DNA of 64,000 bases from Thiomargarita sp. (lineage in GTDB: Bacteria; Pseudomonadota; Gammaproteobacteria; Beggiatoales; Beggiatoaceae), in contig DYNP01000004.1 of assembly GCA_020721005.1 (NCBI GenBank), positions 126,652 to 190,651 of the forward strand. Direction: 5' to 3'. The translations under genes were made by a program, and so were the position numbers. Of this stretch, positions 1 through 64,000 are shown in pieces. Positions within the stretch are counted from its first letter, which is position 1; each line of letters begins with the position of its first letter. The notes beneath the pieces were generated by a model, which was not told the DNA's origin, searched no databases, and saw only the letters and a list, made by a program, of their open reading frames with translations.

Positions 1-1302
1 TATGCCGCTCAAGATGCTGATTTTACTCTACAATTACACCATGCACTGTGGGCTAAATTACACACTTTTCCCGCTTTACTAACCTTGCTGACTGAATTGG
101 AAATGCCTTTACTTCCAGTATTGATGCGCATGGAACGCCATGGAGTTTGCATAGAGACCAATCAATTACAAAACTACAGTGTGGAATTGGGGATCAGTTT
201 ACAACAATTGGCAGAGCAAGTCCAGCAATTGGCCGGCGAAAAATTTAATTTGAATTCCCCCAAACAATTGCAATACATTCTGTTTGATAAATTGCAACTG
301 CCCATTCAGAAAAAAACACCCAAAAAGGTGCCCTCCACGGATGTGGAAGTGTTAGAGGAACTGGCACAACATTACCCTCTGCCTCGATTAATTCTTGAAC
401 ATCGCAGCTTGAGTAAATTGCGCTCCACTTACACCGACAGCTTGCTGCAACAGGTCAATCCACATACTCAACGCATTCACACCAATTATCAACAAACCGT
501 GACCATTACCGGTCGCTTATCTTCCACTCACCCCAACCTACAAAACATTCCCATTCGCACTTCAGAAGGAAGACGCATTCGCCAAGCCTTTGTGGCTCCT
601 CCCCATCATTATTTGTTGGCAGCTGACTATTCTCAAATTGAATTGAGAATTATGGCCCATTTGTCTGAAGACCCTAGACTGTTGGCCGCTTTTAACTCCG
701 AACAAGACATTCATCAAGCCACAGCTGCTGAAGTATTTAAGGTCCCAGTTACCGAAGTGACTCCTGAGCAACGGCGCCATGCCAAAGCAGTCAATTTCGG
801 CTTGATTTATGGCATGCAAGCCTTTGGATTGGCGAAACAATTGGGTATCGAAGTTGGACAAGCGCAACATTATATCGATGACTATTTCCAACGTTATATT
901 GGGGTAAAAACCTATATGGAAACTATTCGGGAACAAGCTCGTCAACAAGGCTATGTGGAAACTTTATTTGGGCGACGCCTCTACCTGTCAGATATTCGCA
1001 GCTCATCTTCTCAACAGCGTCAATATGCGGAGAGAACGGCGATCAATGCTCCGATGCAAGGGACTGCCGCGGACATTATCAAGCGGGCTATGATCTCGGT
1101 GGACCGTTGGATACAACAAGAAACCGCTGGCGAAGTGCGCATGTTGATGCAAGTACACGATGAATTGGTGTTTGAAGTCGCAGAATCTAAAGTTGAACAG
1201 GCGAAGTCCATGATTCGAGAATTGATGAGTCAAGCGGCCACTTTAAAAGTGCCCTTGACTGTAGAAATTGGGACTGGTCGACATTGGGATGAGGCCCATT
1301 GA
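1..1302 (+). CDS. polA: DNA polymerase I, C-terminal part (5' end outside window)
   Basis: This is the family A DNA polymerase that fills gaps in repair and replaces Okazaki primers. The reading frame is open from base 1, so the gene starts before the window and 433 residues are visible; a TTG at base 85 is not a real start. The polymerase motifs are clear: motif A ([20 protein letters not shown]), motif B ([19 protein letters not shown]) and motif C (VHDELVFEV). The visible part starts in the linker between the 3'-5' exonuclease domain and the thumb, so I cannot tell whether the exonuclease site is intact. The protein ends in the usual way soon after motif C. No terminator is obvious; a MITE-like element starts about 50 bp downstream. 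Confidence 0.96.
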
Positions 1303-1349
1303 GTCATTAAATATGACCAAAGACCGCAACAAGTAACCCGGCAAACTAC

Positions 1350-1650
1350 TAGACCTCTTGCAAAAGTATGCAATCATGAAAAAATGAGAATTGCCCCTCA
1401 GTTAAGATAGTTGGAGTGGAGGCTTTAGCCGGTAGATTGGAGTAGAGGCTTTAACCGGTTAGCCGTAGGCATCACCCCACATATACAAATTACAGTAGTC
1501 TACCGCCGGCCGGCTAAAGCCTCCACTCCAAGGTACCAGCTAAAGCCTCTACTCCAAGGTACCGGCTAAAGCCTCTACTCTAAAAGGGATTTCCCTTTTA
1601 TTTTTTCATATCTCATTTTTATCGCATCATTTACTTTTGCAAGAGACCTA
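1350..1650. mobile_element. MITE-like element with 19-bp terminal inverted repeats
   Basis: The 300-bp segment is bounded by near-perfect inverted ends: TAGACCTCTTGCAAAAGTA on the left and, read from the right end inward, TAGGTCTCTTGCAAAAGTA. It encodes nothing. Inside lie a 95-bp palindrome (1437-1531) and two short direct copies of a GCTAAAGCCTCTACTCC motif. About 66 bp at the right end (1585-1650) recur at 29227-29292, next to a second copy of the internal palindrome. Ends of this type (pyrimidine-rich, then TTGCAAAA) suit IS5-family elements, and a scrap of an IS5-type transposase lies at 28569-28742. Together these suggest a non-autonomous element once moved by such a transposase. The mobilisation is inferred; the inverted ends are seen. 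Confidence 0.7.
1437..1531 (-). repeat. 95-bp palindromic core, copy 1
   Basis: The arms are TTGGAGTAGAGGCTTTAACC and its near complement ending GGCTAAAGCCTCCACTCCAA, so the transcript would fold into a long hairpin. Read on the minus strand, the whole 95 bp aligns with 28789-28881 and 54663-54759, including the less symmetric centre (AATTTGT..ATGTG.GG.GATGC). This is one of three copies in the window. Confidence 0.8.
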
Positions 1651-1674
1651 TTGGATAAATTGACGAGAGAAAAC

Positions 1675-2460
1675 TCACAGCCGAGTAAAACGCAATTCAA
1701 TGCGCCGTCTTTGCGGATTCTCAACCCGATCCTTCTCGGTTGACAAACTGCCATCTGGCAAAATCAATTGAGCGGCAGAATACACTCTTAACTTAATTCC
1801 TTCTGGCAAACCAAGATTTTTTAAGAATAGGGCCACTGCCAAGGCCCGCATCAAACCCAAATCGGCATTAGAACCATACTTCAAAGTCTCCAAACTGGTC
1901 TGTTCCCCTTTCATCACATCTTCCAATTTTTCATCCAAATTACTGCGAACACTGTTGGTAGGTTGCCCATCGGTGTGTCCAATGATTTCAACAATATCCA
2001 CCCCATAATCTTGAAAAATCTTCCTTAAATTGGGCATTTGTTCAGTCAGCAACTTCTTAAATGAATCGGACAAAGTGGCTTTACCAGTCTCAAAACTATA
2101 GCCCTTGGTCTCCTCCAAGGTAATAATAGGAGGTTTATCCATTTTAAATTGTCGACGTTGACATCGTTCCAGCTCAACTTGACAACGACTGGCTTGTTTA
2201 AACTGTTCCTCAGACTTGCTCAATTTCTGTTCATAATCAGTTCGTTGCAGAATAATTTGTCTACGCAAATCCTGTTCCACATTCTCCAAATCCAGTCGAC
2301 ATACTTTTAACTCTGCTGGACATTGTGCAGAAACACTGTGTTGGAGAAAAAATAGGCGTTCTACAAACCATAAGATTAGAAATAGCATCAAGGTAGCCAA
2401 AATCATATCGGCCACCCCAGGCCAAAAGTTAAACTCAAAAGCCTTGCGTCTATTCGACAT
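1675..2460 (-). CDS. OmpA/MotB-like stator protein (ZorB-like)
   Basis: This 261-residue protein has one N-terminal membrane segment (about residues 14-38) carrying an intramembrane aspartate at D18, in GVADMILATLM. That is the position of the proton-binding Asp in MotB, ExbD and ZorB. A coiled coil follows (about 50-95), then an OmpA-like peptidoglycan-binding domain (about 130-261) with IIGHTDGQPT and a C-terminal RRRIELRF. Family knowledge: such proteins pair with a MotA/TolQ/ExbB subunit to form a peptidoglycan-anchored ion-driven motor. That partner is encoded just upstream, 9 bp away on the same strand. The partner's long coiled-coil tail makes ZorB a closer analogue than flagellar MotB; no flagellar genes are present. 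Confidence 0.8.
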   Translation of the reverse strand: MSNRRKAFEFNFWPGVADMILATLMLFLILWFVERLFFLQHSVSAQCPAELKVCRLDLENVEQDLRRQIILQRTDYEQKLSKSEEQFKQASRCQVELERCQRRQFKMDKPPIITLEETKGYSFETGKATLSDSFKKLLTEQMPNLRKIFQDYGVDIVEIIGHTDGQPTNSVRSNLDEKLEDVMKGEQTSLETLKYGSNADLGLMRALAVALFLKNLGLPEGIKLRVYSAAQLILPDGSLSTEKDRVENPQRRRIELRFTRL

Positions 2461-2469
2461 AACAAATTC

Positions 2470-4104
2470 CTATGATTTTAACCACCACGATCGTTTGGGT
2501 TTTTGCAGTTGGCTAAGGGTATCTCGCATATCTTCCAAAATGTGAATTAATTGGGAAACCTCTTGGGAATATTCTTTTTTGGGCAAATTACTCAATTGCG
2601 CTTCAATTCTCCTTAAGGTATCAGTGTGCTCCAATTTTTCCAAAAGAGCTTGTTGATCAACGGCAACTTGCTGCAAAAATGCTTGTTGTTTACTTTCCAA
2701 TTGCTGGCTTAATTTTTCGGTCTGCACATCCAATCGTTTGCCAAAAGTGTACAAAGCCATTTCATCCAATTTGGGTAACAATTGTTGGGAATGCTGATTA
2801 ACAGTTTGAATGAACAAATTGAGCCGATCGGTGGCCATTTGGATCACATGAATAGAGGTGGCCAATTTGTCAATGGCTTGTTCAAAATGGACAGTGTAAG
2901 CCATTTGTTGTTGGGTAAGCGCAGTGATCAGAGGAGGAAATTGATCAAGGGTGGAGAGGCTGTGTTTGGCCAGTCCATCCAAAGTGTGTTTAAATTGTTG
3001 ACTGTGTTGTTCAAGAGTCTCAGTGACCAGTTGAGTTTGTCGTTGAACACTTTGATTGATTTCATCGAGATAAGTCTCTAATTTTTGCTGAGAGTGTATA
3101 AAAGTAGTTTGAGTCAAAACTGTACTGTTATGATACTGACGATTTTGTTCCAGTAGTTCTGCTTGTTGTGCTGAGGAGTGGGCCAGTTGCTCTAACAAGT
3201 GTTCGTAACGGGTTTGAATGTGTCCAACCGTGTCTCCCAATCGTTGAACTGCTTGAAAAAATGGGGAATTTTGGGCAGTGACTTCTCCAAAGAGCTGAGT
3301 GGTGTTGTGAATTTCTTGGGCAAATTCGTTGAGATCTTCTGCCAATTCACAACCGGCGCTGAGGTGAGTTTTTACTTCTTGAGACAGGGTTTGGAATTGT
3401 TGAGCGGCGTTGGAAAGGGCATTTTCAATTTCACTGACTCGATTGGGAGCAATGAAGAGGGGAATGAGTAGGGTTTGGGTGACTTGATCCAGTTGTTGAA
3501 AAAAACTTTCCCGAATGGGGTTGACCAGTAGAAAACGGAAAAATAGCAAAAATACGGTGCTAGTAATGCCGGCCAGACTGGCTAAAAAGGCATATTGGAA
3601 ACCGTTATAGATATTGCTGATCACTTGTTCAAATTCTTTGGGATCATTGTAGGTTAGGGTATTAAGCCCACTGCTGGTGAGAATGTCTTTAAATGCCCAA
3701 AAAGTGCCGGCCAGACCAATGATGAGCAATACGGCAATGGCAAAGTTGATCAGTTGATGTTTGAGTTCAGCTTCTTTTTTGGAAAGGGTGAGGTTGGAAA
3801 GTTCCCCAATGTCAGGGACAATTCGTCGTACCATGAGATCTGCAACTAATTTGGAGCGTTCATAAACGAGAGTGTGACTTAACTCATTGTTTTGCATAAG
3901 TAAGTTGTAGATGCGATCACGGATGGCTTCTGGATTGGGACTGCCATGAATCCAGTCTTCAAATACTTTTTTCAAAAGGGTCAGATGTTTGGTTTCGTTA
4001 ATGAAATCCCATCTGGTCAGAAGTAATGAGAAAAAGGCAGTTGTGAACAGAATGCCGATGATGATCAGGCTGAGCATGACCGGCTGAATAAATTCGGTAA
4101 TCAT
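2470..4104 (-). CDS. MotA/TolQ/ExbB-like channel protein with long coiled-coil tail (ZorA-like)
   Basis: The 544-residue protein has an N-terminal membrane helix (about 9-29) and two further membrane segments (about 117-140 and 172-195) around a cytoplasmic loop, as in the MotA/TolQ/ExbB channel fold. From about residue 230 the protein is almost entirely predicted coiled coil, rich in Gln and Leu, to a basic C-terminus (KPKRSWWLKS). A long helical tail is the hallmark of ZorA, the channel subunit of Zorya defence motors, although tailed MotA-like proteins also occur outside defence. The MotB-like partner starts 9 bp downstream. No ZorC, ZorD helicase or ZorE nuclease is nearby. I take the pair as an ion-driven envelope motor of unknown output. 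Confidence 0.75.
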   Translation of the reverse strand: MITEFIQPVMLSLIIIGILFTTAFFSLLLTRWDFINETKHLTLLKKVFEDWIHGSPNPEAIRDRIYNLLMQNNELSHTLVYERSKLVADLMVRRIVPDIGELSNLTLSKKEAELKHQLINFAIAVLLIIGLAGTFWAFKDILTSSGLNTLTYNDPKEFEQVISNIYNGFQYAFLASLAGITSTVFLLFFRFLLVNPIRESFFQQLDQVTQTLLIPLFIAPNRVSEIENALSNAAQQFQTLSQEVKTHLSAGCELAEDLNEFAQEIHNTTQLFGEVTAQNSPFFQAVQRLGDTVGHIQTRYEHLLEQLAHSSAQQAELLEQNRQYHNSTVLTQTTFIHSQQKLETYLDEINQSVQRQTQLVTETLEQHSQQFKHTLDGLAKHSLSTLDQFPPLITALTQQQMAYTVHFEQAIDKLATSIHVIQMATDRLNLFIQTVNQHSQQLLPKLDEMALYTFGKRLDVQTEKLSQQLESKQQAFLQQVAVDQQALLEKLEHTDTLRRIEAQLSNLPKKEYSQEVSQLIHILEDMRDTLSQLQKPKRSWWLKS

Positions 4105-4422
4105 GATTGCATTCCACAGTGATAAACCATTTTTTGATTTCTTCCAAGGTCAAGGGAAGTGAAAAATGGCAATTCCTCCTTGATAGACAGGGGGGAGTTG
4201 GGGGCGCAGTTATTTAACCTGAGTTCGATATAAGAAACTCTATGTTGTTGAATAAACAGTTTTAATTCGCAGACCTGCTGGGTTTTTGAAACCTGGCAGG
4301 TTTTTTAATGATAAGTTGAAGTGTCAAGTTGCGGTTTGGCAGTTTAGATTCCAGTTGAGGACTTACAGTCTTGTTAGGACTGTAAGTTTGTTTGGATATC
4401 ACAGTATTATATTGAACTTGGA
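4105..4422. other. Intergenic stretch with two hairpins
   Basis: There is no credible gene here. The stretch holds a hairpin followed by a T-run at 4272-4306 (+ orientation) and a second inverted repeat at about 4358-4389 (CTTACAGTC / GACTGTAAG). Both flanking genes lie on the minus strand, so the + oriented T-run does not end either of them. Confidence 0.6.
4272..4302 (+). repeat. 31-bp dispersed hairpin, copy A
   Basis: GACCTGCTGGGTTT and GAAACCTGGCAGGT pair around a 2-base loop, then a T-run follows. A diverged copy lies at 34571-34601 on the other strand. It looks like a terminator on the plus strand, but no plus-strand gene precedes it, so I list it as a small dispersed palindrome. Confidence 0.5.
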
Positions 4423-4638
4423 TTATTTACTGATTTGTTTTTCACATTCCTCGATTAATAGATCCAAAGATTTGACAGCAGTTTTGGCTTCTGCTTTCAA
4501 TTCTTTGAGGAATTCGGCTTCACTTTTGGAGACTTTACCATCTTCAAAGATGGATTCTCGTAGGATCTTGACTTCCTTTTCACTGATGTGTCCATCTGCC
4601 AAAGCGAATGCTTTTGCGGTTTTGCGCCAGTCTGCCAT
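4423..4638 (-). CDS. Small TerB-like helical protein
   Basis: This 71-residue, highly charged, all-helical protein has two related acidic turns, ADGHISEKE and EDGKVSKSE, each followed by a helix. The DGxxxxxE pattern is typical of TerB-like domains, known from tellurite-resistance clusters and thought to bind metal or sense something at the membrane. It has no signal peptide or membrane segment. It lies on the same strand, about 320 bp upstream of the MotA/ExbB-like gene, and could work with that pair, but the gap makes a shared transcript uncertain. The assignment rests on the short motif pattern only. Confidence 0.5.
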   Translation of the reverse strand: MADWRKTAKAFALADGHISEKEVKILRESIFEDGKVSKSEAEFLKELKAEAKTAVKSLDLLIEECEKQISK

Positions 4639-4773
4639 AAATGTTTCCTTGTGTAAGTGAATGTGGGTGATAAAAAAGACTAAAGTCAGTGGGTTGGGGT
4701 TTAACCGGGTAAGTGTGAGCAGTAAAAAAAGGGTTGAGAACGAATTTTCCTAAGATGTAGCAAGGTTCTCAGG

Positions 4774-5355
4774 TTATTTCAGGGTAATGAAATTACGTAA
4801 TAGGGCATGTCCAAATTCGGTCAAGATGGATTCAGGGTGAAATTGCACCCCTTCTATAGGAAAGGATTTGTGTTGGATGCCCATAATTTCATCGAGTTCT
4901 CCAGTTGGAGTTTGGGTCCAAGCGGTGATGGTCAAACAATCGGGCAGAGTGGTTTTGTCAATGACTAGAGAGTGGTAACGGGTGGCGACGAAAGGATTGG
5001 GTAAGCCATTGAATACTCCCGAATTGTTGTGGTAAATGGGAGAGGTTTTTCCGTGCATCACGGTATGGGCCCGGACAATGTGGCCGCCAAAGGCTTGGCC
5101 AATGCTTTGGTGACCCAAACAGACGCCCAGAATTGGCAATTGCCCAGCAAAGTTTTGAATCAGGGGAACGGAAATACCTGCTTCGTTAGGGGTACAAGGA
5201 CCTGGAGAAATAACTATTTGGGAGGGGGCAAGTTGGGCAATTTCTGGCAGGGTAATTTGGTCATTTCGGTAAATTTGCACTTCAATTCCTAATTCTCCCA
5301 GGTATTGGACTAAATTATAGGTGAAAGAGTCGTAATTATCAATCATCAGTAGCAT
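4774..5355 (-). CDS. trpG: Anthranilate synthase component II (glutamine amidotransferase)
   Basis: The protein releases ammonia from glutamine for TrpE in the first committed step of tryptophan synthesis. It is a class I amidotransferase of 193 residues, the usual length for stand-alone TrpG/PabA. The catalytic triad is visible as C79 (LGVCLGHQ), H173 and E175 (QFHPES). I place the start at the ATG at 5355, which gives [17 protein letters not shown] longer frame reaching 5436 only adds sequence that overlaps trpE. The start lies 2 bp after the trpE stop, so the two are translationally coupled. The same protein may also serve as PabA for folate synthesis. Confidence 0.94.
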
Positions 5356-5357
5356 AA

Positions 5358-6839
5358 TCAGTTTCCTACGAGTCCTTGAGCAGCCATGGCCACTGCTTTG
5401 AATAGGGCGCGCCCTTTGTTCATGGTCTCTGCCCATTCAAGGGCAGGGATTGAGTCGGCTACAATACCGGCCCCCACTTGGATGTGCAGTTGTTGTTGTT
5501 TGATGACTGCAGTGCGAATGGCAATGGCCAGGTCCATTTGTCCATCCCAGGTTAAATAGCCGACTGCACCTCCATAGATGCCGCGTCGAATGGGCTCTAG
5601 TTCGTGAATGATTTCCATGGCACGAATTTTAGGGGCCCCACTTAGGGTGCCGGCGGGAAAGGTGGCGCGTAAGACGTCCAAGGCTGTGAGTTTGGGTTTT
5701 AGGTGTCCTGTGACATTGGAGACAATGTGCATGACATGGGAATAGCGTTCGATAATCATTTTTTCGGTTAGTTTGACGCTGCCAATTTCGGCGACGCGAC
5801 CTACATCGTTTCTGCCAAGGTCGATGAGCATGAGGTGTTCAGCGCATTCTTTGGGATCGGCAAGTAATTCTTGTTCTAAGGCTAGGTCGGAGGCTTCATC
5901 TTGGCCACGGGGTCGGGTGCCAGCAATGGGTCGCACGGTAACACATTGATTGTCAAGACGAGTTAATATTTCCGGGGAAGAGCCCACGATATGGAATTCG
6001 TCCAGATTTAGGTAATAGAGGTAGGGAGAGGGATTGAGATGGCGCAATGCGCGGTAAACATGTAGAGGTTGTTCTTGGCAGGGAATGGATAGCCGTTGGG
6101 ACAGGACAACTTGCATGACATCGCCAGCGAGAATGTATTGTTTGATTTTGGCAACGGCTTGTTCAAAATCGGGTTGTTTAAAAGCGGTGGTAAAGTCAGA
6201 TTCTTGAACTTGGCGAGGGGCAGGTTGATCCATTGGGACCGGCAATGGATTGCGCAGTTGTTGTACCAGTTGGTCAAGGCGATGTTGGGCTTGATTTAAG
6301 CCATTGGCATCTTGGGGATCGAAGTGAACGATAAGGTACAGGCTGCCGGTCAGGTTGTCAAATACCATGACTTCCTCAGAGACCATGAGCAGGATGTCTG
6401 GGGTGTCTAGGGGATCGGTGGTTTGTGGGTGGGCTAGACGGGGTTCTATGTAACCGATGGTATCATAGGCAAAATAGCCTACCAGTCCCCCGGTAAAACG
6501 AGGCAAATTGGGAACTGGGGAGACTTGAAATTGTTGTTGGAAGTGGGCTAACCAGGCCAAAGGGTCTGGATGGTCAAATTGTTCTTTTAGTTGACCGTGA
6601 TCGGAGAGTTGAATGTGGTGATTTTTGATGCGAATGACGGTTTTCGCGGGCAGACCAATAATGGAGTAGCGTCCCCATTTTTCACCTCCTTGAACGGATT
6701 CAAATAGGTAGGTGTAAGGGGCATTGGCCAGTTTTAGATAGGCACTGAGTGGAGTATCTAAATCGGCGAGAACTTTTCGTGACAGTGGAATTCTGTGGTA
6801 AGTAGTGGCTTTCGAGTGAGAGTGGAGTTCAGCTGTCAT
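5358..6839 (-). CDS. trpE: Anthranilate synthase component I
   Basis: The enzyme converts chorismate and ammonia to anthranilate and is the classic target of tryptophan feedback inhibition. The 493 residues comprise an N-terminal regulatory region and a C-terminal chorismate-binding domain with [48 protein letters not shown] and YGGAVGYL. The N-terminal [16 protein letters not shown] segment carries the LLES-like element (here LFES) of the Trp site. The gene is followed after 2 bp by trpG; other trp genes are not adjacent. I see no leader peptide or attenuator upstream. Confidence 0.95.
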
Positions 6840-6982
6840 TGGTGTTTGCTGGCAAAGTGGTGAATGAGGAAATTGAGGTGAATTTGAGAAACCTCTGAAT
6901 TTTCATGCAAGCGGTGGGGTGATGGAGTGTCAAGTCACCGATGGGATTGTGATAGAAGTGATTTGAATTTGAGGAGATTTTC

Positions 6983-8710
6983 CTAGAATTGTCCTTGTAG
7001 ATTGATCATAAGGACTGTTTTGTGAAAATCATAGTTTTGGAGAGTGGATTCTCGGCGGGTGAATTGTAGGGCAGTGCCGACTTTGAGCCAATTGCGCAGA
7101 GGATAGTCTAGGCCTATTAGGTAGTCTTGGAGGTCATCTGAACGCATGGTATTGGCATAGTCTCGATTTGTCGTGGAGAAATCCAAAGTGGAAGTGATTG
7201 GCCAGCGGGTCCAAGAGTGGCGCCATTGTAGACCGATGGTATGGGTGATTTGATAGTCTCCAAAGCCAGTGGCATCCTCTACCAGACGGTGCGCAACTGC
7301 TTTCAAGCGGGAGTGGTCTCTAATGTACCAATAGAGTTCGTTTTCCCAATACTTGCCTGTAAAATCTCGTTTGTCAGAGGCTTCATAATCTCGTTTTTGA
7401 TATCCTATTTTCAGTTGGGCATTGATATGGGTCATCGTTTCCCATTGAATTCCCAAGCCATAGCTTTTCTGATTGCTATTGCCTGGAGATGAGAAGGATA
7501 AGTAGTCAGTGTTCAAGTAGGCCAATTCGGTTAAAAGATAGGTTTTTGGCCAAATTTGGTGAAAAAAGGTGCCAGTTATCAGAGAGTTATTTTTGTCGCC
7601 TAACAGTTCGGTGTGACCAAATTGGTCATATCGTTTTTTCTGGTGTTGGAAAGTGAGTTCAAGTTGGCCTTGGGCTTCTCGCCGCCCGTATAGCAAAGTT
7701 CCGCCACTGGACAGGGTGTGCCAACGATTGGGTTCTTCTCGATCTGGCCAATCAGTGGTGCCGCGAGCATCGTGACCTCCACTGTAATCAGCTTGTAGTT
7801 TGAATTTTAGGAAGCGGTGCAGTCGCCAATCGGCTGTTCCAAATAGGGTGAAGTCGGCATAGTTGTCATTGGCGCCACTGAAATAGACTGCGGTGTCAGC
7901 CGAAGCACCGAGAAGGTAAGTATTGCCTGATTGCTTTCTTTCCAAAACGAGTTTGGGAAGGGTGGAAAATATAAGGGAACTTTCTCCTTCCGAGGGTTCA
8001 TAACGGATATTGGAGTCTTGTTTCCAAGCAAAGGTGAATTGAGGGTAAGCGATAAAGGGACCCATGGGAATGCCCACTTTTTTATCCGCCGGTGGAACGG
8101 ACATGAGGGAGTTGCGTTGGCCAAGAAATTCGATTTGCACTTGGGGGTTTTCGGCCCAGGCATGGGCTTGCAGTTGTTCTGCAATCAGTTGTTCTAAGCT
8201 GCCCTTAGTGAGTCCCAACAGTTCCAGGGGACCAAGATAGGCGTGCATCAGGAGACCGTTTCGGATTGTGCCTCTGCTGGTCAATTCTGGGTGGCCAACC
8301 ACTTGAATTTCAAGCATGTCATTATCTTCAAAACGGTGAATGGAGATCCAGATTTGGGAACTTTCAGACAATTGCCAAAGGTGTTTAAGGCGTTGGGTAA
8401 GTTGAGAAACGGTGAGGTGGAGCGTGAAAATGGTTTCTGAGGGAACAGGGGTGTCGGCAGATGGGGTAGTAGTTTGCGAGTTTGGGGTTACTGAAGGAAT
8501 TTTGGGTAGAGTAAGTTGACCTTGTTTGTCAATTTGTAAGATCAATTTCTTTCCTTCTGCGATCTGAATGGCAATGATATCCCCCACCCTAAAATGGTAA
8601 TTAGGCATGGTCCTAAGATCATTCTCAAAGAAATATTGAATGGGGGCAGCTTTGACTGCGGTCAGTATTCCCAGTAACGTTCCTAAACACAACAGTTTGA
8701 TCTGCTTCAT
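6983..8710 (-). CDS. Outer-membrane beta-barrel protein with polysaccharide-export-like N-terminus
   Basis: The start at 8710 gives a clean signal peptide (MKQIKLLCLGTLLGILTAVKA) and a 575-residue precursor; the longer frame would overlap argH. Residues about 30-230 resemble the Poly_export/SLBB region of Wza-type proteins (FRVGDIIAIQIAEGKKLILQ, later TIRNGLLMHAYLGPLELLGL). Residues about 250-575 consist of alternating aromatic beta strands (for example YLLTELAYLNTDYLSF) and end in QGQF, a typical barrel C-terminus. Such fusions occur in exopolysaccharide export loci of Gram-negative bacteria, where the barrel is the outer-membrane outlet. No glycosyltransferase is adjacent, so the exported polymer is unknown. 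It runs downstream of argH with a 23-bp gap. Confidence 0.7.
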   Translation of the reverse strand: MKQIKLLCLGTLLGILTAVKAAPIQYFFENDLRTMPNYHFRVGDIIAIQIAEGKKLILQIDKQGQLTLPKIPSVTPNSQTTTPSADTPVPSETIFTLHLTVSQLTQRLKHLWQLSESSQIWISIHRFEDNDMLEIQVVGHPELTSRGTIRNGLLMHAYLGPLELLGLTKGSLEQLIAEQLQAHAWAENPQVQIEFLGQRNSLMSVPPADKKVGIPMGPFIAYPQFTFAWKQDSNIRYEPSEGESSLIFSTLPKLVLERKQSGNTYLLGASADTAVYFSGANDNYADFTLFGTADWRLHRFLKFKLQADYSGGHDARGTTDWPDREEPNRWHTLSSGGTLLYGRREAQGQLELTFQHQKKRYDQFGHTELLGDKNNSLITGTFFHQIWPKTYLLTELAYLNTDYLSFSSPGNSNQKSYGLGIQWETMTHINAQLKIGYQKRDYEASDKRDFTGKYWENELYWYIRDHSRLKAVAHRLVEDATGFGDYQITHTIGLQWRHSWTRWPITSTLDFSTTNRDYANTMRSDDLQDYLIGLDYPLRNWLKVGTALQFTRRESTLQNYDFHKTVLMINLQGQF

Positions 8711-8733
8711 GAATATCCCTGTTTGTTGCAAAG

Positions 8734-10113
8734 TTAACTGCGAAGGAGTGTGCGTAGTCTCTGAATGGATTGTCGGACTTGTTCCGGGGCGGTGGCACCC
8801 CAATGTTGGCGAGCTTGTACCGAGCCTTCTAAACTGAGAATGGTGTAGATGTCTTCTTGAATGTCTGGGGAGAATTGTCGAAATTGGGAGAGTTCGAGTT
8901 GGGTGAGGGTGCAGTTGTGTTCAATGCAATAACGGACAATTTTGCCTACAATTTCATGGGCATCTCGAAATGGAATTTTTTTGCGGACCAGGTAGTCAGC
9001 CAGGTCGGTGGCGGTGGTGAATCCACGCTCAGCTGCTTGGTATAGTTGAGGGATATTAACTCGAAGAGAGCCCATCATTTTGGTGTAGATCATCAGGCAG
9101 AGATTGAGAGTTTCCACCGTGTCGAATAGAGGGGTTTTGTCTTCTTGATTGTCTCGGTTGTAGGCCAGGGGTTGGGCTTTCATAAGGGTCAATAAACTGA
9201 TGAGGTGCCCATAAATGTGGCCAGTTTTGCCCCTCACCAATTCGGGAACGTCCGGATTTTTTTTCTGGGGCATGATGGAGGAGCCGGTGCAAAAGGTGTC
9301 GTCCAGTTCGATGAAGTTAAATTGGGGGGATGACCATAAAATCAGTTCTTCGGAGAATCGGGACAGGTGCATCATGAGCAGGGCGCTGTCGCTGAGAAAT
9401 TCAATGGCAAAGTCTCGATCGCTGACTGCATCCAGAGAGTTGTTGGAGATTCCGGAAAAGCCGAGCAATTCTGCGGTGTAATGACGGTCGATGGGGTAGC
9501 TGGTGCCAGCCAAAGCAGCAGAGCCCAGAGGACAGATATTGACCCGTTGTCGACATTCTTGTAGGCGAGAACGGTCTCGCACGAGCATTTCACACCAGGC
9601 CAGCAGGTGATGACCGAAGGTAATGGGTTGGGCGCTTTGCAGGTGGGTAAAGCCCGGCATGATGGTGGTGGCGTGTTGTTCGGCCAGGGTGAGCAGTTGC
9701 GTGAGAAAATTATTGATTAGGGTGAGGAGGTTGTCGATTTCATGCCGAAGGTACAGTCGGATGTCGGTGGCCACTTGGTCGTTGCGAGAACGTCCGGTGT
9801 GTAATTTTTTGCCGACTTCGCCGATTTTTTCGATGAGTCGGCTTTCAATGTTCATGTGAACGTCTTCTAAGGCGATTGACCAGGGGAATTGGTTTTGTTC
9901 GATTTCAGTTTGGAGGGCAGTCAGTCCGTCTACAATTTGTTCCCCTTCTTCTTGAGTGAGTACTCCTACTTTGGCTAACATTTTGGCATGGGCAATAGAT
10001 CCCATGATATCATAGGGATATAGGCGGTGATCGAAGTGGACCGAGGTGGTAAAAATTTCTACTAAAGTGTCAGTGGCGGTGCTAAAACGACCCCCCCAAG
10101 GTTTTTCAGACAT
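8734..10113 (-). CDS. argH: Argininosuccinate lyase
   Basis: This enzyme cleaves argininosuccinate to arginine and fumarate, the last step of arginine synthesis. At 459 residues it matches the family. It has the fumarase/aspartase superfamily signature [12 protein letters not shown], which carries the catalytic serine, the N-terminal KPWGGRFS, and [19 protein letters not shown] and [21 protein letters not shown]. The start at 10113 gives the usual [11 protein letters not shown] substantial non-coding stretch separates it from asd on the other strand, so it is the first gene of its transcript, with the export-barrel gene downstream. Confidence 0.96.
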
Positions 10114-10763
10114 GGTATTTTTGGCTCTACTTAAGTGGTATGATAATGGGGCAGTGGTGAGGTCAGCGGTGTCTTCTTTTTTTATACGCTACACTCATTC
10201 AAGTTACCCTTTTTCCGTCAGGACTGGCAATTTCCCAAACAGGGGAAATGATTCTTCCTCCCTTAGAGAGGTTATCCGTGATAATGGGACAGTTCAGGCT
10301 AAAGTTGTTAATTTTGCTTCCTTGATAAGGGGTAAAGAGAACAACTCCTCCCTTCCTTTATTGAGGAGTATAGACTGTGGTCCCTCTCTAAAAAATACCT
10401 CTATTGTAGTTTTAAGTTTGCTTCTCGCCCACTCCTTGATAAAATATCAGGGTGAGTGGCTGGATTATTGTAACAACAGAATGGGTAATGAGTAAACTAT
10501 TTACTGATCAGGTGAAAACCATTAAACTCATGATGGGTGTGTCAGTAATTGGGTCATACTTGGTTTTTTTGTAGTAGTTACGAAATGCTTGAATGAGCAT
10601 ATAACCTGTTTTTTTAATGTTCAGTTGGGTATTATACCAAGTTTTGAAAGGGCAGGCGTCTTTTTATGGTGGACAATATGGGTAGTTCAGGGTTATTGAG
10701 GTCTATTCTGATAGCCTTCTTGAAGACAACATGATTTTTTATATTATACGGAGTTGATAATTA
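10114..10763. other. Divergent intergenic region argH / asd
   Basis: This 650-bp non-coding stretch separates two divergent genes and must hold both promoters. A candidate asd promoter is TTGAAG (10720-10725), a 16-bp spacer, then TATTAT (10742-10747), but it would leave a very short leader. A GGAG at 10750-10753 can serve as the asd ribosome binding site. A small inverted stretch of CTCC/GGAG type lies at about 10344-10367, like other mini-palindromes in the window. I see no regulatory RNA. An open frame over 10046-10495 has no coding character. Confidence 0.45.
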
Positions 10764-11786
10764 ATGAGTCGATTATTTGATGTTGCAGTGGTAGGTGCCA
10801 CCGGTGCTGTGGGAGAAACCATGATCAGCATTTTGGAGGAGCGCCGTTTTCCCCTCCGCAATTTATATCCTGTAGCGAGCAGTCGTTCGGTAGGTAAGAC
10901 GATCCAATTCAAGGGTCGCGCATTGCCAGTCGAAAATTTGGAACAATTTGATTTTTCCAAAGTGCAAATCGGCCTATTTTCTCCGGGAGCTTCCGTTTCT
11001 GCTGTATATGCGCCTAAGGCGGGTAAAGCTGGCTGTGTGGTGGTAGATAACACCTCTCAGTTCCGTCAAGAAGCCGATATTCCTTTGGTTGTGCCCGAAG
11101 TTAACGCTCACGCGATCCAACAATATACTTCACGCAACATCATTGCCAATCCAAACTGTTCCACCATTCAAATGTTAGTCGCCATAAAACCAATTTATGA
11201 TGCTGTGGGGATTCAGCGGATTAACGTAGCCACTTATCAATCTGTTTCGGGGACGGGTAAAGAGGCTATTGAGGAATTGGCCATGCAAACTGCCCAACTG
11301 CTCAACGCTCAGCCTATTGCACCTAAGGTCTATCCCAAACAAATTGCCTTCAATGTGTTGCCTCACATCGATGTCTTTATGGACAATGGTTATACTAAGG
11401 AAGAGATGAAGATGGTCTGGGAAACCCGTAAGATCTTGGGAGATGACAGCATTCAAGTGAATCCTACCGCAGTAAGGGTGCCCGTGTTCTATGGTCACTC
11501 AGAAGCAGTACATATCGAAACCCGAGATAAGATTACTGCTCAACAAGTACGTGAATTACTTAAGAATGCCCCCGGGGTTGTCTTGATGGATGAACCCGTA
11601 CCTGGAGGCTATCCTACTGCAGTGACTGAAGCGGCTGGAACTGATCCCGTTTTTGTAGGACGTATTCGAGAAGATATTTCACACCCACGGGGCATCAACT
11701 TATGGGTAGTTTCTGACAACATCCGCAAGGGTGCTGCATTGAACAGCATTCAAATTGCTGAAGTTCTCATAAAAGACTATTTATAA
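10764..11786 (+). CDS. asd: Aspartate-semialdehyde dehydrogenase
   Basis: The enzyme reduces aspartyl phosphate to aspartate semialdehyde with NADPH, at the branch to lysine, diaminopimelate, threonine and methionine. The 340-residue protein has the N-terminal nucleotide-binding VAVVGATGAVGETM, the catalytic cysteine C132 in IIANPNCSTIQM, and the substrate-binding GHSEAV segment. The length and the single-residue details fit the shorter asd type common in many gammaproteobacteria, rather than the longer E. coli type. It lies directly upstream of fimV on the same strand, an arrangement also known from Pseudomonas, but with 332 bp between them. Confidence 0.95.
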   Translation: MSRLFDVAVVGATGAVGETMISILEERRFPLRNLYPVASSRSVGKTIQFKGRALPVENLEQFDFSKVQIGLFSPGASVSAVYAPKAGKAGCVVVDNTSQFRQEADIPLVVPEVNAHAIQQYTSRNIIANPNCSTIQMLVAIKPIYDAVGIQRINVATYQSVSGTGKEAIEELAMQTAQLLNAQPIAPKVYPKQIAFNVLPHIDVFMDNGYTKEEMKMVWETRKILGDDSIQVNPTAVRVPVFYGHSEAVHIETRDKITAQQVRELLKNAPGVVLMDEPVPGGYPTAVTEAAGTDPVFVGRIREDISHPRGINLWVVSDNIRKGAALNSIQIAEVLIKDYL

Positions 11787-12118
11787 TGTATACTAATGGA
11801 CATATCTTAAAGTGTATTCGAGGAAACTTTAAGAATCACTGGTTTTTGTTGACAATTATCACTCAATCTTCTCCTGCTCCTTATTTGAGCGAAGGGGAAT
11901 TTGGCTATGCTCCTTTTTGCTTGAAAAACCAGCTCCATGAAAGAAACTCAAATCTAACCTCTTGATATGCTCCCCTCCTCACCAAGGAGGGGCAAGTGGA
12001 GGTTCACGGGAGAGCCTGTACTTTACTCTTTCAAAGTTATTTCTGATAACGTATAAGCGCCCGAAGACGGTTTCTAGATAAATAAAAAATTTTAGGGGAT
12101 TATTCAGGAGACAAATTA
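11787..12118. other. Intergenic region upstream of fimV
   Basis: No gene is seen in these 332 bp. They contain a mini-palindrome at 11973-11993 (CCCCTCCT, 5-base loop, AGGAGGGG), which might stop asd transcription but lacks a good T-run. The last 60 bp are AT-rich, with AGGAGAC at 12106-12112 as the fimV ribosome binding site. Confidence 0.55.
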
Positions 12119-15100
12119 ATGACGCGTAAATTCATACTTATCCTATGTATATTGTTCAGTTTTGCCCATGTCAAACTTCATGCGCTTGGCCTCAGTCACA
12201 TTGAGGTATACTCCAAACTCAATGAACCCCTTAATGCAAAAATCAATATCTTATCGATCCCAAAGGGCGATATTAACAACATTAAAGCCTCCTTGGCCAC
12301 GACTGAAGCCTTTCGCCGCGCTGGATTGGACCGCCCAGCCATCCTCAGTGCCATCCAGTTTCAAGTACAAGCGGCTGCTGATAAGAGCAATGCCGTTGTC
12401 AAGGTGACCAGTGCTCAACCTCTTAAGGAGCCCTACTTAAATTTCTTAGTAGAAGTCACTTGGCCCAGCGGTCGTATTTTGAGAGAGTATACTGTCCTTT
12501 TGGACCCCCCTCTCTATGAAAAAAAATTGCCCGTCATCAGTCCCAAGGCTATGTCCGCTACTGAAAATCCTGATTCTCAAGTGCACAGTCTATCTAAAAC
12601 TCCCCCTATTCACCTTGCCTCTTCCTCCCCAACCACTCCAAAAACTCAGCGGGCAAATTCTCCAGCAACGACCGGATCTAAAAATACGCAATCCCCACGA
12701 GCTACCAATTCCCAACATCGAGCAATTGTGGCGGGTAAAGAGGGAACTCATCAAGTTATCCAAAATGAAACTTTGTGGCGCATTGCTCAACAAACCCTTC
12801 CGGCTGGAGTTTCAATCAATCAACACATGATCAATATTTACCGGGCTAACCAAAATGCCTTTATTAATAAAGACATGAACTTGATTCAGGCCGGGAAAGT
12901 CATTCAAATTCCCGGTTGGCAAGGGGGACCATTGCATGAACCAGTGGTGGCTCAAGCAGCCGCTGAAGAACAAATTGCCTCTGCAGAATCGGAACCAGTC
13001 CCGGCACCCAAAACTTCTGCACCTTCTAAGGGAGAAACCTCCAAAACTTTACTGTCGGCCGAACCACAAGTGGTTATTACTCCGCCAACTTCTGTAGAAA
13101 AACAATCTGGCAGTCCTGGCAGTCCCACAGGTACTGATGACAAACAGATCAAAGTTTTGAACAAACAAGTTACTGAATTGACAGAAAAAAACAGTTCCAT
13201 GGAAGCTGAGAATAGGGAACTCAGAAAGGAACTGAAAGAGACCAAGGATTTAATGGTCAAAATGAAAAAACAGATAGAAGATTTTAACAAACTCTTAGAA
13301 TTGCAAAACAAACAATTTGCTGAATTGCAACAACAGTTAAGTCAACAAAATCGAGAAATTAAGCAAGCTCATCAGGAACTTAAAGCTGCCAAGGAACAAT
13401 CGACTCAGGCAAAGATCAGTCCTCCTTCAACTCAAGTGGCTGAATCCACACCAAAAACTGAGGCTTCTCCAAAGCCGGCTGAAGTTTCTGAACCAACTCC
13501 CCCCGAAGATGAAAAGGCACCGGAAACTGAGAAAATTGCCACTGCCGACAAACCCACTGCTTCAGAAAAAACTGCTGTTCCCAGTGACTCCAGCTCACCT
13601 CCATTAACTGCTGAAAAGCCGGAAGATTCTGCAACGGTTGCCTCTGTTGAGGTTGAAAAAGAACCTGCTTTAAAAGCAGAAGGGACTGAAGAAGAGGCAC
13701 CTATAGAATTGGCGACGGACCCAAAGACAGAGACTGAAGTCCCAGTTCGTCCAGAATCTACCACAGTGGCCACTCCCCCGGCCAGCCGTCCCGAACCCAT
13801 GGTTACCGAGGAAACCGGACTGCTTAAAACTGCCGATGATATTGTGCAACAAATTCCTGGCGGTTGGATGACTGTCGGAGGTGTTGGGGGCGGTGCCATG
13901 CTGTTTTTACTGGTGGGTGGTTTTCTGAGACGTCAAAAGGGTGGTGAAGGTTCAGATAAATTGCCAGAATGGAACGAAGGGACTGTAATTTCTGAAGAGC
14001 AAATATTGGCAGAATTGGCTCGTTTGGAATCTGAAGGAAGTGGTGGTATTACCAATAAGGAAGCCGATCATGACCTGGATTCCTTAGATGATATTTCTAA
14101 GTTTATGAACAACATAGGGACCTCTGAAGTTTCTGGAGAAGTTGCTAAGGCAGATGAGGAAATTATCAACAACGCCAATGTTTACATTCTTTACGAGAGG
14201 TTTGAGGAAGCTGAAGAAATATTATTGCTTGCCATTCAGGAAGCCCCCAGAGTGGTTGAATATCGTTCAAAATTGCTTGAACTTTATTTCAATTCCAAGG
14301 AAACAAATAAATTTGAGGAACAGGCCAAACAACTATATCCTTTAGTGGAAGAGGATGGCAAAATTTGGTTAGAAGTCAAGGATTGGTGGGAACAATTATC
14401 TACCGGTAGAGAATTGGATGTTTCTGATGTCGATTCAAGCAATGCTGGCTTGTTGGCCGCAGGTATTGCGGGGGCAGCTCTAGGCGGAGGAGTGGCTGCC
14501 TTAGCTTTGGCTGGTGAAGATGAGGAAGAAACGGGAGGAAATTCTGCTCTTGCTTATTTGGATGAGCAGTCTTATGAGGAAGTTTCCTCTGAGGAATCCA
14601 CAGAATATGATCTCACAAGAGCAGAAGTTTCTGAATCCCAGGGATCCGAGCATGAAGAAAGCGGCTTAGATTTGGGTGAAAGTTTGGATCTGGGTGAGTT
14701 GGATTTGGGAATGGAAGGTTTGACTGCTCATGAAGAAGAAGCGGTTGAGTTTGATTTAAATGATTCCGATCTCGATCTGGGACTTGGAAGTGAAGAAGAA
14801 TCAGTGGATGGTGCTGATGAAGACTTGGGAATGTCTGAAGAAGGGATGGAGGACGAACTGGGTTTGGATGCCGTCCTTGGACCCGTGGAAGGAGAAGAAG
14901 ATTTGCCTGATGATTCTTCCTTGTTGGCGCCGGAAGCCGATGACAGTGAGGATGATTCCCTGTTAGGTCCTTTGGGAACTGATGATGATTTGTCTACAGG
15001 TATGGAGGAGGATTTATCCAATTCAGAATTGGGAGATGATGACGATCTGTCTTTAGACATGGACGAGGAACCTGCCCCAGCCGCCGAATCCACTGACGAT

Positions 15101-16492
15101 GAATTATCCTTAGGAGATGATGACGATTTGTCTTTGGACATGGACGAGGAACCTGCCCCAACTGCCGAATCCACTGACGATGAATTATCCTTAGGAGATG
15201 ATGACGATTTGTCTTTGGACATGGACGAGGAACCTGCCCCAACTGCCGAATCCACTGACGATGAATTATCCTTAGAAGATGATGACGATCTGTCTTTGGA
15301 CATGGACGAGGAACCTGCCCCAGCCGCCGAATCCACTGACGATGAATTATCCTTAGGAGATGATGACGATCTGTCTTTGGACATGGACGAGGAGGAACCT
15401 GCCCCAGCCGCCGAATCCACTGACGATGATTTATCCTTAGGAGATGATGACGATCTGTCTTTGGACATGGACGAGGAGGAACCTGCCCCAGCCGCCGAAT
15501 CCACTGACGATGATTTATCCTTAGGAGATGATGACGATCTGTCTTTAGACATGGACGAGGAACCTGCCCCAACTGCTGAATCCACTGACGATGATTTATC
15601 CTTAGGAGATGATGACGATCTGTCTTTGGACATGGACGAGGAACCTGCCCCAACTGCCGAATCCACCGATGATGATTTATCCTTAGGAGATGATGACGAT
15701 CTGTCTTTGGACATGGACGAGGAACCTGCCCCAACTGCCGAATCCACTGACGATGATTTATCCTTAGGAGATGATGACGATCTGTCTTTAGACATGGACG
15801 AGGAACCTGCCCCAACTGCCGAATCCACTGACGATGAATTATCCTTAGAAGATGATGACGATCTGTCTTTGGACATGGACGAGGAACCTGCCCCAACTGC
15901 CGAATCCACTGACGATGATTTATCCTTAGGAGATGATGACGATCTGTCTTTAGACATGGACGAGGAACCTGCCCCAACTGCCGAATCCACTGACGATGAT
16001 TTATCCTTGGGAGATGATGATGATCTGTCTTTGGACATGGACGAGGAACCTGCCCCAACTGCCGAATCCACTGACGATGAATTATCCTTGGGAGATGATG
16101 ACGATCTGTCTTTAGACATGGACGAGGAACCTGCCCCAACTGCCGAATCCACTGACGATGAATTATCCTTGGGAGACGATGACGATCTGTCTTTAGACAT
16201 GGATGAGGAACCTGCCTCTACAATGGAATCTGGAAATAACGACTTGCTTGATCAAATGGAAGAAGGAGATTTGAGTATGTTAGATGAAGATTTTGGGGAA
16301 CTTGGAGAAGATGATCTTAACTTGGATGAATCAATGACTGGTGAAGACATCGAAGGTAAATTTGATTTGGCCCAAATGTATGTAGACATGGATGATTATG
16401 ACAGTGCTCGGACCACCTTAGAAGAAATTATGGACGAAGGTGATCATGATCAAAAGGACAGAGCCAAACAATTGTTAAAGGAACTGGGATAA
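12119..16492 (+). CDS. fimV: FimV-like polar hub / peptidoglycan-binding protein with expanded acidic repeats
   Basis: FimV organises type IV pili, twitching and polar signalling. In order, the 1457 residues show a signal peptide (1-23), the FimV N-terminal domain (about 24-150), a LysM domain (about 210-268; HQVIQNETLWRIAQ), a coiled coil (about 340-430), a Pro/Glu/Lys-rich linker, one membrane segment (about 582-604; GWMTVGGVGGGAMLFLLVGG), a TPR-like region (about 680-775), a second hydrophobic Gly/Ala stretch (about 782-800), a very acidic region containing 15 near-identical repeats (about 972-1366), and the conserved FimV C-terminal domain (about 1406-1457; KFDLAQMYVDMDDYDSAR). FimV proteins are known for acidic cytoplasmic tails, but this near-perfect repetition is unusual. 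The gene starts at an ATG with a GGAG-type site 8 bp upstream. Confidence 0.9.
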   Translation: MTRKFILILCILFSFAHVKLHALGLSHIEVYSKLNEPLNAKINILSIPKGDINNIKASLATTEAFRRAGLDRPAILSAIQFQVQAAADKSNAVVKVTSAQPLKEPYLNFLVEVTWPSGRILREYTVLLDPPLYEKKLPVISPKAMSATENPDSQVHSLSKTPPIHLASSSPTTPKTQRANSPATTGSKNTQSPRATNSQHRAIVAGKEGTHQVIQNETLWRIAQQTLPAGVSINQHMINIYRANQNAFINKDMNLIQAGKVIQIPGWQGGPLHEPVVAQAAAEEQIASAESEPVPAPKTSAPSKGETSKTLLSAEPQVVITPPTSVEKQSGSPGSPTGTDDKQIKVLNKQVTELTEKNSSMEAENRELRKELKETKDLMVKMKKQIEDFNKLLELQNKQFAELQQQLSQQNREIKQAHQELKAAKEQSTQAKISPPSTQVAESTPKTEASPKPAEVSEPTPPEDEKAPETEKIATADKPTASEKTAVPSDSSSPPLTAEKPEDSATVASVEVEKEPALKAEGTEEEAPIELATDPKTETEVPVRPESTTVATPPASRPEPMVTEETGLLKTADDIVQQIPGGWMTVGGVGGGAMLFLLVGGFLRRQKGGEGSDKLPEWNEGTVISEEQILAELARLESEGSGGITNKEADHDLDSLDDISKFMNNIGTSEVSGEVAKADEEIINNANVYILYERFEEAEEILLLAIQEAPRVVEYRSKLLELYFNSKETNKFEEQAKQLYPLVEEDGKIWLEVKDWWEQLSTGRELDVSDVDSSNAGLLAAGIAGAALGGGVAALALAGEDEEETGGNSALAYLDEQSYEEVSSEESTEYDLTRAEVSESQGSEHEESGLDLGESLDLGELDLGMEGLTAHEEEAVEFDLNDSDLDLGLGSEEESVDGADEDLGMSEEGMEDELGLDAVLGPVEGEEDLPDDSSLLAPEADDSEDDSLLGPLGTDDDLSTGMEEDLSNSELGDDDDLSLDMDEEPAPAAESTDDELSLGDDDDLSLDMDEEPAPTAESTDDELSLGDDDDLSLDMDEEPAPTAESTDDELSLEDDDDLSLDMDEEPAPAAESTDDELSLGDDDDLSLDMDEEEPAPAAESTDDDLSLGDDDDLSLDMDEEEPAPAAESTDDDLSLGDDDDLSLDMDEEPAPTAESTDDDLSLGDDDDLSLDMDEEPAPTAESTDDDLSLGDDDDLSLDMDEEPAPTAESTDDDLSLGDDDDLSLDMDEEPAPTAESTDDELSLEDDDDLSLDMDEEPAPTAESTDDDLSLGDDDDLSLDMDEEPAPTAESTDDDLSLGDDDDLSLDMDEEPAPTAESTDDELSLGDDDDLSLDMDEEPAPTAESTDDELSLGDDDDLSLDMDEEPASTMESGNNDLLDQMEEGDLSMLDEDFGELGEDDLNLDESMTGEDIEGKFDLAQMYVDMDDYDSARTTLEEIMDEGDHDQKDRAKQLLKELG
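15032..16216 (+). repeat. 81-bp in-frame tandem repeat inside fimV (15 units)
   Basis: There are fifteen head-to-tail units encoding about 27 residues each, consensus LSLGDDDDLSLDMDEEPAP followed by TAESTDD. Two adjacent units (5 and 6) have one extra Glu codon. Variation is confined to A/T in PAP[AT]AEST, G/E in LSL[GE]DDDD, D/E in DD[DE]LS and a few silent changes. Variant types recur in blocks, as expected from recent unequal recombination or slippage. The antisense strand is stop-free here, producing spurious long Ser-rich frames. Confidence 0.95.
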
Positions 16493-16532
16493 CATGAGTC
16501 TCCTCAATAATTAGGATCTCTCTCTGCACCCG

Positions 16533-17165
16533 GTGATTCGAGTGGCCTGCTTCCTGCTAATTATTGTGGGGTTGGCCACTTCCACCTTGTTTTTATTGAA
16601 AATCAGTCTACCATTACTGATTATATTTCAACGACATTGTCAGTTTTCAAGTTTATACGTGCTGCTGAAACGTCTGCGTTGGTTACTCCTATCCTTACTC
16701 ATTCTATACGGTTGGTTTAGCACCCCAACTTTCAACTGGTTACCTGACCCCGACACTACCTTATTGGCTTTCGAAAGAATAGCCAGTTTGATCATGATTC
16801 TCCTATCGGCTCACCTGTTAAGGACCCTAACTCCCACTCAAGATCTGGTGGCAGCTTTACAATGGTGGCTGCATCCTGGAGATCGTCTGGGACTGATTTC
16901 GTCGGAAAGGCTGTCTGTGCGATTGGTCTTAACTTTGGAAACAGTACAAACGGTACAAGCCCTATATCAACAACTGCCCCCCGTTACCCCCTCGAAAAAC
17001 TGGTTGACTAAAGTCACTGCTCAACTCACCAACCTATTCATCATGGTGCTTAATCAAGCCGAAACAACTCCCTTATCTGTATGGACGGTCCCAGAATTAC
17101 AACGCCCTCCTTTTAGGCAATGGGTGTGGCCAATTTTAATTATAGGACTTTATTATTACCCTTGA
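16533..17165 (+). CDS. EcfT/CbiQ-like small membrane protein
   Basis: The 210-residue protein has about three to four membrane segments (about 5-30, 45-63, 80-100 and the C-terminal 195-208). The middle region has QWWLHPGDRLGLISSERLSVRLVLTLE, split here only by my reading; it resembles the coupling-helix part of energy-coupling-factor T components (pattern LxPLxxLGLxSERLxLxLxLTLE). It is shorter than full EcfT, and no ECF ATPase or S component is nearby, so the role is uncertain. A GTG start at 16533 is assumed. It sits between fimV and truA, 35 bp before truA, and probably shares their transcript. Confidence 0.5.
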   Translation: MIRVACFLLIIVGLATSTLFLLKISLPLLIIFQRHCQFSSLYVLLKRLRWLLLSLLILYGWFSTPTFNWLPDPDTTLLAFERIASLIMILLSAHLLRTLTPTQDLVAALQWWLHPGDRLGLISSERLSVRLVLTLETVQTVQALYQQLPPVTPSKNWLTKVTAQLTNLFIMVLNQAETTPLSVWTVPELQRPPFRQWVWPILIIGLYYYP

Positions 17166-17200
17166 AAATCTTTAACCCAATTCCCTTGATATAAATTAAC

Positions 17201-17968
17201 ATGAGAATAGCTTTGGGCATAGAATATGTAGGCACTGCGTTCTGTGGTTGGCAAACTCAACACCATGCTCGTACCGTGCAAAACTGCTTGGAAACCGCTT
17301 TATCCAAAGTCGCTGATCACCCCATCTCTACCTTTTGTGCAGGCAGGACTGATACAGGTGTCCATGCCTTAGGGCAGGTGATTCATTTTGAAACGGCAGT
17401 GGATCGAAATTTAAAAGCATGGACCTTAGGCACCAACTATTATTTACCTAAAGATATCAGTGTGTTATGGGTGAAAATAGTAGATGAACAATTTCATGCC
17501 CGATTTTCTGCCTTACAACGTCACTATAACTATCTGATCATCAATCGCCCCACGCGGCCAGCTGTGCTTAGGGAACTTGCCACATGGGAATATCGACCTT
17601 TGGCAGTGGCGCAAATGCAAATGGGGGCTCATTATCTGATAGGTACTCACGATTTTACCTCCTATCGCTCAACCGCCTGTCAAGCCCCAAATCCAGTGCG
17701 TACTTTGACTAAAATTTCGGTCTCGCGTCGCGGAGAAAACCTCATTATTTCCGTTTCTGCCAACGCATTTTTGCACCACATGGTTCGCAATATTGCGGGA
17801 GTCCTGATGGCAATTGGTCGTGGGGAACATTCGCCAGAATGGGCTTTGGAAGTATTAAAAGCTCGGGACAGGACTGTGGGGGGGATGACAGCACCAGCTG
17901 CGGGACTTTATCTGATGGGAGTCGACTATCCCAATTTCAGTTCCCTATCTGATCCTCCTCCTTGGTAA
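17201..17968 (+). CDS. truA: tRNA pseudouridine(38-40) synthase TruA
   Basis: TruA isomerises uridines 38-40 in the anticodon stem of many tRNAs. The protein is 255 residues, close to the usual 260-270. The catalytic aspartate is D51 in CAGRTDTGVHALGQV. Other family marks are YNYLIINRPTRPAVLRELATW, GTHDFTSYRSTACQAPNPVRTL and FLHHMVRNIAGVLMAIGRGE. The start at 17201 gives MRIALGIEYVGTAFCGW, typical for the family. The downstream trpF and accA-type genes often found after truA are absent; instead the accessory island begins. Confidence 0.96.
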   Translation: MRIALGIEYVGTAFCGWQTQHHARTVQNCLETALSKVADHPISTFCAGRTDTGVHALGQVIHFETAVDRNLKAWTLGTNYYLPKDISVLWVKIVDEQFHARFSALQRHYNYLIINRPTRPAVLRELATWEYRPLAVAQMQMGAHYLIGTHDFTSYRSTACQAPNPVRTLTKISVSRRGENLIISVSANAFLHHMVRNIAGVLMAIGRGEHSPEWALEVLKARDRTVGGMTAPAAGLYLMGVDYPNFSSLSDPPPW

Positions 17969-18032
17969 GCGTTGGAAAACCAGTCTCTATAGTATAGCGA
18001 AACTGATTTATTAATGTACAAGGAATGAAACT

Positions 18033-18122
18033 GTGTTAAATGCAATCCAACATAACATGAGCCCCGAAGAATACCCTGCCTTAGAGCAACAGTCTGATCT
18101 CAAACACGAATTTTTTTCTCAT
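18033..18122 (+). pseudogene. Uma2-family endonuclease, N-terminal fragment
   Basis: The first about 29 residues (HNMSPEEYPALEQQSDLKHE, then FFSH) match the start of Uma2-type restriction-endonuclease-like proteins, where MSPEEYLALE..S..KHEFF is typical. The match stops abruptly at the flanking palindromes. The rest of the about 190-residue gene is missing, so this is a truncated relic. The likely cause is insertion of, or recombination at, the repeat that follows. Confidence 0.55.
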
Positions 18123-18145
18123 TCCCAAGTGCTACTTGTTACCTC

Positions 18146-18395
18146 GTTCCCAAGTGCCACTTGGGAATGCAGTCTTGACCGCGCCGCGGTTTGTACGAAT
18201 AAAAATAGGAACAAGGGGACACAGTCGTTACCAACTCTATGAAAATCAAGCCCCCTATTTTTCAACCTACACCGTCATTAACTGGCTGCCCTTGTTTACA
18301 CACGATAACAGGGGCTGATTCTTGACTATACAGAAACTGACGAATGACTGACCGCGGCGCGGTCAAGACTGTATTCCCAAGTGGCACTTGGGAAC
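18146..18395. repeat. REPIN-like pair of 45-bp inverted repeats
   Basis: The left arm (18146-18190) and right arm (18351-18395) are reverse complements with one or two mismatches. Each contains its own palindrome, TTCCCAAGTG-CCACTTGGGAA, followed by CAGTCTTGACCGCGCCGCGGT. The 160 bp between them hold a scrap of a REP-associated-type transposase. Two inverted REP-type hairpins around a short spacer match the REPIN layout. A partial extra copy of the palindrome lies just upstream (18119-18135). Confidence 0.7.
18214..18315 (+). pseudogene. Fragment of a Y1 (REP-associated) tyrosine transposase N-terminus
   Basis: One frame reads RYQLYENQAPYFSTYTVINW then LPLFT. This resembles the beginning of REP-associated tyrosine transposases (pattern RY..YE...PYF.T.TVVNWLPLF). 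No start codon in context and no remainder of the HUH domain are present. It lies between the two inverted REP-like arms, the kind of hairpin such enzymes act on, which supports the reading. The call rests on a 25-residue match from memory. Confidence 0.45.
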
Positions 18396-18421
18396 AAGAA
18401 AACGAGAAAATTTCTTTTTTC

Positions 18422-19780
18422 TCAGAATGTTTTTTTGGTTGAGCGGGGAGAGTGGGTTCTGGGAGCAAGCGCATTGTAGTAGTCAATAATGGCTTGTTTG
18501 CCCTGTTTGACAATTTCTACGGGGGGTATTTGGAAGGGATTGCCTTCAACGTGGATTCCCTGCGTATACGACCTCTCTTTGACTTCCAAATTGAGCTGGA
18601 ACAGTGCTTTAGGAAATTGAGTGAGTTGATTGCCGTCCAAATTCAACGATTGCAACTGCTGCAATTGACCGATTTTTTTGGGTAATTCTGTGAGTTGATT
18701 CTTCTCCAAATTCAACGATTGCAACTGCTGCAATTGACCGATTTTTTTGGGTAATTCTGTGAGTTGATTCTTCTCCAAATCCAACTTTTGCAACTGCTGC
18801 AATTGAAGGATTCTTTTGGGTAACTGCGTGAGTTGATTATGGCTCAAATACAACTTTTGCAACTGCTGCAATTGAAGGATTCTTTTGGGTAACTGCGTGA
18901 GTTGATTACTACTCAAATCCAACGATTGCAACCGCTGCAATTGATCGATTTCTTTGGGTAACTGCGTGAGTTGATTACGGCTCAATCCCAACGATTGCAA
19001 CTGCTGTAATTGACCAATTTCTTTGGGTAACTGCGTGAGTTGATTACTACTCAAATCCAACGATTGCAACTGCTGCAATTGACCAATTTCTTTGGGTAAC
19101 TGCGTGAGTTGATTACTATTCAAATCCAACGATTGCAACTGCTGCAATTGACCAATTTCTTTGGGTAACTGCGTGAGTTGATTACTATTCAAATCCAATC
19201 TTTTCAACTGCTGTAATTGACCGATTTCTTTGGGTAACTGCGTGAGTTGATTCACACACAAAGTCAACGTTTGCAACTGCCGCAATTGACCGATTTCTTT
19301 GGGGAACTGCTTGAGTTGATTAGCGTTCAAATACAACCGTTGCAACTGCTGTAATTGACCGATTTCTTTGGGGAACTGCTTGAGTTGATTAACGTTCAAA
19401 TTCAACGTTTGCAACTGCTGCAATTGACCGATTTCTTTGGGTAACTGCGTCAGTCCATTTTCGCTTAAATCCAACGTTTGCAACTGCTGCAATTGACCGA
19501 TTTCTTTGGGTAACTGCGTCAGTCCATTTTCGCTTAAATCCAACGTTTGCAACTGCTGCAATTGACCGATTTCTTTGGGTAACTGCGTCAGTCCATTTTC
19601 GCTTAAATCCAACTCTTGCAATTGCTGCAATTGACAGATTTCTTTGGGGAACTCTTCTGATCCGTGCCACATCCAGTCACACAATCTCAAACCAATGACC
19701 TGCTGTTGCATATTCAGTTGATAACGGACTGAACCCTCAGTCTGTTCTTCAAGCTGTGCAATGATGTCTAAATCGCTCAT
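18422..19780 (-). CDS. Leucine-rich-repeat protein, 15 plant-type-like repeats
   Basis: The 452-residue protein has an N-terminal cap of about 52 residues (MSDLDIIAQLEEQTEGSVRY...), then fifteen 23-residue LRRs of consensus IGQLQQLQSLDLSSNQLTQL, PKE (about residues 53-397), then a capping region ending QIPPVEIVKQGKQAIIDYYN. In related bacterial LRR proteins that cap is often followed by a ROC-COR GTPase, TIR or kinase domain. Here the protein ends about 17 residues later in a basic tail, so an effector may have been lost. No signal peptide is seen, so it is probably cytoplasmic and acts in protein binding. The N-terminal MSDLDIIAQ and the leader before it recur at two antitoxin genes nearby. 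The DNA repeats (69 bp) are nearly identical in places. Confidence 0.85.
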   Translation of the reverse strand: MSDLDIIAQLEEQTEGSVRYQLNMQQQVIGLRLCDWMWHGSEEFPKEICQLQQLQELDLSENGLTQLPKEIGQLQQLQTLDLSENGLTQLPKEIGQLQQLQTLDLSENGLTQLPKEIGQLQQLQTLNLNVNQLKQFPKEIGQLQQLQRLYLNANQLKQFPKEIGQLRQLQTLTLCVNQLTQLPKEIGQLQQLKRLDLNSNQLTQLPKEIGQLQQLQSLDLNSNQLTQLPKEIGQLQQLQSLDLSSNQLTQLPKEIGQLQQLQSLGLSRNQLTQLPKEIDQLQRLQSLDLSSNQLTQLPKRILQLQQLQKLYLSHNQLTQLPKRILQLQQLQKLDLEKNQLTELPKKIGQLQQLQSLNLEKNQLTELPKKIGQLQQLQSLNLDGNQLTQFPKALFQLNLEVKERSYTQGIHVEGNPFQIPPVEIVKQGKQAIIDYYNALAPRTHSPRSTKKTF

Positions 19781-19812
19781 GGGGTATTTTCCTTTTTGTC
19801 TGAATCAGAATT
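19756..19812 (-). repeat. Shared gene leader, copy C (before the LRR gene)
   Basis: The first codons plus the upstream region of the LRR gene (plus strand TCTAAATCGCTCATGGGGTA, then TTTTCCTTTTTGTCTGAA) are nearly identical to the same region of the genes starting at 20526 and 21308. The minus-strand message reads AAGGAAAATACCCC then ATG, so the repeat supplies the ribosome binding site and the first residues of the protein. Confidence 0.75.
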
Positions 19813-19834
19813 CACAGAATTTTAAAATTTTCAG

Positions 19835-19965
19835 AATAACGGCAACGGCATGTAGAATTTTAGCACAATGTTTTAGGATTCACTCTGGAAATTCTAAAAT
19901 TCTGATTCAAATAGATCACTTACCAAACTTCCAAGTTAAACTCTTGAATCATTCCAAAATGCTTA
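19835..19965 (-). repeat. 131-bp duplicated block, intact copy (3' end of vapC)
   Basis: The block runs from AATAACGGCAACGGCATGTA to CATTCCAAAATGCTTA and includes the last 15 codons of the PIN-domain gene. It is about 85-90 percent identical by eye to 21421-21552, where the coding part is an orphan. Confidence 0.75.
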
Positions 19966-20309
19966 TCTCGTGAAACTAAAATTAATTGATATTGTTGGGT
20001 TAAAGCAGCTATCCATATATCATTTTCTGGCATTATTCTGCCTTGTTGTTGCAAGATATGTTTAAGTTTTCCGTAGTGATAAGCCGTTTCCTGATCACAA
20101 TGCAACACAGCGTTATTTGCCACAAAATATCGAATCCGCGACAAATTTTCGGTGACTCGCTGAGACTTATGCGCGCCATAGACCAATTCACCAACGCTGA
20201 TAGCAGAAATAAACACAGCAGCACATTCTTTCAAACGAGCGTGCACTTGAGTCTCTCCGGCAAACAACGCAATGATAATATTGGTATCTAATAAATAGTT
20301 ACCGTTCAT
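19920..20309 (-). CDS. vapC: VapC-type PIN-domain toxin
   Basis: The protein is a predicted Mg-dependent RNase toxin. Starting at the ATG at 20309 it has 129 residues, standard for VapC. The acidic PIN residues are visible in YLLDTNIIIALF (D8), ISVGELVYG (Glu) and PENDIWIAALTQQYQLILVS (Asp), followed by RDKHF. The start overlaps the upstream antitoxin gene by 11 bp, which supports translational coupling; the longer frame to 20339 lies inside the antitoxin. The LVSRDKHF ending is typical of the VapC group that cleaves tRNA or rRNA, but the target cannot be told from sequence. Confidence 0.9.
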   Translation of the reverse strand: MNGNYLLDTNIIIALFAGETQVHARLKECAAVFISAISVGELVYGAHKSQRVTENLSRIRYFVANNAVLHCDQETAYHYGKLKHILQQQGRIMPENDIWIAALTQQYQLILVSRDKHFGMIQEFNLEVW

Positions 20310-20526
20310 GGACTTCAACTCGACGACACTCTGCATCAATCGCTTTGCTCATCAATACCAATTCATCCTGTTCAATCAACCCTGAAAACTGAGCAAACTG
20401 CTCACCTGAAACACCAACCAAATTTTGAGGTTGTAGTTTTTGCAACTCAGCACGGATAATTTTTTGAATCATCGGTTCTAAAAAATGAAGTTTCTCATCA
20501 AGTTGGATTGTATCTAAATCGTTCAT
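20299..20526 (-). CDS. Putative antitoxin of the first VapBC pair
   Basis: This 75-residue protein (MNDLDTIQLDEKLHFLEPMI...) sits directly before vapC with an 11-bp overlap. I recognise no AbrB, RHH or Phd motif; it is helical and charged. The antitoxin role is inferred from position, size and overlap. Its N-terminus (M-N/S-DLD-I) and leader are shared with the LRR gene and with the second antitoxin. Confidence 0.65.
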   Translation of the reverse strand: MNDLDTIQLDEKLHFLEPMIQKIIRAELQKLQPQNLVGVSGEQFAQFSGLIEQDELVLMSKAIDAECRRVEVHER

Positions 20527-20634
20527 GGGGTATTTTCCTTTTTGTCTGAACTGAGATTCTCAGGATTTATTTGATTATCATGATTTTTTGAATCAAACCA
20601 ATCCTATTAATCAAAAAAATCTTGGTTCAGAAGT
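20512..20634 (-). repeat. Shared gene leader, copy A (before first antitoxin)
   Basis: About 120 bp covering the start codon, the first codons and the upstream region match 21294-21415 almost base for base, for example TCTCAGGATTTATTTGAT and CATGATTTTTTGAATCAA. The upstream half contains the short CTGAATC/GATTCAG-type words found in several leaders here. Confidence 0.8.
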
Positions 20635-21054
20635 TGTTCTTTCAATAAACCAATTCTCAACCTTGATCTCAGAAAAATCTTGAAAATCAGTAACATTACG
20701 AGTGACTAAAACTGAATCAGAGACCTTTGCAGTCGCAGCAATTTGTCCGTCCACAAACGCCGCAGATTGCCCCAATCGACTGAGCCGCGCCCGCTCTTCC
20801 CCATGCCAAATAGCAGCTTCTAGAGTATAAGGTAAAACGGTTAATGTGGAAATCAGATGTGTTACAAACCGTTCAATCTCCTGCCGTCGTTTCGATAATG
20901 GAAGACGTTGATAACCAAAGACCATTTCCTGAATCACAAGACTTGCAGTGACAATTTGATTTTCATTGATTTTAAGGTGGGCAATTACATTCTCATTTGG
21001 ACAAGGCTTCAATAATTCTGATAACACATTGGTATCTAACAAATATTTGCTCAC
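20611..21054 (-). CDS. vapC: VapC-type PIN-domain toxin (second pair)
   Basis: The 147-residue PIN-domain protein has YLLDTNVLSELLKPCPNENV, VIQEMVFGYQRLP and AAFVDGQIAATAKVSDSVLV followed by TRNVTDF. All four acidic positions of the family seem present. It starts at a GTG (21054) whose GTGA overlaps the antitoxin stop by 4 bp. The last about 15 residues (SEIKVENWFIERTTSEPRFF) run past the usual end into the shared leader DNA of copy A, which suggests that the leader's arrival changed the C-terminus. Confidence 0.9.
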   Translation of the reverse strand: MSKYLLDTNVLSELLKPCPNENVIAHLKINENQIVTASLVIQEMVFGYQRLPLSKRRQEIERFVTHLISTLTVLPYTLEAAIWHGEERARLSRLGQSAAFVDGQIAATAKVSDSVLVTRNVTDFQDFSEIKVENWFIERTTSEPRFF

Positions 21055-21308
21055 AATGGTTCAATCTCCCGTCCCACTTGACGATCTCGGACTGAGTTAA
21101 AAATTTCATCAACATCTCCAACAACTTCAAAATCAATTGTTGCTCGAAGTGATTGAACTTCTTGCCAAAAAGTTGAGGGTTGTGATTCAGTTTCTGCGTG
21201 GTTCTGTTGCAACAAAAAATCTATATATTCGTTGAGTCTAATTGTAACATTGCGGGGTAATTGATGTATTTTCTCATCAATTTGGGCAATGAGGTCTAAA
21301 TCGCTCAT
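21051..21308 (-). CDS. Antitoxin of the second VapBC pair (DUF2281-like)
   Basis: The 85-residue protein contains IDEKIHQLPRNVTIRLNEYI followed by DFLLQQ, then a linker and a C-terminal acidic tail with RDRQVGREIEPL. The central helix resembles the DUF2281/VapB-like antitoxins whose core is LP.....V.DFIDFL. It overlaps the toxin gene by 4 bp. Start and leader match copy B of the shared leader (MSDLDLIAQ). Confidence 0.75.
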   Translation of the reverse strand: MSDLDLIAQIDEKIHQLPRNVTIRLNEYIDFLLQQNHAETESQPSTFWQEVQSLRATIDFEVVGDVDEIFNSVRDRQVGREIEPL

Positions 21309-21415
21309 GGGGTGTTTTCCTTTTGTTTGAACTTGGATTCTCAGGATTTATTTGATGATCATGATTTTTTGAATCAAGCCAATCCCATTAATCAAGAAAA
21401 TTTTGGTTCAGACTT
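21294..21415 (-). repeat. Shared gene leader, copy B (before second antitoxin)
   Basis: This is the best match to copy A over about 120 bp; the first about 45 bp also match copy C. Immediately upstream the sequence continues into the block shared with 19835-19965, so this locus joins the leader directly to a duplicated vapC tail. Confidence 0.8.
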
Positions 21416-21420
21416 TCTCA

Positions 21421-21552
21421 CAATAACGGCAACGGCATGTAAAATTTTAGCACATTGTTTTGATGTTCACTCTAGAAATTCTTAAATTCTGATTCAGATA
21501 GATTACTTACCCAACTTCCAAGTTAAACTCTTGAATCATTCCAAAATGCTTA
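21421..21552 (-). pseudogene. Duplicated block with orphan 3' end of vapC
   Basis: This is the copy of 19835-19965. The stop codon at 21507-21509 and the preceding codons for a ...SIILEHFGMIQEFNLEVG-like tail correspond to the end of the PIN toxin, but nothing of the gene remains beyond 21552. There the sequence changes abruptly to transposase DNA. It is a remnant of a third toxin gene or of a segmental duplication. Confidence 0.7.
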
Positions 21553-21653
21553 ACAAGAAACGGTTTACGCTGTCATGGGAAATCCCCATCACTTCGGCTA
21601 AACGACAGCAACTTGCTGATTTTGGTTCACTCATCAAGAATCCCATGTACATC
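21553..21653 (-). pseudogene. Transposase N-terminal fragment
   Basis: The minus strand from an ATG at 21653 reads MYMGFLMSEPKSASCCRLAE followed by VMGISHDSVNRFL. This resembles the N-terminus of IS4/IS701-like DDE transposases, where a cysteine-rich stretch is followed by ISHDSVNRFL. It ends at the junction with the vapC remnant at 21552. Only about 34 residues survive; no catalytic residues are present. Confidence 0.5.
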
Positions 21654-21736
21654 GCTAAGGTGCAACGTCCAGTCGGTGGGCGGGTGGTTTGTCTGAGCAT
21701 CGGCGTGATGGCTGTGGTTCAAATTCGAGTCACTTA

Positions 21737-21772
21737 CCACAATACTACATTGCTGTCAATGCGTAAGTCCTA
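21737..21772 (+). pseudogene. 3' tip of a Y1-type transposase element
   Basis: The frame ending LPQYYIAVNA then stop matches the C-terminal ends found at 21964 (NPQFLTAFNA) and 26462 (NPQFRNAVNA), and all three share CAATGCGTAAGTCCTA across the stop codon. It is a very short relic of the same element family. Confidence 0.4.
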
Positions 21773-21957
21773 ATTAAATAAAACATGTATAGCAAAACGC
21801 ATTTTTCTATACATGTCGTTCAAGATATATATAGTTTTTGGTATTTTCTATACATGACATATTTATCGCGTTGTAAATAATTGATATAATGGATAATTGG
21901 AAAGTGGTAAAAAACTAGGTTGCCAAGACATAAAATGTGAGTTAATTTTTATTAATT
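21773..21957. other. AT-rich spacer between two inverted element ends
   Basis: No gene is seen here. The stretch contains an inverted repeat ACATGTATAG (21783-21792) / CTATACATGT (21807-21816) and a further CTATACATGACAT at about 21855, which could be an operator-like or hairpin site. It is bounded on both sides by inverted copies of TAGGACTTACGCATTG (21757-21772 and 21958-21973). Confidence 0.45.
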
Positions 21958-21963
21958 TAGGAC

Positions 21964-22442
21964 TTACGCATTGAAAGCAGTCAGAAATTGTGGATTGAGA
22001 TAATCTTTGCTGGGAATAAAGCTATTGATGAAGGCAGTCACTTGCAGTGTGCCATTGATTGCACTTGACCATAAATAATCTTCTGCTTTGGCAACAATTT
22101 TTGCACGTACAGGATTATGTTCAACATAACGCACGCAAAACCACAGATAGGTTTCATCAAGCACACTGGAAAAAACGTCCTTGCTACAAGTGATCCGACC
22201 ACCCATACTGACGATTAACATATTGAGCATAAGGCATATGTACTGGTTTAAGTACCTGTTGCAGGCTTTGTTGTTCTTTTGGTACTGCAATCAAATGAAC
22301 GCGATTTGTCATCAGGCAATAATCCATCAACAATGTCAAGTATTGATGACGATCATCTTCTGTAAAAAAGACGTGTTCCCTATGATGACCACGCTGGACA
22401 ATGTGATGGGGAATTTGAGTGAAAATTGTACGTGCTATTCTA
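21964..22442 (-). pseudogene. IS200/REP-associated-type (Y1) transposase, degenerate
   Basis: Reading from about 22442 down, the frame gives IPHHIVQRGHHREHVFFTED, then a deletion after YLTLLMDY, then CLMTNRVHLIAVPKEQQSL. An in-frame TAG falls where a Trp is expected (SDHL-stop-QGRFFQCA), and a frameshift follows before LDETYLWFCVRYVEHNPVRA and the C-terminus NPQFLTAFNA. The conserved HxH motif is altered (RVHLIA for NHVHLI; the first His is lost) and the region before it is deleted, so the gene is dead. The open frame over 21964-22290 alone is only its C-terminal part. Confidence 0.75.
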
Positions 22443-22588
22443 GGTATAATTGGTAAAAATTATATACTAAAATCCAAAAGAAGGGCAGCGTCCCCTTTTT
22501 ATTAAAGCCAGTTGGATAGGGTAGAATTGTGCTAAAATGTAATCTGAACCACACTTAAATTATGCCATCAATTCGGAGAGTAAAAGAT

Positions 22589-22852
22589 ATGCAATTAATT
22601 CTCAATATTCCTGACCACTGTTTACCACAAAAGCAAGATAGCCAGAGTCTTGGTCAACAGCTTAAACTCCACAGTGCTTTGTTATTGTTTCAATCAGGAC
22701 AATTATCACGCGGAGCGGCTTGTGAGTTTGCGGATGTGGATGTTTATACTTTCATGGCGGCTTGTAAAAAATACAGTATTTCTGTCATCAATGCAAACTC
22801 AGAAGATATTGAAGCAGATGTTTTACGTTTTGAACAGCGTCATTCGATATGA
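22589..22852 (+). CDS. UPF0175 family protein (antitoxin-like)
   Basis: The 87-residue protein has the UPF0175 pattern: an N-terminal strand (MQLILNIPDHCLP), a helix with LKLHSALLLFQSGQLSRGAA, then CEFADVDVYTFMAACKKYSI and SVI, a helix-turn-helix-like core. UPF0175 members usually precede a PIN-like DUF3368 toxin. Here no toxin follows, only another short antitoxin-like gene 40 bp downstream. I prefer the ATG at 22589, which gives the family's usual N-terminus, over the ATG at 22562. Confidence 0.75.
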   Translation: MQLILNIPDHCLPQKQDSQSLGQQLKLHSALLLFQSGQLSRGAACEFADVDVYTFMAACKKYSISVINANSEDIEADVLRFEQRHSI

Positions 22853-22892
22853 TTGTTATTGCAGAATAAAAAATTTTTACTGGAGTAAAGCA

Positions 22893-23114
22893 ATGATTAT
22901 TTTAGAATTACCCAACGAATTAGAAAACCGTTTAAATATCGAAGCCCAACGCTTAGGTGTAACGCAAAGAGGTTTTATTCAACAGGCAATTATTGCTTAT
23001 TTGGGAGATGTGGAAGACATGGAAGATGCGGCTATTGCTGAAGAAAGACTCAATGTGCAAGGTAAGCGTTATACTTTGGATGAAGTGGAGAAAATAATTG
23101 GTTTGGACAGTTGA
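22893..23114 (+). CDS. Ribbon-helix-helix antitoxin-like protein
   Basis: The 73-residue protein begins MIILELPNELENRLNIEAQR followed by LGVTQRGFIQQAIIAYLGD. This is the beta strand-helix-helix order of RHH DNA-binding antitoxins; the rest (ALAEERL-type acidic helix, YTLDEVEKIIGLD) resembles RelB/DUF6290-like tails that bind a RelE toxin. No complete toxin follows: downstream only about 18 codons (WIQRQVQLPQDVAIME) precede a stop. It starts at the ATG at 22893, inside a longer spurious frame. Confidence 0.7.
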   Translation: MIILELPNELENRLNIEAQRLGVTQRGFIQQAIIAYLGDVEDMEDAAIAEERLNVQGKRYTLDEVEKIIGLDS

Positions 23115-23301
23115 GTTGGATTCAACGACAAGTACAACTACCACAAGATGTTGCAATTATGGAATAAACGCCCTATTATTCAACCCAGCGATGATAGTCT
23201 GATGTGATTAATTCTTAGTTAATGTTAGTATTTTAATACGTCGAAATACGATAACACTATTGTGCCCTATAGCTCTGCTCAAAAGGTTCAGATTCAGGAG
23301 G

Positions 23302-24270
23302 TTATTTTAAAATATCTCTGGCAAAGTTACGCATGGTTTCTTGTACTCTTATACCAATATTTAAAGCGTCATTAACCAATTGTTCACAGTTTGCTACTTG
23401 TTGGCTCAATTTTAAGTCTTCTAAAGGCGCAAAATTAATAGAGAATAGCTCTGGTTTAAAACGAGGATTTTCCCGCAAAATCCGTTCAACTTTAAGGGCA
23501 CGAATTAAGTCGTTTCTCATCGTGCGAAAAGCACCTAAAACATTATCACGATCCTTAATTTTAACGGCTTCCCCTGCCTCTTGTAATTGGTCAATAACAT
23601 GGATGTTATAAACCAATTCTTCAGTGACCGCGTTATATTTTCTTACTTCTGCAATTAGAGCAGATAAGGCTTTAGGAGGACTATGATCCTTTGCATATTT
23701 TTCTTTATATTGGGCTATGTAATTATCAGTTTCTTTTTTAGCCTCAGTTTCTAAAACATTTAATTTTTTGGAGCGAATTAAACCCGTTATTTCTATTTTT
23801 AGCTGAGTCTCAACCGCCCTTTTAAAAAGCCAAAAACCAATAGGAGAAGAGATAAACAAAGTGAAATAAAAGAAATAATCCTTTTCAGCTTTAGACACAG
23901 GCCCGTCCTCATATACTCCAATCCCCATCATCAAAAGTGACAAGAAGAGAAGTAGAAACATTACCGCAAGCCATCCCATGCCTAACCAAAAAGGTAACGC
24001 AAGAAAACCAACTGGTGCCTCCTTAAATAGACGACGGAATAATCCTTCCCTTTGTTTTTCTTCCTCCAGTATTTTTTCTACTTCTTTCTGTTCTAACTCC
24101 AATTCGGCTTCAGTCTGCTCAGTCAGTTTACCTTCTAAGCGTTTTGTATACTCCTCTTGCCAAATTTTATTCAATTGTTCTTCTGATAGAGAATTATTAA
24201 AAAAATCCTTACTAGAATATTCAATCATTTGCTCTGTGGTAATCTCAAAATTTTTTAAATCATCACGCAT
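23302..24270 (-). CDS. Unrecognised cytoplasmic/membrane protein with two central TM segments
   Basis: I do not recognise this 322-residue protein. It has an acidic, Glu-rich helical N-terminus with coiled-coil character (about 30-80), two membrane helices (about 88-118 and 132-152), then a long basic helical C-terminal half. With both ends on the same side and two TM segments, it looks like a membrane-anchored scaffold. It is the last of five minus-strand genes (25932 to 23302) in a row, all small and membrane-related, suggesting an operon of unknown function. Codon use is more AT-rich than in the housekeeping genes. Confidence 0.65.
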   Translation of the reverse strand: MRDDLKNFEITTEQMIEYSSKDFFNNSLSEEQLNKIWQEEYTKRLEGKLTEQTEAELELEQKEVEKILEEEKQREGLFRRLFKEAPVGFLALPFWLGMGWLAVMFLLLFLSLLMMGIGVYEDGPVSKAEKDYFFYFTLFISSPIGFWLFKRAVETQLKIEITGLIRSKKLNVLETEAKKETDNYIAQYKEKYAKDHSPPKALSALIAEVRKYNAVTEELVYNIHVIDQLQEAGEAVKIKDRDNVLGAFRTMRNDLIRALKVERILRENPRFKPELFSINFAPLEDLKLSQQVANCEQLVNDALNIGIRVQETMRNFARDILK

Positions 24271-24380
24271 GATGTTTTCCTATTGTTACATTCATGTTGT
24301 CTTGGTTATGTGGAATTAGGGAAATTAGATATGGGCTTAAATGAACACAAGCCCACAGCTAACCTTGGATTGTAAAAGGA

Positions 24381-24590
24381 TCACATATCTCTTATCTTTC
24401 TAATCCCTTTGACTGCAAAATATGCAAGTATTTTCAGCCCACCAATTGTGGAACTAATACCAGGCGATCCCATTCTGGCTTTATTCATTTCCCAATTTTT
24501 CTCAAACTGGCTTTTACCTTCTAGTTTCTCGACCTCCTTATCTACCTCTTGTTTCAGTTTTCTTTCCAAGTCGTCGAGTTTAGACATCAC
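24381..24590 (-). CDS. Hypothetical small amphipathic protein
   Basis: This 69-residue protein has a highly charged N-terminal coiled coil (LDDLERKLKQEVDKEVEKLE) and a C-terminal hydrophobic segment (GGLKILAYFAVKGIRKIRDM) that could insert in or lie on a membrane. An AAAGGAGATTT ribosome binding site precedes its ATG (24590 or 24587). I do not recognise the family. It belongs to the run of membrane-related genes on this strand. Confidence 0.5.
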   Translation of the reverse strand: MMSKLDDLERKLKQEVDKEVEKLEGKSQFEKNWEMNKARMGSPGISSTIGGLKILAYFAVKGIRKIRDM

Positions 24591-24736
24591 AAATCTCCTT
24601 TATTTAGTGTGAATTGAGCTTTCTATCTGAACTAGGATTTACTAAACCTTTTAATTCAATAAATTTCTATATCAGACCAAACAAACATTTATACTTCATA
24701 TTATTCTGCTATGAAGTTTTAGAAAATTAATTAATT

Positions 24737-25138
24737 TCAACTAAAGAAATCTTTAATTTTTTTATATCCTTTCCAGTCAGATGGGCCAAGAAATATGAGA
24801 AAAACCAATATTCCTAAAACAAATGGTTCAATATATTTTCCAGAAGGATATGAGGCTAATTCTACAAATACATCTAACCACAAAGGAAATTCAACCACTT
24901 CCATTGCTGCGCCAAACCCGAAATGTACCAATATAGCCATAACAAAAGTCGAGCGTGGATCAATCTGTAATAAATTTGCACATAATAAAATAGTTAGCAT
25001 CATAGGAACAAAAAGAACAATAATGGCGAGACCACCAAATATAACTATTAATATCAGTGCTAATGGAATCAGTATAATTCCACCAAAAAAAATCAATAAT
25101 ATTATGGCTAAAAACCAAATAAAATTTATAAAATCCAC
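24737..25138 (-). CDS. Hypothetical polytopic membrane protein
   Basis: The 133 residues are almost all hydrophobic, with about four membrane helices (4-22, 25-55, 58-80 and 105-123), ending in a short polar tail (GPSDWKGYKKIKDFFS). I recognise no family signature. It lies between the coiled-coil small protein and the lipoprotein pair on the same strand. Confidence 0.55.
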   Translation of the reverse strand: MDFINFIWFLAIILLIFFGGIILIPLALILIVIFGGLAIIVLFVPMMLTILLCANLLQIDPRSTFVMAILVHFGFGAAMEVVEFPLWLDVFVELASYPSGKYIEPFVLGILVFLIFLGPSDWKGYKKIKDFFS

Positions 25139-25195
25139 TGTTATTCCTATGTTATAATGAGGACTTATTTTTTACTGGGTTTAAATACAAGAGAA

Positions 25196-25435
25196 TTAAG
25201 CAACTATGAAAATAAACAATGCGATCATCAGAAACAAGAATGTCGTTTCAGAAGCTTCTTTTCTACCAATCCAGATATAAACAAGAGCGGAAATCACACC
25301 TATACTAAATGAAATAGATAATCCCTTGTAAAGCAACATTATAAAATCTTTGTCAAAATTCCCTTCCTTCTGCAAATAACAGCTATTCAAGAGAAGTATG
25401 GAAAATAATACAAAGTATTTCAATATGTTTTTCAT
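25196..25435 (-). CDS. Hypothetical small lipoprotein/membrane protein
   Basis: From the ATG at 25435 the protein reads MKNILKYFVLFSILLLNSCY, a short signal with a lipobox-like LLNSC, then a stretch with one or two further membrane helices (LSISFSIGVISALVYIWIG and TTFLFLMIALFIFIVA). An alternative start at 25471 (MRLSQPKTACFYM...) overlaps the upstream gene's stop by ATGA and would be translationally coupled. The lipobox argues for the shorter form and the overlap for the longer. The function is unknown. Confidence 0.5.
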   Translation of the reverse strand: MKNILKYFVLFSILLLNSCYLQKEGNFDKDFIMLLYKGLSISFSIGVISALVYIWIGRKEASETTFLFLMIALFIFIVA

Positions 25436-25467
25436 GTAAAAACATGCTGTTTTTGGTTGAGATAATC

Positions 25468-25932
25468 TCATTTTTTAAAAGGATCATTTAAAAACATACA
25501 AGCGGCTGAATTCCAAAAAAGATCACGCTCGAACTTTTTGGCTTTTGCCTGTTCTATTCTTTGACCCATCATTGAAGCCTCTCTATAACAGTTTTGTTGT
25601 CCTTGTAAGCGTTGATAGAAACCCTCTACATTGTTCAAATATATCTCTATAGAATCACTTTCACCTTTCGCTGCAGGACAACCTTGTGCCGATCGCCCAA
25701 ACATCATATTTACAAGCCTAGGAATTTTTTCATAGAAATAATATAATTCTTCAAACTCCCCAGCATATATACACTCTGTAACCATATCTTGTTGTTGTGT
25801 AGGATTGTTGTATGTGCTATTGTTAGCCGCTGGTAGGTTGCTGGGCGTGGAACTATTGCTGGACTGATCGTCAGAATCGTTGCAGCCAGTAAGGACAGAA
25901 ACGAGTATCAAGGCATATAGCTTAAATTTCAT
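25468..25932 (-). CDS. Hypothetical lipoprotein
   Basis: The 154-residue precursor has a clear lipoprotein signal (MKFKLYALILVSVLTGCNDS, Cys at position 17), a low-complexity Ser/Asn/Pro linker (about 20-45), then a helical domain with a few cysteines (VTECIYAGEFEELYYFYEKI, AQGCPAAKG, QQNCYREA, AACMFL). It is likely in the periplasm. It heads the minus-strand run of membrane genes and diverges from the XRE regulator at 26052 with only about 120 bp between. I do not recognise the domain. Confidence 0.65.
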   Translation of the reverse strand: MKFKLYALILVSVLTGCNDSDDQSSNSSTPSNLPAANNSTYNNPTQQQDMVTECIYAGEFEELYYFYEKIPRLVNMMFGRSAQGCPAAKGESDSIEIYLNNVEGFYQRLQGQQNCYREASMMGQRIEQAKAKKFERDLFWNSAACMFLNDPFKK

Positions 25933-26051
25933 TTTGTAACTCCTTTTGAAAGTAGCGCATCTACATCAATAAATTTTTGAAAAGTATGCACAGTAATATC
26001 CTAGGATTCAATTAACCACCACTTAATAAAATATCATTGAGGTTTGATATA

Positions 26052-26453
26052 ATGTTTACTAAACATGCAGAGAGAATTAAATTTTTTCGTACTTTAAAAG
26101 GGTGGACACAAGAAGATATGGCTGAAAAATTAAATATGTCAGTCACGGGATATGGCAACATTGAGCGCGGGGATACTAATGTCAGTTTGCTAAAATTAGA
26201 GGAAGTCGCAAGAGTTTTAGGCATAGAATTACAAGAATTATTTTCATCAACTGGGAAAGTATTAATTAGTTTTGGAGAGAAAAATAACAACAGTAACGAA
26301 TATCAAATAATTAATTCACAAGATAACTCAGAATTAGAATTTATTATAAAACAGCAAAATAAAGAAATTACTCTACTTCAAAAAAGAATTGAAGATTTAG
26401 AAGAAATTATTAAATTATTGAAAAGAACAACAAATTTTGATCCCAATCATTAA
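26052..26453 (+). CDS. XRE-family transcriptional regulator with C-terminal coiled coil
   Basis: The 133-residue protein has an N-terminal Cro/C1-type HTH (about 4-64; IKFFRTLKGWTQEDMAEKLN, then MSVTGYGNIERGDTNVSLLK) and a C-terminal coiled coil (about 95-128; EFIIKQQNKEITLLQKRIED). I use the ATG at 26052; the TTG at 26037 is less likely. It is divergent from the lipoprotein-membrane gene run, so it is a natural candidate to control it, and its coiled coil may multimerise or read a partner. Confidence 0.85.
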   Translation: MFTKHAERIKFFRTLKGWTQEDMAEKLNMSVTGYGNIERGDTNVSLLKLEEVARVLGIELQELFSSTGKVLISFGEKNNNSNEYQIINSQDNSELEFIIKQQNKEITLLQKRIEDLEEIIKLLKRTTNFDPNH

Positions 26454-26461
26454 AGATATAG

Positions 26462-26545
26462 GACTTACGCATTGACGGCATTCCGAAATTGTGGATTGAG
26501 ATATTCTTTACCGGGAATAAAGCTATTGATGAAGGCGACGACCAA
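26462..26545 (-). pseudogene. 3' remnant of a Y1-type transposase
   Basis: The minus strand encodes VVAFINSFIPGKEYLNPQFR followed by NAVNA and stop. This matches the C-terminus of the degenerate transposase at 21964 (FINSFIPSKDYLNPQFLTAF) almost residue for residue, and the same TAGGACTTACGCATTG sits over the stop. Upstream homology ends at about 26545. Confidence 0.7.
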
Positions 26546-26680
26546 CACATCCTACACAAGATAGAAGGCGCCATCAAAAAATTAAGTTATAATACAGCCA
26601 TTTCAAACCCAGCATGAAACTCTGTCGTAACTGTTAATAAACTATTCATTTTCATCCATTCAATTCAATTGGAGAGCACC

Positions 26681-27025
26681 ATGAAACCTATATTCATTCT
26701 ACCTTTATTCTTCGTCGCAAGCAGCCTGTATTGGGTGCAAGCAGCTGATAACCCACCTCCCGGCACCCAACCTGCTTCGGGTCAACACCTTGAATTGATT
26801 GGGAAAATTACTCGTTCCACTGAAGGAGTTTATCTGCTCAACACCGCGCCTAACCTTTATTATGTACCTAAGAATTTGCCAGATTTGTTCAAACAAGATA
26901 ACCTCTGGGTTAAAGCAGAAGTGCTTATTATTGGGGGGCATTTTACTATACAGGAATATAACCTAGGAGACCGATCATGTCGCTACAAATCATTGCACAA
27001 TTTATTGCCCAAAAACCAATTTTAA
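26681..27025 (+). CDS. Small secreted/periplasmic protein
   Basis: The 114-residue precursor, starting at the ATG at 26681 behind GGAGAGC, has a signal peptide (MKPIFILPLFFVASSLYWVQA, cut before ADNPPP). The mature part is a short beta-rich domain (LELIGKITRSTEGVYLLNTA, LWVKAEVLIIGGHFTIQEYN) reminiscent of an OB-like fold, ending in a basic tail. The last 49 bp overlap the next gene in another frame, so the final about 16 residues may be non-essential. I do not recognise the family. Confidence 0.6.
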   Translation: MKPIFILPLFFVASSLYWVQAADNPPPGTQPASGQHLELIGKITRSTEGVYLLNTAPNLYYVPKNLPDLFKQDNLWVKAEVLIIGGHFTIQEYNLGDRSCRYKSLHNLLPKNQF

Positions 27026-27303
27026 CTCCAGCCCAACAAACTGCATTATTGGCCCGCATTCAACCATTTTTCGGCAGCGTAACCCATTTGGGCGATTTAG
27101 CAGATACCTTAGCGGAATGGTGTATGGACAATAACATAGACTTGGAATTGCCCAAAGCCACTCGCGCCGCAGGTAATCCCCCCGCTAAACCTGTGACCCC
27201 GGAAGAATATCAAAAATGGGTCAAAGACCTTTTAAATGTCATCAATCCCCACCAAACCGCCGCCCAAACTGCCACAAACCAAGAAGAAGATAAGGACAAA
27301 TGA
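26977..27303 (+). CDS. Hypothetical cytoplasmic protein
   Basis: This 108-residue helical protein (MSLQIIAQFIAQKPILTPAQ...) has a Pro/Lys linker and an acidic tail (ATNQEEDKDK). No signal or membrane segment is seen. It overlaps the preceding secreted-protein gene by 49 bp and the next start codon by 4 bp (ATGA at 27300), so the three are expressed together. The compact helical N-terminus resembles small adaptor or effector-associated domains, but I cannot name one. Confidence 0.55.
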   Translation: MSLQIIAQFIAQKPILTPAQQTALLARIQPFFGSVTHLGDLADTLAEWCMDNNIDLELPKATRAAGNPPAKPVTPEEYQKWVKDLLNVINPHQTAAQTATNQEEDKDK

Positions 27304-27633
27304 CCGAGTTTACTGTAAGCAGCCTGACCTTATATGCCTATCAACTCGCCAGCGATACCGATAATGCAGGAGCGTTTGGAACGCTTGGTGGTATTTATTG
27401 CGTCAACTTTAGAAAGTGCGGCAATTTCGGTTAAAGTGGATTATCAGCATCAGTTGGCTCATGATGTGTTTGGGAATTGCTATTCCATGGTCAGCAGAAT
27501 AATCGGGGAACATTTAACAGGTATTGTTACGCATTTGGGAGTGGGATTGTTGTTTGGTGGGGTGGCGCTGGGTATTTTGTGGGTGTCTTCTGCTCTGGTT
27601 AAAAAGAATAAACCACCCCTTGCCCCTCCTTGA
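27300..27633 (+). pseudogene. Frameshifted small membrane protein gene
   Basis: An ATG at 27300, coupled to the preceding stop, opens MTEFTVSSLTLYAYQLASDT followed by DNA. That frame then runs into a stop after about 44 codons. A second frame continues from about 27365 with MQERLERLVVFIASTLESAA, a helical part, and a C-terminal membrane helix (GIVTHLGVGLLFGGVALGIL), up to 27633. Both halves look protein-like and abut, so a single-base change near 27365-27370 probably split one gene of about 110 residues; a start at the internal ATG (27334 or 27364) is the alternative. The C-terminal codons run into a CCCCTCCTTGATAAGGA mini-palindrome. Confidence 0.5.
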
Positions 27634-27673
27634 TAAGGAAGGGAATGAGGGGGAGATTGTTATACAAGAGGAT

Positions 27674-27722
27674 CAAAAAAACCACTCCCCCTCTTTTCTG
27701 TCAAATAAGGAGATGGAGTGGT
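27674..27722 (-). terminator. Rho-independent terminator of cysC
   Basis: On the minus strand ACCACTCC and GGAGTGGT pair around a loop of about 26 bases with further short pairing (ATCTCC with the G-rich part), followed by TTTTTTG. It begins about 18 bp after the cysC stop codon. The same palindrome style recurs at 27612-27634. Confidence 0.7.
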
Positions 27723-27740
27723 TGCAGAGCTCATTAAGCC

Positions 27741-28358
27741 TTAGGTTTTGCGACTGTAAGTGCCTCTTTGAACGAGATATTCTAAGATTTGATCCACACA
27801 TTCATCCACACTTTGCTCACTGGTGGGAATGCACAATTCAGGAGTTTCTGGAGATTCATAAGGGGAAGAAATTCCGGTAAATTCCTTAATTTCCCCGGCT
27901 CGGGCTCGTTTATACAAACCCTTCACATCCCGCTCCTCACATACAGAAAGAGGACATTCGCAATAAATTTCTACAAAATCTTCCTTGATCAGGTCCCGAG
28001 CCTTTTTGCGATCAGCACGAAATGGGGAAATAAACGCTGTTAAGACAATGATCCCAGCTTCCATAAACAACTTGGCCACTTCGCCTACTCGACGAATATT
28101 TTCCTCCCGAGCCTTATCCGAAAATCCCAAATCCCCACACAATCCATGCCGTACATTGTCACCGTCCAACACAAAAGTGCGATATTTCATTTGATAAAGC
28201 CTTTCCTCCAAAGCATGCGCCAAAGTAGATTTGCCTGAGCCGGATAGACCCGTGAACCAGAGGACCACGCTTTTATGCTCATTCAATAAGGCGCGACGTT
28301 CCCGAGTTACTGTGGCATGATGCCAAACGGTATTACTGCTTTTTGAAGTTACTGTCAT
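27741..28358 (-). CDS. cysC: Adenylyl-sulfate (APS) kinase
   Basis: The enzyme phosphorylates adenosine 5'-phosphosulfate to PAPS, for sulfate assimilation or as sulfate donor for sulfotransferases. From the ATG at 28358 it has 205 residues, the usual length. Seen: P-loop GLSGSGKST (about 37-45), [48 protein letters not shown] with the catalytic serine, and [20 protein letters not shown]. It stands alone without cysND; its own terminator follows. A longer frame to 28454 adds non-conserved sequence. Confidence 0.95.
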
Positions 28359-28568
28359 AGTAGAACCTTTGCTTAATCGTGAAAAAAATGGAAATCTAAA
28401 TTGCCTTATTGGAAATAACGTGAGCTTTATTGCAATATTAACGCCAATTGACACATAATTTTGAAAATGGTCATGAGTTTACCCGGAGTTGTTTTTAGTA
28501 TTACCTAAATGAGGATTTCTATACAGCAAATGTAGGATGGGCTGACGATAGAAAGCCCATCAATAACC

Positions 28569-28742
28569 AAGATCCATCTGTCCGTGAATACGCATGGTAT
28601 GCCGCTCAAAGTGATTATCACAGAAGGGACCGCTACAAATTATAGCCAAACCGGGACCTTGATCGAAGAGAGTAATGCTCAGACACCACTTGCCGAAAAC
28701 TCGCCAACCATCGCTTGTCTGTTGGCAGAAACTGAATCATAA
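28569..28742 (+). pseudogene. IS5-family transposase fragment
   Basis: An internal frame reads KIHLSVNTHGMPLKVIITEG followed by TATNYSQTGTLIEESNAQTP and a stop at 28740. This is the conserved second-Asp region of IS5-family DDE transposases (TKIHLAVDAHGMPVRVIITEGT...), although the residues expected after LIE are already degraded. Nothing of the N- or C-terminal parts remains. It lies 47 bp before the palindromic element at 28789, whose relative at 1350-1650 has IS5-like ends. Confidence 0.65.
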
Positions 28743-28788
28743 TACATGATTATTATCTCTAATTGAATTGCTAGAAAACAAAGGTAGG

Positions 28789-28881
28789 TTGGAGTAGAGG
28801 CTTTAGCCGATCAGCGGTCGGCCCTTGCCATTTGTGTGTGGGAGGATGCCTACGGCTGACCGGCTAAAGCCTCTATTCCAA
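28789..28881 (+). repeat. Palindromic core, copy 2
   Basis: This 93-bp palindrome with arms TTGGAGTAGAGGCTTTAGCC and GGCTAAAGCCTCTATTCCAA aligns with copy 1 (1437-1531, opposite strand) and copy 3 (54663-54759) including the unpaired centre (CCATTTGTGTGTGGGAGGAT). The right arm also forms the first unit of the following tandem array. Confidence 0.8.
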
Positions 28882-29226
28882 CGTACTTTCTAGAGCCCCA
28901 TTCCGGCTAAAGCCTCTACTCCAATCTACCTTCTAGAGCCCCATTCCGGCTAAAGCCTCTATTCCAACGTACTTTCTAGAGCCCCATTCCGGCTAAAGCC
29001 TCTACTCCAATCTACCTTCTAGAGCCCCATTCCGGCTAAAGCCTCTATTCCAACGTACTTTCTAGAGCCCCATTCCGGCTAAAGCCTCTACTCCAATCTA
29101 CCTTCTAGAGCCCCATTCCGGCTAAAGCCTCTACTCCAACGTACTTTCTAGAGCCCCATTCCGGCTAAAGCCTCTACTCCAATCTACCTTCTAGAGCCCC
29201 ATTCCGGCTAAAGCCTCTACTCCAAC
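28860..29226 (+). repeat. 43-bp tandem array, 8.5 units
   Basis: Each unit is CCGGCTAAAGCCTCTA[CT]TCC, AA, then [CGTACTTTC / TCTACCTTC] and TAGAGCCCCATT. Units alternate between the CGTACTTTC and TCTACCTTC forms almost throughout, giving an 86-bp higher-order period. Starts fall exactly every 43 bp (28860, 28903 ... 29161, 29204). There are no unique spacers, so it is not a CRISPR array. Confidence 0.95.
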
Positions 29227-29292
29227 GGGGATTTTCCTTTTATTTTTTCCTATCTCATCTTTATCGCATCATTTACTTTTGCAAGAGGTCTA
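29227..29292. mobile_element. Right end of the MITE-like element
   Basis: About 66 bp ending TTACTTTTGCAAGAGGTCTA match 1585-1650 closely (GGGATTTTCCTTTTATTTTT against GGGATTTCCCTTTTATTTTT). It marks the right terminus of the larger relative 28789-29292. No matching left terminus (TAGACCTCTTGCAAAAGTA) is seen upstream, so this copy has lost its left end. Confidence 0.7.
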
Positions 29293-29363
29293 CTATAATT
29301 TGATATTCCAATCAACCAAATAGGATGGACAATACTTTTAATTGCCCACCCTTATTCTACCGC

Positions 29364-29708
29364 CTACGACTGCTTACAAGCGGCTTTGGCTGCCTCCATT
29401 TGACTGGGATAACATTGAAGAGTACTTGATACACACCATTTCTTACCTTCCTCTTCAAAGGTAATTTCATGTTTGCTGCCATCTTCAGAACATTGAATAA
29501 CATAACGCCGTCGCTCCAAATAAAACTCTTTTACACAGGATGGAGTATCAACACAAGATTTACTGAAAAACTGATGAAGATTCCCAAATGAATAGGAAGC
29601 AGCCCAAGAAAAACGAACTTCAAGCAAATCGCGGCTCACTGTGTTGACACCTGAAACGAAAATCATAGTAAAGTTGAGACAAACAATTAATGCAAATAAT
29701 AAATTCAT
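29364..29708 (-). CDS. Small secreted six-cysteine protein
   Basis: The 114-residue precursor has an N-terminal signal (MNLLFALIVCLNFTMIFVSG) and, in the mature part, six cysteines (KSCVDTPSC, VIQCSED, KWCVSS, LQCYP, AACKQS), an even number that fits disulfide bonding in the periplasm or outside. The spacing and the KHEITFEEEGKKWC segment do not match a family I know. It is a single gene after the repeat array, with its promoter toward 29709-29972. Confidence 0.6.
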   Translation of the reverse strand: MNLLFALIVCLNFTMIFVSGVNTVSRDLLEVRFSWAASYSFGNLHQFFSKSCVDTPSCVKEFYLERRRYVIQCSEDGSKHEITFEEEGKKWCVSSTLQCYPSQMEAAKAACKQS

Positions 29709-29972
29709 GGCTACTACTCCTACGCTAAATCTGCCTGGGCAGATCCGTTAATTTAGTGGTCAACTTATTCAGTACCTGATTTAACAAGTACTCTTCACCT
29801 ATAAAAATTACCTCCGCTGAAATAAACGAATCAAGTACTGCTGATCTTGGGTCATTTTCCCACTCGTCACTATAACTAAAATTAACTGCAGTTAAAAGAA
29901 TTGATTATAAAATAATTAAAACTCCGCCTCCATACACATTTCACCTTCTACCCTTTATCCTCACAACACACC

Positions 29973-30950
29973 ATGACCCCCTCTCGCTATCAAGCCTTCT
30001 GGAATCTCTTCTACATAGATGACAATCAACCCCAACCTTCACCCATTCTGCTCGTCCGAAAACAAGTCTACATCATCCCTTCCAAAGCCGGCTTCTTCTT
30101 TGGACTGGTCCTCCTGGTCATGCTACTTGGCGCCATGAACTATAACAACAGCATGGGATATGCCCTCAGCTTTCTCCTTGCCAGTTTAACCCTCACTTCC
30201 ACCTTCCACACCCAACGCACCCTGTTAGGTCTCAAAGTGAGCTTGGGCAAAGTGGTGCCAGTATTCGCAGGAGAAAATGCCCACTTCCAACTCTGGATTG
30301 ACAACCGCAGCCAAGCAGCCAAGCATTCCCTATTCTGGCGCCATGAAAATACCTACCCCCACACCACTGACATTTCAATCAGCATTCCCACTGACCAACA
30401 ACTGACCCTAACCATTCCAGTCCCAACTTCCCAAAGAGGCCGAATTGCCTTGGGAAAATTACGAATCTACACCCATTTTCCCCTGGGGCTGTTCTACGCT
30501 TGGTCATACATTCACCTAGACACCACCACCTTAGTCTACCCACGACCCCTTGGCCACCCCATTTTACCCGGAGGACACCAAAGCGAAAACGCTGGAGAAG
30601 GTTACCCGGTAGAAAGTAAAGGAGACGATTTCATGGGATATCGAGACTACCAACTTGGAGACTCCCCTCGACACGTTGATTGGAAAGCCGTGGCTCGGGC
30701 TCAACCTTGGCTGATCAAACAATTTGGAGGCTTGGAAATCTCCACCGTTTGGCTAGACTGGGAACAAGTCAAACACCTCAACTCCATTGAAGCTGCCCTT
30801 TCCCAACTGTGCCTATGGATACTAATTGCTGAAGGACAAGGAGCCCTCTACGGCCTAACTTTACCTGACCAACATTTTGAACCCGACATCGGAGAACGTC
30901 ATCGAGAACGCTGTTTACAAGCCCTCGCCCTATTTGGACAAAACCCATGA
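29973..30950 (+). CDS. DUF58 domain protein
   Basis: The 325-residue protein has two adjacent membrane helices (about 37-75; GFFFGLVLLVMLLGAMNYNN) and a cytoplasmic DUF58 domain with GDDFMGYRDYQLGDSPRHVD followed by WKAVARAQPWLIKQF, a von Willebrand-A-like region. DUF58 proteins are encoded with a MoxR ATPase and a TgpA-type transglutaminase in many bacteria. Here the transglutaminase follows with an ATGA overlap, but no MoxR gene precedes it. The exact role in the family is not established. Confidence 0.88.
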   Translation: MTPSRYQAFWNLFYIDDNQPQPSPILLVRKQVYIIPSKAGFFFGLVLLVMLLGAMNYNNSMGYALSFLLASLTLTSTFHTQRTLLGLKVSLGKVVPVFAGENAHFQLWIDNRSQAAKHSLFWRHENTYPHTTDISISIPTDQQLTLTIPVPTSQRGRIALGKLRIYTHFPLGLFYAWSYIHLDTTTLVYPRPLGHPILPGGHQSENAGEGYPVESKGDDFMGYRDYQLGDSPRHVDWKAVARAQPWLIKQFGGLEISTVWLDWEQVKHLNSIEAALSQLCLWILIAEGQGALYGLTLPDQHFEPDIGERHRERCLQALALFGQNP

Positions 30951-32929
30951 AACCCGATTCCTCCTCAACCACCACTCTCCACTGGCTTAGCCTCACCCTA
31001 ATTTTAGTAAGCCTACCCCATCTGAGCCAGCTGAGTCTGTGGATACTCCCCGTCTTACTGATCCTGATCGGCTGGCGTTATCTTATCGTTCTCAAACACT
31101 GGTCAATTCCCAACAGATGGATACGATTCTTCTTCTTCCTTATCGCATCCTCCACTATCTTCCTCACCTACCTCAGCCTATTTGGAAGAAACTCTGGAGT
31201 AGCCCTACTCATCGTTCTAACTGCCCTAAAAATCCTAGAAATGGCCAACCGACGAGACGCCCTACTCATCTGTTTTTTAACCTATTTTCTCGTCATCACC
31301 AACTTTCTATACTCCCAAACTATCTTCACAACCCTGTACATGGGAATAGTCGTCTGGATTGCCACTGCCACCCTGATCACCCTCAACGATCCCAACCACA
31401 GCCTAACCTCTCGAGAAAAACTCAACCTCTCTGGACGACTCTTGGCCCAAGCCCTGCCCCTAATGATCGTTATATTTATCCTATTTCCACGCATTTCTGG
31501 CTCCTTTTGGGCACTTCCCAAAGATGCCCATGGCGCCCTCACTGGACTCAGCGACCACATGTCTTTGGGCAACCTCAGTGAACTGAGCCTGTCCGACGAA
31601 ATTGCCTTCCGTGCCAAATTCACTGGAGACCCTCCTGCGCCCGCTCAAAGCTACTGGCGAGGTCCCACTTTATGGTTATCAGACGGTTGGGAATGGCGCT
31701 CTTCCTCCCGACCCACCTATTTACAAAACCCAACTGCCTACCTTAAAACTATTGGCCCCCCACTTAACTACTCTGTAACCCTAGAGCCCCACAACCAAAC
31801 CTGGCTATTTGCCCTGGACCTGCCAATCACCATTCCCCACAAAGCCAGCCTGACCACCGACTATCAACTGCTGGCCAAACAACCTGTGCAGCAAAGAATA
31901 CGATATAAAGTCAACTCCCAACTATTTTACGAACTGCACCACATCACCCCACGCCTTCGTCACCAGGCTCTGCAATTGCCCGCTGGCAAACATCCTCGTG
32001 CAGTAAATCTTGCCCAACATTGGGCCAAACTCCACACGCAACCCAAAGATATTGTTGAACAAGCTCTTCGTTACTTCAATGAGCAACCCTTTGTTTACAG
32101 CTACACTCCAGCCCCCTTAAGAACTGATCCCATTGACGAATTCCTATTTGAGACTCGTCAAGGATTCTGTGAACACTATTCGGCAGCCTTTACCATATTA
32201 ATGCGGGCGGCTGGCATTCCCACAAAAATTGTCACCGGCTATTTGGGAGGCACTTTAAACCCTATTGACGGCTATATGGTCATTCGACAACGAGATGCTC
32301 ATGCCTGGAATGAAGTATGGCTAACCGGTCGAGGTTGGGTACGTATCGATCCCACCGGAGCTGTGGCCCCGGAACGCATAGAACGTGGCAACACCCTCAC
32401 TCCTGAAACTGTATTGGGAATGGAATGGACATCCGACTCCCCCTTTTTTAAATGGGGACAACAGATGAGAAACAGTTGGGAAGCCCTAAACAATGGCTGG
32501 AATCAATGGGTATTAAATTATGACATGACCCGCCAAAAAGAATTCCTAACTTGGCTGGGATTTAAAAACGTAGACTGGCAAAACCTCATGCTCACTGGAA
32601 TGGCCACTGCCGCTCTCCTACTGATTGTCATGGCCATTTGGACGTATTGGCACCCCCCAAAACCACATCGAGAACTTGTACAACAACTCTATGATCAATT
32701 CTGTAACCACTTGGCCCGGCAAGGCTTAATTCGTCAAGCCAGCGAGGGACCTCTGGCCTTTGCCCAACGAATTAGCCAAAAACATCCGGAAATAAGAGAC
32801 GATATCCAAACCATCACCCACCTGTACATTAAAATACGCTATCAAAGTCGACCTGAAGCCTTGCCTGAATTAAAAACCACTGTCAAATCATTCTGTTCCT
32901 CTCTTCAACCCATCATCACGAAAAAGTAA
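30947..32929 (+). CDS. TgpA-like membrane transglutaminase (DUF3488-Transglut_core-DUF4129)
   Basis: The 660-residue protein has about six N-terminal membrane helices (about 10-190, DUF3488), a periplasmic transglutaminase-like domain (about 370-475), one further helix (about 540-565; LMLTGMATAALLLIVMAIWT) and a cytoplasmic C-terminal DUF4129-type tail. The catalytic triad is visible: C408 (RQGFCEHYSAAF), H452 (DAHAWNEVW) and D468 (RIDPTGAV). The Pseudomonas relative TgpA is essential and periplasmic. Its substrate is not known to me. It forms a two-gene operon with the DUF58 gene. Confidence 0.92.
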   Translation: MKPDSSSTTTLHWLSLTLILVSLPHLSQLSLWILPVLLILIGWRYLIVLKHWSIPNRWIRFFFFLIASSTIFLTYLSLFGRNSGVALLIVLTALKILEMANRRDALLICFLTYFLVITNFLYSQTIFTTLYMGIVVWIATATLITLNDPNHSLTSREKLNLSGRLLAQALPLMIVIFILFPRISGSFWALPKDAHGALTGLSDHMSLGNLSELSLSDEIAFRAKFTGDPPAPAQSYWRGPTLWLSDGWEWRSSSRPTYLQNPTAYLKTIGPPLNYSVTLEPHNQTWLFALDLPITIPHKASLTTDYQLLAKQPVQQRIRYKVNSQLFYELHHITPRLRHQALQLPAGKHPRAVNLAQHWAKLHTQPKDIVEQALRYFNEQPFVYSYTPAPLRTDPIDEFLFETRQGFCEHYSAAFTILMRAAGIPTKIVTGYLGGTLNPIDGYMVIRQRDAHAWNEVWLTGRGWVRIDPTGAVAPERIERGNTLTPETVLGMEWTSDSPFFKWGQQMRNSWEALNNGWNQWVLNYDMTRQKEFLTWLGFKNVDWQNLMLTGMATAALLLIVMAIWTYWHPPKPHRELVQQLYDQFCNHLARQGLIRQASEGPLAFAQRISQKHPEIRDDIQTITHLYIKIRYQSRPEALPELKTTVKSFCSSLQPIITKK

Positions 32930-32961
32930 GTAACTGATGTTACGCAATAACTTTAGCTTTT

Positions 32962-32994
32962 CTCTCATTCCCATGCAGAGCATGGGAATGAGAG
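32962..32994. repeat. 33-bp perfect-arm palindrome
   Basis: CTCTCATTCCCATG and CATGGGAATGAGAG pair around CAGAG. It lies just after the transglutaminase gene but has no T-run, so it reads as a REP-type hairpin. Its ATTCCCA...TGGGAAT theme echoes the hairpins at 18146-18395. Confidence 0.65.
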
Positions 32995-33156
32995 AATGCT
33001 CGAATGTCACATTCAGATAGTCCGTATATAGCGCGATAGACAGTTCATTTTTATCTTCACATTATACAACAATTATCTCTACACTGCGTAACATCAGTAA
33101 GTAACCTGGGTTTGACAAGAAAATAACTATTTTTCAATTGGATAACTCATTCTCCC

Positions 33157-33540
33157 ATGATCCAACTTCCCCCAACCACCCTGGCAGACAAAATTATCTT
33201 ATTGCTGGCCCTTGGTTTTTTGAGCTGGCTATACTGGACTTACTGGTTTAAAACCTCACACAACCAAGCCGAATATGCTATTATTTCAAGCCCCTACCAA
33301 ACCAAACGAGTGGAATTGTATATTCCACAACACCTGCTGATCCAAGGTCGACTTGGGAACAGTCGTGTGGAAATTCAATCTGGAAAAATTCGTTTCACCC
33401 ATTCCCCCTGTCGAAACAAATACTGTATTCACAGTGGTTGGTTGACAACCAGCGGAGAATTTGCGGCCTGTCTGCCTAACCAAGTTTCTATACAACTCTA
33501 TGATCATCAAGGTAATTTATTAGATGCTGTCAGCTACTAA
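33157..33540 (+). CDS. NusG domain II-containing membrane-anchored protein
   Basis: The 127-residue protein has an N-terminal membrane anchor (about 10-28; KIILLLALGFLSWLYWTYWF) and a NusG domain II-like beta domain with the typical SPCRNKYCIHSGW, then FAACLPNQVSIQL. The conserved Cys-x-x-x-x-Cys plus a later Cys is a hallmark of this family, often found near ApbE or redox genes. No such neighbour is present here; a convergent CorA gene follows 13 bp away. The molecular role is unknown. Confidence 0.8.
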   Translation: MIQLPPTTLADKIILLLALGFLSWLYWTYWFKTSHNQAEYAIISSPYQTKRVELYIPQHLLIQGRLGNSRVEIQSGKIRFTHSPCRNKYCIHSGWLTTSGEFAACLPNQVSIQLYDHQGNLLDAVSY

Positions 33541-33553
33541 AGCCCAATTTTGC

Positions 33554-34549
33554 TCACAACCAACGATTCCATTTGAACCACCACAACAAACTGCCGGCTA
33601 ACAGTCCCATGCTACCCAATACATAAAAGAAGCCATAACTATTCTCCAATAAGGGCAATTGGGCAAAATTCATCCCAAAAATACTTGCAATTAGGTTGAG
33701 TGGCAAAAATACAATCGACACCAAAGTTAAAAGCACGATGGTCTGATTAGTGCGTTGACTTTGCACAGAAAAATGTAATTGAATCAGAAACTCAATTTCA
33801 TTTTGTAAATTTTTAACATGATTAAGCACCCGATGAACATGCTCCACCAAATCATTGTAACGTACCATCAGAGACTCATCCAACACTTCTCGAGTCTCTT
33901 CCCGCCACCCCATCAATGTATCCACCTGTTGTTCACCCAAAATTTCCAGTTTTCGTAATTGACGCTTGTGGTTGATCAAAGAGGCCCATTCCCTAAAATT
34001 ATTGTGCACCAGTCTCAGCCGCCAACTGTCTAATTTTTCGGATAAAGGTTCCCGAAGGACTAAAAATTGAGTCACCATTACATCTAAAATTTGGTGCATC
34101 AAAGCCATAGGTTGGAAAGGTAAATGATGAGTCTTATAGCCATTGCTCAACAAACGTTTTTTCACAGTTTGCACCGCCAAATTATCCTGGGAATGCACAG
34201 TAATTAAACAATGTTCAAACAAGAAAAAAGCGGTCTGTTCAGTTTTTAATTTTTCAACTGTGGCCCCTTGACATAAGCCACGAAAAATAACCATGTCATA
34301 ACCTTGAGTCCCATCAAAGAATGAGGGGTGTAATTCATTAAGGCTGTCTAACAGGTGTTTTTCATCAATTTCAAATTCAATAACCGTTTTGATGGCTTCA
34401 TACCAGTTGGGTTGACTGCGATCAATATCAAACCAAATCAGTGGAAAATCAATAATATCTGTTGGATCTTCCAAAATTTGAGCTTTGCCATCTTTTCGAA
34501 AAGCAATAATTTCTATCATAGGATATTCCAAAGGGTAAAGGTCAGACAT
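33554..34549 (-). CDS. corA: CorA-family divalent cation transporter
   Basis: The 331-residue protein has a large cytoplasmic N-terminal domain and two C-terminal membrane helices, with the pore signature GMN in SIFGMNFAQLPLLENSYGFF at the end of the first helix. The family carries Mg2+, or Zn2+ in ZntB relatives. The loop after GMN (FAQLPLLENSYG) lacks the MPEL motif of classical Mg-type CorA, so the ion is open. The start could be 34549 or the ATG at 34519 (MIEIIAFRKDGK). It is convergent with the NusG-II gene. Confidence 0.88.
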   Translation of the reverse strand: MSDLYPLEYPMIEIIAFRKDGKAQILEDPTDIIDFPLIWFDIDRSQPNWYEAIKTVIEFEIDEKHLLDSLNELHPSFFDGTQGYDMVIFRGLCQGATVEKLKTEQTAFFLFEHCLITVHSQDNLAVQTVKKRLLSNGYKTHHLPFQPMALMHQILDVMVTQFLVLREPLSEKLDSWRLRLVHNNFREWASLINHKRQLRKLEILGEQQVDTLMGWREETREVLDESLMVRYNDLVEHVHRVLNHVKNLQNEIEFLIQLHFSVQSQRTNQTIVLLTLVSIVFLPLNLIASIFGMNFAQLPLLENSYGFFYVLGSMGLLAGSLLWWFKWNRWL

Positions 34550-34570
34550 GCTTGTTTGCTAAGCTCAATG

Positions 34571-34601
34571 AACCTGACAGGTGTTTAAAGCCCATCAGGT
34601 C
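34571..34601 (-). repeat. 31-bp dispersed hairpin, copy B
   Basis: Read on the minus strand it is GACCTGATGGGCTTTAAACA then CCTGTCAGGTT, a diverged form of the hairpin at 4272-4302. It sits between the C25 peptidase gene and corA and has no T-run on either side. Confidence 0.45.
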
Positions 34602-34629
34602 AAGGGAATTGTTTATAGAAAAGGGGAAA

Positions 34630-37431
34630 TCAAGGTTCAACTTGCAGACGAGAAGCTGGATCACCAATCAAGGTGAAAATGGTTAAACCTTCTTCATCAA
34701 CCCCAATGTTATAGGTGGCCACTTTGGCTTGACTGATCAATTCTCCTAAAATGCGCTTGTTTTGGGAAAAAATACCTTTAAACAATTCATATCCCATTTT
34801 TTCATAATGCCAACGGAAACTGAGACCAGTGGAGGAAAATACCGCAAAAGCACCTTTATCTGGGGCCAGTAAAAATTCTTCCCCAAGGGAATATTTGCGG
34901 GGATCAGCAAAATAGGCATTGAGGCAATTTAAAGCCAATAAAAAGGTTAAACGATTGTTGTTGGTCAATTGATTGACATTTTTGGATTCAAAGAGGTGCC
35001 GTTTGGCCCACAAAGTGATGTGCCCATGTCCAATATAATGGGTAATGAGTTGCCCTTGATCAATGTATTCAATAAGTTGAGCAGTGGCATCTTTGGCATC
35101 TGCATATTGTTTGAGATACAATTTGTCAATATTGTCCAAGTTTTTTAAGTAAAAAGTCATCTGCTCATTGACTTTTTCAAAGTTGTCATCATCATCTTCA
35201 TCGGCAATCAGCAACACACTGTTAAACGTGGCAGATTGGGTCTCATATTCAACCAGTTTTTTGATAATATTACTGACACTGATGACATCATGCCCAGGTA
35301 AGCGTCCAATCATCATTTCGGGCAGTGGATCATCACCTTCTAGGCTCACATACCAATTGTCAGTGGGGGTGACGCCAAAAATGGTATTGATCAGGTGGGG
35401 GGGAATGCGACTTTGTTTGTCCCGCAAGTAATTTTTGTAGTCCAGGGACCCTTCTCCCACCAACAATACATACTGAGGAGCAGGGGATTGCCAGTTGTAA
35501 TAAGTGTAACGCAAAAAGGCTTTAATGGCTTCTGGGGTGGGGAAACCAAAGCCAAATTCTTGATAAATGCGCTCTACACTGATGGCTTTGGTGGTTAGAC
35601 CTTGACTTTCACGGTGGGTTAATAGGGGTTGGGTGATGTATAACAATTCTTCTGGAGCAATGAGTAAGTAATCTGCTTGTATGTCCGTTCTCTTGAGTTC
35701 AGATGAGGCTAACTTTTTGATTTCACTGATCTGTTTAAAATGTTTGGGACTGACCGCATAGTAATGACCCGCTTCTGCAATTTCAGTCTCAAAACTGATT
35801 TGATGACCTTGATCAGTGGTTGAGTGGGTGGTGTTGAGGATTTCTTTTAAATGGGCTGGATTACTGAGATCAAATACTCGAATATCAGGATCTGAAAAAC
35901 CGGCGACTTGGATCAGTTGACGTCCAGGAGTGGTGATGGAGAATTTTAATTGGTCATCTGTGGCGACCAAGGCATGATTAAAGGTCAATTCTAGCCAGTT
36001 AAAGTAAACAAAGTCGACCTTTTGATTGGTTTGGTTGAGCAAGGCTAAGTGTAATTCATTGTCTCCTTCGAGTAAAAATTCTTTAGGCACAGTCCAATTT
36101 TCAAAATGAGCTTGGTTGCCCATTGTGGAGAACTCTTTGATAAGTTGTTGATTTAAATAAACTTGAACATGATGAGGCTGTTCTGGAATTTCTCCTTGTA
36201 CTGCTAATTTAAAGTTAACCTCGGTAGCAAAGGAGTCCAGTTTGGGAATGGATATTGTAAAGGAATTACCCACCAGGGAGTTTAAGCGTTCCCAGAACCA
36301 ATAGTCACTGGTTGGAGAATTGGGAGTTTCCAACCAGTATTTTCTATTGTTTTCAAAACGCAGTTTCTGGGTGCCATGAGTTAAGGGACTGTTGGACGTG
36401 GTGGGTTGTCCATTTAAAAAAGTGCCTCTGGGTATAGGAGCAGTGGTTTGTGTCGTTGGGGACAGGCGGGCTTTGGGAAGTTGCCAGCAGGTGAATTGAT
36501 AATGGGAATTTGTGGTATAGGGACTGTTAGGTTCATTGACATAAAACAGCAGAGAGTCTCCTGGCTTAAGTCCTTGAGAAGATTGACTGATTACTTGGGG
36601 AACAATTTGTTGGCTGGGACTGGCAAGTAACCAGTGACCTTGAGCTAGGCAGGTGTCGGGAATGTTGGCTTTGGAAAGGGTGGCATAGTCAAGGCGATGT
36701 AGGCCGGAGGTTGACAGGGAAAATTGGGCAGTGTAACGAGGTCCCCAAGTGGATTCGTTGGAAGATTGACGGGCTATTTGGCGGGCTCGGTAACCTGTGA
36801 TCAGGTTTTGTTGGAGAGGGGTGAATATTTCATTAGGCAATTCAGCCGGATCGATGAGGGGGGGTAAGGGTTGGCTGAATTGTAGGCGAAAACGTAATTT
36901 GGAGGAGAGGTGCAGAGTTTGTTGTTGGGGGTGCCATTGGAAAGGGGTGATTTTTACGCGCAGCACCGGGGTGCCTCGCCAATGGGCTCGTTGATCCAGG
37001 TGAATGGGGTGGGCTGGATAAGGTTGCGAGTTGGAATAAATGGCGTCTTGTCGGGTAAATTGTGTGGTGATGTGACCAGTCTCCAGGGATATGGGACGAG
37101 AGACCGGGTAAGGAGTGACGGTTGGAAGTACTTCAGTGACTTGTTCCAGCAGGGTTAATTGGATTTCACCCGTGGCTGGGACTTGGAAAAGTCCGGCGGT
37201 GATGGGCAATTCTGGAGCGCCAATTTCAGTGGTACTGCCCCATTCGGGAATGTGGAGGCGTTGGTATGGTTTGCCATCTTCTCCAATGAGGGTAGAAATG
37301 GTGAAAGGGGGAAGTTGGAATTGGATGTCGAGACTGTAGTCATCGGCTTTGATGATTTCAAAGTCTGAGGCGAGTAAAGGGGCAGTGATCAGGAATGATA
37401 GGAGTATTATGAGGAGCCGTGGATGGTGCAT
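34630..37431 (-). CDS. Secreted C25 (gingipain-like) cysteine peptidase
   Basis: From the ATG at 37431 there is a signal peptide (MHHPRLLIILLSFLITAPLL, cut after ALLAS-type residues) and 933 residues. The N-terminal half contains propeptide-like and beta-sandwich regions. The C25 domain spans about 620-925, with SPAPQYVLLVGEGSLDYKNY, a catalytic His near H802 (LITHYIGHGHITLW) and Cys near C836 (LALNCLNAYFADPRKYSLGE). The His-Cys distance of about 34 fits gingipains. In Bacteroidetes such enzymes leave by type IX secretion with a C-terminal sorting domain; here the chain ends soon after the catalytic domain without that domain. The site and substrate of action are unknown, presumably outside or in the periplasm. 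Confidence 0.85.
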   Translation of the reverse strand: MHHPRLLIILLSFLITAPLLASDFEIIKADDYSLDIQFQLPPFTISTLIGEDGKPYQRLHIPEWGSTTEIGAPELPITAGLFQVPATGEIQLTLLEQVTEVLPTVTPYPVSRPISLETGHITTQFTRQDAIYSNSQPYPAHPIHLDQRAHWRGTPVLRVKITPFQWHPQQQTLHLSSKLRFRLQFSQPLPPLIDPAELPNEIFTPLQQNLITGYRARQIARQSSNESTWGPRYTAQFSLSTSGLHRLDYATLSKANIPDTCLAQGHWLLASPSQQIVPQVISQSSQGLKPGDSLLFYVNEPNSPYTTNSHYQFTCWQLPKARLSPTTQTTAPIPRGTFLNGQPTTSNSPLTHGTQKLRFENNRKYWLETPNSPTSDYWFWERLNSLVGNSFTISIPKLDSFATEVNFKLAVQGEIPEQPHHVQVYLNQQLIKEFSTMGNQAHFENWTVPKEFLLEGDNELHLALLNQTNQKVDFVYFNWLELTFNHALVATDDQLKFSITTPGRQLIQVAGFSDPDIRVFDLSNPAHLKEILNTTHSTTDQGHQISFETEIAEAGHYYAVSPKHFKQISEIKKLASSELKRTDIQADYLLIAPEELLYITQPLLTHRESQGLTTKAISVERIYQEFGFGFPTPEAIKAFLRYTYYNWQSPAPQYVLLVGEGSLDYKNYLRDKQSRIPPHLINTIFGVTPTDNWYVSLEGDDPLPEMMIGRLPGHDVISVSNIIKKLVEYETQSATFNSVLLIADEDDDDNFEKVNEQMTFYLKNLDNIDKLYLKQYADAKDATAQLIEYIDQGQLITHYIGHGHITLWAKRHLFESKNVNQLTNNNRLTFLLALNCLNAYFADPRKYSLGEEFLLAPDKGAFAVFSSTGLSFRWHYEKMGYELFKGIFSQNKRILGELISQAKVATYNIGVDEEGLTIFTLIGDPASRLQVEP

Positions 37432-37528
37432 AGTGGATTGTCTAATTAAGATATAAGAAAGGGTGGGTTGGACAGGTTTGGGAACCCGCCAGATTTTACA
37501 GAAGAGAATGGCTAAAGAGCAGAAACTT

Positions 37529-37560
37529 AGCATTGTTCCCAGGACAAGTCATGGTAGTAT
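37529..37560 (-). pseudogene. Duplicated 3' tip of the rhodanese gene
   Basis: AGCATTGTTCCCAGGACAAG then TCATGGTAGTA matches 37727-37758, the end of the rhodanese gene (AGCATTGTTCCCAAGGTAAG...). The minus strand still encodes YYHDLSWEQC-stop against RYHGLPWEQC-stop. Only about 10 codons remain. It lies on the other side of the inverted pair at 37563-37680. Confidence 0.6.
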
Positions 37561-37562
37561 CT

Positions 37563-37680
37563 ATGTAGGATGCGCTGAGCGTTTTTTGCGAAGCGCATCA
37601 ATTGAGGATATTTAAGTTGGGAACATGAGAGTCAACGCGACAGATACGCTTTGCAAAAAACGCTCAGCACACCCTACACA
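37563..37680. repeat. Inverted pair of REP-like words
   Basis: ATGTAGGATGCGCTGAGCGT then TTTTTGCGAAGCGCATC on the left, and its complement on the right (GATACGCTTTGCAAAAAACG then CTCAGCACACCCTACACA). Each arm is about 38 bp and the two differ at a few bases. With a spacer of about 40 bp they form a REPIN-like unit. A weaker relative occurs at 28531. Confidence 0.7.
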
Positions 37681-37725
37681 GTATACGTGATTTCTTTTTA
37701 TAGTGTGTTAGCTATATTCCCAAGT

Positions 37726-38175
37726 TTAGCATTGTTCCCAAGGTAAGCCATGGTAGCGCCAGCCTCCCGAAGTGCTGCGGTGATGGTTGGCATCCAGGGG
37801 ACCCTCGAAGCCTTCTAACACGTTGTAAACTTTGACAAAACCTTCTTGAATGAGTAGGTTGCCGGCTTCGACTGAGCGGCGGCCACTGCGACAAATTAAC
37901 AGCACGGGAACGCCATCAATTTCGCAGTTTTGAGGATGATAGACGACGCCTCCCAGTAATATTTTGCGGATGTCAGCGGCAAAGCGAGGGTTGATTTTCC
38001 AGTCGGGTTCGTCGATCCAGGCGATGTGAATGGCGCCTTTGGGATGTCCAATGAAGAGGTATTCCATTTCGGAACGAATGTCGATGAGGACTGCAGTGGG
38101 ATCGTCTTGCAGCATTTGCCAAGTTTCTTTGGGGGTGATGGAGAGTAATTTAGGGTGCTCAGTGTTTTCGGGCAT
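37726..38175 (-). CDS. Rhodanese-like sulfurtransferase
   Basis: The 149-residue single-domain rhodanese has the active-site loop CRSGRRSVEAGNLL and the N-terminal VLIDIRSEMEYLFIGHPKGA followed by IHIAW. It ends in the typical GWRYHGLPWEQC. The family moves sulfane sulfur from thiosulfate or persulfides; no signal peptide is seen, so it is cytoplasmic. It is the last gene of the FHA/PP2C cluster, 16 bp after nfeD. Confidence 0.9.
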   Translation of the reverse strand: MPENTEHPKLLSITPKETWQMLQDDPTAVLIDIRSEMEYLFIGHPKGAIHIAWIDEPDWKINPRFAADIRKILLGGVVYHPQNCEIDGVPVLLICRSGRRSVEAGNLLIQEGFVKVYNVLEGFEGPLDANHHRSTSGGWRYHGLPWEQC

Positions 38176-38191
38176 GGTGAGGATTCCTGGT

Positions 38192-38638
38192 TTATAAAGG
38201 TTCTACTTTGAGGTGAGTGTTTTCTACAGCGATGATTTTAACTTTGGTGCCAGTGGGGCAGTCTGGTCCTTCAATGTTCCAGCTGCCGTCTCCAATGTTG
38301 AGCCGACTGCGTCTATTGACAATGGGGGTGTCTAGGGTGAAAATTTGTCCAATGTATTCAGTCCCTCGTTGATTGAGGTCGGGGCGATCGGTTTGGGCAG
38401 AGGATTTGGCCAGGTAGTGGTGAGCAACGAATACACTGATTACTGAGGCTATTGAGAATATCAGTACTTGGTATTCTAGCATCAGGTAAGGGAATAGCCA
38501 CAGCAAAAGTCCAATGCCAATGGCAGCTATCCCGGACCATAGGAAGAAAGTGGCGGGAACAAGAAGTTCTAAAACCAGTAGAATGGCAGCCAGTATCCAC
38601 CAGTGCCAATAGGTGATGACAGTAGATATTTCACTCAT
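38192..38638 (-). CDS. NfeD-like membrane protein
   Basis: I use the ATG at 38638, whose ATGAGTGA overlaps the PP2C stop; an upstream frame to 38800 would lie inside the PP2C gene. The 148-residue protein has an N-terminal pair or trio of helices (about 10-75; WWILAAILLVLELLVPATFF) and a C-terminal OB-fold (about 85-148; RGTEYIGQIFTLDTPIVNRR, LNIGDGSWNIEGPDCPTGTK). This is the short NfeD form found next to stomatin-like proteins. No stomatin gene is here; coupling to the phosphatase gene ties it to that operon. Confidence 0.88.
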   Translation of the reverse strand: MSEISTVITYWHWWILAAILLVLELLVPATFFLWSGIAAIGIGLLLWLFPYLMLEYQVLIFSIASVISVFVAHHYLAKSSAQTDRPDLNQRGTEYIGQIFTLDTPIVNRRSRLNIGDGSWNIEGPDCPTGTKVKIIAVENTHLKVEPL

Positions 38639-39815
38639 AATATATACCTGTGGGTTTATAAGGAATCGGAGAGGGTAAACAGTGGTTTGGGCGATAGGGA
38701 ATGTGAACGGGTGTGCTGAAATAGCAAGGGTTACCGGGTTGGATAAAGGTGGGAAGATTGAGGGGAATAGTTTGAAAAGTATTATGCAATCCCAGTTCAA
38801 ATAAAAGGGGGATTGGTAAGAGGAAATCGGTTGGAGCAGAAAATATATTTTTTGAGTTCGTGGGGAACTTATGGGTAAACAAGGTATTTTCTTCTGGAGT
38901 TTTTTCTAGTAGAATAGGCTTGGGGGTTAACCATTCTTGAAGTGGAGAATGACTCCAGAATAAGATACCTAATAGGGTAAACAGCAGTAAGTTACTGATC
39001 AGAATTTTTGGTTTTTTTTTAGAATTTGGTAATTCTTTGGGTATTTTTACAAACAGTGCAGTGGTATTATCTTGATTCCAGAGTCCTTTATCTTTAATGG
39101 CTTCCAGTAACTCATTTACAGTTTCTAGAGCCGGATTATTTTTTTGTAGGCAGTGAGCAATTTCAGTGTCGGACAGGGTGAACAGTCCATCACTGGCTAA
39201 GAGTATGCAGTCTCCCGGAAATAGTTCGGTGGGAACGGGAGGTTGATCAATCATCTCAATGGGATTGCCGGTGAGAGCTGAGAATAATACGTTGCGTTCG
39301 GGATGCCAATTGGCTTCTTGAGCGGTGAGAAATCCACGTCGCACTTGTTCCTTAAGAATGGGCTTCATGGAATGGTCAGCGTTGAGCCGGCGTAATTTAC
39401 CAGTATTGTCGTAAAGCCACAAGGGGGAATCGCCCACACTGATCCATTCGATTTGTTCTTCGGTGACAACGACTCCCACCAACGTGCAGCCCATGCCTTG
39501 TAATTCCGGGTGAATTTGTACTTCTGCGGCAATTTTTTGGTTGGCGTGTTGTAAGGCATGTTTGAGGCGTTGGGCAGCGTTCCCAGAGCTGAGTTGATAA
39601 GCGTCCATAAAGGACTGTACGGCACAACTGCTGGCATGAGCGCCTCCTTGATGTCCACCCATCCCATCCGCCAGTACCATGAGTAATTCTTGGGGTTGGG
39701 TGTTATCCAGTCCAAAGTCATCTTCTTGGTAGTCTCGTTTTCCTTGGATGCGTTGTCCAGCAAAATGTTGATTTGGGATTAGGAATTGGTTTGCCAATCG
39801 AAATTTTCTCCACAT
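38631..39815 (-). CDS. PP2C-family Ser/Thr phosphatase with C-terminal membrane anchor
   Basis: The 394-residue protein has a PP2C domain (about 15-255) with GKRDYQEDDFG, VLADGMGGHQGGAHASSCAV, WISVGDSPLWLYDNTGKLRR, LLASDGLFTLSDTEI and DNTTALFV. The metal-binding aspartates of the family are in place. A membrane helix follows (about 272-288; ILISNLLLFTLLGILFWSHS), then a Pro-rich about 100-residue tail on the far side. The domain order resembles bacterial PP2Cs that reverse Hanks-type kinases and act on FHA ligands. The gene overlaps the upstream FHA gene by about 37 bp if the ATG at 39815 is used; a TTG inside the overlap is possible. Confidence 0.9.
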   Translation of the reverse strand: MWRKFRLANQFLIPNQHFAGQRIQGKRDYQEDDFGLDNTQPQELLMVLADGMGGHQGGAHASSCAVQSFMDAYQLSSGNAAQRLKHALQHANQKIAAEVQIHPELQGMGCTLVGVVVTEEQIEWISVGDSPLWLYDNTGKLRRLNADHSMKPILKEQVRRGFLTAQEANWHPERNVLFSALTGNPIEMIDQPPVPTELFPGDCILLASDGLFTLSDTEIAHCLQKNNPALETVNELLEAIKDKGLWNQDNTTALFVKIPKELPNSKKKPKILISNLLLFTLLGILFWSHSPLQEWLTPKPILLEKTPEENTLFTHKFPTNSKNIFSAPTDFLLPIPLLFELGLHNTFQTIPLNLPTFIQPGNPCYFSTPVHIPYRPNHCLPSPIPYKPTGIYYE

Positions 39816-40351
39816 AAAGGTACAAAACGTAAGGTGGTCTGGCCGAGCATAATGTTTTCTCCCCCTCGCAATTCTTGGGGAATCAACAGGGGTTGGTCGC
39901 CCAAATAGGTGAGATTACGTCCTCCTCCATGTTGTACATAAAATTTTCGGCCACGAGGGTCATAGCTGATCAGGGCGTGTTGATTGCGAGAGATTTCTTC
40001 ATCTCCAAAGTCTAAACAGACTCGCTCTTGTTGGCTGCGGCCCAGACTGTTCATGCCATAGCCCAAGGATAGGACATGGCCTTTTCCTGGTCCGTTGATA
40101 ACGACCAGCCAACCGACAATGGGATCGGCCATCTTGTCAGTGGTTGCGGGTAAGTTGGTCTCAGGAGATCGATGGAAGAGAATGCGGGTTTTGGGTTCAT
40201 GACTGGGTTCATAAGAGGCAGTTGAAGGTAAAGCTGTCTCTGTTATTAGAGTAGTTGGAGGTTCCTCTTCCGATTTGGAAAGAGAACGAGTTTTATTGTC
40301 TTCCAGTTGGCCACGTTTTAGGTGAGCTGTGGATCCACGAAAAATAGGCAT
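39779..40351 (-). CDS. FHA-domain protein
   Basis: The ATG at 40351 has a strong AAGGAG site 7 bp upstream and gives 190 residues; the in-frame ATG at 40381 lacks such a site. An N-terminal disordered, Ser/Thr/Pro-rich arm (about 1-70) contains threonines that could be phosphorylated. The FHA domain (about 85-180) shows NSLGRSQQERVCLDFGDEEI, SRNQHALISYDP, and GRNLTYLGDQPLLIPQELRG. FHA domains bind phosphothreonine. It is placed between the ExbB-like and PP2C genes. Confidence 0.85.
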   Translation of the reverse strand: MPIFRGSTAHLKRGQLEDNKTRSLSKSEEEPPTTLITETALPSTASYEPSHEPKTRILFHRSPETNLPATTDKMADPIVGWLVVINGPGKGHVLSLGYGMNSLGRSQQERVCLDFGDEEISRNQHALISYDPRGRKFYVQHGGGRNLTYLGDQPLLIPQELRGGENIMLGQTTLRFVPLCGENFDWQTNS

Positions 40352-40385
40352 GATGTGCTCCTTAAAGAAATTTGGGGGCATAATT

Positions 40386-41141
40386 TTATGAGAGGTAGAG
40401 TCGATTGATCAGGTTGTCCAGGCAGTACTGACCTGCCAAATTAAGGGAATATTCTTCTTTACCCTGCGCAAATTGGGTGATGAATACCAGAATGGCAGCT
40501 TGGATGAGACCCAATAGGGTGGTGTAGAAGGCAACTCCAAGACGTTGAGTCAATTCAGCCAGCAAGCTGGGGTCTTGGAAATTGGCAGTCCCGGCATAAT
40601 TTAAGGCTAAGGTGACGCCGATGACTGTGCCCATGAAGCCTAGGCTGGGAATTAACCAAGTGATATAACGTAACATATTGTAACGTAGGTCTATTTCATG
40701 CAGGTATAAGTCCAAGCTGGAATTGAGAAGGTGATGGGAATGTTCAACTGAAGGATGAGTGTAAAATTGTAAAATGACTCGTTTGATCAGACGGGGCAGA
40801 AAGAGTTCCGTGTCACCGTTGGATTCCCGAATTCGTTTGTAAATGCTGGCCAAATCCTTAGCTTGTAAAATAGTCCGTTCATCCTCAGGCAGATAGTGTT
40901 GATGGAGTTGACGTTCTTCTGCCAGAGCAGAGTGTAAACGTCCGCTAACTTCACCTAAACCCATGAAGAACACTAACCACATTAAATTTTGTACGGTAAA
41001 GGGATATAATGAGTTGTCTTGTCGGTGATCCAACAGGAGTCTTGCACTGGTACTGTCAAATTCCAGTATAAAATGCAAGGACACCACAAAGATGATGCCT
41101 AACAAGCCGGCAATAAGAAGTATATACCCTGATCTTCTCAT
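40386..41141 (-). CDS. MotA/TolQ/ExbB-like channel protein
   Basis: The 251-residue protein has an N-terminal helix (about 5-27), a second (about 48-66), and a conserved channel region near the C-terminus: YITWLIPSLGFMGTVIGVTL (about 158-180) and GVAFYTTLLGLIQAAILVFI (about 203-225). The SLGFMGTVIGVTLAL motif is characteristic of MotA/TolQ/ExbB proteins. No MotB/ExbD/TolR-like partner is in this cluster; the nearest such gene is at 1675. Lying between two FHA genes, it could be regulated by phosphorylation. Confidence 0.85.
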   Translation of the reverse strand: MRRSGYILLIAGLLGIIFVVSLHFILEFDSTSARLLLDHRQDNSLYPFTVQNLMWLVFFMGLGEVSGRLHSALAEERQLHQHYLPEDERTILQAKDLASIYKRIRESNGDTELFLPRLIKRVILQFYTHPSVEHSHHLLNSSLDLYLHEIDLRYNMLRYITWLIPSLGFMGTVIGVTLALNYAGTANFQDPSLLAELTQRLGVAFYTTLLGLIQAAILVFITQFAQGKEEYSLNLAGQYCLDNLINRLYLS

Positions 41142-41150
41142 AACACAGGC

Positions 41151-41534
41151 CTAATCATGTCGTATAATAATTTCCCCAGTTTCTGGATTGCGTTCTATCC
41201 GTCCTTTAAGAGCAAAGGAAGCCTGTTTGGGAGAAGGAGTGGTTGGAAGGCTGGATACTTTTAAAAATGCAGGCAATTGTTGCAACAATTGACTGACTGA
41301 AGTAGAATAAGTGCCCAACCATAATGGCTCATTAAAGTCTACATAGTCCTGCTGAATGCGTATTTTTTTACCCGACGATTGCCGAAAAGTTCCATTAGTA
41401 CTGTTACAATCTGTTATATAATAACGTCCTTCACGATCCACAGTGAGCTCAATGTGCATACGGCTCACCGTATGTTGAGGATCAATCAGTACGATATCCG
41501 TTTTTCGGCTACACCCCACAGAAAAAGTTTTCAT
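41151..41534 (-). CDS. FHA-domain protein (first gene of the cluster)
   Basis: The start at 41534 gives MKTFSVGCSRKTDIVLIDPQ, the normal beginning of an FHA domain; a longer frame to 41564 adds ten residues. The domain (about 1-70) has the conserved SRMHIELTVDREGRYYITDC followed by NSTNGTF. A C-terminal arm of about 55 residues, with ETGEIIIRHD at the end, is of unknown function. The gene lies 9 bp before the ExbB-like gene and is divergent from nadE. Confidence 0.88.
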   Translation of the reverse strand: MKTFSVGCSRKTDIVLIDPQHTVSRMHIELTVDREGRYYITDCNSTNGTFRQSSGKKIRIQQDYVDFNEPLWLGTYSTSVSQLLQQLPAFLKVSSLPTTPSPKQASFALKGRIERNPETGEIIIRHD

Positions 41535-41660
41535 ATTCGCTGCCTCAAACCCAACTCTCCTCAACGGTTGCTTTGCTGGGAAAGGTTGTAAGGGAAGTTG
41601 AATTTATCAACAATCCATTCATTTGTCTACAAAATTGACCACCGCTTAGGAAAAATGGCC

Positions 41661-43646
41661 ATGAAATACATCAAAGTGGGGGCCGCCACACTCAATCAAA
41701 TTCCACTAGATTGGCAAGGTAATTATGAGAGAATTTTGGCCGCCCTCCAACAAGCACGTCAACAGCATATCAGTGTACTGTGTTTACCGGAACTCTGCAT
41801 CAGCGGTTATGGGTGTGAAGATGCATTTTTAGCCCCGGGCACTCTACTGCAATCTTGGCGTCGTCTACAACAACTGCGACCCCATACTCAAAATATCATT
41901 GTGGCCGTGGGCTTGCCCCTATTATATCAAAATCGGATTTACAATACGGCCTGCCTTATCGCTAATGGACGGATTGGTGGCTTTGTCGCCAAACGATTTC
42001 TCCCCAATAACGGTATTCATTATGAAGCACGCTGGTTTCAAGCCTGGCCTATCAAAGGACAAGTAGCCGCTGAAATAGACGGACAGACTTATCCGCTGGG
42101 AGATATTTACTTTAATTACGGTGGCATTCGTCTTGGTTTTGAAATCTGTGAAGAAGCTTGGGTAGCGCACCGTCCGGGCATCCAATTGGCGGAAACAGGT
42201 GTTGACATCATCCTTAATCCCAGTGCAAGTCACTTTGCCTTTGGCAAACACTCAGTTCGAGAACGGTTTGTCACCGAAGGCTCCCGAGCCTTCAGTGTCA
42301 CCTATTTATACGCTAATTTACTAGGCAATGAAGCCGGACGGGCCATTTACGACGGAGATTGTCTCATCGCCAGCAAGGGACAACTGGTAGCCAGCAGTCA
42401 ACGCTTCAGTTTTGCCGATTACCAACTGACCACTGCAGTAGTGGATATTGATCTGACACGCATGGAACAAGCTCGGACCGGAGAAACCATGCCCAAAATA
42501 GACACCTGTATTCATCATCCCTTTGACTACCCCGATCTAACTCCACCCTCTGAAACTCTAGTTTCTGGCGCTTCTTGGGAATACAGTCCCACTCTTAAAG
42601 AAGAAGAATTCACTCGCGCAGTCAGTTTGGGACTATTTGACTACTTGCGAAAAAGTCGAGCTCAAGGTTTTGTGATCTCACTGAGTGGAGGCGCCGACTC
42701 TTCAGCCATTGCCTGTCTGGTGAGACTCATGGTAGAATTGGCAGTCAATGAACTTGGTCATTTTGGTCTCCAAGAAAAATTAGCCTATCGAAAATCCTCT
42801 GGCTCAACAGTTACTGACTGGGTCAACACCCTCTTAACCTGTGTCTATCAAGCCACTGAAAATTCTAGTAAAACCACCGAACGGGCTGCGGCCACTTTAG
42901 CCAAAAATCTGGGCGCTGATTATCTTGAATTTTCGGTACAATCCATTGTCAACAGTTACCTAGAACTTGTCGGCACCACTTTAAAACAAGAATTGACTTG
43001 GCAAACCCACGATTTGGCCCTGCAAAATATTCAAGCCCGAGTTCGTTCCCCCTCGATATGGTTGATTGCCAACCTGCGCAACGCCTTACTATTAGCCACC
43101 AGCAATCGTTCGGAAGCCGCCGTTGGCTATGCCACTATGGATGGAGACACCAGTGGCGGACTAAGTCCCTTGGCTGGCATTGACAAAACTTTTCTTCGAC
43201 AATGGCTACACTGGTTGGAACAACAAGGTCCCAACCAATTGAATGCTTTACCTTATCTGTCCTTAGTCAACCAACAAGCCCCCACTGCAGAATTGAGACC
43301 TTTAGACAGACAACAAACTGATGAAGAAGATTTAATGCCCTATCCTGTGCTCAATGCCATAGAAAGAGCCATGATTTTGGATCGGCAAACGCCTCGAGAA
43401 ATCTTCCACCTGTTACAAGTGCGCTTTAACTCATATTCAGATTCCCAACTGGCAACTTGGATCGAGCGTTTCTTTCAACTCTGGACCCGTAATCAATGGA
43501 AACGGGAACGAATTGCGCCCGGCTTTCACCTGGACGATGAAAGTCTCGATCCCAAAACTTGGTGCCGCTTTCCCATACTCTCTGGTGGATTTGTCCAAGA
43601 ATTGCAAGAAATGCGAGACTCAATTTCAACCCCAAAAGGTCCATAA
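41661..43646 (+). CDS. nadE: Glutamine-dependent NAD+ synthetase
   Basis: The enzyme makes NAD+ from deamido-NAD+ with ATP and glutamine. The 661-residue protein has an N-terminal nitrilase-like glutaminase domain with catalytic E44 (LPELCISG), K111 (VAKRFLPN) and C163 (FEICEEAW), and a C-terminal synthetase domain with the P-loop ISLSGGADSSAIA and TSNRSEAAVGYATMDGDTSG. I start it at the ATG at 41661 (MKYIKVGAATLNQIPLDW); ATG 41655 or an upstream TTG are less likely. It is divergent from the FHA cluster and convergent with wzt (15 bp). Confidence 0.94.
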   Translation: MKYIKVGAATLNQIPLDWQGNYERILAALQQARQQHISVLCLPELCISGYGCEDAFLAPGTLLQSWRRLQQLRPHTQNIIVAVGLPLLYQNRIYNTACLIANGRIGGFVAKRFLPNNGIHYEARWFQAWPIKGQVAAEIDGQTYPLGDIYFNYGGIRLGFEICEEAWVAHRPGIQLAETGVDIILNPSASHFAFGKHSVRERFVTEGSRAFSVTYLYANLLGNEAGRAIYDGDCLIASKGQLVASSQRFSFADYQLTTAVVDIDLTRMEQARTGETMPKIDTCIHHPFDYPDLTPPSETLVSGASWEYSPTLKEEEFTRAVSLGLFDYLRKSRAQGFVISLSGGADSSAIACLVRLMVELAVNELGHFGLQEKLAYRKSSGSTVTDWVNTLLTCVYQATENSSKTTERAAATLAKNLGADYLEFSVQSIVNSYLELVGTTLKQELTWQTHDLALQNIQARVRSPSIWLIANLRNALLLATSNRSEAAVGYATMDGDTSGGLSPLAGIDKTFLRQWLHWLEQQGPNQLNALPYLSLVNQQAPTAELRPLDRQQTDEEDLMPYPVLNAIERAMILDRQTPREIFHLLQVRFNSYSDSQLATWIERFFQLWTRNQWKRERIAPGFHLDDESLDPKTWCRFPILSGGFVQELQEMRDSISTPKGP

Positions 43647-43661
43647 CACTTCGCTCAGGAA

Positions 43662-44867
43662 CTAAATTTGTTCCCAATGCCTGGGTAAACTGACCACTCC
43701 TTGTTCCAGTCCCACTTGCCGAACTTTGAGCATGGCTACCATGCGACTTTGATCATAAACATGAATGGCATTTTCACATAACAGGTAAACATCCAACCAA
43801 TAATCTCCCTTTAATAAAGCCAATCGAGGAAAGGCAACCCGCACTGTAAATTGACCTTCAGCCCCAGTTTGTAATAACAAACCATCATGCTGACTGCCGG
43901 CACTGCTGATGATTTGACCGTCCACACTGAGAATTAACAGACCCACTGTGGGAACAGGTAACTTCGGATCTGCCCAAAAACTGACTGTCAAATATAAAGT
44001 ACTTTGTCGACTCATGACTTCCAGAATATGACCAGTTGAGCCATCTACACTGACTGTTACCTCGGTGATGCGAGCGGTGCCTTCTTCTGCGGGTAAGGAG
44101 GTCGCAGCATCAGTTTGATTGGAAACGCTGACCCCAGAAGCATTGGCGATGGCAATGGCTTCAGTATAGGCATTGACCACGCCTCCAGGAGTGCCATCCA
44201 ATTTGATATGACCTTGATCGATCCAAATCACCCGATCACAGATAGCTTCCACTTGATAAAGGGCATGAGAACAGAACAAAATGGTTTTCCCAGCCTGTTT
44301 GAACTGCATGATTCGGTTAAAGGATTTTCGGGCAAAGGCGCCATCGCCTACGGACAAGGCTTCATCGATGATCAAAATCTCAGGTTCCACACAGGTGGCC
44401 ACTGCAAAGGCCAGGCGCATAAACATCCCGGAAGAATAAGTTTTTACCGGTTGATTCATAAATTCAGCCAATCCGGAAAAATCAACAATTTCCTGATAGA
44501 TCTTATTCATCTCTTCCGGGGACAATCCCATCATGGCTCCGTTTAAATATACATTTTCCTTCCCAGTCATCTCAGGATGAAAACCTCCCCCCAATTCTAA
44601 CAGCGCGGCCACTCGACCTTGAACAACACAGGTTCCTTGGGTGGGCTGTAAAGTGCCCGCAATTAATTTTAACAAAGTGCTTTTACCTGCTCCATTATTA
44701 CCAACAATTCCAACAACTTGTCCATGGGCTATGGTCAAGTTGAAAGGATGTAAAGCGACAAAGGATTGATGACGAGGGTGATGAGTGAGAATTTCGAGTA
44801 ATCTATCGATGCCATGGGCATAATGAGTGTATATTTTACTGACATTTTCTAAACAAATGGCATTCAT
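43662..44867 (-). CDS. wzt: ABC transporter ATPase for surface polysaccharide export (Wzt-like)
   Basis: The 401-residue protein has an ABC ATPase domain with Walker A GNNGAGKST (about 56-64), signature YSSGM (about 144-148) and Walker B ILIIDE (about 164-169). The C-terminal about 150 residues form a beta-sandwich like the Wzt carbohydrate-binding domain that recognises the modified non-reducing end of the glycan. The Wzm permease is not adjacent; a matching gene lies at 51836 on the other strand. It powers export of an undecaprenyl-linked O-antigen or similar polymer. Confidence 0.9.
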   Translation of the reverse strand: MNAICLENVSKIYTHYAHGIDRLLEILTHHPRHQSFVALHPFNLTIAHGQVVGIVGNNGAGKSTLLKLIAGTLQPTQGTCVVQGRVAALLELGGGFHPEMTGKENVYLNGAMMGLSPEEMNKIYQEIVDFSGLAEFMNQPVKTYSSGMFMRLAFAVATCVEPEILIIDEALSVGDGAFARKSFNRIMQFKQAGKTILFCSHALYQVEAICDRVIWIDQGHIKLDGTPGGVVNAYTEAIAIANASGVSVSNQTDAATSLPAEEGTARITEVTVSVDGSTGHILEVMSRQSTLYLTVSFWADPKLPVPTVGLLILSVDGQIISSAGSQHDGLLLQTGAEGQFTVRVAFPRLALLKGDYWLDVYLLCENAIHVYDQSRMVAMLKVRQVGLEQGVVSLPRHWEQI

Positions 44868-44990
44868 TGGATAAGTCGTCTATAGGTTTGAAAAATGTTC
44901 TTCCCTCCTTTATTTACAAGGGGGAAAAGTTTTCCCTTTCTAAAAAGGGATTATGGAATATTTATCCATTTTTATCAAAGAGTTAATATC

Positions 44991-45422
44991 ATGTCTGAAT
45001 TAGTCCGATTAAGTTTTTCAATTGAACAATCCCTGTTAAATCAACTTGAGCAGTTGGTCAAAAATAGCCATTATGAGAATCGTTCAGAATTTATTCGAGA
45101 CCTCATTCGGGGCAAAGTCGTTTCCTTGGAATGGGAACGAAATGAGGAGGCTTTGGGAACTATTACTTTATTGTATGATCATCATTCCCGTTTATTGAGT
45201 GAAAAATTGATTGAGTTACAGCATCAGTGTCATGGATTGATTTTGGCCACCACTCATATTCATCTGGATGAACATTTGTGTGCAGAAATGATCATGGTTA
45301 AGGGACCCGCCAGTTCAATTCGAGAACTTGCCAATTTGCTGCAACAGCCTAAAGGAGTACTGCATGCCACTTTATCTATGACTTCCACTGGGCGACAGTT
45401 GTTTCATGCCCATGAAAAATAA
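44991..45422 (+). CDS. nikR: NikR-type nickel-responsive regulator
   Basis: From the ATG at 44991 it has 143 residues: an N-terminal ribbon-helix-helix (VRLSFSIEQSLLNQLEQLVK) and a C-terminal ACT-like nickel domain. The nickel ligands H78, H89, H91 and C97 (TTHIHLDEHLC) sit at the E. coli positions plus two. NikR represses nickel uptake when nickel is bound. No nik transporter or hydrogenase gene is nearby, so its target lies elsewhere, unless it binds near its own gene. It lies between two minus-strand surface-polysaccharide genes. Confidence 0.92.
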   Translation: MSELVRLSFSIEQSLLNQLEQLVKNSHYENRSEFIRDLIRGKVVSLEWERNEEALGTITLLYDHHSRLLSEKLIELQHQCHGLILATTHIHLDEHLCAEMIMVKGPASSIRELANLLQQPKGVLHATLSMTSTGRQLFHAHEK

Positions 45423-45429
45423 TGATTTT

Positions 45430-46722
45430 TTAGTCATCAGTAATTTGAGAAGAAGTGATCAAACGTCGGGCAGCCAAGTCTGGATCGGTTTGGGGAGATA
45501 GATGTTGGGAGTTGAGAACAGATTGCCATTTTTCTAAAAAGTGTTGATGGTTGATTTGTTGATAGGCTTTGTAGCCACTGTTAATATCAGTCCCAGCCGT
45601 GATTCCTTCATAATGAACGACTTGGGAGTCTGGACAGTAGATGACTTGGTAGCCAGCTTGACGGGCAGAAAAGCATAGATCGGTGTCTTCATAATAGGCT
45701 GGGGCAAATCGCAGGTCAAATCCTCCCAATTGTTGCCAGAGATTGCGTTTGATCATGAGACTTGCTCCAGAGCAGTAGTCTACAGGTCTAGGGAATAGGT
45801 AACGAGGGTCACTGGGGTCTTGATGGCGCCCGTAATTGTAACCACTGGCATCGTTGAAAATAATGCCTCCAGCTTCTTGCAAATGTCCGTCGGGATAAAT
45901 GAGTTTTGAGCCCACGATGCCAATATCAGGGTCGGCTGTGATTTGTTCAACTAGGCTGGTTAGCCAGCCGGGGGTGACTTGGGTGTCATTGTTTAAAAAG
46001 AGCAGCAATTCTCCAGTGGCAGCGGCGGCGCCTTGTCGACAGGCTTGGACAAAGCCTTGATTTTCGGGGTTGGTGATGATTTTGACAGACCCCTGTAGTT
46101 TGGATAATAATTCTCGAGTTTCGTCTGTGGAGGCATTATCGACGATGATGATTTCTGGAGTCAAGTGAGCGTCACAGGCTTGGAGACTGCGGAGGCAGTT
46201 GTAGGTGTACAGGGCTTTGTTGAATACGGGAATGATGATGCTGATTGTAGGTTGGGAGTTGGAATCATTGGGAAGTGGAAAGTGGAGTGGTTCGAGGGTT
46301 AATTGGTTTGAGAATGAGGGTAATTTGGGACTGCACCATAGGGCCACAGCTTGTTCCGGAGTGGCATCTGCTGAATAAATGGTGAGGGTGACGGGTTGTT
46401 CCGAAAAGCAGGGGTAGGGTAAGGGCAGAATGAGGTCGATGGAATCGTTGTCAGGCAGGTAACTGGCATGAAAATGTAACTCACACTGCTGTTGGGCTTG
46501 GAGAATGAGGGTGAGATGGCTGTCATTGTGGCGACAGTAGGTACCAAATCGCAGCCGAATGGCGGTGATAACTTCGTCACGAGGGATGAGTTGGAAGGTC
46601 AGTTGGTGCCCAGCGAGTAGGGGGATAGGTAAGTGACCTTGGGGAATGAAGGGGGTGATCACTTGGTGTTGTTGACCGAGAAGCGCAGAGGCAGGGAGTT
46701 GGTCGGTGATGAGAGTGGGCAT
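45430..46722 (-). CDS. Family 2 glycosyltransferase with N-terminal accessory domain
   Basis: Of 430 residues, about 1-150 form a beta-rich accessory region with no motif I know. About 152-400 is a GT-A family 2 glycosyltransferase (ISIIIPVFNKALYTYNCLRS, IIIVDNASTDETRELLSKL, GELLLFLNNDTQVTPGWLTS, PAYYEDTDLCFSARQAGYQV). NND is the DxD-like metal site and EDTD the catalytic-base region, as in rhamnosyltransferase-like enzymes. It is convergent with nikR (7 bp). It probably helps build the polymer exported by Wzm/Wzt. The substrate is not readable. Confidence 0.85.
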   Translation of the reverse strand: MPTLITDQLPASALLGQQHQVITPFIPQGHLPIPLLAGHQLTFQLIPRDEVITAIRLRFGTYCRHNDSHLTLILQAQQQCELHFHASYLPDNDSIDLILPLPYPCFSEQPVTLTIYSADATPEQAVALWCSPKLPSFSNQLTLEPLHFPLPNDSNSQPTISIIIPVFNKALYTYNCLRSLQACDAHLTPEIIIVDNASTDETRELLSKLQGSVKIITNPENQGFVQACRQGAAAATGELLLFLNNDTQVTPGWLTSLVEQITADPDIGIVGSKLIYPDGHLQEAGGIIFNDASGYNYGRHQDPSDPRYLFPRPVDYCSGASLMIKRNLWQQLGGFDLRFAPAYYEDTDLCFSARQAGYQVIYCPDSQVVHYEGITAGTDINSGYKAYQQINHQHFLEKWQSVLNSQHLSPQTDPDLAARRLITSSQITDD

Positions 46723-46782
46723 AGGGCGTGTGGTTTGTTGAGAAAGTTAAGAGTGGGGAAGGGAGAGCAAAAAAACAGTAAT

Positions 46783-46943
46783 ATAGGGCGCAGTAGCGTT
46801 AGTGTATTGCGTCGTATGAAAATACTATAGATAAGGCAATTCCTCCAGTCCTTGATTTTGTTATGGGTAAACGAGATTAAGAGAGTAACCGTAAATTTGG
46901 GACCAACATGCGGCGCAATACGCTAATGCTATTGCCCCCTATA
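46783..46943. repeat. Inverted pair of 36-bp repeats
   Basis: ATAGGGCGCAGTAGCGTTAG then TGTATTGCGTCGTATG on the left, and on the right CATGCGGCGCAATACGCTAA then TGCTATTGCCCCCTAT, its diverged complement. Arms are separated by about 88 bp. This is the third distinct REPIN-like family in the window. Confidence 0.65.
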
Positions 46944-46965
46944 CATTGAACTTTCGTTAACGGAA

Positions 46966-47004
46966 CAAAAAAACAGGAGTCCAAATTAAGGTTCGAACTC
47001 CTGT
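46966..47004 (-). terminator. Rho-independent terminator of the large surface-protein gene
   Basis: On the minus strand ACAGGAGT pairs with ACTCCTGT around a 16-base loop (TCGAACCTTAATTTGG) that itself can pair partly, followed by TTTTTTTG. It lies about 58 bp downstream of the stop codon at 47062. Confidence 0.8.
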
Positions 47005-47061
47005 CAAGGGGGGGTGAACGGTCAGCCCTGTTCTATAAAAGGCTAGAAAAGGGGAGATTTA

Positions 47062-50000
47062 TTAGTTGGGATCGCCACCTTGGCTCTTAATGTTGATGGA
47101 CAAGGGTTCGCCACTGTACACCACTTTGCCTTTGTCATCGCCTTCTCTGAGGATATAACCAAAGAAGACTTGCATGGGATCAGGTTCAGCAGGATAGACA
47201 AAGTTGCCTTGGTACATTTCTACTGTATAGTAGCCCGTGGTGGGTAAAGTTACAGATTCCAGCGGACGTAATAAGGAAAGGATGGGCATGCCATTTTCAT
47301 CATAGGGCCAGTAATCGATCTTCCAACCGAAGGAGGGGCAAGTGGGAACGGTGGTGAAGTCGTTACCAGAGCAATCGACCATCATGTACCACGTGAAGCC
47401 TGTGTCGTAGGCGGGGTGCATGTGGAAGGCTCCCACGACAATGTCGGCTTTCTTGCCTTTGTCTCGTTCTTCAACTTTGATGACTCCGGCTACTTTGACG
47501 TCATCTCCAAGGGAGATTTCAGTGGGGTTCTCAAAGCCATCTTGGCTGCGAGCACCTTTGGTAACCAAGACACCGCCAAAGAATTCAGCATTCTCTGAGG
47601 GATCATCACCGTAGCTGGCACCTTCTCCGCTGCTGGCACTGGGAATGCCCGTGACTTCACCTTCCACACCTTCTTTAGGAACGACGTAACATTTATTGAG
47701 GGCATAAACACCGCCTTCTTGTTCGCAAGCGTCTTTGGTGGTGGCAACTGGGAATGCGCATTGACTGGTTTCAGCGTTCCAAGTTCCTCCAGCACCTACG
47801 CACTTTTCTTGAGTATCGCAGAGTTCAGGTTTCTCAATGGAGCATACTTCCAAACTGGGATCGACATAGCTTTCGGATGCTTTGAAGGTCACAGTTGAGG
47901 GTTGTCCCAAATCTGGGTTGTTGAAGGTGAGGGTGAATTCGCCTTCTTTATTGCCAATGTCAACGATCAGGACTTGGTGGTCTCCACCGGGATAAACTTC
48001 ACTACCGTCTGCATTTAAAATGCCTTCAGGACGGATAATATCTCCTGATTTGAGAAGTTGCATCGGTTGCCATTTGACGATTTGACCGTCAGCATCTGCT
48101 TCTGCTGCTTCATCTTCTAAACGCCATACTGTGGCGGTTCGTAAGATACTGCCGCTGAAGTTGAGGGTGGTGTCTCCCAGAGCGTCGATGGGGAAGCCAT
48201 ATTGATCAAAGCTGCGGATGGTGACTGCAACTACTGAATTGACTGGCAATTCTAAGGTTTCCACTTCAGTGGTGATTTCAGTCAAGATGGATTTTTGAGG
48301 AATAACCACTTCGATAGTCCGAGGCTTGACGCCTGGACTGGTGAAGTTCATAGTGACCCGATCGGTGCCGGCAAAAGTGTCTGGATTGTAGGAGAGTACG
48401 TAAGCATCTTGGCCGGTGGCATCAGGTTGAACTCCGGGTTGGAAGACCCCATCTGCAGCTCGGATTCCAGTCAAAGTGCCGCCTAAAGTAGTAGGTTCAC
48501 CGTATTCATCCACCGGCATCACAGAGGGTTGACCATTGCTGGTGCTGGGGGTGAAACTGCCACCTGCGCCGGCAGTTGGAGAATTGCCATAGGCATCCCC
48601 CAGCTGTACGGCAGATTCTGGCAGAACTACTTGATAGGTGCCATCGGGTTTGGGACGGTCCAAGGTGGGTTCTAAGGCGATGATGGGTTGACCATTCTCG
48701 TCCAAGACTGGGTTGCCTTCATCGTCTAACAGCACAGGTTCATAGCCGTGCCCATTGAGAATTTTACCTTGAGAAGCTGCAGAAGGTTTGATGCTGCCAG
48801 GTAAGCAAACCAGGGTTTCTCCATATAAACCTGCTTTATCACCAATCACAAAGTAATTGGGTTCTCCTTTGGCATTGAACTGGGTGGCCGCTTTGCTGAA
48901 TAAGGTCTCGATGCGAGCGCCTTGTCCGACTGTCCCATCCGCTTGAACCAGTTCTGCCACGGTGCCATCGGGATTGAACATGGGTTGAGCTACGGTTGTT
49001 TCTACAGTTTCCCCAGCAGGCGTTTTGATGACCAAAATGGTGGGACTGGTGCGGGACACAAAGTCATCGTCACTGCGATTGCCATCGGCCAAGTTGGGCA
49101 ACTTTTGATTTGTAGCATTGATGTAGTCTTCAAAGGAACTATTGGGAATGCCGTTAGTTTGTCCGCCATCTAATGCGACACTGAAGGCTTTGAACTGATT
49201 GCCAGCTTGGATATCATTGACTACATTGGCAGTATTGGCTTGGTAAGGAGTCGCTGCTGGATTGAGACAAGGTGCTCCGGCTGGCAGATTGGCTGTGACG
49301 GGGGCAGGTTCTGGTTTGGCAACGGTGACTCCATAAGCCATGTCTCCCTGTACATTAGTGCCTGCATAAGGTCTGGCGATCAGGCTCTTTTGTACCACTT
49401 TGATCTTGAGAGGATCAGAGGGTTGAATGGCTGGATTGTTCTCGATGCTGGCAACCAACGCGGTGTCACCTAACTTCAACACATCTCCAAAATCTTGACC
49501 CAGCCAGTCGGAAGCCCAAGTCAGAGCGCCATTGGCAAAGTCCAGATTGAGAGTACCTGCATTGACCACCCCGTTATTGTCAACGATCTTGACTTTGGTG
49601 GCTGTGCCAGCAGACAACACCGTTTTGTTGCCATATTCGTCTAAGACATAGACTTTAACTGGAGTGGCAGCATTCCACAGCGGTTTGGGTGCCAATTGGT
49701 GATTGGCATCGTCACTGATGACACTCTTAACGCTTTCCAACTTGAGTTTGCGGGCATTGCCAGTGGCTTTGACCACCAACTCGTCGGTGGTGAACATGTC
49801 AACATTGTTGATATACTTGGTTAAAGCCAATTCATGACTGGGATCGATGTGTCCATTAACCGCCAAGTACAATTCGGCTTCTAAATAGTAATCTCCCGCC
49901 TTGGTAATACCAGCGGGGAGAACGATCTTGGCTTCCCCATTGAGCATATCCACGGGTGGAAGTTCCATATAAACGCTGCGGTCGGCTTGGGACACAATTT

Positions 50001-51030
50001 TCAAAACCACCTTGCCATTGGCTGCGCGGTCCCGGGCAACTCCTCTATCTGCATTAGCAGAATCCCGTAAAGCGTGCACAACCACCATGGCGCCCTTATA
50101 ACCGGCGGTCATTTCGGCATGAATACCGTTATAGGTTTCTCCAAGCGCATTGACACAAGGTTCAAGGTCTTGGGCCACACTGGTCTTACCCACACAAACT
50201 TCATTCCGTTGTTTATCTTGTTTTGCGCGTTCACCAGAATTTGTGGTGGGCACAGGTACTACTGCAGTCAACGGATCTTTAGGCGCAGGGGTAAAACCGA
50301 CAATTTCCAGTTTGCGGGTTCTGGGCAAGTAAGGCAGGATATGTACCTTCTTTTCCAGAGATTGAATGATCTTATACTCCACACCACCCTGGGCATTCCG
50401 GAACCGCTCCTGCAAAGTGATGGTGACAATATCTTCCACCGGATCCAGCGTAATCTCTTCATCTCGATCATCAGTAGGGCAGTTTAACACGCCTTCTGGC
50501 ACTTTCTCGCCGCAAGGCAGGAAGCAGCACTCATCGTAGTCTCGATTGTCTATCGCTGGCAAGTCGACCACTGGAGGCGTGTTGATATGGGGAGGATAAT
50601 AAATATTGACTCGTCCCAACCCTTGTACAGTTCTAACATACTTTAGATTGTTAAAAGGTAACTCGAGGTCTTGTAGAAAATCGAAGCCCCCAATCCGAGG
50701 ATCAGGGTCGCGCTCAGTTTCACCTGGGGTGTCACTGCCGACTGGGAAGAATATTTGTCCTTTTTGGGTACTGACTGCCATGAATAAGGTGGCGCCCAAT
50801 TGTTCGCCACGGGAATCTACTTTACCTAATTGGTCTAACCCTAAACCCGCCAAATTCAAGGTCTCACCGGCAATTACGGTGACTATACCTGCTTCATTAG
50901 GTGTTCTATCAAACACAGTTTGAATTGTCCGAGTAGAGGTATCAGCCCATACCGGTCCGCTTACAGTGACCCAGCTGGTGGCCAAGGTCAGCGCAATCGC
51001 TGTGGCTAAAGCCGTTTTTCTCGTTCTCAT
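47062..51030 (-). CDS. Large secreted protein of unknown family (1322 residues)
   Basis: The ATG at 51030 is preceded by GGAGATAAG and gives a signal peptide (MRTRKTALATAIALTLATSW then VTVSGPVWA). The mature protein is a string of beta-rich, Ig-like or invasin-like segments (for example LKLESVKSVISDDANHQLAP..PVKVYVLDEYGNKTVLSAGT..; STVTFKASESYVDP). Near the end is a Cys-rich motif repeated twice (CVGAGGTWNAETSQC and CEQEGGVYALNKC), then a C-terminal domain with YYTVEMYQGNFVYPAEPDPM. No membrane anchor, LPXTG or autotransporter barrel is present. GC-rich even codon use suggests strong expression. It may be an extracellular or surface-layer protein. It is the only gene on its transcript. Confidence 0.8.
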   Translation of the reverse strand: MRTRKTALATAIALTLATSWVTVSGPVWADTSTRTIQTVFDRTPNEAGIVTVIAGETLNLAGLGLDQLGKVDSRGEQLGATLFMAVSTQKGQIFFPVGSDTPGETERDPDPRIGGFDFLQDLELPFNNLKYVRTVQGLGRVNIYYPPHINTPPVVDLPAIDNRDYDECCFLPCGEKVPEGVLNCPTDDRDEEITLDPVEDIVTITLQERFRNAQGGVEYKIIQSLEKKVHILPYLPRTRKLEIVGFTPAPKDPLTAVVPVPTTNSGERAKQDKQRNEVCVGKTSVAQDLEPCVNALGETYNGIHAEMTAGYKGAMVVVHALRDSANADRGVARDRAANGKVVLKIVSQADRSVYMELPPVDMLNGEAKIVLPAGITKAGDYYLEAELYLAVNGHIDPSHELALTKYINNVDMFTTDELVVKATGNARKLKLESVKSVISDDANHQLAPKPLWNAATPVKVYVLDEYGNKTVLSAGTATKVKIVDNNGVVNAGTLNLDFANGALTWASDWLGQDFGDVLKLGDTALVASIENNPAIQPSDPLKIKVVQKSLIARPYAGTNVQGDMAYGVTVAKPEPAPVTANLPAGAPCLNPAATPYQANTANVVNDIQAGNQFKAFSVALDGGQTNGIPNSSFEDYINATNQKLPNLADGNRSDDDFVSRTSPTILVIKTPAGETVETTVAQPMFNPDGTVAELVQADGTVGQGARIETLFSKAATQFNAKGEPNYFVIGDKAGLYGETLVCLPGSIKPSAASQGKILNGHGYEPVLLDDEGNPVLDENGQPIIALEPTLDRPKPDGTYQVVLPESAVQLGDAYGNSPTAGAGGSFTPSTSNGQPSVMPVDEYGEPTTLGGTLTGIRAADGVFQPGVQPDATGQDAYVLSYNPDTFAGTDRVTMNFTSPGVKPRTIEVVIPQKSILTEITTEVETLELPVNSVVAVTIRSFDQYGFPIDALGDTTLNFSGSILRTATVWRLEDEAAEADADGQIVKWQPMQLLKSGDIIRPEGILNADGSEVYPGGDHQVLIVDIGNKEGEFTLTFNNPDLGQPSTVTFKASESYVDPSLEVCSIEKPELCDTQEKCVGAGGTWNAETSQCAFPVATTKDACEQEGGVYALNKCYVVPKEGVEGEVTGIPSASSGEGASYGDDPSENAEFFGGVLVTKGARSQDGFENPTEISLGDDVKVAGVIKVEERDKGKKADIVVGAFHMHPAYDTGFTWYMMVDCSGNDFTTVPTCPSFGWKIDYWPYDENGMPILSLLRPLESVTLPTTGYYTVEMYQGNFVYPAEPDPMQVFFGYILREGDDKGKVVYSGEPLSINIKSQGGDPN

Positions 51031-51835
51031 GTAACTTATCTCCAAAATTAATTTAACTCATAGGCTTTCGTCTAAAAATGGGACAGTCCGCCGAATTGAA
51101 AAGCATACCTACAAACAGTAATCCTTCTCTTATCCCCCTGGCATCGGTCCAAACTCAATTTGGAACTCCCTGAGTTAAGGCACTCGACACTTAAAAAAAC
51201 CTTTAACCGCGCACTTAATCTTCAAAACCAAGGGGGACAGTGGTTAAAAAGAGACAGTCCGACTCTTCCATTGCCATGAACAAGTCGACTTTGTGGCGCC
51301 CTCATTCTTCACAGAAGATACTGCGATGAGGATACTTTATTCCAGATAATCCACATTAAAAGGAGGGCAACTCCAACCCACTTATGTATCTTATTTGATA
51401 CACCTAAAAAGGTACACGCTATAGATTGTTGCTTATCCAACACACTTACCTATAAATATCGCACATCCAAAGCTTCAATTGCAAGTGCTTCATTGGTTTT
51501 TTTTTACTGTTTAATCCTTAGCTGCCTAGGATTTAATCAAGTTCTATACCATAATATAATTGCCATTGCCCTAAGTTTAAAAATTGAGGTCAAATCAGAA
51601 AGGCAGTGGGAAGAACTCACTAATACACCCTGTAAGGCTAAAGTTTATGGTAAAACTTCTCTTAACATGTCTGTACTAAGATATTATACTGATTTATTGG
51701 TTAAAATAAACCTGATCCAACCAAAACTCATTAATTATACCTCTTAAAGCAAACAGCCCTCCAGTTTCTTTATCCTTCAATAAGCCAGTTGACGAAAAAC
51801 CTCTAAAACTCCTCTCATCACCCCCCTCTAACTCC
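51031..51835. other. 805-bp divergent intergenic region
   Basis: This non-coding stretch lies between the large secreted-protein gene and wzm. It must hold both promoters. It is AT-rich toward wzm (51470-51780). An open frame at 51493-51747 has no recognisable content and weak start context. I see no repeat of the kinds found elsewhere and no structured RNA I can name. The length suggests a long 5' leader for the surface protein. Confidence 0.45.
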
Positions 51836-52654
51836 ATGAACTTACCTCAATTTCTCAAAAGATACGTTAAAGCAACCTATCAAGGACTGTTTTTCCCCTT
51901 TCAATTGGGCTATACGCACAGACATCTACTCTGGTTACTCGTAAAACGAGACATGACTGCGCGTACAGCCAACACCCTATTCGGCAACGCCTGGTTACTC
52001 CTACAGCCAACTCTGCAAATCATAGGTTTTTGGTTCCTATTGGACGTAGTATTAAAAATTAAATTCCCCAATGGAGAAGTATTCATCAACTACTTCCTGA
52101 TCGGTATCCTCCCTTGGTTACTATTCTCTGAAGTATTATCAAGAAGTCTAACCGTTCTCAGTGAATTCAGTGGACTTTATCGACGATCACCCTTTCCAAT
52201 CAGCATTCTCCCTCTATTACCACTTCTGCTTTCCAGTATACTCTATGCCCTGATCATGACTGTCACGGTAACCCTTTTAGAACACTCCCTCGCCAGTCCC
52301 CTCGCCGTTCTTTTCATACTACTTCTTGGCTGCTGGCTAATCCCCTTCTGCTACTTACTCTCTGTCATCGGACTCTTCCTCAAGGACCTCAGCCAGTTCT
52401 TTCCCTTTTTCATCACCCTAACCCTCTATCTCAGTCCAATCCTCTACACCCCAGATCAAATGCCTGCTCACTTTCAATGGCTTCTGGCCATCAACCCCAT
52501 TGCCGACCTGGTGATGCTTGCCCATGCCCTTATACAAGGGACGGATTGGACTTGGCCTCACCTTTTACGTCCAATTGTGTTATGGGTACTGATGCTTGGA
52601 CCGGCTTTTGTGTTATTCAAACGCGCAGAACCCCATGTCCGAGAAATGCTATGA
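51836..52654 (+). CDS. wzm: ABC-2 type permease for polysaccharide export (Wzm-like)
   Basis: The 272-residue protein has the ABC2_membrane layout: an amphipathic N-terminus (HRHLLWLLVKRDMTARTANT) and six membrane helices. YLSPILYTPDQMPAHFQWLL, INPIADLVML lies near the end, typical of Wzm/TagG/KpsM proteins. It provides the channel for the Wzt-like ATPase encoded at 43662, from which it is separated by the nikR, glycosyltransferase and large secreted-protein genes. The downstream TPR membrane gene is 35 bp away and likely cotranscribed. Confidence 0.88.
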   Translation: MNLPQFLKRYVKATYQGLFFPFQLGYTHRHLLWLLVKRDMTARTANTLFGNAWLLLQPTLQIIGFWFLLDVVLKIKFPNGEVFINYFLIGILPWLLFSEVLSRSLTVLSEFSGLYRRSPFPISILPLLPLLLSSILYALIMTVTVTLLEHSLASPLAVLFILLLGCWLIPFCYLLSVIGLFLKDLSQFFPFFITLTLYLSPILYTPDQMPAHFQWLLAINPIADLVMLAHALIQGTDWTWPHLLRPIVLWVLMLGPAFVLFKRAEPHVREML

Positions 52655-52689
52655 TCGATTTTCTGAACTCCAGTTTAGGATGATTTGTT

Positions 52690-54585
52690 ATGAAAAGTAC
52701 AATACCTACTCCCTCCCTCACTAATCCTGAACTTGGATTGTGGCAATATTTCCCCATACAAAGTAATTGGCAAATGTTCCTCGTCAGTCTGGCCACTCTC
52801 CTGACCTATTACCATACTTTAGATGTACCTTTCTACCTAGACGACTTTTCCTCGATTCAAGAAAATCCAGTGATTTCCCAATGGTCTGGCAGTTTTTATG
52901 AGTTGTGGCAATACGCTAAAACCCGCATTATTGGCTACTGGACTTTTGCGCTCAATTTCCAAGTTCATCAATTTGAAGTGGCTGGCTACCACGCGGTCAA
53001 TATCTTGATTCACGTACTTTCAGGAATCGCGGTGCTATTCCTACTTAAAGGTATGGTCAGAACTCCTGTAATCGCTGACTCCCTTCCTGGTTTTGCAAAA
53101 CTATACCTACCGCCCTTGGTGGCTTTATTATTCGTTCTGCATCCCTTGCAAATATCCGCCGTCACTTACATTGTCCAGCGCCTGGCCTCGTTGGGGGCTT
53201 TATTTTATCTATTAGCCTTAGCCTGTTACCTCCAAATGCGGTTAACATCCTCCCCACTGCAACGCATGTATTGGGGATTGGGGACTGTGCTTTGTGCCCT
53301 ACTGGCATTTGGGACAAAACAGCATACGCTGACTCTGCCGGTTGCGATGTTGTTGGTGGAGTGGGTGTGTTTTGTGCCCAATTGGCGTCGTCTCCTCATT
53401 CTAGTTGTAGGATTGATAATGGTTGTCATAGGGTTAGGTGTCAGTTGGGCTTGGTTTCTGGATTTTAATCCTTTCTCGCTGACTGCTTTGGAATCCCTGA
53501 CTCGAGAGACGGTTGAAATTTCGCGGTTGAGTTATTTTGCGACGCAAATGCAGGTGCTTTGGACATATCTGACGCTGTTCATCTTCCCCAGTAACGCTCA
53601 TATCGATTACGCCTACCCGATTGTAGAGGACTTCCTTCATCCAAATATGAATTATCCGCTGATTGCCCGTCTGTTACAAAGTGCAAGTATTTGGGCATTG
53701 TTGGGACATGTGAGTTTATTTGCCTTTGCGCTCTATCTGCGTCGACGCTGCCCGTGGTTGAGTTTTGCGATCCTCTTCTATTATCTTGCCCACTCGATAG
53801 AGTCCAGCCTGATTCCTATCCGAGACGTGATTTTTTTACATCGGACTTATCTGCCCAACCTCGCCCTCTGTTTGGCGTTAGGTGGTTTCCTTACCATTCT
53901 ATTACCCCGTTACCTCCCTAAACCCTCGTACTTATCTCCTCTATCCTACTTTTCTCCCGCCAACTCTTTGGCGCTCCTCACTCTCGCGCTGCTGATATCT
54001 TTGGGCACTGCGACTTGGCAACGCAATGAGTTATGGCGCGACCCGATTGCGCTTTGGCAACACAATGTAATTCTGTCCCCAGAAAAACAGCGGGGTTGGA
54101 TTATTCTGGGTAAGCATTTGATCCAAGCGGATCGTCCCCAGGAGGGAATAGAGGCTTTGGAACGGAGTTTCACCGAAACTTTACAATCTGATGGGAGTTA
54201 TGCAGTGACGTTGACTCCAGAAACTGCCCTGAATCTGGTGGTGGCCTATAAGAAACTGAAACAATATTCCCAAGCCCTAGATTGGGTAAATCGAGCTTTT
54301 GAGTTTCCGAATCTGCAGCCCACGGATCGCGCGAAGTTTTTGATTAATCAAGGCAATATTTTTTTTGAATTGAAAAGTTATTCTCAAGCAATCAGCTCTT
54401 ATCGTACAGCCTTGCAATTGAATCCATACAGCCTCAATGCCAGAATTAATTTGGCCAGTGTGCTGGGAGTTACTGGACAAATCGCGGAAGCCAAACAACT
54501 TTATCAAGAGGTTCTCAAGTTGGATCCGAATAATCTTTATGTACAAGGTAATTTACAACGTCTGCAGGCGCTTTCTCCACGTTAA
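52690..54585 (+). CDS. TMTC-like multi-pass membrane protein with TPR domain
   Basis: The 631 residues form two halves. The first (about 1-455) has about 11 membrane helices and begins with a luminal-type loop YYHTLDVPFYLDDFSSIQEN, whose DD is characteristic of GT-C/PMT-like mannosyltransferases and TMTC proteins. The second (about 470-630) holds at least four TPRs (WIILGKHLIQADRPQEGIEA, FLINQGNIFFELKSYSQAIS, LNPYSLNARINLASVLGVTG). Such bacterial proteins are suspected O-glycosyltransferases that modify exported proteins or glycans. That fits the Wzm context and the neighbouring secreted protein, but the reaction is not proven. Confidence 0.75.
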   Translation: MKSTIPTPSLTNPELGLWQYFPIQSNWQMFLVSLATLLTYYHTLDVPFYLDDFSSIQENPVISQWSGSFYELWQYAKTRIIGYWTFALNFQVHQFEVAGYHAVNILIHVLSGIAVLFLLKGMVRTPVIADSLPGFAKLYLPPLVALLFVLHPLQISAVTYIVQRLASLGALFYLLALACYLQMRLTSSPLQRMYWGLGTVLCALLAFGTKQHTLTLPVAMLLVEWVCFVPNWRRLLILVVGLIMVVIGLGVSWAWFLDFNPFSLTALESLTRETVEISRLSYFATQMQVLWTYLTLFIFPSNAHIDYAYPIVEDFLHPNMNYPLIARLLQSASIWALLGHVSLFAFALYLRRRCPWLSFAILFYYLAHSIESSLIPIRDVIFLHRTYLPNLALCLALGGFLTILLPRYLPKPSYLSPLSYFSPANSLALLTLALLISLGTATWQRNELWRDPIALWQHNVILSPEKQRGWIILGKHLIQADRPQEGIEALERSFTETLQSDGSYAVTLTPETALNLVVAYKKLKQYSQALDWVNRAFEFPNLQPTDRAKFLINQGNIFFELKSYSQAISSYRTALQLNPYSLNARINLASVLGVTGQIAEAKQLYQEVLKLDPNNLYVQGNLQRLQALSPR

Positions 54586-54613
54586 TTTATTCCATTAGGC
54601 GGAGGCAAATAGC

Positions 54614-54648
54614 CGGAGTAGAGGCTGACCTGCTAAAGCCTCTATTCC
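54614..54648. repeat. Short palindrome of the GGAGTAGAGGCT family
   Basis: CGGAGTAGAGGCT and AAGCCTCTATTCC pair around a 9-base centre. It is a deleted or minimal form of the 95-bp palindromic core, lying 15 bp before copy 3. Confidence 0.6.
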
Positions 54649-54662
54649 ATCCTTAATATCCC

Positions 54663-54759
54663 TTGGAGTGGAGGCTTTAGCCGGCCGGCGGTAGTCCTTT
54701 GCAATTTGTGTATGTGAGGTGATGCATGCCCACGACTGACCGGCTAAAGCCTCTATTCC
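54663..54759 (+). repeat. Palindromic core, copy 3
   Basis: Arms TTGGAGTGGAGGCTTTAGCC and CCGGCTAAAGCCTCTATTCC with the same centre (GCAATTTGTGTATGTGAGGT, then GATGC) as copies 1 and 2. No MITE-like end with TTGCAAAAGTA is nearby, so the core can exist without the IS5-like termini. Confidence 0.8.
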
Positions 54760-54775
54760 TCTGTCCTCACATTCT

Positions 54776-54796
54776 GGGCGGGGATAAACCCCGCCC
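54776..54796. repeat. GC-rich palindrome before ubi gene
   Basis: GGGCGGGG and CCCCGCCC pair around ATAAA, ending 23 bp before the start codon of the hydroxylase gene. No T-run follows. It could affect expression of the next gene as a leader hairpin, or be a REP-type unit. Confidence 0.6.
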
Positions 54797-54819
54797 CTAC
54801 TTGGTAACTGGTAACTGTT

Positions 54820-56001
54820 ATGCAAATTCCAAATTATGATGTCCTGATCTTAGGGGCTGGTGTCATCGGCAACACCTTAGCCTGCTCTCTGGCCCAAGGT
54901 GGTCTTGAGGTGGCCCTGATTGAAGCCACTCCCCTTGAAGCGATTGATCTCAATACCACTGATTTACGCACTCTGGCAATTACTCATGCTACGGAACAGT
55001 TACTTTCGAGAGTGGGAGTGTGGTCACGCATTCAACGGCTGACGCCCTTTACAAAAATGGAAGTGTGGGACAGTGCCGGCCCGGGTCGCATCCGTTTTGA
55101 CAGCCAATTACTGCATCAGTCTCACCTCGGTTATATCATTGAAAACAAACAATTACAGGCAGCTCTCATTCAACAACGTTCAACCTTACCCAACCTGACT
55201 TGCTATCAGCCCGCTCAGTTTGAACATTTTTCAGTAACGAAGGATCAAGTCCTTCTTAACCTGAACGGTGGCAGGATTTTGAGTGCCCGACTCCTCATCA
55301 GTGCGGAGGGTGCTGAGTCCAAAGTACGCGCTCAAGCGGGGATCCCTTACCACCTACATGACTATGCGCAACAGGCGATTGTGGCGACCGTGGAAACGGT
55401 GTTGAGTCATCAATACACGGCTTGGCAACGCTTTCTCCCCACCGGTCCCTTGGCTTTTCTTCCCCTCCCTGATCCCCACCATTGCGCGATTGTCTGGAGC
55501 GTGGACACTCCAAAAGCTGAACAATTGTTGAGTTTATCTTCATCGGAGTTTGAACAGGAATTGGCGGAAGCATTTGCCTTCAAACTGGGAGGGATTCAAG
55601 CCTGCAGCCCTCGTGCCTCATTTGCTCTGCGAGGGCGTCATGCCGCCTCTTATGTTCTGCCAAGGATTGCTCTGGTCGGAGATGCTGCGCATACAATTCA
55701 TCCCTTGGCAGGACAGGGCGCGAACTTGGGTTTTTTGGATGTTCACGTTCTCAGCGAGGTTATCCTAGAAGCGGCGTCCAAACGACGAGATTTTGGGCAT
55801 TATTCGACTTTGAGAAAGTATGAACGCCAACGCAAGGTTCACAATCAATTGATGCTTAACGTCATGGAAGGTTTCAAAACTGCTTTCAGTTCCCCATCTC
55901 TGCCATTGACTTGGTTAAGAAATGCAGGACTTGGCTTTGCCAATGAAGTCCCACCACTTAAAAAAATGCTGATGTATTATGCAATGGGTGTTTCTCCCTG
56001 A
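54820..56001 (+). CDS. Ubiquinone-biosynthesis flavin hydroxylase (UbiH/UbiF/VisC family)
   Basis: The 393-residue FAD monooxygenase has the N-terminal dinucleotide-binding YDVLILGAGVIGNTLACSLA, the family's middle SAEGAESKVRAQAGI and the C-terminal FAD/ribityl motif IALVGDAAHTIHPLAGQGAN. This family hydroxylates the ring during coenzyme Q synthesis. Motifs do not separate UbiH, UbiF and UbiI safely, so I give no symbol. It is followed by a TonB receptor gene 92 bp downstream, probably a separate unit. Confidence 0.9.
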   Translation: MQIPNYDVLILGAGVIGNTLACSLAQGGLEVALIEATPLEAIDLNTTDLRTLAITHATEQLLSRVGVWSRIQRLTPFTKMEVWDSAGPGRIRFDSQLLHQSHLGYIIENKQLQAALIQQRSTLPNLTCYQPAQFEHFSVTKDQVLLNLNGGRILSARLLISAEGAESKVRAQAGIPYHLHDYAQQAIVATVETVLSHQYTAWQRFLPTGPLAFLPLPDPHHCAIVWSVDTPKAEQLLSLSSSEFEQELAEAFAFKLGGIQACSPRASFALRGRHAASYVLPRIALVGDAAHTIHPLAGQGANLGFLDVHVLSEVILEAASKRRDFGHYSTLRKYERQRKVHNQLMLNVMEGFKTAFSSPSLPLTWLRNAGLGFANEVPPLKKMLMYYAMGVSP

Positions 56002-56093
56002 ATCTTGGGTGTGGAAAGAAGGCAGCTTGCAAACCAAGGTTTGCACTCCATTGTTTGGTAGTATTTCAATAACTTATTTTGGAACCCGTCATA

Positions 56094-58361
56094 ATGAGAA
56101 TAATAAGGGGATTTTGTGTTGGATGGCTAGTTATAACCAGTCATGTAGGTTTAGCATTGTCACCACCTGCTGAAGTGGTTGATTTACTCGAAATCAGTTT
56201 GGAAGATTTACTGAAAGTGCGGATTAAAACGGCTTCCGGTATTGAGGAGAATTCGCAAAATGCGCCTGCTGCCAGTATTGTGGTTTCTGCTCAAGAGATT
56301 GAGGAAAGAGGGTATACAAATTTAGGGGAAATTCTGACAGATTTGCCAGGTTTTGACGTGATAAGACGCAATGGGGCCAGTTATACGGTTGCTTATCAGC
56401 GAGGTTATCGCACACCCCATACGGAAAGAACTTTGTTGACTGTCAACGGGATCATGAATAATCACTTATGGAGTCGCAACGCGATCCTCTCTCAACAATA
56501 TCCTATTTCAGGAATTGAACGGGTAGAGGTGTTGTATGGTCCGTCCAGCGCAGTGTATGGACCTAATGCCTTTTTGGGTATTGTCAATATTGTGACAAAG
56601 GAAGGACAAAGTTTGGAGAATAACAGCCACCAGGTTCAGGTTACGGGGCAATTTGGGAGTTTTAACAGTCGAGCTTTGGAATTGTCTACTCAAGGACACT
56701 GGGGTCATCTTTCTTATAACTTGTCGGCTCGAGTATTTGACAGTGAAGGGCCTGATTTAGAGGATTATCCCACACAATGGGGATACACCACTTCTGATTG
56801 GCTGAACAATTCGCAAGTTTGGGGGCCGGTGCTCAATCTGGGAAATAATGGGGTACAGTACGGAGATTATCACAACCCAGCCCACGATTGGGGAGTTTTT
56901 GCTGACATTCATTACAAGAATTTCACGTTGGGCCTGCAAGCCTGGGACCAACAGGATGGGTATGGCCTCTATTATCCTTTTGATCGAACCCAACCCAATT
57001 CCCACTGGCGACAAAACTCTTATCAGTATTATTTGCAACACCGTTGGGAAGTGACTCCCCAATTAAATATCACGACTTTGGGATTGTACCGAGAAGCTGA
57101 TATAGGAACTGCAGCTGGAGATTATTGGGTGGAAGCGGTGCCTGATTACCGAGCGGGAATGCAAGACTATTCCTTCCTTAGTTTGTCAGATTGGAATTCA
57201 GAAAATGACAGCTGGCTGTTCAAACAAGATTATGATTATAAATGGAATGATATATTTCGTCTGACTGGAGGCATTAAGTATGAGTTTAAAGACCTAACCC
57301 GCGCCTTTGAGGTGTGCTATTATTGGACTGATGCGTATTGTTCCCTGGCCGATCCCACAGATCAGGGACCCTATAACTTAGGCCCTGGTATTTTTCACAG
57401 CAGCGATCCCACGATTGCCATTACTCCAGTTGATGTTGATGAAATGGAAGATGAAAATCGAGTGAATACCACTGATGTAGGGGGATATCTCCAAGGCATT
57501 TGGGATTTTGGCGCCTGGCGATTGCATAATGGAATACGTTATGATCGGAACTCTGTCTATGGCGCTAGCGTTAATCCCCGAGTTTCCATCATCCATCGAC
57601 TGTCCGATGATAAGGTATTAAAATTGATTTACGGATCAGCCTTTCAAGAACCTCAACCTGAACTTCTATGGGGGGGATGGAGTGGACGTCGGGCCAATCC
57701 CAATTTAAAACCAGGCAAGGCCCGCAATCTGGAGTTGATTTTCATGTACAATACTGAGCACTGGTTACATGACATTTCCCTGTTCACAGCCCATTACCGT
57801 AATGTCATCAAAGAAGACGCAGAAAACATAGGAACTCAGGATACTTATGGTTTGGAATACCGAGGCCGCTATTCTTTCAACAATTTCATTAAACAGGCCC
57901 CAGCCATCACCGGTTATACTTATTATACTTTTACTCAGTCTCGCAGCAGCATTCATTACGATCACACTCTCCAGCAATGGGTGGATGGCGAAGATGATTT
58001 GGGAGATATTGCCCCTCACAAACTCAATTTGGGAATTACAATACCCTTTAGTGCGCGATGGTCTCTTAATCTGCGTGGCAACTATGTCAGTCAACGAGAA
58101 CTTTATTCGCGCAATCCCCTGCATGCCGAAGGGAAGGAAGCGGAGGCTTATACCACTTTTCACCTGAATTTGGGGTATCGGAAAGACAATCTGACTGCCT
58201 CTTTTAAGGTACTTAATTTATTTGACCACGGTTACCTTGTGCCCGGCATGGAACAAGCCAACTCCGGCGACGACTTTGACCAACGCAGTGGCGGTTTTCA
58301 GAATTCAATGCTTCCGCAACCAGGTAGACAGTGGCTATTCAATCTATCTTGGAAATTTTAA
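56094..58361 (+). CDS. TonB-dependent outer-membrane receptor
   Basis: The 755-residue precursor, from the ATG at 56094, has a signal peptide (MRIIRGFCVGWLVITSHVGL), then EISLEDLLKVRIKTASGIEE at the start of the plug. The plug domain (about 50-165) has LTDLPGFDVIRRNG, the conserved IERVEVLYGPSSAVYGPNAF then LGIVNIVTKEG. The 22-stranded barrel (about 185-755) ends in QWLFNLSWKF with terminal Phe. The ligand is not recognisable; the plug type (DLLKVRIKTAS) is common in proteins for vitamin B12-like, nickel or siderophore uptake. NikR is encoded 11 kb away, but no NikR-site search was possible. Confidence 0.93.
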   Translation: MRIIRGFCVGWLVITSHVGLALSPPAEVVDLLEISLEDLLKVRIKTASGIEENSQNAPAASIVVSAQEIEERGYTNLGEILTDLPGFDVIRRNGASYTVAYQRGYRTPHTERTLLTVNGIMNNHLWSRNAILSQQYPISGIERVEVLYGPSSAVYGPNAFLGIVNIVTKEGQSLENNSHQVQVTGQFGSFNSRALELSTQGHWGHLSYNLSARVFDSEGPDLEDYPTQWGYTTSDWLNNSQVWGPVLNLGNNGVQYGDYHNPAHDWGVFADIHYKNFTLGLQAWDQQDGYGLYYPFDRTQPNSHWRQNSYQYYLQHRWEVTPQLNITTLGLYREADIGTAAGDYWVEAVPDYRAGMQDYSFLSLSDWNSENDSWLFKQDYDYKWNDIFRLTGGIKYEFKDLTRAFEVCYYWTDAYCSLADPTDQGPYNLGPGIFHSSDPTIAITPVDVDEMEDENRVNTTDVGGYLQGIWDFGAWRLHNGIRYDRNSVYGASVNPRVSIIHRLSDDKVLKLIYGSAFQEPQPELLWGGWSGRRANPNLKPGKARNLELIFMYNTEHWLHDISLFTAHYRNVIKEDAENIGTQDTYGLEYRGRYSFNNFIKQAPAITGYTYYTFTQSRSSIHYDHTLQQWVDGEDDLGDIAPHKLNLGITIPFSARWSLNLRGNYVSQRELYSRNPLHAEGKEAEAYTTFHLNLGYRKDNLTASFKVLNLFDHGYLVPGMEQANSGDDFDQRSGGFQNSMLPQPGRQWLFNLSWKF

Positions 58362-58471
58362 CTGATAATGTAAGGACGGATTGCCTCCGCTTTGACATCA
58401 GGGCGAATGCAATCTGCTCCTACGGAATAATTTGTTATTTAAATTGATGTATAGGGGGCTTTTCGGTGTTT

Positions 58472-60244
58472 TTACCTAGAAATTTTCCTTCGATCAATAA
58501 ATAGGCTATTCCCCTCTTGCTTTTTAGCCTGATGTTTTGCCTCTGAGGCCAGGACTGCAATCCCATGATAAGAACGGCAGTGTTCTAAATCAGGAGTTAC
58601 TGCACCAATGGATAAGGACAACAGGGGAAAAAAAGTTTCGCGGCCACTTCGATCCAAACAACAAATTCCTCCCCGATCTTGGTCTTCCTCACTGTAAAAT
58701 GCCAAGGCCACTTGTTCAAATTCTGCCAGTATCGCCATGCAGCGCTCCTGCCAGTTTTGGCTTTGCATGATTAAAATAAAATCATCTCCTCCAACGTGAC
58801 CTATAAAATCGTGATCTGGACAAGTGTGGGTACGTAAAATTTTGGCCACAGCTTGGATTACCAAGTCTCCCTTACTGTAGCCATAAACATCGTTGAAAGG
58901 TTTAAAATAGTCCAAATCACAATAACATACGGTAAAGGGAATGTGTTGTTGTAATAAATTATCCAAATGTTCGTAAATGGGCACATTGCCTGGCAATAAA
59001 GTTAACGGATTGGCATAACGGGCATTTCGAATTTGCAACTCGGTAATTCTGGCCAACAAATCCATCACTCGGCCTATTCCACAATATCTGCCTCGATCAC
59101 AAATGATAAAGTCTTGATTGGGCATCAATTTTAAGTTGGCAGTGAGTTGTTGACTGGCCTCTTCCAAAGACAAATTCATGTCCAAAATCAATTGGTCAGT
59201 GTCCATAAAACTGCTGATTGCCTTGCGTCCGTGCAATTCTCTGCCATAACGGGTTAAAAATAAATCGATGAAGTTATGGCGACGCACAATGCCAATGGCA
59301 GCATACATATCGTTGACCACGGGAATGGAATGCACCTCGGAATGGGTATGAAATAGATCAGCCACCTTTTCCACAGCTTCATGGGGACGAATGAAAGGCA
59401 CTTGTACAATCAGGCAGGCAATGGTTTTAGAACGTTGCAGTGAATAATCGCTGTACAATTGTTGATAGGGGTTGGCAAACATTTCAGCAGGCAAAGTTTT
59501 GGGCGGATCAGCTTGGGCGGGGGCAAAATAGTCTCCTTGACCAAAATGAACTCCCAAAGCCCACAATTCCTCAAAATCATTTTTATTTTCAATACCTTCA
59601 GCAATCATTTGGCAATTTAAACGCATGGCAATATCTCGCAATGCCCGAACAAATTCCTTTTTCCCCAACTTGGCTTGTAAATTCTGAGAAAAATAAGAGT
59701 CGATTTTAACATAATTGGGGTAAATTTCGGACCATAAACGCAGATCAGAATAGCCAGTTCCCAAATCATCTAAGGCAATTTGACAACCCAATAAACGATA
59801 AGATTTAAGGATATTGTGGATGACAGAAATTTGTTCGGGTCGATATTTTTCACCCACTTCAAGCACCCATTGCTCTGGGGGAAATTCATATCGCTCCAAT
59901 ATCAAAGACAATGCTTGGGGGCTGAAAGCGGGTTGTAACAAACTGGCAAAACTCAGGTTAAAAAACAGTTTACCAGTCAATTGCAAATGTTGAAAATAAT
60001 GCAGGGCGTTTTCACAACAGAGGACTTCCAATTCCAATAGGCAACCGCATTTATTAGCGGCATGAAACAAAGAAAATGGATAATGTAAGCGGCTGTCAGC
60101 AGGGCCGCGAATAAGGCATTCATAACCCAGAATTCGTTGGTCAACAAAGGACACCACTGGCTGATAAAAGGGTATCAATTGACGAGATTCGAGAATGTCC
60201 TGTAATTCCTTAGCAAGTTTAAGGGAAATAGTTCGGTAAGACAT
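58472..60244 (-). CDS. EAL-CBS-GGDEF cyclic-di-GMP enzyme
   Basis: The 590 residues are EAL (about 20-255), a CBS pair (about 270-400) and GGDEF (about 420-580). The EAL site has ECLIRG for EALxR and keeps LDDLGTGYS, YVKIDSYF and AEGIE, so phosphodiesterase activity is possible; the usual ENE-type motif is changed (EVGEKY). The GGDEF site reads GHVGGDDFILIM, a permitted active form. The order EAL-CBS-GGDEF is a known hybrid; the CBS pair suggests nucleotide sensing. It is cytoplasmic, without a membrane segment. A single gene. Confidence 0.92.
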   Translation of the reverse strand: MSYRTISLKLAKELQDILESRQLIPFYQPVVSFVDQRILGYECLIRGPADSRLHYPFSLFHAANKCGCLLELEVLCCENALHYFQHLQLTGKLFFNLSFASLLQPAFSPQALSLILERYEFPPEQWVLEVGEKYRPEQISVIHNILKSYRLLGCQIALDDLGTGYSDLRLWSEIYPNYVKIDSYFSQNLQAKLGKKEFVRALRDIAMRLNCQMIAEGIENKNDFEELWALGVHFGQGDYFAPAQADPPKTLPAEMFANPYQQLYSDYSLQRSKTIACLIVQVPFIRPHEAVEKVADLFHTHSEVHSIPVVNDMYAAIGIVRRHNFIDLFLTRYGRELHGRKAISSFMDTDQLILDMNLSLEEASQQLTANLKLMPNQDFIICDRGRYCGIGRVMDLLARITELQIRNARYANPLTLLPGNVPIYEHLDNLLQQHIPFTVCYCDLDYFKPFNDVYGYSKGDLVIQAVAKILRTHTCPDHDFIGHVGGDDFILIMQSQNWQERCMAILAEFEQVALAFYSEEDQDRGGICCLDRSGRETFFPLLSLSIGAVTPDLEHCRSYHGIAVLASEAKHQAKKQEGNSLFIDRRKISR

Positions 60245-60488
60245 TCAGCATCACCCATAAGATGGTAGAGGGTAATAAACTACTAAAGAAGTGTGACAAA
60301 TTAGTGACACCGCATGGCTTCTCCCCTAATCTACACAAACCTCCCCTTTTCTACGTATATAAAAAATAGACTTTCTCAACCAGAAAGGACTGGGGGTAGT
60401 TTATCCTCCTCAACAATTGGTGTACAATAATTAACAGCCTTTATGACCCAAAACTTTACCCTAACTTATTTATACTGCGAAAATCTCC

Positions 60489-61415
60489 ATGCCCACGCCC
60501 ATTGGTTTTATCGGATTAGGTATCATGGGACAACCCATGGCCCTCAACTTACACCGTGCCGGCCATCCCCTGCATCTTTATGCGCGTCGACCGGAAACTC
60601 TTACCCTTTTGAGTGAACAAGGCGCCACGATCCATTCCTCTCCCAAAGAATTGGCAACCCAAGTTGACCTCATCATCACCCTAGTTTCTGACGGTCCAGA
60701 CGTTGAATCACTTCTCTTCGGACCCGAAGGAATTTGCCAAGGCGCTCATCCGGGCACTCTCATCATTGATATGAGCACCATTGCTGCTTCCACCAGCCGC
60801 CAAATAGCCATGCGCCTGGCAGAGCAACAACTGCATTTTTTGGATGCTCCAGTCTCAGGGGGACAAACTGGGGCAATTGCCGGCAATCTTTCCATCATGG
60901 TCGGAGGAGAACCGGCGCAATTTGCACGGGCCCTGCCCATTCTAAACATTCTGGGCCAACAAATCACTCATCTTGGTCCCTCTGGCTCCGGACAAATTGC
61001 CAAAACTTGTAATCAAATTCTAGTGTCCCAAATGTTAGTGGCCGTGGGCGAAACCCTATTATTAGCCAAGGCAGCGGGAGTTGATCCTGCTGCAGTTCGC
61101 CAAGCCTTATTGGGAGGATTTGCCAACAGTCGCATCTTGGACATTCATGGGCAACGCATGTTGGATCATCAATTTCAACCGGGATTTAAGACCAAATTGC
61201 ATCACAAAGATATACGCATTGCTCTACAAACCGCTGCAGAATTGGGATTGGCCCTGCCCGGCACAGCCTTAGCCGCTCAATATTTCAACGCTCTAATGGG
61301 CACCGGTAAAGGAGAACTTGATTCCTCAGCTTTGGTACTTGCTCAAGAACAACTCTCAGACGTCCACTTAAACGACCAATCTCCCCACAATTACCAACGC
61401 TCTATCACCCCATGA
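60489..61415 (+). CDS. NAD(P)-dependent beta-hydroxyacid dehydrogenase (GarR/MmsB family)
   Basis: The 308-residue protein has an N-terminal Rossmann domain with GFIGLGIMGQPMALNL (GxGxxG), the substrate loop FLDAPVSGGQTGAIAGNLSI and the catalytic lysine in GSGQIAKTCNQILVSQ. It is a typical 2-hydroxy-3-oxopropionate reductase or 3-hydroxyisobutyrate dehydrogenase; the substrate cannot be fixed from sequence. The following vanZ gene overlaps it by 4 bp (ATGA). Confidence 0.92.
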   Translation: MPTPIGFIGLGIMGQPMALNLHRAGHPLHLYARRPETLTLLSEQGATIHSSPKELATQVDLIITLVSDGPDVESLLFGPEGICQGAHPGTLIIDMSTIAASTSRQIAMRLAEQQLHFLDAPVSGGQTGAIAGNLSIMVGGEPAQFARALPILNILGQQITHLGPSGSGQIAKTCNQILVSQMLVAVGETLLLAKAAGVDPAAVRQALLGGFANSRILDIHGQRMLDHQFQPGFKTKLHHKDIRIALQTAAELGLALPGTALAAQYFNALMGTGKGELDSSALVLAQEQLSDVHLNDQSPHNYQRSITP

Positions 61416-61804
61416 TCAAATGGCTAACCGCAATTTACATTCTCTTCATACTTGTCATCATCTTTCTGGTTGATCAAGGGTACTACTTAGAATTTTTCCA
61501 ACAAGTTCACCAATTGCCGCTGGGCGACAAGACCGGGCACTTTGTGCTGATGGGACTGTTATCAGCAGTGATCAATCTCAGCCTACACTGTCGACAATGG
61601 CACTTTGGTAAAATCTCATTTTTAATAGGCAGCCTGTGGGTTGCGTTTGCAGTCACTTTGGAAGAATTCTCCCAAATGTTTGTGCCCAATCGAACCTTTG
61701 ACTGGGCTGATCTGATGGCTGACTACTTAGGTATTTTCCTATTCGGACAACTGGTGTTCTACCTTTATTCTCGTCACCGATCCTCTGCCCAATCGAAAAT
61801 TTAA
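61412..61804 (+). CDS. VanZ-family membrane protein
   Basis: This 130-residue protein with four membrane helices is of the VanZ-like type: QLPLGDKTGHFVLMGLLSAV in the first half and TLEEFSQMFVPNRTFDWADL followed by MADYLGI, the family's conserved E...Q...R..D..D motif. The biochemical role of VanZ-like proteins is poorly known. It is coupled to the dehydrogenase gene by overlap. Confidence 0.88.
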   Translation: MIKWLTAIYILFILVIIFLVDQGYYLEFFQQVHQLPLGDKTGHFVLMGLLSAVINLSLHCRQWHFGKISFLIGSLWVAFAVTLEEFSQMFVPNRTFDWADLMADYLGIFLFGQLVFYLYSRHRSSAQSKI

Positions 61805-61809
61805 AAACA

Positions 61810-62397
61810 TCATCTCATAAATCCGTTAAATTCGTACTGTGCCCCCATTATCATGCTCAAGACAAGCCCTAAGAATCCGATCACTGACAAAACCATGACT
61901 ATGATTATCAATGCCCCTGTCACCTTAATTTCAGTGGAATTGGGGTAAGGCGGCAACCCAAATTTATTTTCCCCCTTAGAGCCTGGAAGGATGCCCATCA
62001 TCAAAGACAAGATCATCCCAATCGGAGGTAACAATATCCCTACCACAAGCCAAGCAATGCCAAACGCACCATGGATATTAAAATCCTGTAACCGTTTGGC
62101 CACAGTCACATATATCAATATGATCCCAATAACCAAACAAGTGATTGCGGCAACCAACATTAAGATCAAAAATATCATGACCGGAATATCAATGCCTTGA
62201 CGAGCAAACAAATCAAACTCCTCCTTAGTGCTACCCCCCAAAAATACACCGACCCCGGTAATAAAATTTGCAACTGCAAGGTATACAAAGTAACGCAATC
62301 TGCCCAAACGCCCTCGTCTCGACAAAGTGACAATCTCCTGATAACCTTGCAACTCTGACGCCTTTTGAGGCGCTTGATAAGGATTCTGCTCAGACAT
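61810..62397 (-). CDS. DUF805-like membrane protein
   Basis: The 195-residue protein begins with a cytoplasmic arm (MSEQNPYQAPQKASELQGYQ) then SRRGRLGRLRYFVYLAVANF, and later IYVTVAKRLQDFNIHGAFGI, both hallmarks of DUF805 proteins, with about four membrane segments. The Asn-Pro-Tyr-Gln-Ala-Pro start is also typical of the family in gammaproteobacteria. It lies 6 bp from the convergent vanZ stop and is divergent from the ABC exporter gene. Confidence 0.85.
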   Translation of the reverse strand: MSEQNPYQAPQKASELQGYQEIVTLSRRGRLGRLRYFVYLAVANFITGVGVFLGGSTKEEFDLFARQGIDIPVMIFLILMLVAAITCLVIGIILIYVTVAKRLQDFNIHGAFGIAWLVVGILLPPIGMILSLMMGILPGSKGENKFGLPPYPNSTEIKVTGALIIIVMVLSVIGFLGLVLSMIMGAQYEFNGFMR

Positions 62398-62510
62398 ACA
62401 ATCAACTCCCTAAATTGTGAATTAGACCCATTTTCAACACCCTTCAAAACCAATATCATAATCTCAATGACCTCTTCCCTGTTGATCTCATCTCTATTTG
62501 CCACAGTCCT

Positions 62511-64000
62511 ATGCCCCCCATTTTAGCCCACTCCGGTTACCAATGGCAACACCTAATTGACATGGCACTCAACCATCGTCGAGAAATTATCATTGCCCAA
62601 CTGATCGCCATCGCCACTGCCTTGTTAAGCGTACCGATTCCCCTACTGGTCCCCCTACTGGTCGATGAAGTCCTCCTCAACCAACCCGGTCCCCTGATAG
62701 ACCTCGTTCACTTTCTATTCCCGGAACAATGGCAAGGACCCGTGTTAGTCATTCTCTTCTTCACTGCCCTCACCCTATTCCTCCGCTTTCTCACCTTGAT
62801 CCTTGGAGTATTACAAAACCGAGAATTCACCAAAATTGCCAAACACATCATCTATCGTCTTCGTAAACAACTGATCCAACGCCTACAAACCGTCTCCATG
62901 TCCGAATATGAAGTAGTTGGCAGCGGCCAAGTCAACTCCCACCTGATCACAGACCTGGACACCCTGGACCAATTCATTGGCTCCAGCATCAGCCGCCTCC
63001 TGGTCGCCTTCCTCACCCTATTGGGCATTGCCATAGTATTACTGTGGATGCACTGGCAACTCGCCCTCATCATTCTCCTCATCAACCCCATTGTCGTTTA
63101 CATCACCACCTTACTCGGCGAAACCGTCAAAGTCCTCAAACGCAAAGAAAACGAAGCCTATGCCAACTTCCAACAACGCCTTACCGAAACCCTAGAAGCC
63201 ATCCAACAAATTCGCGCCTACAATCGGGAACAATTCTATCTCAACCAAGTCATCACCGACGCCAAACGCATCAAAGACCACACCATCGCCTATGCCTGGA
63301 AAAGTGACGCCACCAATCGACTCTCATTCAACATCTTTCTCCTCGGCTCTGAACTATTTCGAGCCATCAGCATGCTCATGGTACTCTTCTCTGACCTCTC
63401 CATTGGCCAAATGCTCGCCGTAACCAGCTACCTCTGGTTCATGATGGGTCCCATTCAAGAACTCATCACCATCCAATACCAATACCATGGTGCCAAAGCC
63501 GCTCTAAAACGCATCAACACCCTATTCACCCTCTCCCCGGAACCTACCTATCCTCACCACCAAAACCCCTTTCTTGAACCCCCCACAGCCTCAATTCGTC
63601 TAGAAAACATCTGCTTTTCCTACAACCAACAAGACTGGGTGCTCAACAACATCTCCCTCACCATTGCCCCCGGAGAAAAAGTAGCCTTGGTCGGTGCCAG
63701 CGGAGGAGGAAAAACCACCCTCGTACAAATTCTCCTCGGTCTCTATGCCCCTCAAGCTGGAAAAATCTATTTCAATGACATTCCCATCACGGAAATTGGC
63801 ATGGACGTTGTCCGAGAACACGTAGTCACTGTCCTACAACATCCCGCCCTTTTCAACGATACCTTGCGCATGAACCTCACCCTGGGTCGAGACCTGACTG
63901 ACGAACAACTCTGGCATGCCCTGGACATCGCCCAACTCACCACCACCGTTCAACAAATGCCCGATAGACTTGACACGTTACTCGGTCAAAGAGGCATTCG
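62511..64000 (+). CDS. ABC exporter, fused permease-ATPase (3' end outside window)
   Basis: The frame is open from an ATG at 62511 to the window end (496 residues visible). An N-terminal six-helix ABC_membrane domain (about 25-320; for example ALLSVPIPLLVPLLVDEVLL) is followed by an ATPase domain from about residue 365, with Walker A GASGGGKTT at about 395-403, and the Q-loop VLQHPALFNDTLRMN. The signature, Walker B and H-loop lie beyond the window. It resembles MsbA/lipid or peptide exporters; the substrate is unknown. Confidence 0.92.
   Translation, partial: MPPILAHSGYQWQHLIDMALNHRREIIIAQLIAIATALLSVPIPLLVPLLVDEVLLNQPGPLIDLVHFLFPEQWQGPVLVILFFTALTLFLRFLTLILGVLQNREFTKIAKHIIYRLRKQLIQRLQTVSMSEYEVVGSGQVNSHLITDLDTLDQFIGSSISRLLVAFLTLLGIAIVLLWMHWQLALIILLINPIVVYITTLLGETVKVLKRKENEAYANFQQRLTETLEAIQQIRAYNREQFYLNQVITDAKRIKDHTIAYAWKSDATNRLSFNIFLLGSELFRAISMLMVLFSDLSIGQMLAVTSYLWFMMGPIQELITIQYQYHGAKAALKRINTLFTLSPEPTYPHHQNPFLEPPTASIRLENICFSYNQQDWVLNNISLTIAPGEKVALVGASGGGKTTLVQILLGLYAPQAGKIYFNDIPITEIGMDVVREHVVTVLQHPALFNDTLRMNLTLGRDLTDEQLWHALDIAQLTTTVQQMPDRLDTLLGQRGI

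Follow-up and report, generated by a model that had tools for sequence, protein, structure and literature searches.

Movement of regulatory regions from one gene to another is known in bacteria. In horizontal regulatory transfer, or the switching of intergenic regions, recombination puts a regulatory region upstream of a foreign gene, as outlined in an excerpt of PMC5890482 (Piggy). Excerpted experimental evolution work further indicates that in-frame fusion of a gene to the front of another may capture the promoter of the latter (PMC4395868). Among marine Beggiatoaceae, TAACTGA direct repeats precede start codons according to the excerpted text of PMC4679880. Here we describe a locus in a 64,000-nucleotide stretch of Thiomargarita sp. 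DNA (the window) in which one leader and translation start is shared by a gene for a leucine-rich repeat (LRR) protein and two antitoxin-like genes. As in horizontal regulatory transfer, the same leader lies upstream of Roco genes, two types of vapB gene and gene stubs; unlike the transfer outlined in that excerpt, the shared part enters the coding sequence, provides the start and first codons, and has unrelated genes behind it. In comparison with the excerpted fusion work, the present case is natural, spans several genera, involves toxin-antitoxin (TA) modules and has few donated codons. As with the TAACTGA repeats, the start codons here have short repeats immediately before them, probably in the same bacterial family, although the sequence differs and the excerpt describes no ribosome binding site (RBS) and codons as carried along. 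We judge the case to be a variant of promoter or 5′-end capture, in which the new elements are that the unit includes the translation start plus several codons and that it is found on TA genes. Among the matches listed in a search of open-licence PMC titles and abstracts, none reported a leader common to Roco and antitoxin genes, and the part of PMC2701414 covered contained nothing bearing on a shared leader under the terms shuffling, promoter or fusion. Our favored explanation, to which we assign a probability of about 0.7, is that the 5′ end of a Roco gene was joined to VapBC modules by recombination and that bodies were later exchanged behind it.

Three genes of the array share a leader and the first codons

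Genes A, B and C of the array are all on the minus strand. Gene A (18422..19780, ATG at 19780) encodes a 452-aa LRR protein (Pfam LRR_14, 9e-75; LRR_8, 3.7e-71), whereas gene B (vapB1, 20299..20526, start MNDLDTIQLDEKLH at 20526) and gene C (vapB2, 21051..21308, start MSDLDLIAQIDEKI at 21308) encode antitoxin-like proteins of 75 and 85 aa, respectively. A pattern search located the RBS block AAGGAAAATACCCC as an exact copy upstream of A (19781..19794) and B (20527..20540), and with one mismatch (AAGGAAAACACCCC) upstream of C (21309..21322). The N-termini are MSDLDIIAQ in A, MNDLDTIQ in B, which is shorter by one codon, and MSDLDLIAQ in C; the shared start of A, taken as its first 12 codons, is MSDLDIIAQLEE (19745..19780). 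The pairwise alignment of A and C extended to codon 12 from points 185 nt upstream in A and 244 nt upstream in C; its 282 columns were 70.6% identical, and gaps fell where the two leaders have different repeats. Identity was 86.8% over 151 columns for B and C, and 89.5% over 57 columns for A and B, where the alignment ended at codon 5. When B was used to search the genome, the matches inside the array were C (8.2e-43) and A (6.0e-13), and the corresponding search with A gave the upstream part of C (2.9e-49), B (8.9e-13) and the start of C (3.1e-12).

For the first 45 coding nucleotides, none of 500 shuffles reached the observed score in any of the three pairs. Past codon 15, with gene A represented by its next 255 nt only, the observed scores were reached by 204, 137 and 341 of 500 shuffles, and thus the bodies of A, B and C are not alike. 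The claims of the earlier note that leader DNA, RBS and first codons are common to three genes with unrelated bodies therefore hold, the likeness of the starts being far above chance. Likeness between VapB1 and VapB2 continued beyond codon 5 in their pairwise alignment.

The leader is shared as DNA, as the note had proposed, but it is not uniform. A promoter-like block is common to leaders A and C and absent from B, whereas a repeat of about 90 nt is common to leaders B and C and absent from A. The block of A (ACATTGTGCTAAAATTCTACATGCCGTTGCCGTT, 19838..19883) lies inside a 138-nt repeat (D2) that is 91% identical before C, and contains by eye an extended −10-like element, TGCTAAAAT, that may be a promoter. 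Upstream of this block is an inverted-repeat arm (I4, 19884..19904) that is 90% complementary to its partner arm (19815-19835), and between the block and the RBS is the type 1 repeat (19796..19837), which is interspersed genome-wide and matched 30 or more other places at E ≤ 8e-4 (40 of 77 candidates scored). The type 2 repeat (family D4) extends into the RBS block in both leader B (20534..20631, 90% identical to the copy before C) and leader C (21315..21412). In leader B it stands directly behind vapC2 without the promoter-like block, such that the last codons (SEPRFF) and stop of vapC2 sit within the repeat; a similar tail is present in metagenome contig L009. The block of C was placed by alignment at 21415..21470, and upstream of leader C is a VapC1-like 3′ remnant of about 15 codons (21507..21552), which is part of D2 and separated by 1587 nt from its counterpart in vapC1. 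Leader A is likewise preceded by vapC1, a parallel that fits the favored explanation. The bounds given in the note, 19756-21415, leave out part of leader C (to about 21470) and the toxin remnant (to 21552).

A promoter scan, which found 5 sites against 8.1 in shuffles, called none on the coding strand of the leaders; the two sites touching the blocks of A (19830-19858, weak) and C (21417-21445) were on the opposite strand. Matches of the leaders to known RNA families were all far below gathering scores. A common RNA structure was rejected because only leader B folded better than its shuffles (z of −3.0, versus 0.92 for A and −0.33 for C). Inspection by eye for a short conserved ORF within the promoter-like block led to its rejection, since the frames break between copies.

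Within its own genome the leader-plus-start was found only in the array

Neither the RBS pattern, the leader DNA nor model R1 recovered a fourth leader-plus-start in the genome. Model R1 gave six matches at E ≤ 1, of which the three array copies were strong and the next had an E value of 0.0146 (130 of 3061 candidates scored). As none of the three search routes, with this coverage, gave a fourth copy, we rejected a genome-wide mobile cassette, and spread of the leader through this genome was not seen. Searches of plasmids and phages gave no match to the leader, and viral contigs contained neither the exact RBS-plus-start pattern nor relatives of the LRR gene.

These searches also bear on the idea that the leader is a MITE or REP-like mobile element that inserts before genes and so provides them with a promoter and RBS. 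The excerpted text of PMC4853749 describes MITEs as common in Thiomargarita, two kinds of interspersed repeats occur within the leaders, and a REP-associated transposase gene fragment is located roughly 0.5 kb away from leader C. However, no other RBS-plus-start was found among the scored candidates even though the type 1 repeat is so widespread, and of seven places within one mismatch of the RBS block, with flanks judged only where both sides were visible, an ATG followed solely at the three array copies. Interspersed copies were found for the repeat portions, but not for a whole leader with RBS and start codons within the repeat, and we regard such an element as highly improbable.

Gene A resembles the LRR portion of Roco genes

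Roco proteins have the architecture LRR-Roc-COR, and both gene A and the presumed donor front belong with them. By tblastn, gene A was 64-66% identical over 334-336 aa to a Roco protein of a related genome (G015). When this protein, which is cut off inside Roc, and a second one containing Roc and COR (G020) were used as queries, matches within the window were confined to the LRR part encoded by gene A. Gene A has the LRR domain and N-terminus common to its Roco relatives and no Pfam match to Roc or COR, and from its sequence we read it as half of a Roco gene, the LRR half, rather than a full Roco.

The usual N-terminus of Roco/LRR genes in related genera is M-x-(D/N)L(D/E)II(A/K)QLE. M-x-DL(D/E)II(A/K)QLE or a near form begins such genes in g1, g2, g9, g13 and g14, and a variant, MSNDLDIIIQI, begins one in g24. 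The shared codons are thus the ordinary beginning of a gene family and not the free N-terminal tag that had been envisaged. A further Roco-like gene of the Thiomargarita genome, larger than gene A, has MTNLDIIKQLEQEIGKKL and an unrelated leader. Another LRR gene of this genome (C67) has a different start, which counts against derivation of the front end from Roco.

The antitoxin genes belong to predicted VapBC modules

VapC1 (19920..20309, minus strand) and VapC2 (20611..21054, minus strand) are PIN-domain toxins by Pfam (2.4e-16 and 1.9e-10, respectively); NCBIfam VapC models scored VapC1 under their cutoffs. VapB1 has no Pfam family, whereas the N-terminal part of VapB2 is DUF2281-like at a score below the cutoff (3.1e-4; 21.7 bits, cutoff 26.5), as is its NCBIfam VapB score (20.7, cutoff 60). 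The C-terminal part of VapB1 resembles ORFs of G028 and G019, each followed by an ORF that is PIN-like by eye. By ORF coordinates, both pairs consist of a small antitoxin gene upstream of and overlapping a PIN toxin gene, the arrangement of type II VapBC systems, and we predict that VapB1-VapC1 and VapB2-VapC2 are modules of this type. They differ from usual VapBC modules in that codons from Roco seem to have taken the place of part of each antitoxin N-terminus.

Fourteen non-self relatives of VapB2 were found in 42 genomes of the family at E ≤ 0.01. Three of them aligned from residue 1, and all three have the leader; the other 11 matched from residue 7-37, and no leader was present in the DNA examined before them. 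The six non-self relatives of VapB1 were weak (best E value 5.4e-4), and none matched before residue 5. Antitoxin relatives lacking the leader also lack the Roco-type N-terminus. The search of the Thiomargarita genome found no VapB2 relative elsewhere, and a single weak match to VapB1 (E value 0.48), near another LRR gene, was taken as chance.

The same leader precedes unrelated genes in related genera

Model R1 gave 19 matches at E ≤ 1.2e-7 in six of the 42 family genomes; 12 of the 19 had served to build the model. They comprised nine Roco/LRR genes, six vapB antitoxin genes (one a remnant) and four orphan stubs. One of the G035 antitoxins had no Pfam match. A DNA search with the leader detected eight of the 42 genomes at E ≤ 1e-4, three of them (G016, G023 and G026) by repeats only. 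Class-wide, model searches matched four of 369 genomes at E ≤ 1e-4, three of which belong to the same family; the match in G201 (E value 1.8e-5), before a gene that starts MTTDLDPAK and is hydrolase-like by eye, was taken as chance. In G015, C142 carries a leader and start 90.4% identical to that of C over 177 columns (block, repeat and start), and the gene behind them encodes LRR and Roc domains; the first 1909 nt of C142 match DYNO01000288.1, a MAG contig of Thiomargarita sp., without a difference. C246 of G015 has the order leader-VapB-VapC followed by leader-Roco. Pfam recognized PIN in the G015 toxin, Roc in G015 and G020, and COR in G020. Two orphan Roco starts in G020 are followed by short antitoxin-like ORFs, judged by eye and without a Pfam match at E ≤ 0.01, that begin 162 and 134 nt past the stub start codon. 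These are the only two of the four stubs that adjoin such an ORF; no such ORF accompanies the stub of G014, and the remaining stub of G020 is near a contig end. The same start in other genomes, which the note had named as something to look for, is thus found with the leader in several genera, and the bodies behind it are of three or more unrelated kinds.

One alternative is that a leader-gene unit was tandemly duplicated here and its bodies were replaced or diverged, with nothing moving between genomes. The note had set this against its cassette idea, and the restriction of the leader-plus-start to the array in its own genome fits local duplication, as do the duplicated pieces in the array, including the VapC 3′ remnant. 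Against it are the copies in other genera, where they stand on both Roco and vapB genes, and the type 2 repeat, which in its own genome was found only in leaders B and C yet has 12 matches in G015. We consider this alternative unlikely as an account of the whole, although part of the array could have arisen from local duplication alone.

Another possibility is selected co-regulation, in which the antitoxin would bind an operator in the promoter-like block, and promoter and start would move together, placing Roco and TA operons under one repressor. Type II antitoxins commonly autoregulate. In G000, G015 and G035, blocks related to that of A occur upstream of Roco and vapB genes, and the stub of G014 has one as well. 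However, most of the block is missing from copy B and from one copy in G035, different leaders are found on other Roco/LRR genes, one of them in the same genome, and neither an operator nor a coding-strand promoter was identified; we consider co-regulation quite unlikely. The note's proposal of one moving unit that places genes under common control is only partly supported: the differing bodies and other genera speak in favor, whereas copy B without a block, the partial identity with a genome-wide repeat and the lack of a called coding-strand promoter speak against.

A metagenome contig carries a different body at the corresponding site

Contig L009 has the order VapC2-like 3′ end, leader, a different VapB body, VapC-like remnant, leader and a complete Roco frame. 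Its sequence appears to represent the layout of the array with another antitoxin body at the middle site, and is the strongest support for joining of a Roco front end followed by exchange of bodies. It also supports the suggestion that the leader is an entry point for cassette exchange. Both L009 and L010 are short metagenome contigs that share 3076 identical nt and diverge upstream; their layout is possibly an assembly artefact, and L009 is not independent of G015.

Discussion

According to the favored explanation, the donor would be the 5′ end of a gene for a Roco (LRR-Roc-COR GTPase) protein, made up of a block that may act as a promoter, a repeat in the intergenic region, the RBS and codons for M(S/T)DLDIIAQLE. 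VapBC modules would have recombined in frame just behind the start of one or more Roco copies, yielding antitoxins with the leader and some 5 to 9 codons of Roco origin. Homologous recombination between the repeated leader and repeat copies could then have duplicated, deleted and exchanged bodies behind constant fronts. We infer both the direction, from Roco to VapB, and the recombination route. The end of the Roco-derived part is blurred because VapB1 and VapB2 resemble each other past codon 5. Since the DUF2281-type antitoxins (G000, G015, G035 and L009) could share one fusion, independent captures were possibly as few as one, plus that of VapB1. The front end would supply both transcription and translation, and the window would likely give rise to transcripts P-vapB2-vapC2-vapB1-vapC1 and P-LRR.

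A stronger version is that in this bacterial family the Roco front end (block, RBS and start codons) is a fixed docking site at which TA and Roco bodies are swapped in frame by homologous recombination through the leader and repeats, somewhat in the manner of an integron but without an integrase or attachment sites. We put this forward only tentatively, as a possibility about which we are doubtful.

For annotation, the locus is a warning that homology calls can be led astray when genes have a start and leader in common, and long-read population data could be inspected at this site for direct signs of body exchange. If joining of a Roco front end to VapBC modules is correct, it would explain why small accessory proteins can have look-alike N-termini without common descent, and how new antitoxins can be expressed immediately after insertion.

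Unrelated genes with a common front end

The array is transcribed on the minus strand in the order VapC1-like remnant, leader C, vapB2, vapC2, leader B, vapB1, vapC1, leader A and LRR gene, where A, B and C denote the LRR gene, vapB1 and vapB2, and each leader is the DNA upstream of that gene. The remnant (21507-21552) is a piece of a VapC1-like gene, from its 3′ end. The VapB-type antitoxin genes vapB2 (21051-21308; DUF2281 match below cutoff) and vapB1 (20299-20526; matching no family) precede the putative toxin genes vapC2 (20611-21054) and vapC1 (19920-20309), whose products carry PIN domains, and the LRR gene (18422-19780) had strong matches only to LRR models. A strict 69-nt period (23 residues) runs through the latter gene over 18538-19734, with 13 register-shifted 300-nt windows 65-88% alike to the reference window. 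Directly downstream, at the position expected for the Roc part of an LRR-Roc-COR GTPase (Roco) gene, lies an inverted repeat (18135-18406) whose 56-nt arms are 91% complementary. Elsewhere, a 1457-amino-acid ORF (12119-16492, plus strand) contains DDDLSLDMDEEPAP-type repeats in a long array.

The earlier note had claimed that leader DNA, RBS and the first codons are common to A, B and C, in front of unrelated bodies. Both parts of this claim held: the common starts were recovered in the own-genome search with E-values of 3.1e-12 to 2.9e-49, and likeness between the bodies was no greater than in shuffles. For the first 45 coding nucleotides, none of 500 shuffles reached the observed score in any of the three pairs. 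In A and C the Ser near the N-terminus is encoded by AGC, which accounts for 7% of the Ser codons counted in four ORFs of the window including gene A, and thus the identity of these two starts is at the DNA level, not of the peptide alone.

Composition of the leader

We found that the leader is composite, with different pieces common to different pairs of A, B and C. A promoter-like block (GTGCTAAAATTnTACATGCCGTTGCCGTTA) is common to A and C; leader B lacks it and adjoins vapC2 directly. Leaders B and C have in common a type-2 repeat of about 90 nt, which the own-genome search did not find beyond these two leaders but which had 12 matches in the family genome G015, so that a G015-like relative may have been its source for both leaders. 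The repeat of leader A is a different one (type 1), which matches the own genome at 30 or more further places at E ≤ 8e-4. The gene vapC2 ends inside the repeat of leader B, which holds its C-terminal codons and its stop (20611-20631, minus strand), and a similar repeat-encoded tail occurs in metagenome contig L009. Because a promoter scan of the region called no coding-strand site in the leaders, we only infer promoter activity for the promoter-like block. The scan called five sites, compared with 8.1 in shuffles; two of these, weak and sigma-70-like, are on the plus strand, opposite to the genes, and touch the blocks of A (19830-19858) and C (21417-21445). Near the repeat-rich leaders, a fragment at 21964-22290 (minus strand), apparently a broken gene, matched the final part of the model for the REP-associated tyrosine transposase, with E 1.6e-4 and 21.6 bits where the cutoff is 80.

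Distribution of the front end

Further genes of the same genome with this leader and start, as the earlier note had envisaged, were not found: the RBS pattern, the leader DNA and R1, a model of the leader RBS and start (130 of 3061 candidates scored), revealed no fourth copy. The RBS block with at most one mismatch occurs at seven places in the genome, and ATG comes next only at the three array copies. A second Roco-like gene, whose leader is unrelated, starts with MTNLDIIKQLEQ, and one further LRR gene of the genome departs from the Roco/LRR start pattern.

The front end recurs across genera. At E ≤ 1.2e-7, R1, which was built with 12 of its 19 matches, gave these 19 in six of 42 family genomes (eight in G020, three each in G000, G015 and G035, and one each in G014 and G019). 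Behind them stand nine Roco/LRR frames (one merely 80 amino acids, one partly N), six VapB frames (one a 32-amino-acid remnant) and four orphan stubs. Weaker matches in G001 and G039 likewise stand before LRR genes. A class-wide search at E ≤ 1e-4 gave matches in four of 369 genomes, three from the same family; the fourth was probably a chance match.

One G035 array holds two leader-VapB copies and a VapB1-type start broken off after about 14 codons (L154, 4402-4461), before a TonB-receptor-like gene (named by eye). In G020, several PIN-toxin/antitoxin-like pairs share an island (loci L157 and L189; G020:C170:20000-42000) with two Roco genes and two orphan Roco starts.

Different bodies at one site

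Contig L009 (DYON01000271.1) shows, in order, a VapC2-like 3′ end, a type-2 repeat with RBS and start, and an antitoxin-like ORF of 76 amino acids with a body different from that of VapB1; next come a VapC-like remnant (identified by eye), the promoter-like block, a second type-2 repeat with RBS and start, and a complete Roco frame. On this short contig, the middle position occupied in the window by vapB1-vapC1 holds a different antitoxin-like body. Contig C246 of G015 has leader-VapB-VapC and then leader-Roco. These layouts call for caution: the short metagenome contigs L009 and L010 are identical across 3076 nt and divergent upstream of that, and since L010 includes the entire 1909-nt compared G015 stretch, L009 and G015 do not count as independent lineages.

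The DUF2281 cutoff was passed by the VapB of C246 and by one from G035; no Pfam match was obtained for the other VapB of G035. Two of three orphan Roco starts in G020 have short antitoxin-like ORFs 162 and 134 nt past the stub start codon, neither with a Pfam match, and the third is close to a contig end. No antitoxin-like ORF stands behind the G014 stub.

Origin of the start

The usual Roco/LRR N-terminus is the motif M-x-DL(D/E)II(A/K)QLE, which begins such genes, exactly or nearly so, in G000, G001, G015, G019 and G020; G039 has a variant. The examined G015 and G020 genes have a Roc domain, and the G020 gene also COR. VapB2 had 14 non-self relatives (E ≤ 0.01, 42 genomes). Three match from residue 1, all with the leader; the other 11 match from residues 7-37, and no such leader was found in the DNA before them. 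VapB1 had six weak relatives, three matching from residues 5-7 and three from residues 37-44, the last three having different N-terminal parts. The simplest reading of these sequences is that Roco genes donated the front end to the antitoxins.

In-frame fusion has been documented as a route of promoter capture in experimental evolution (PMC4395868), horizontal regulatory transfer replaces intergenic regions by recombination (PMC5890482), and giant sulfur bacteria have repeats directly before start codons as well as MITEs (PMC4679880, PMC4853749). The portions of these four papers drawn on here do not describe antitoxin genes with a Roco front end. We propose that VapBC modules were joined in frame behind a Roco start, and that later duplication and exchange would have proceeded via the leader and repeats. 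The front end would then provide transcription and translation.
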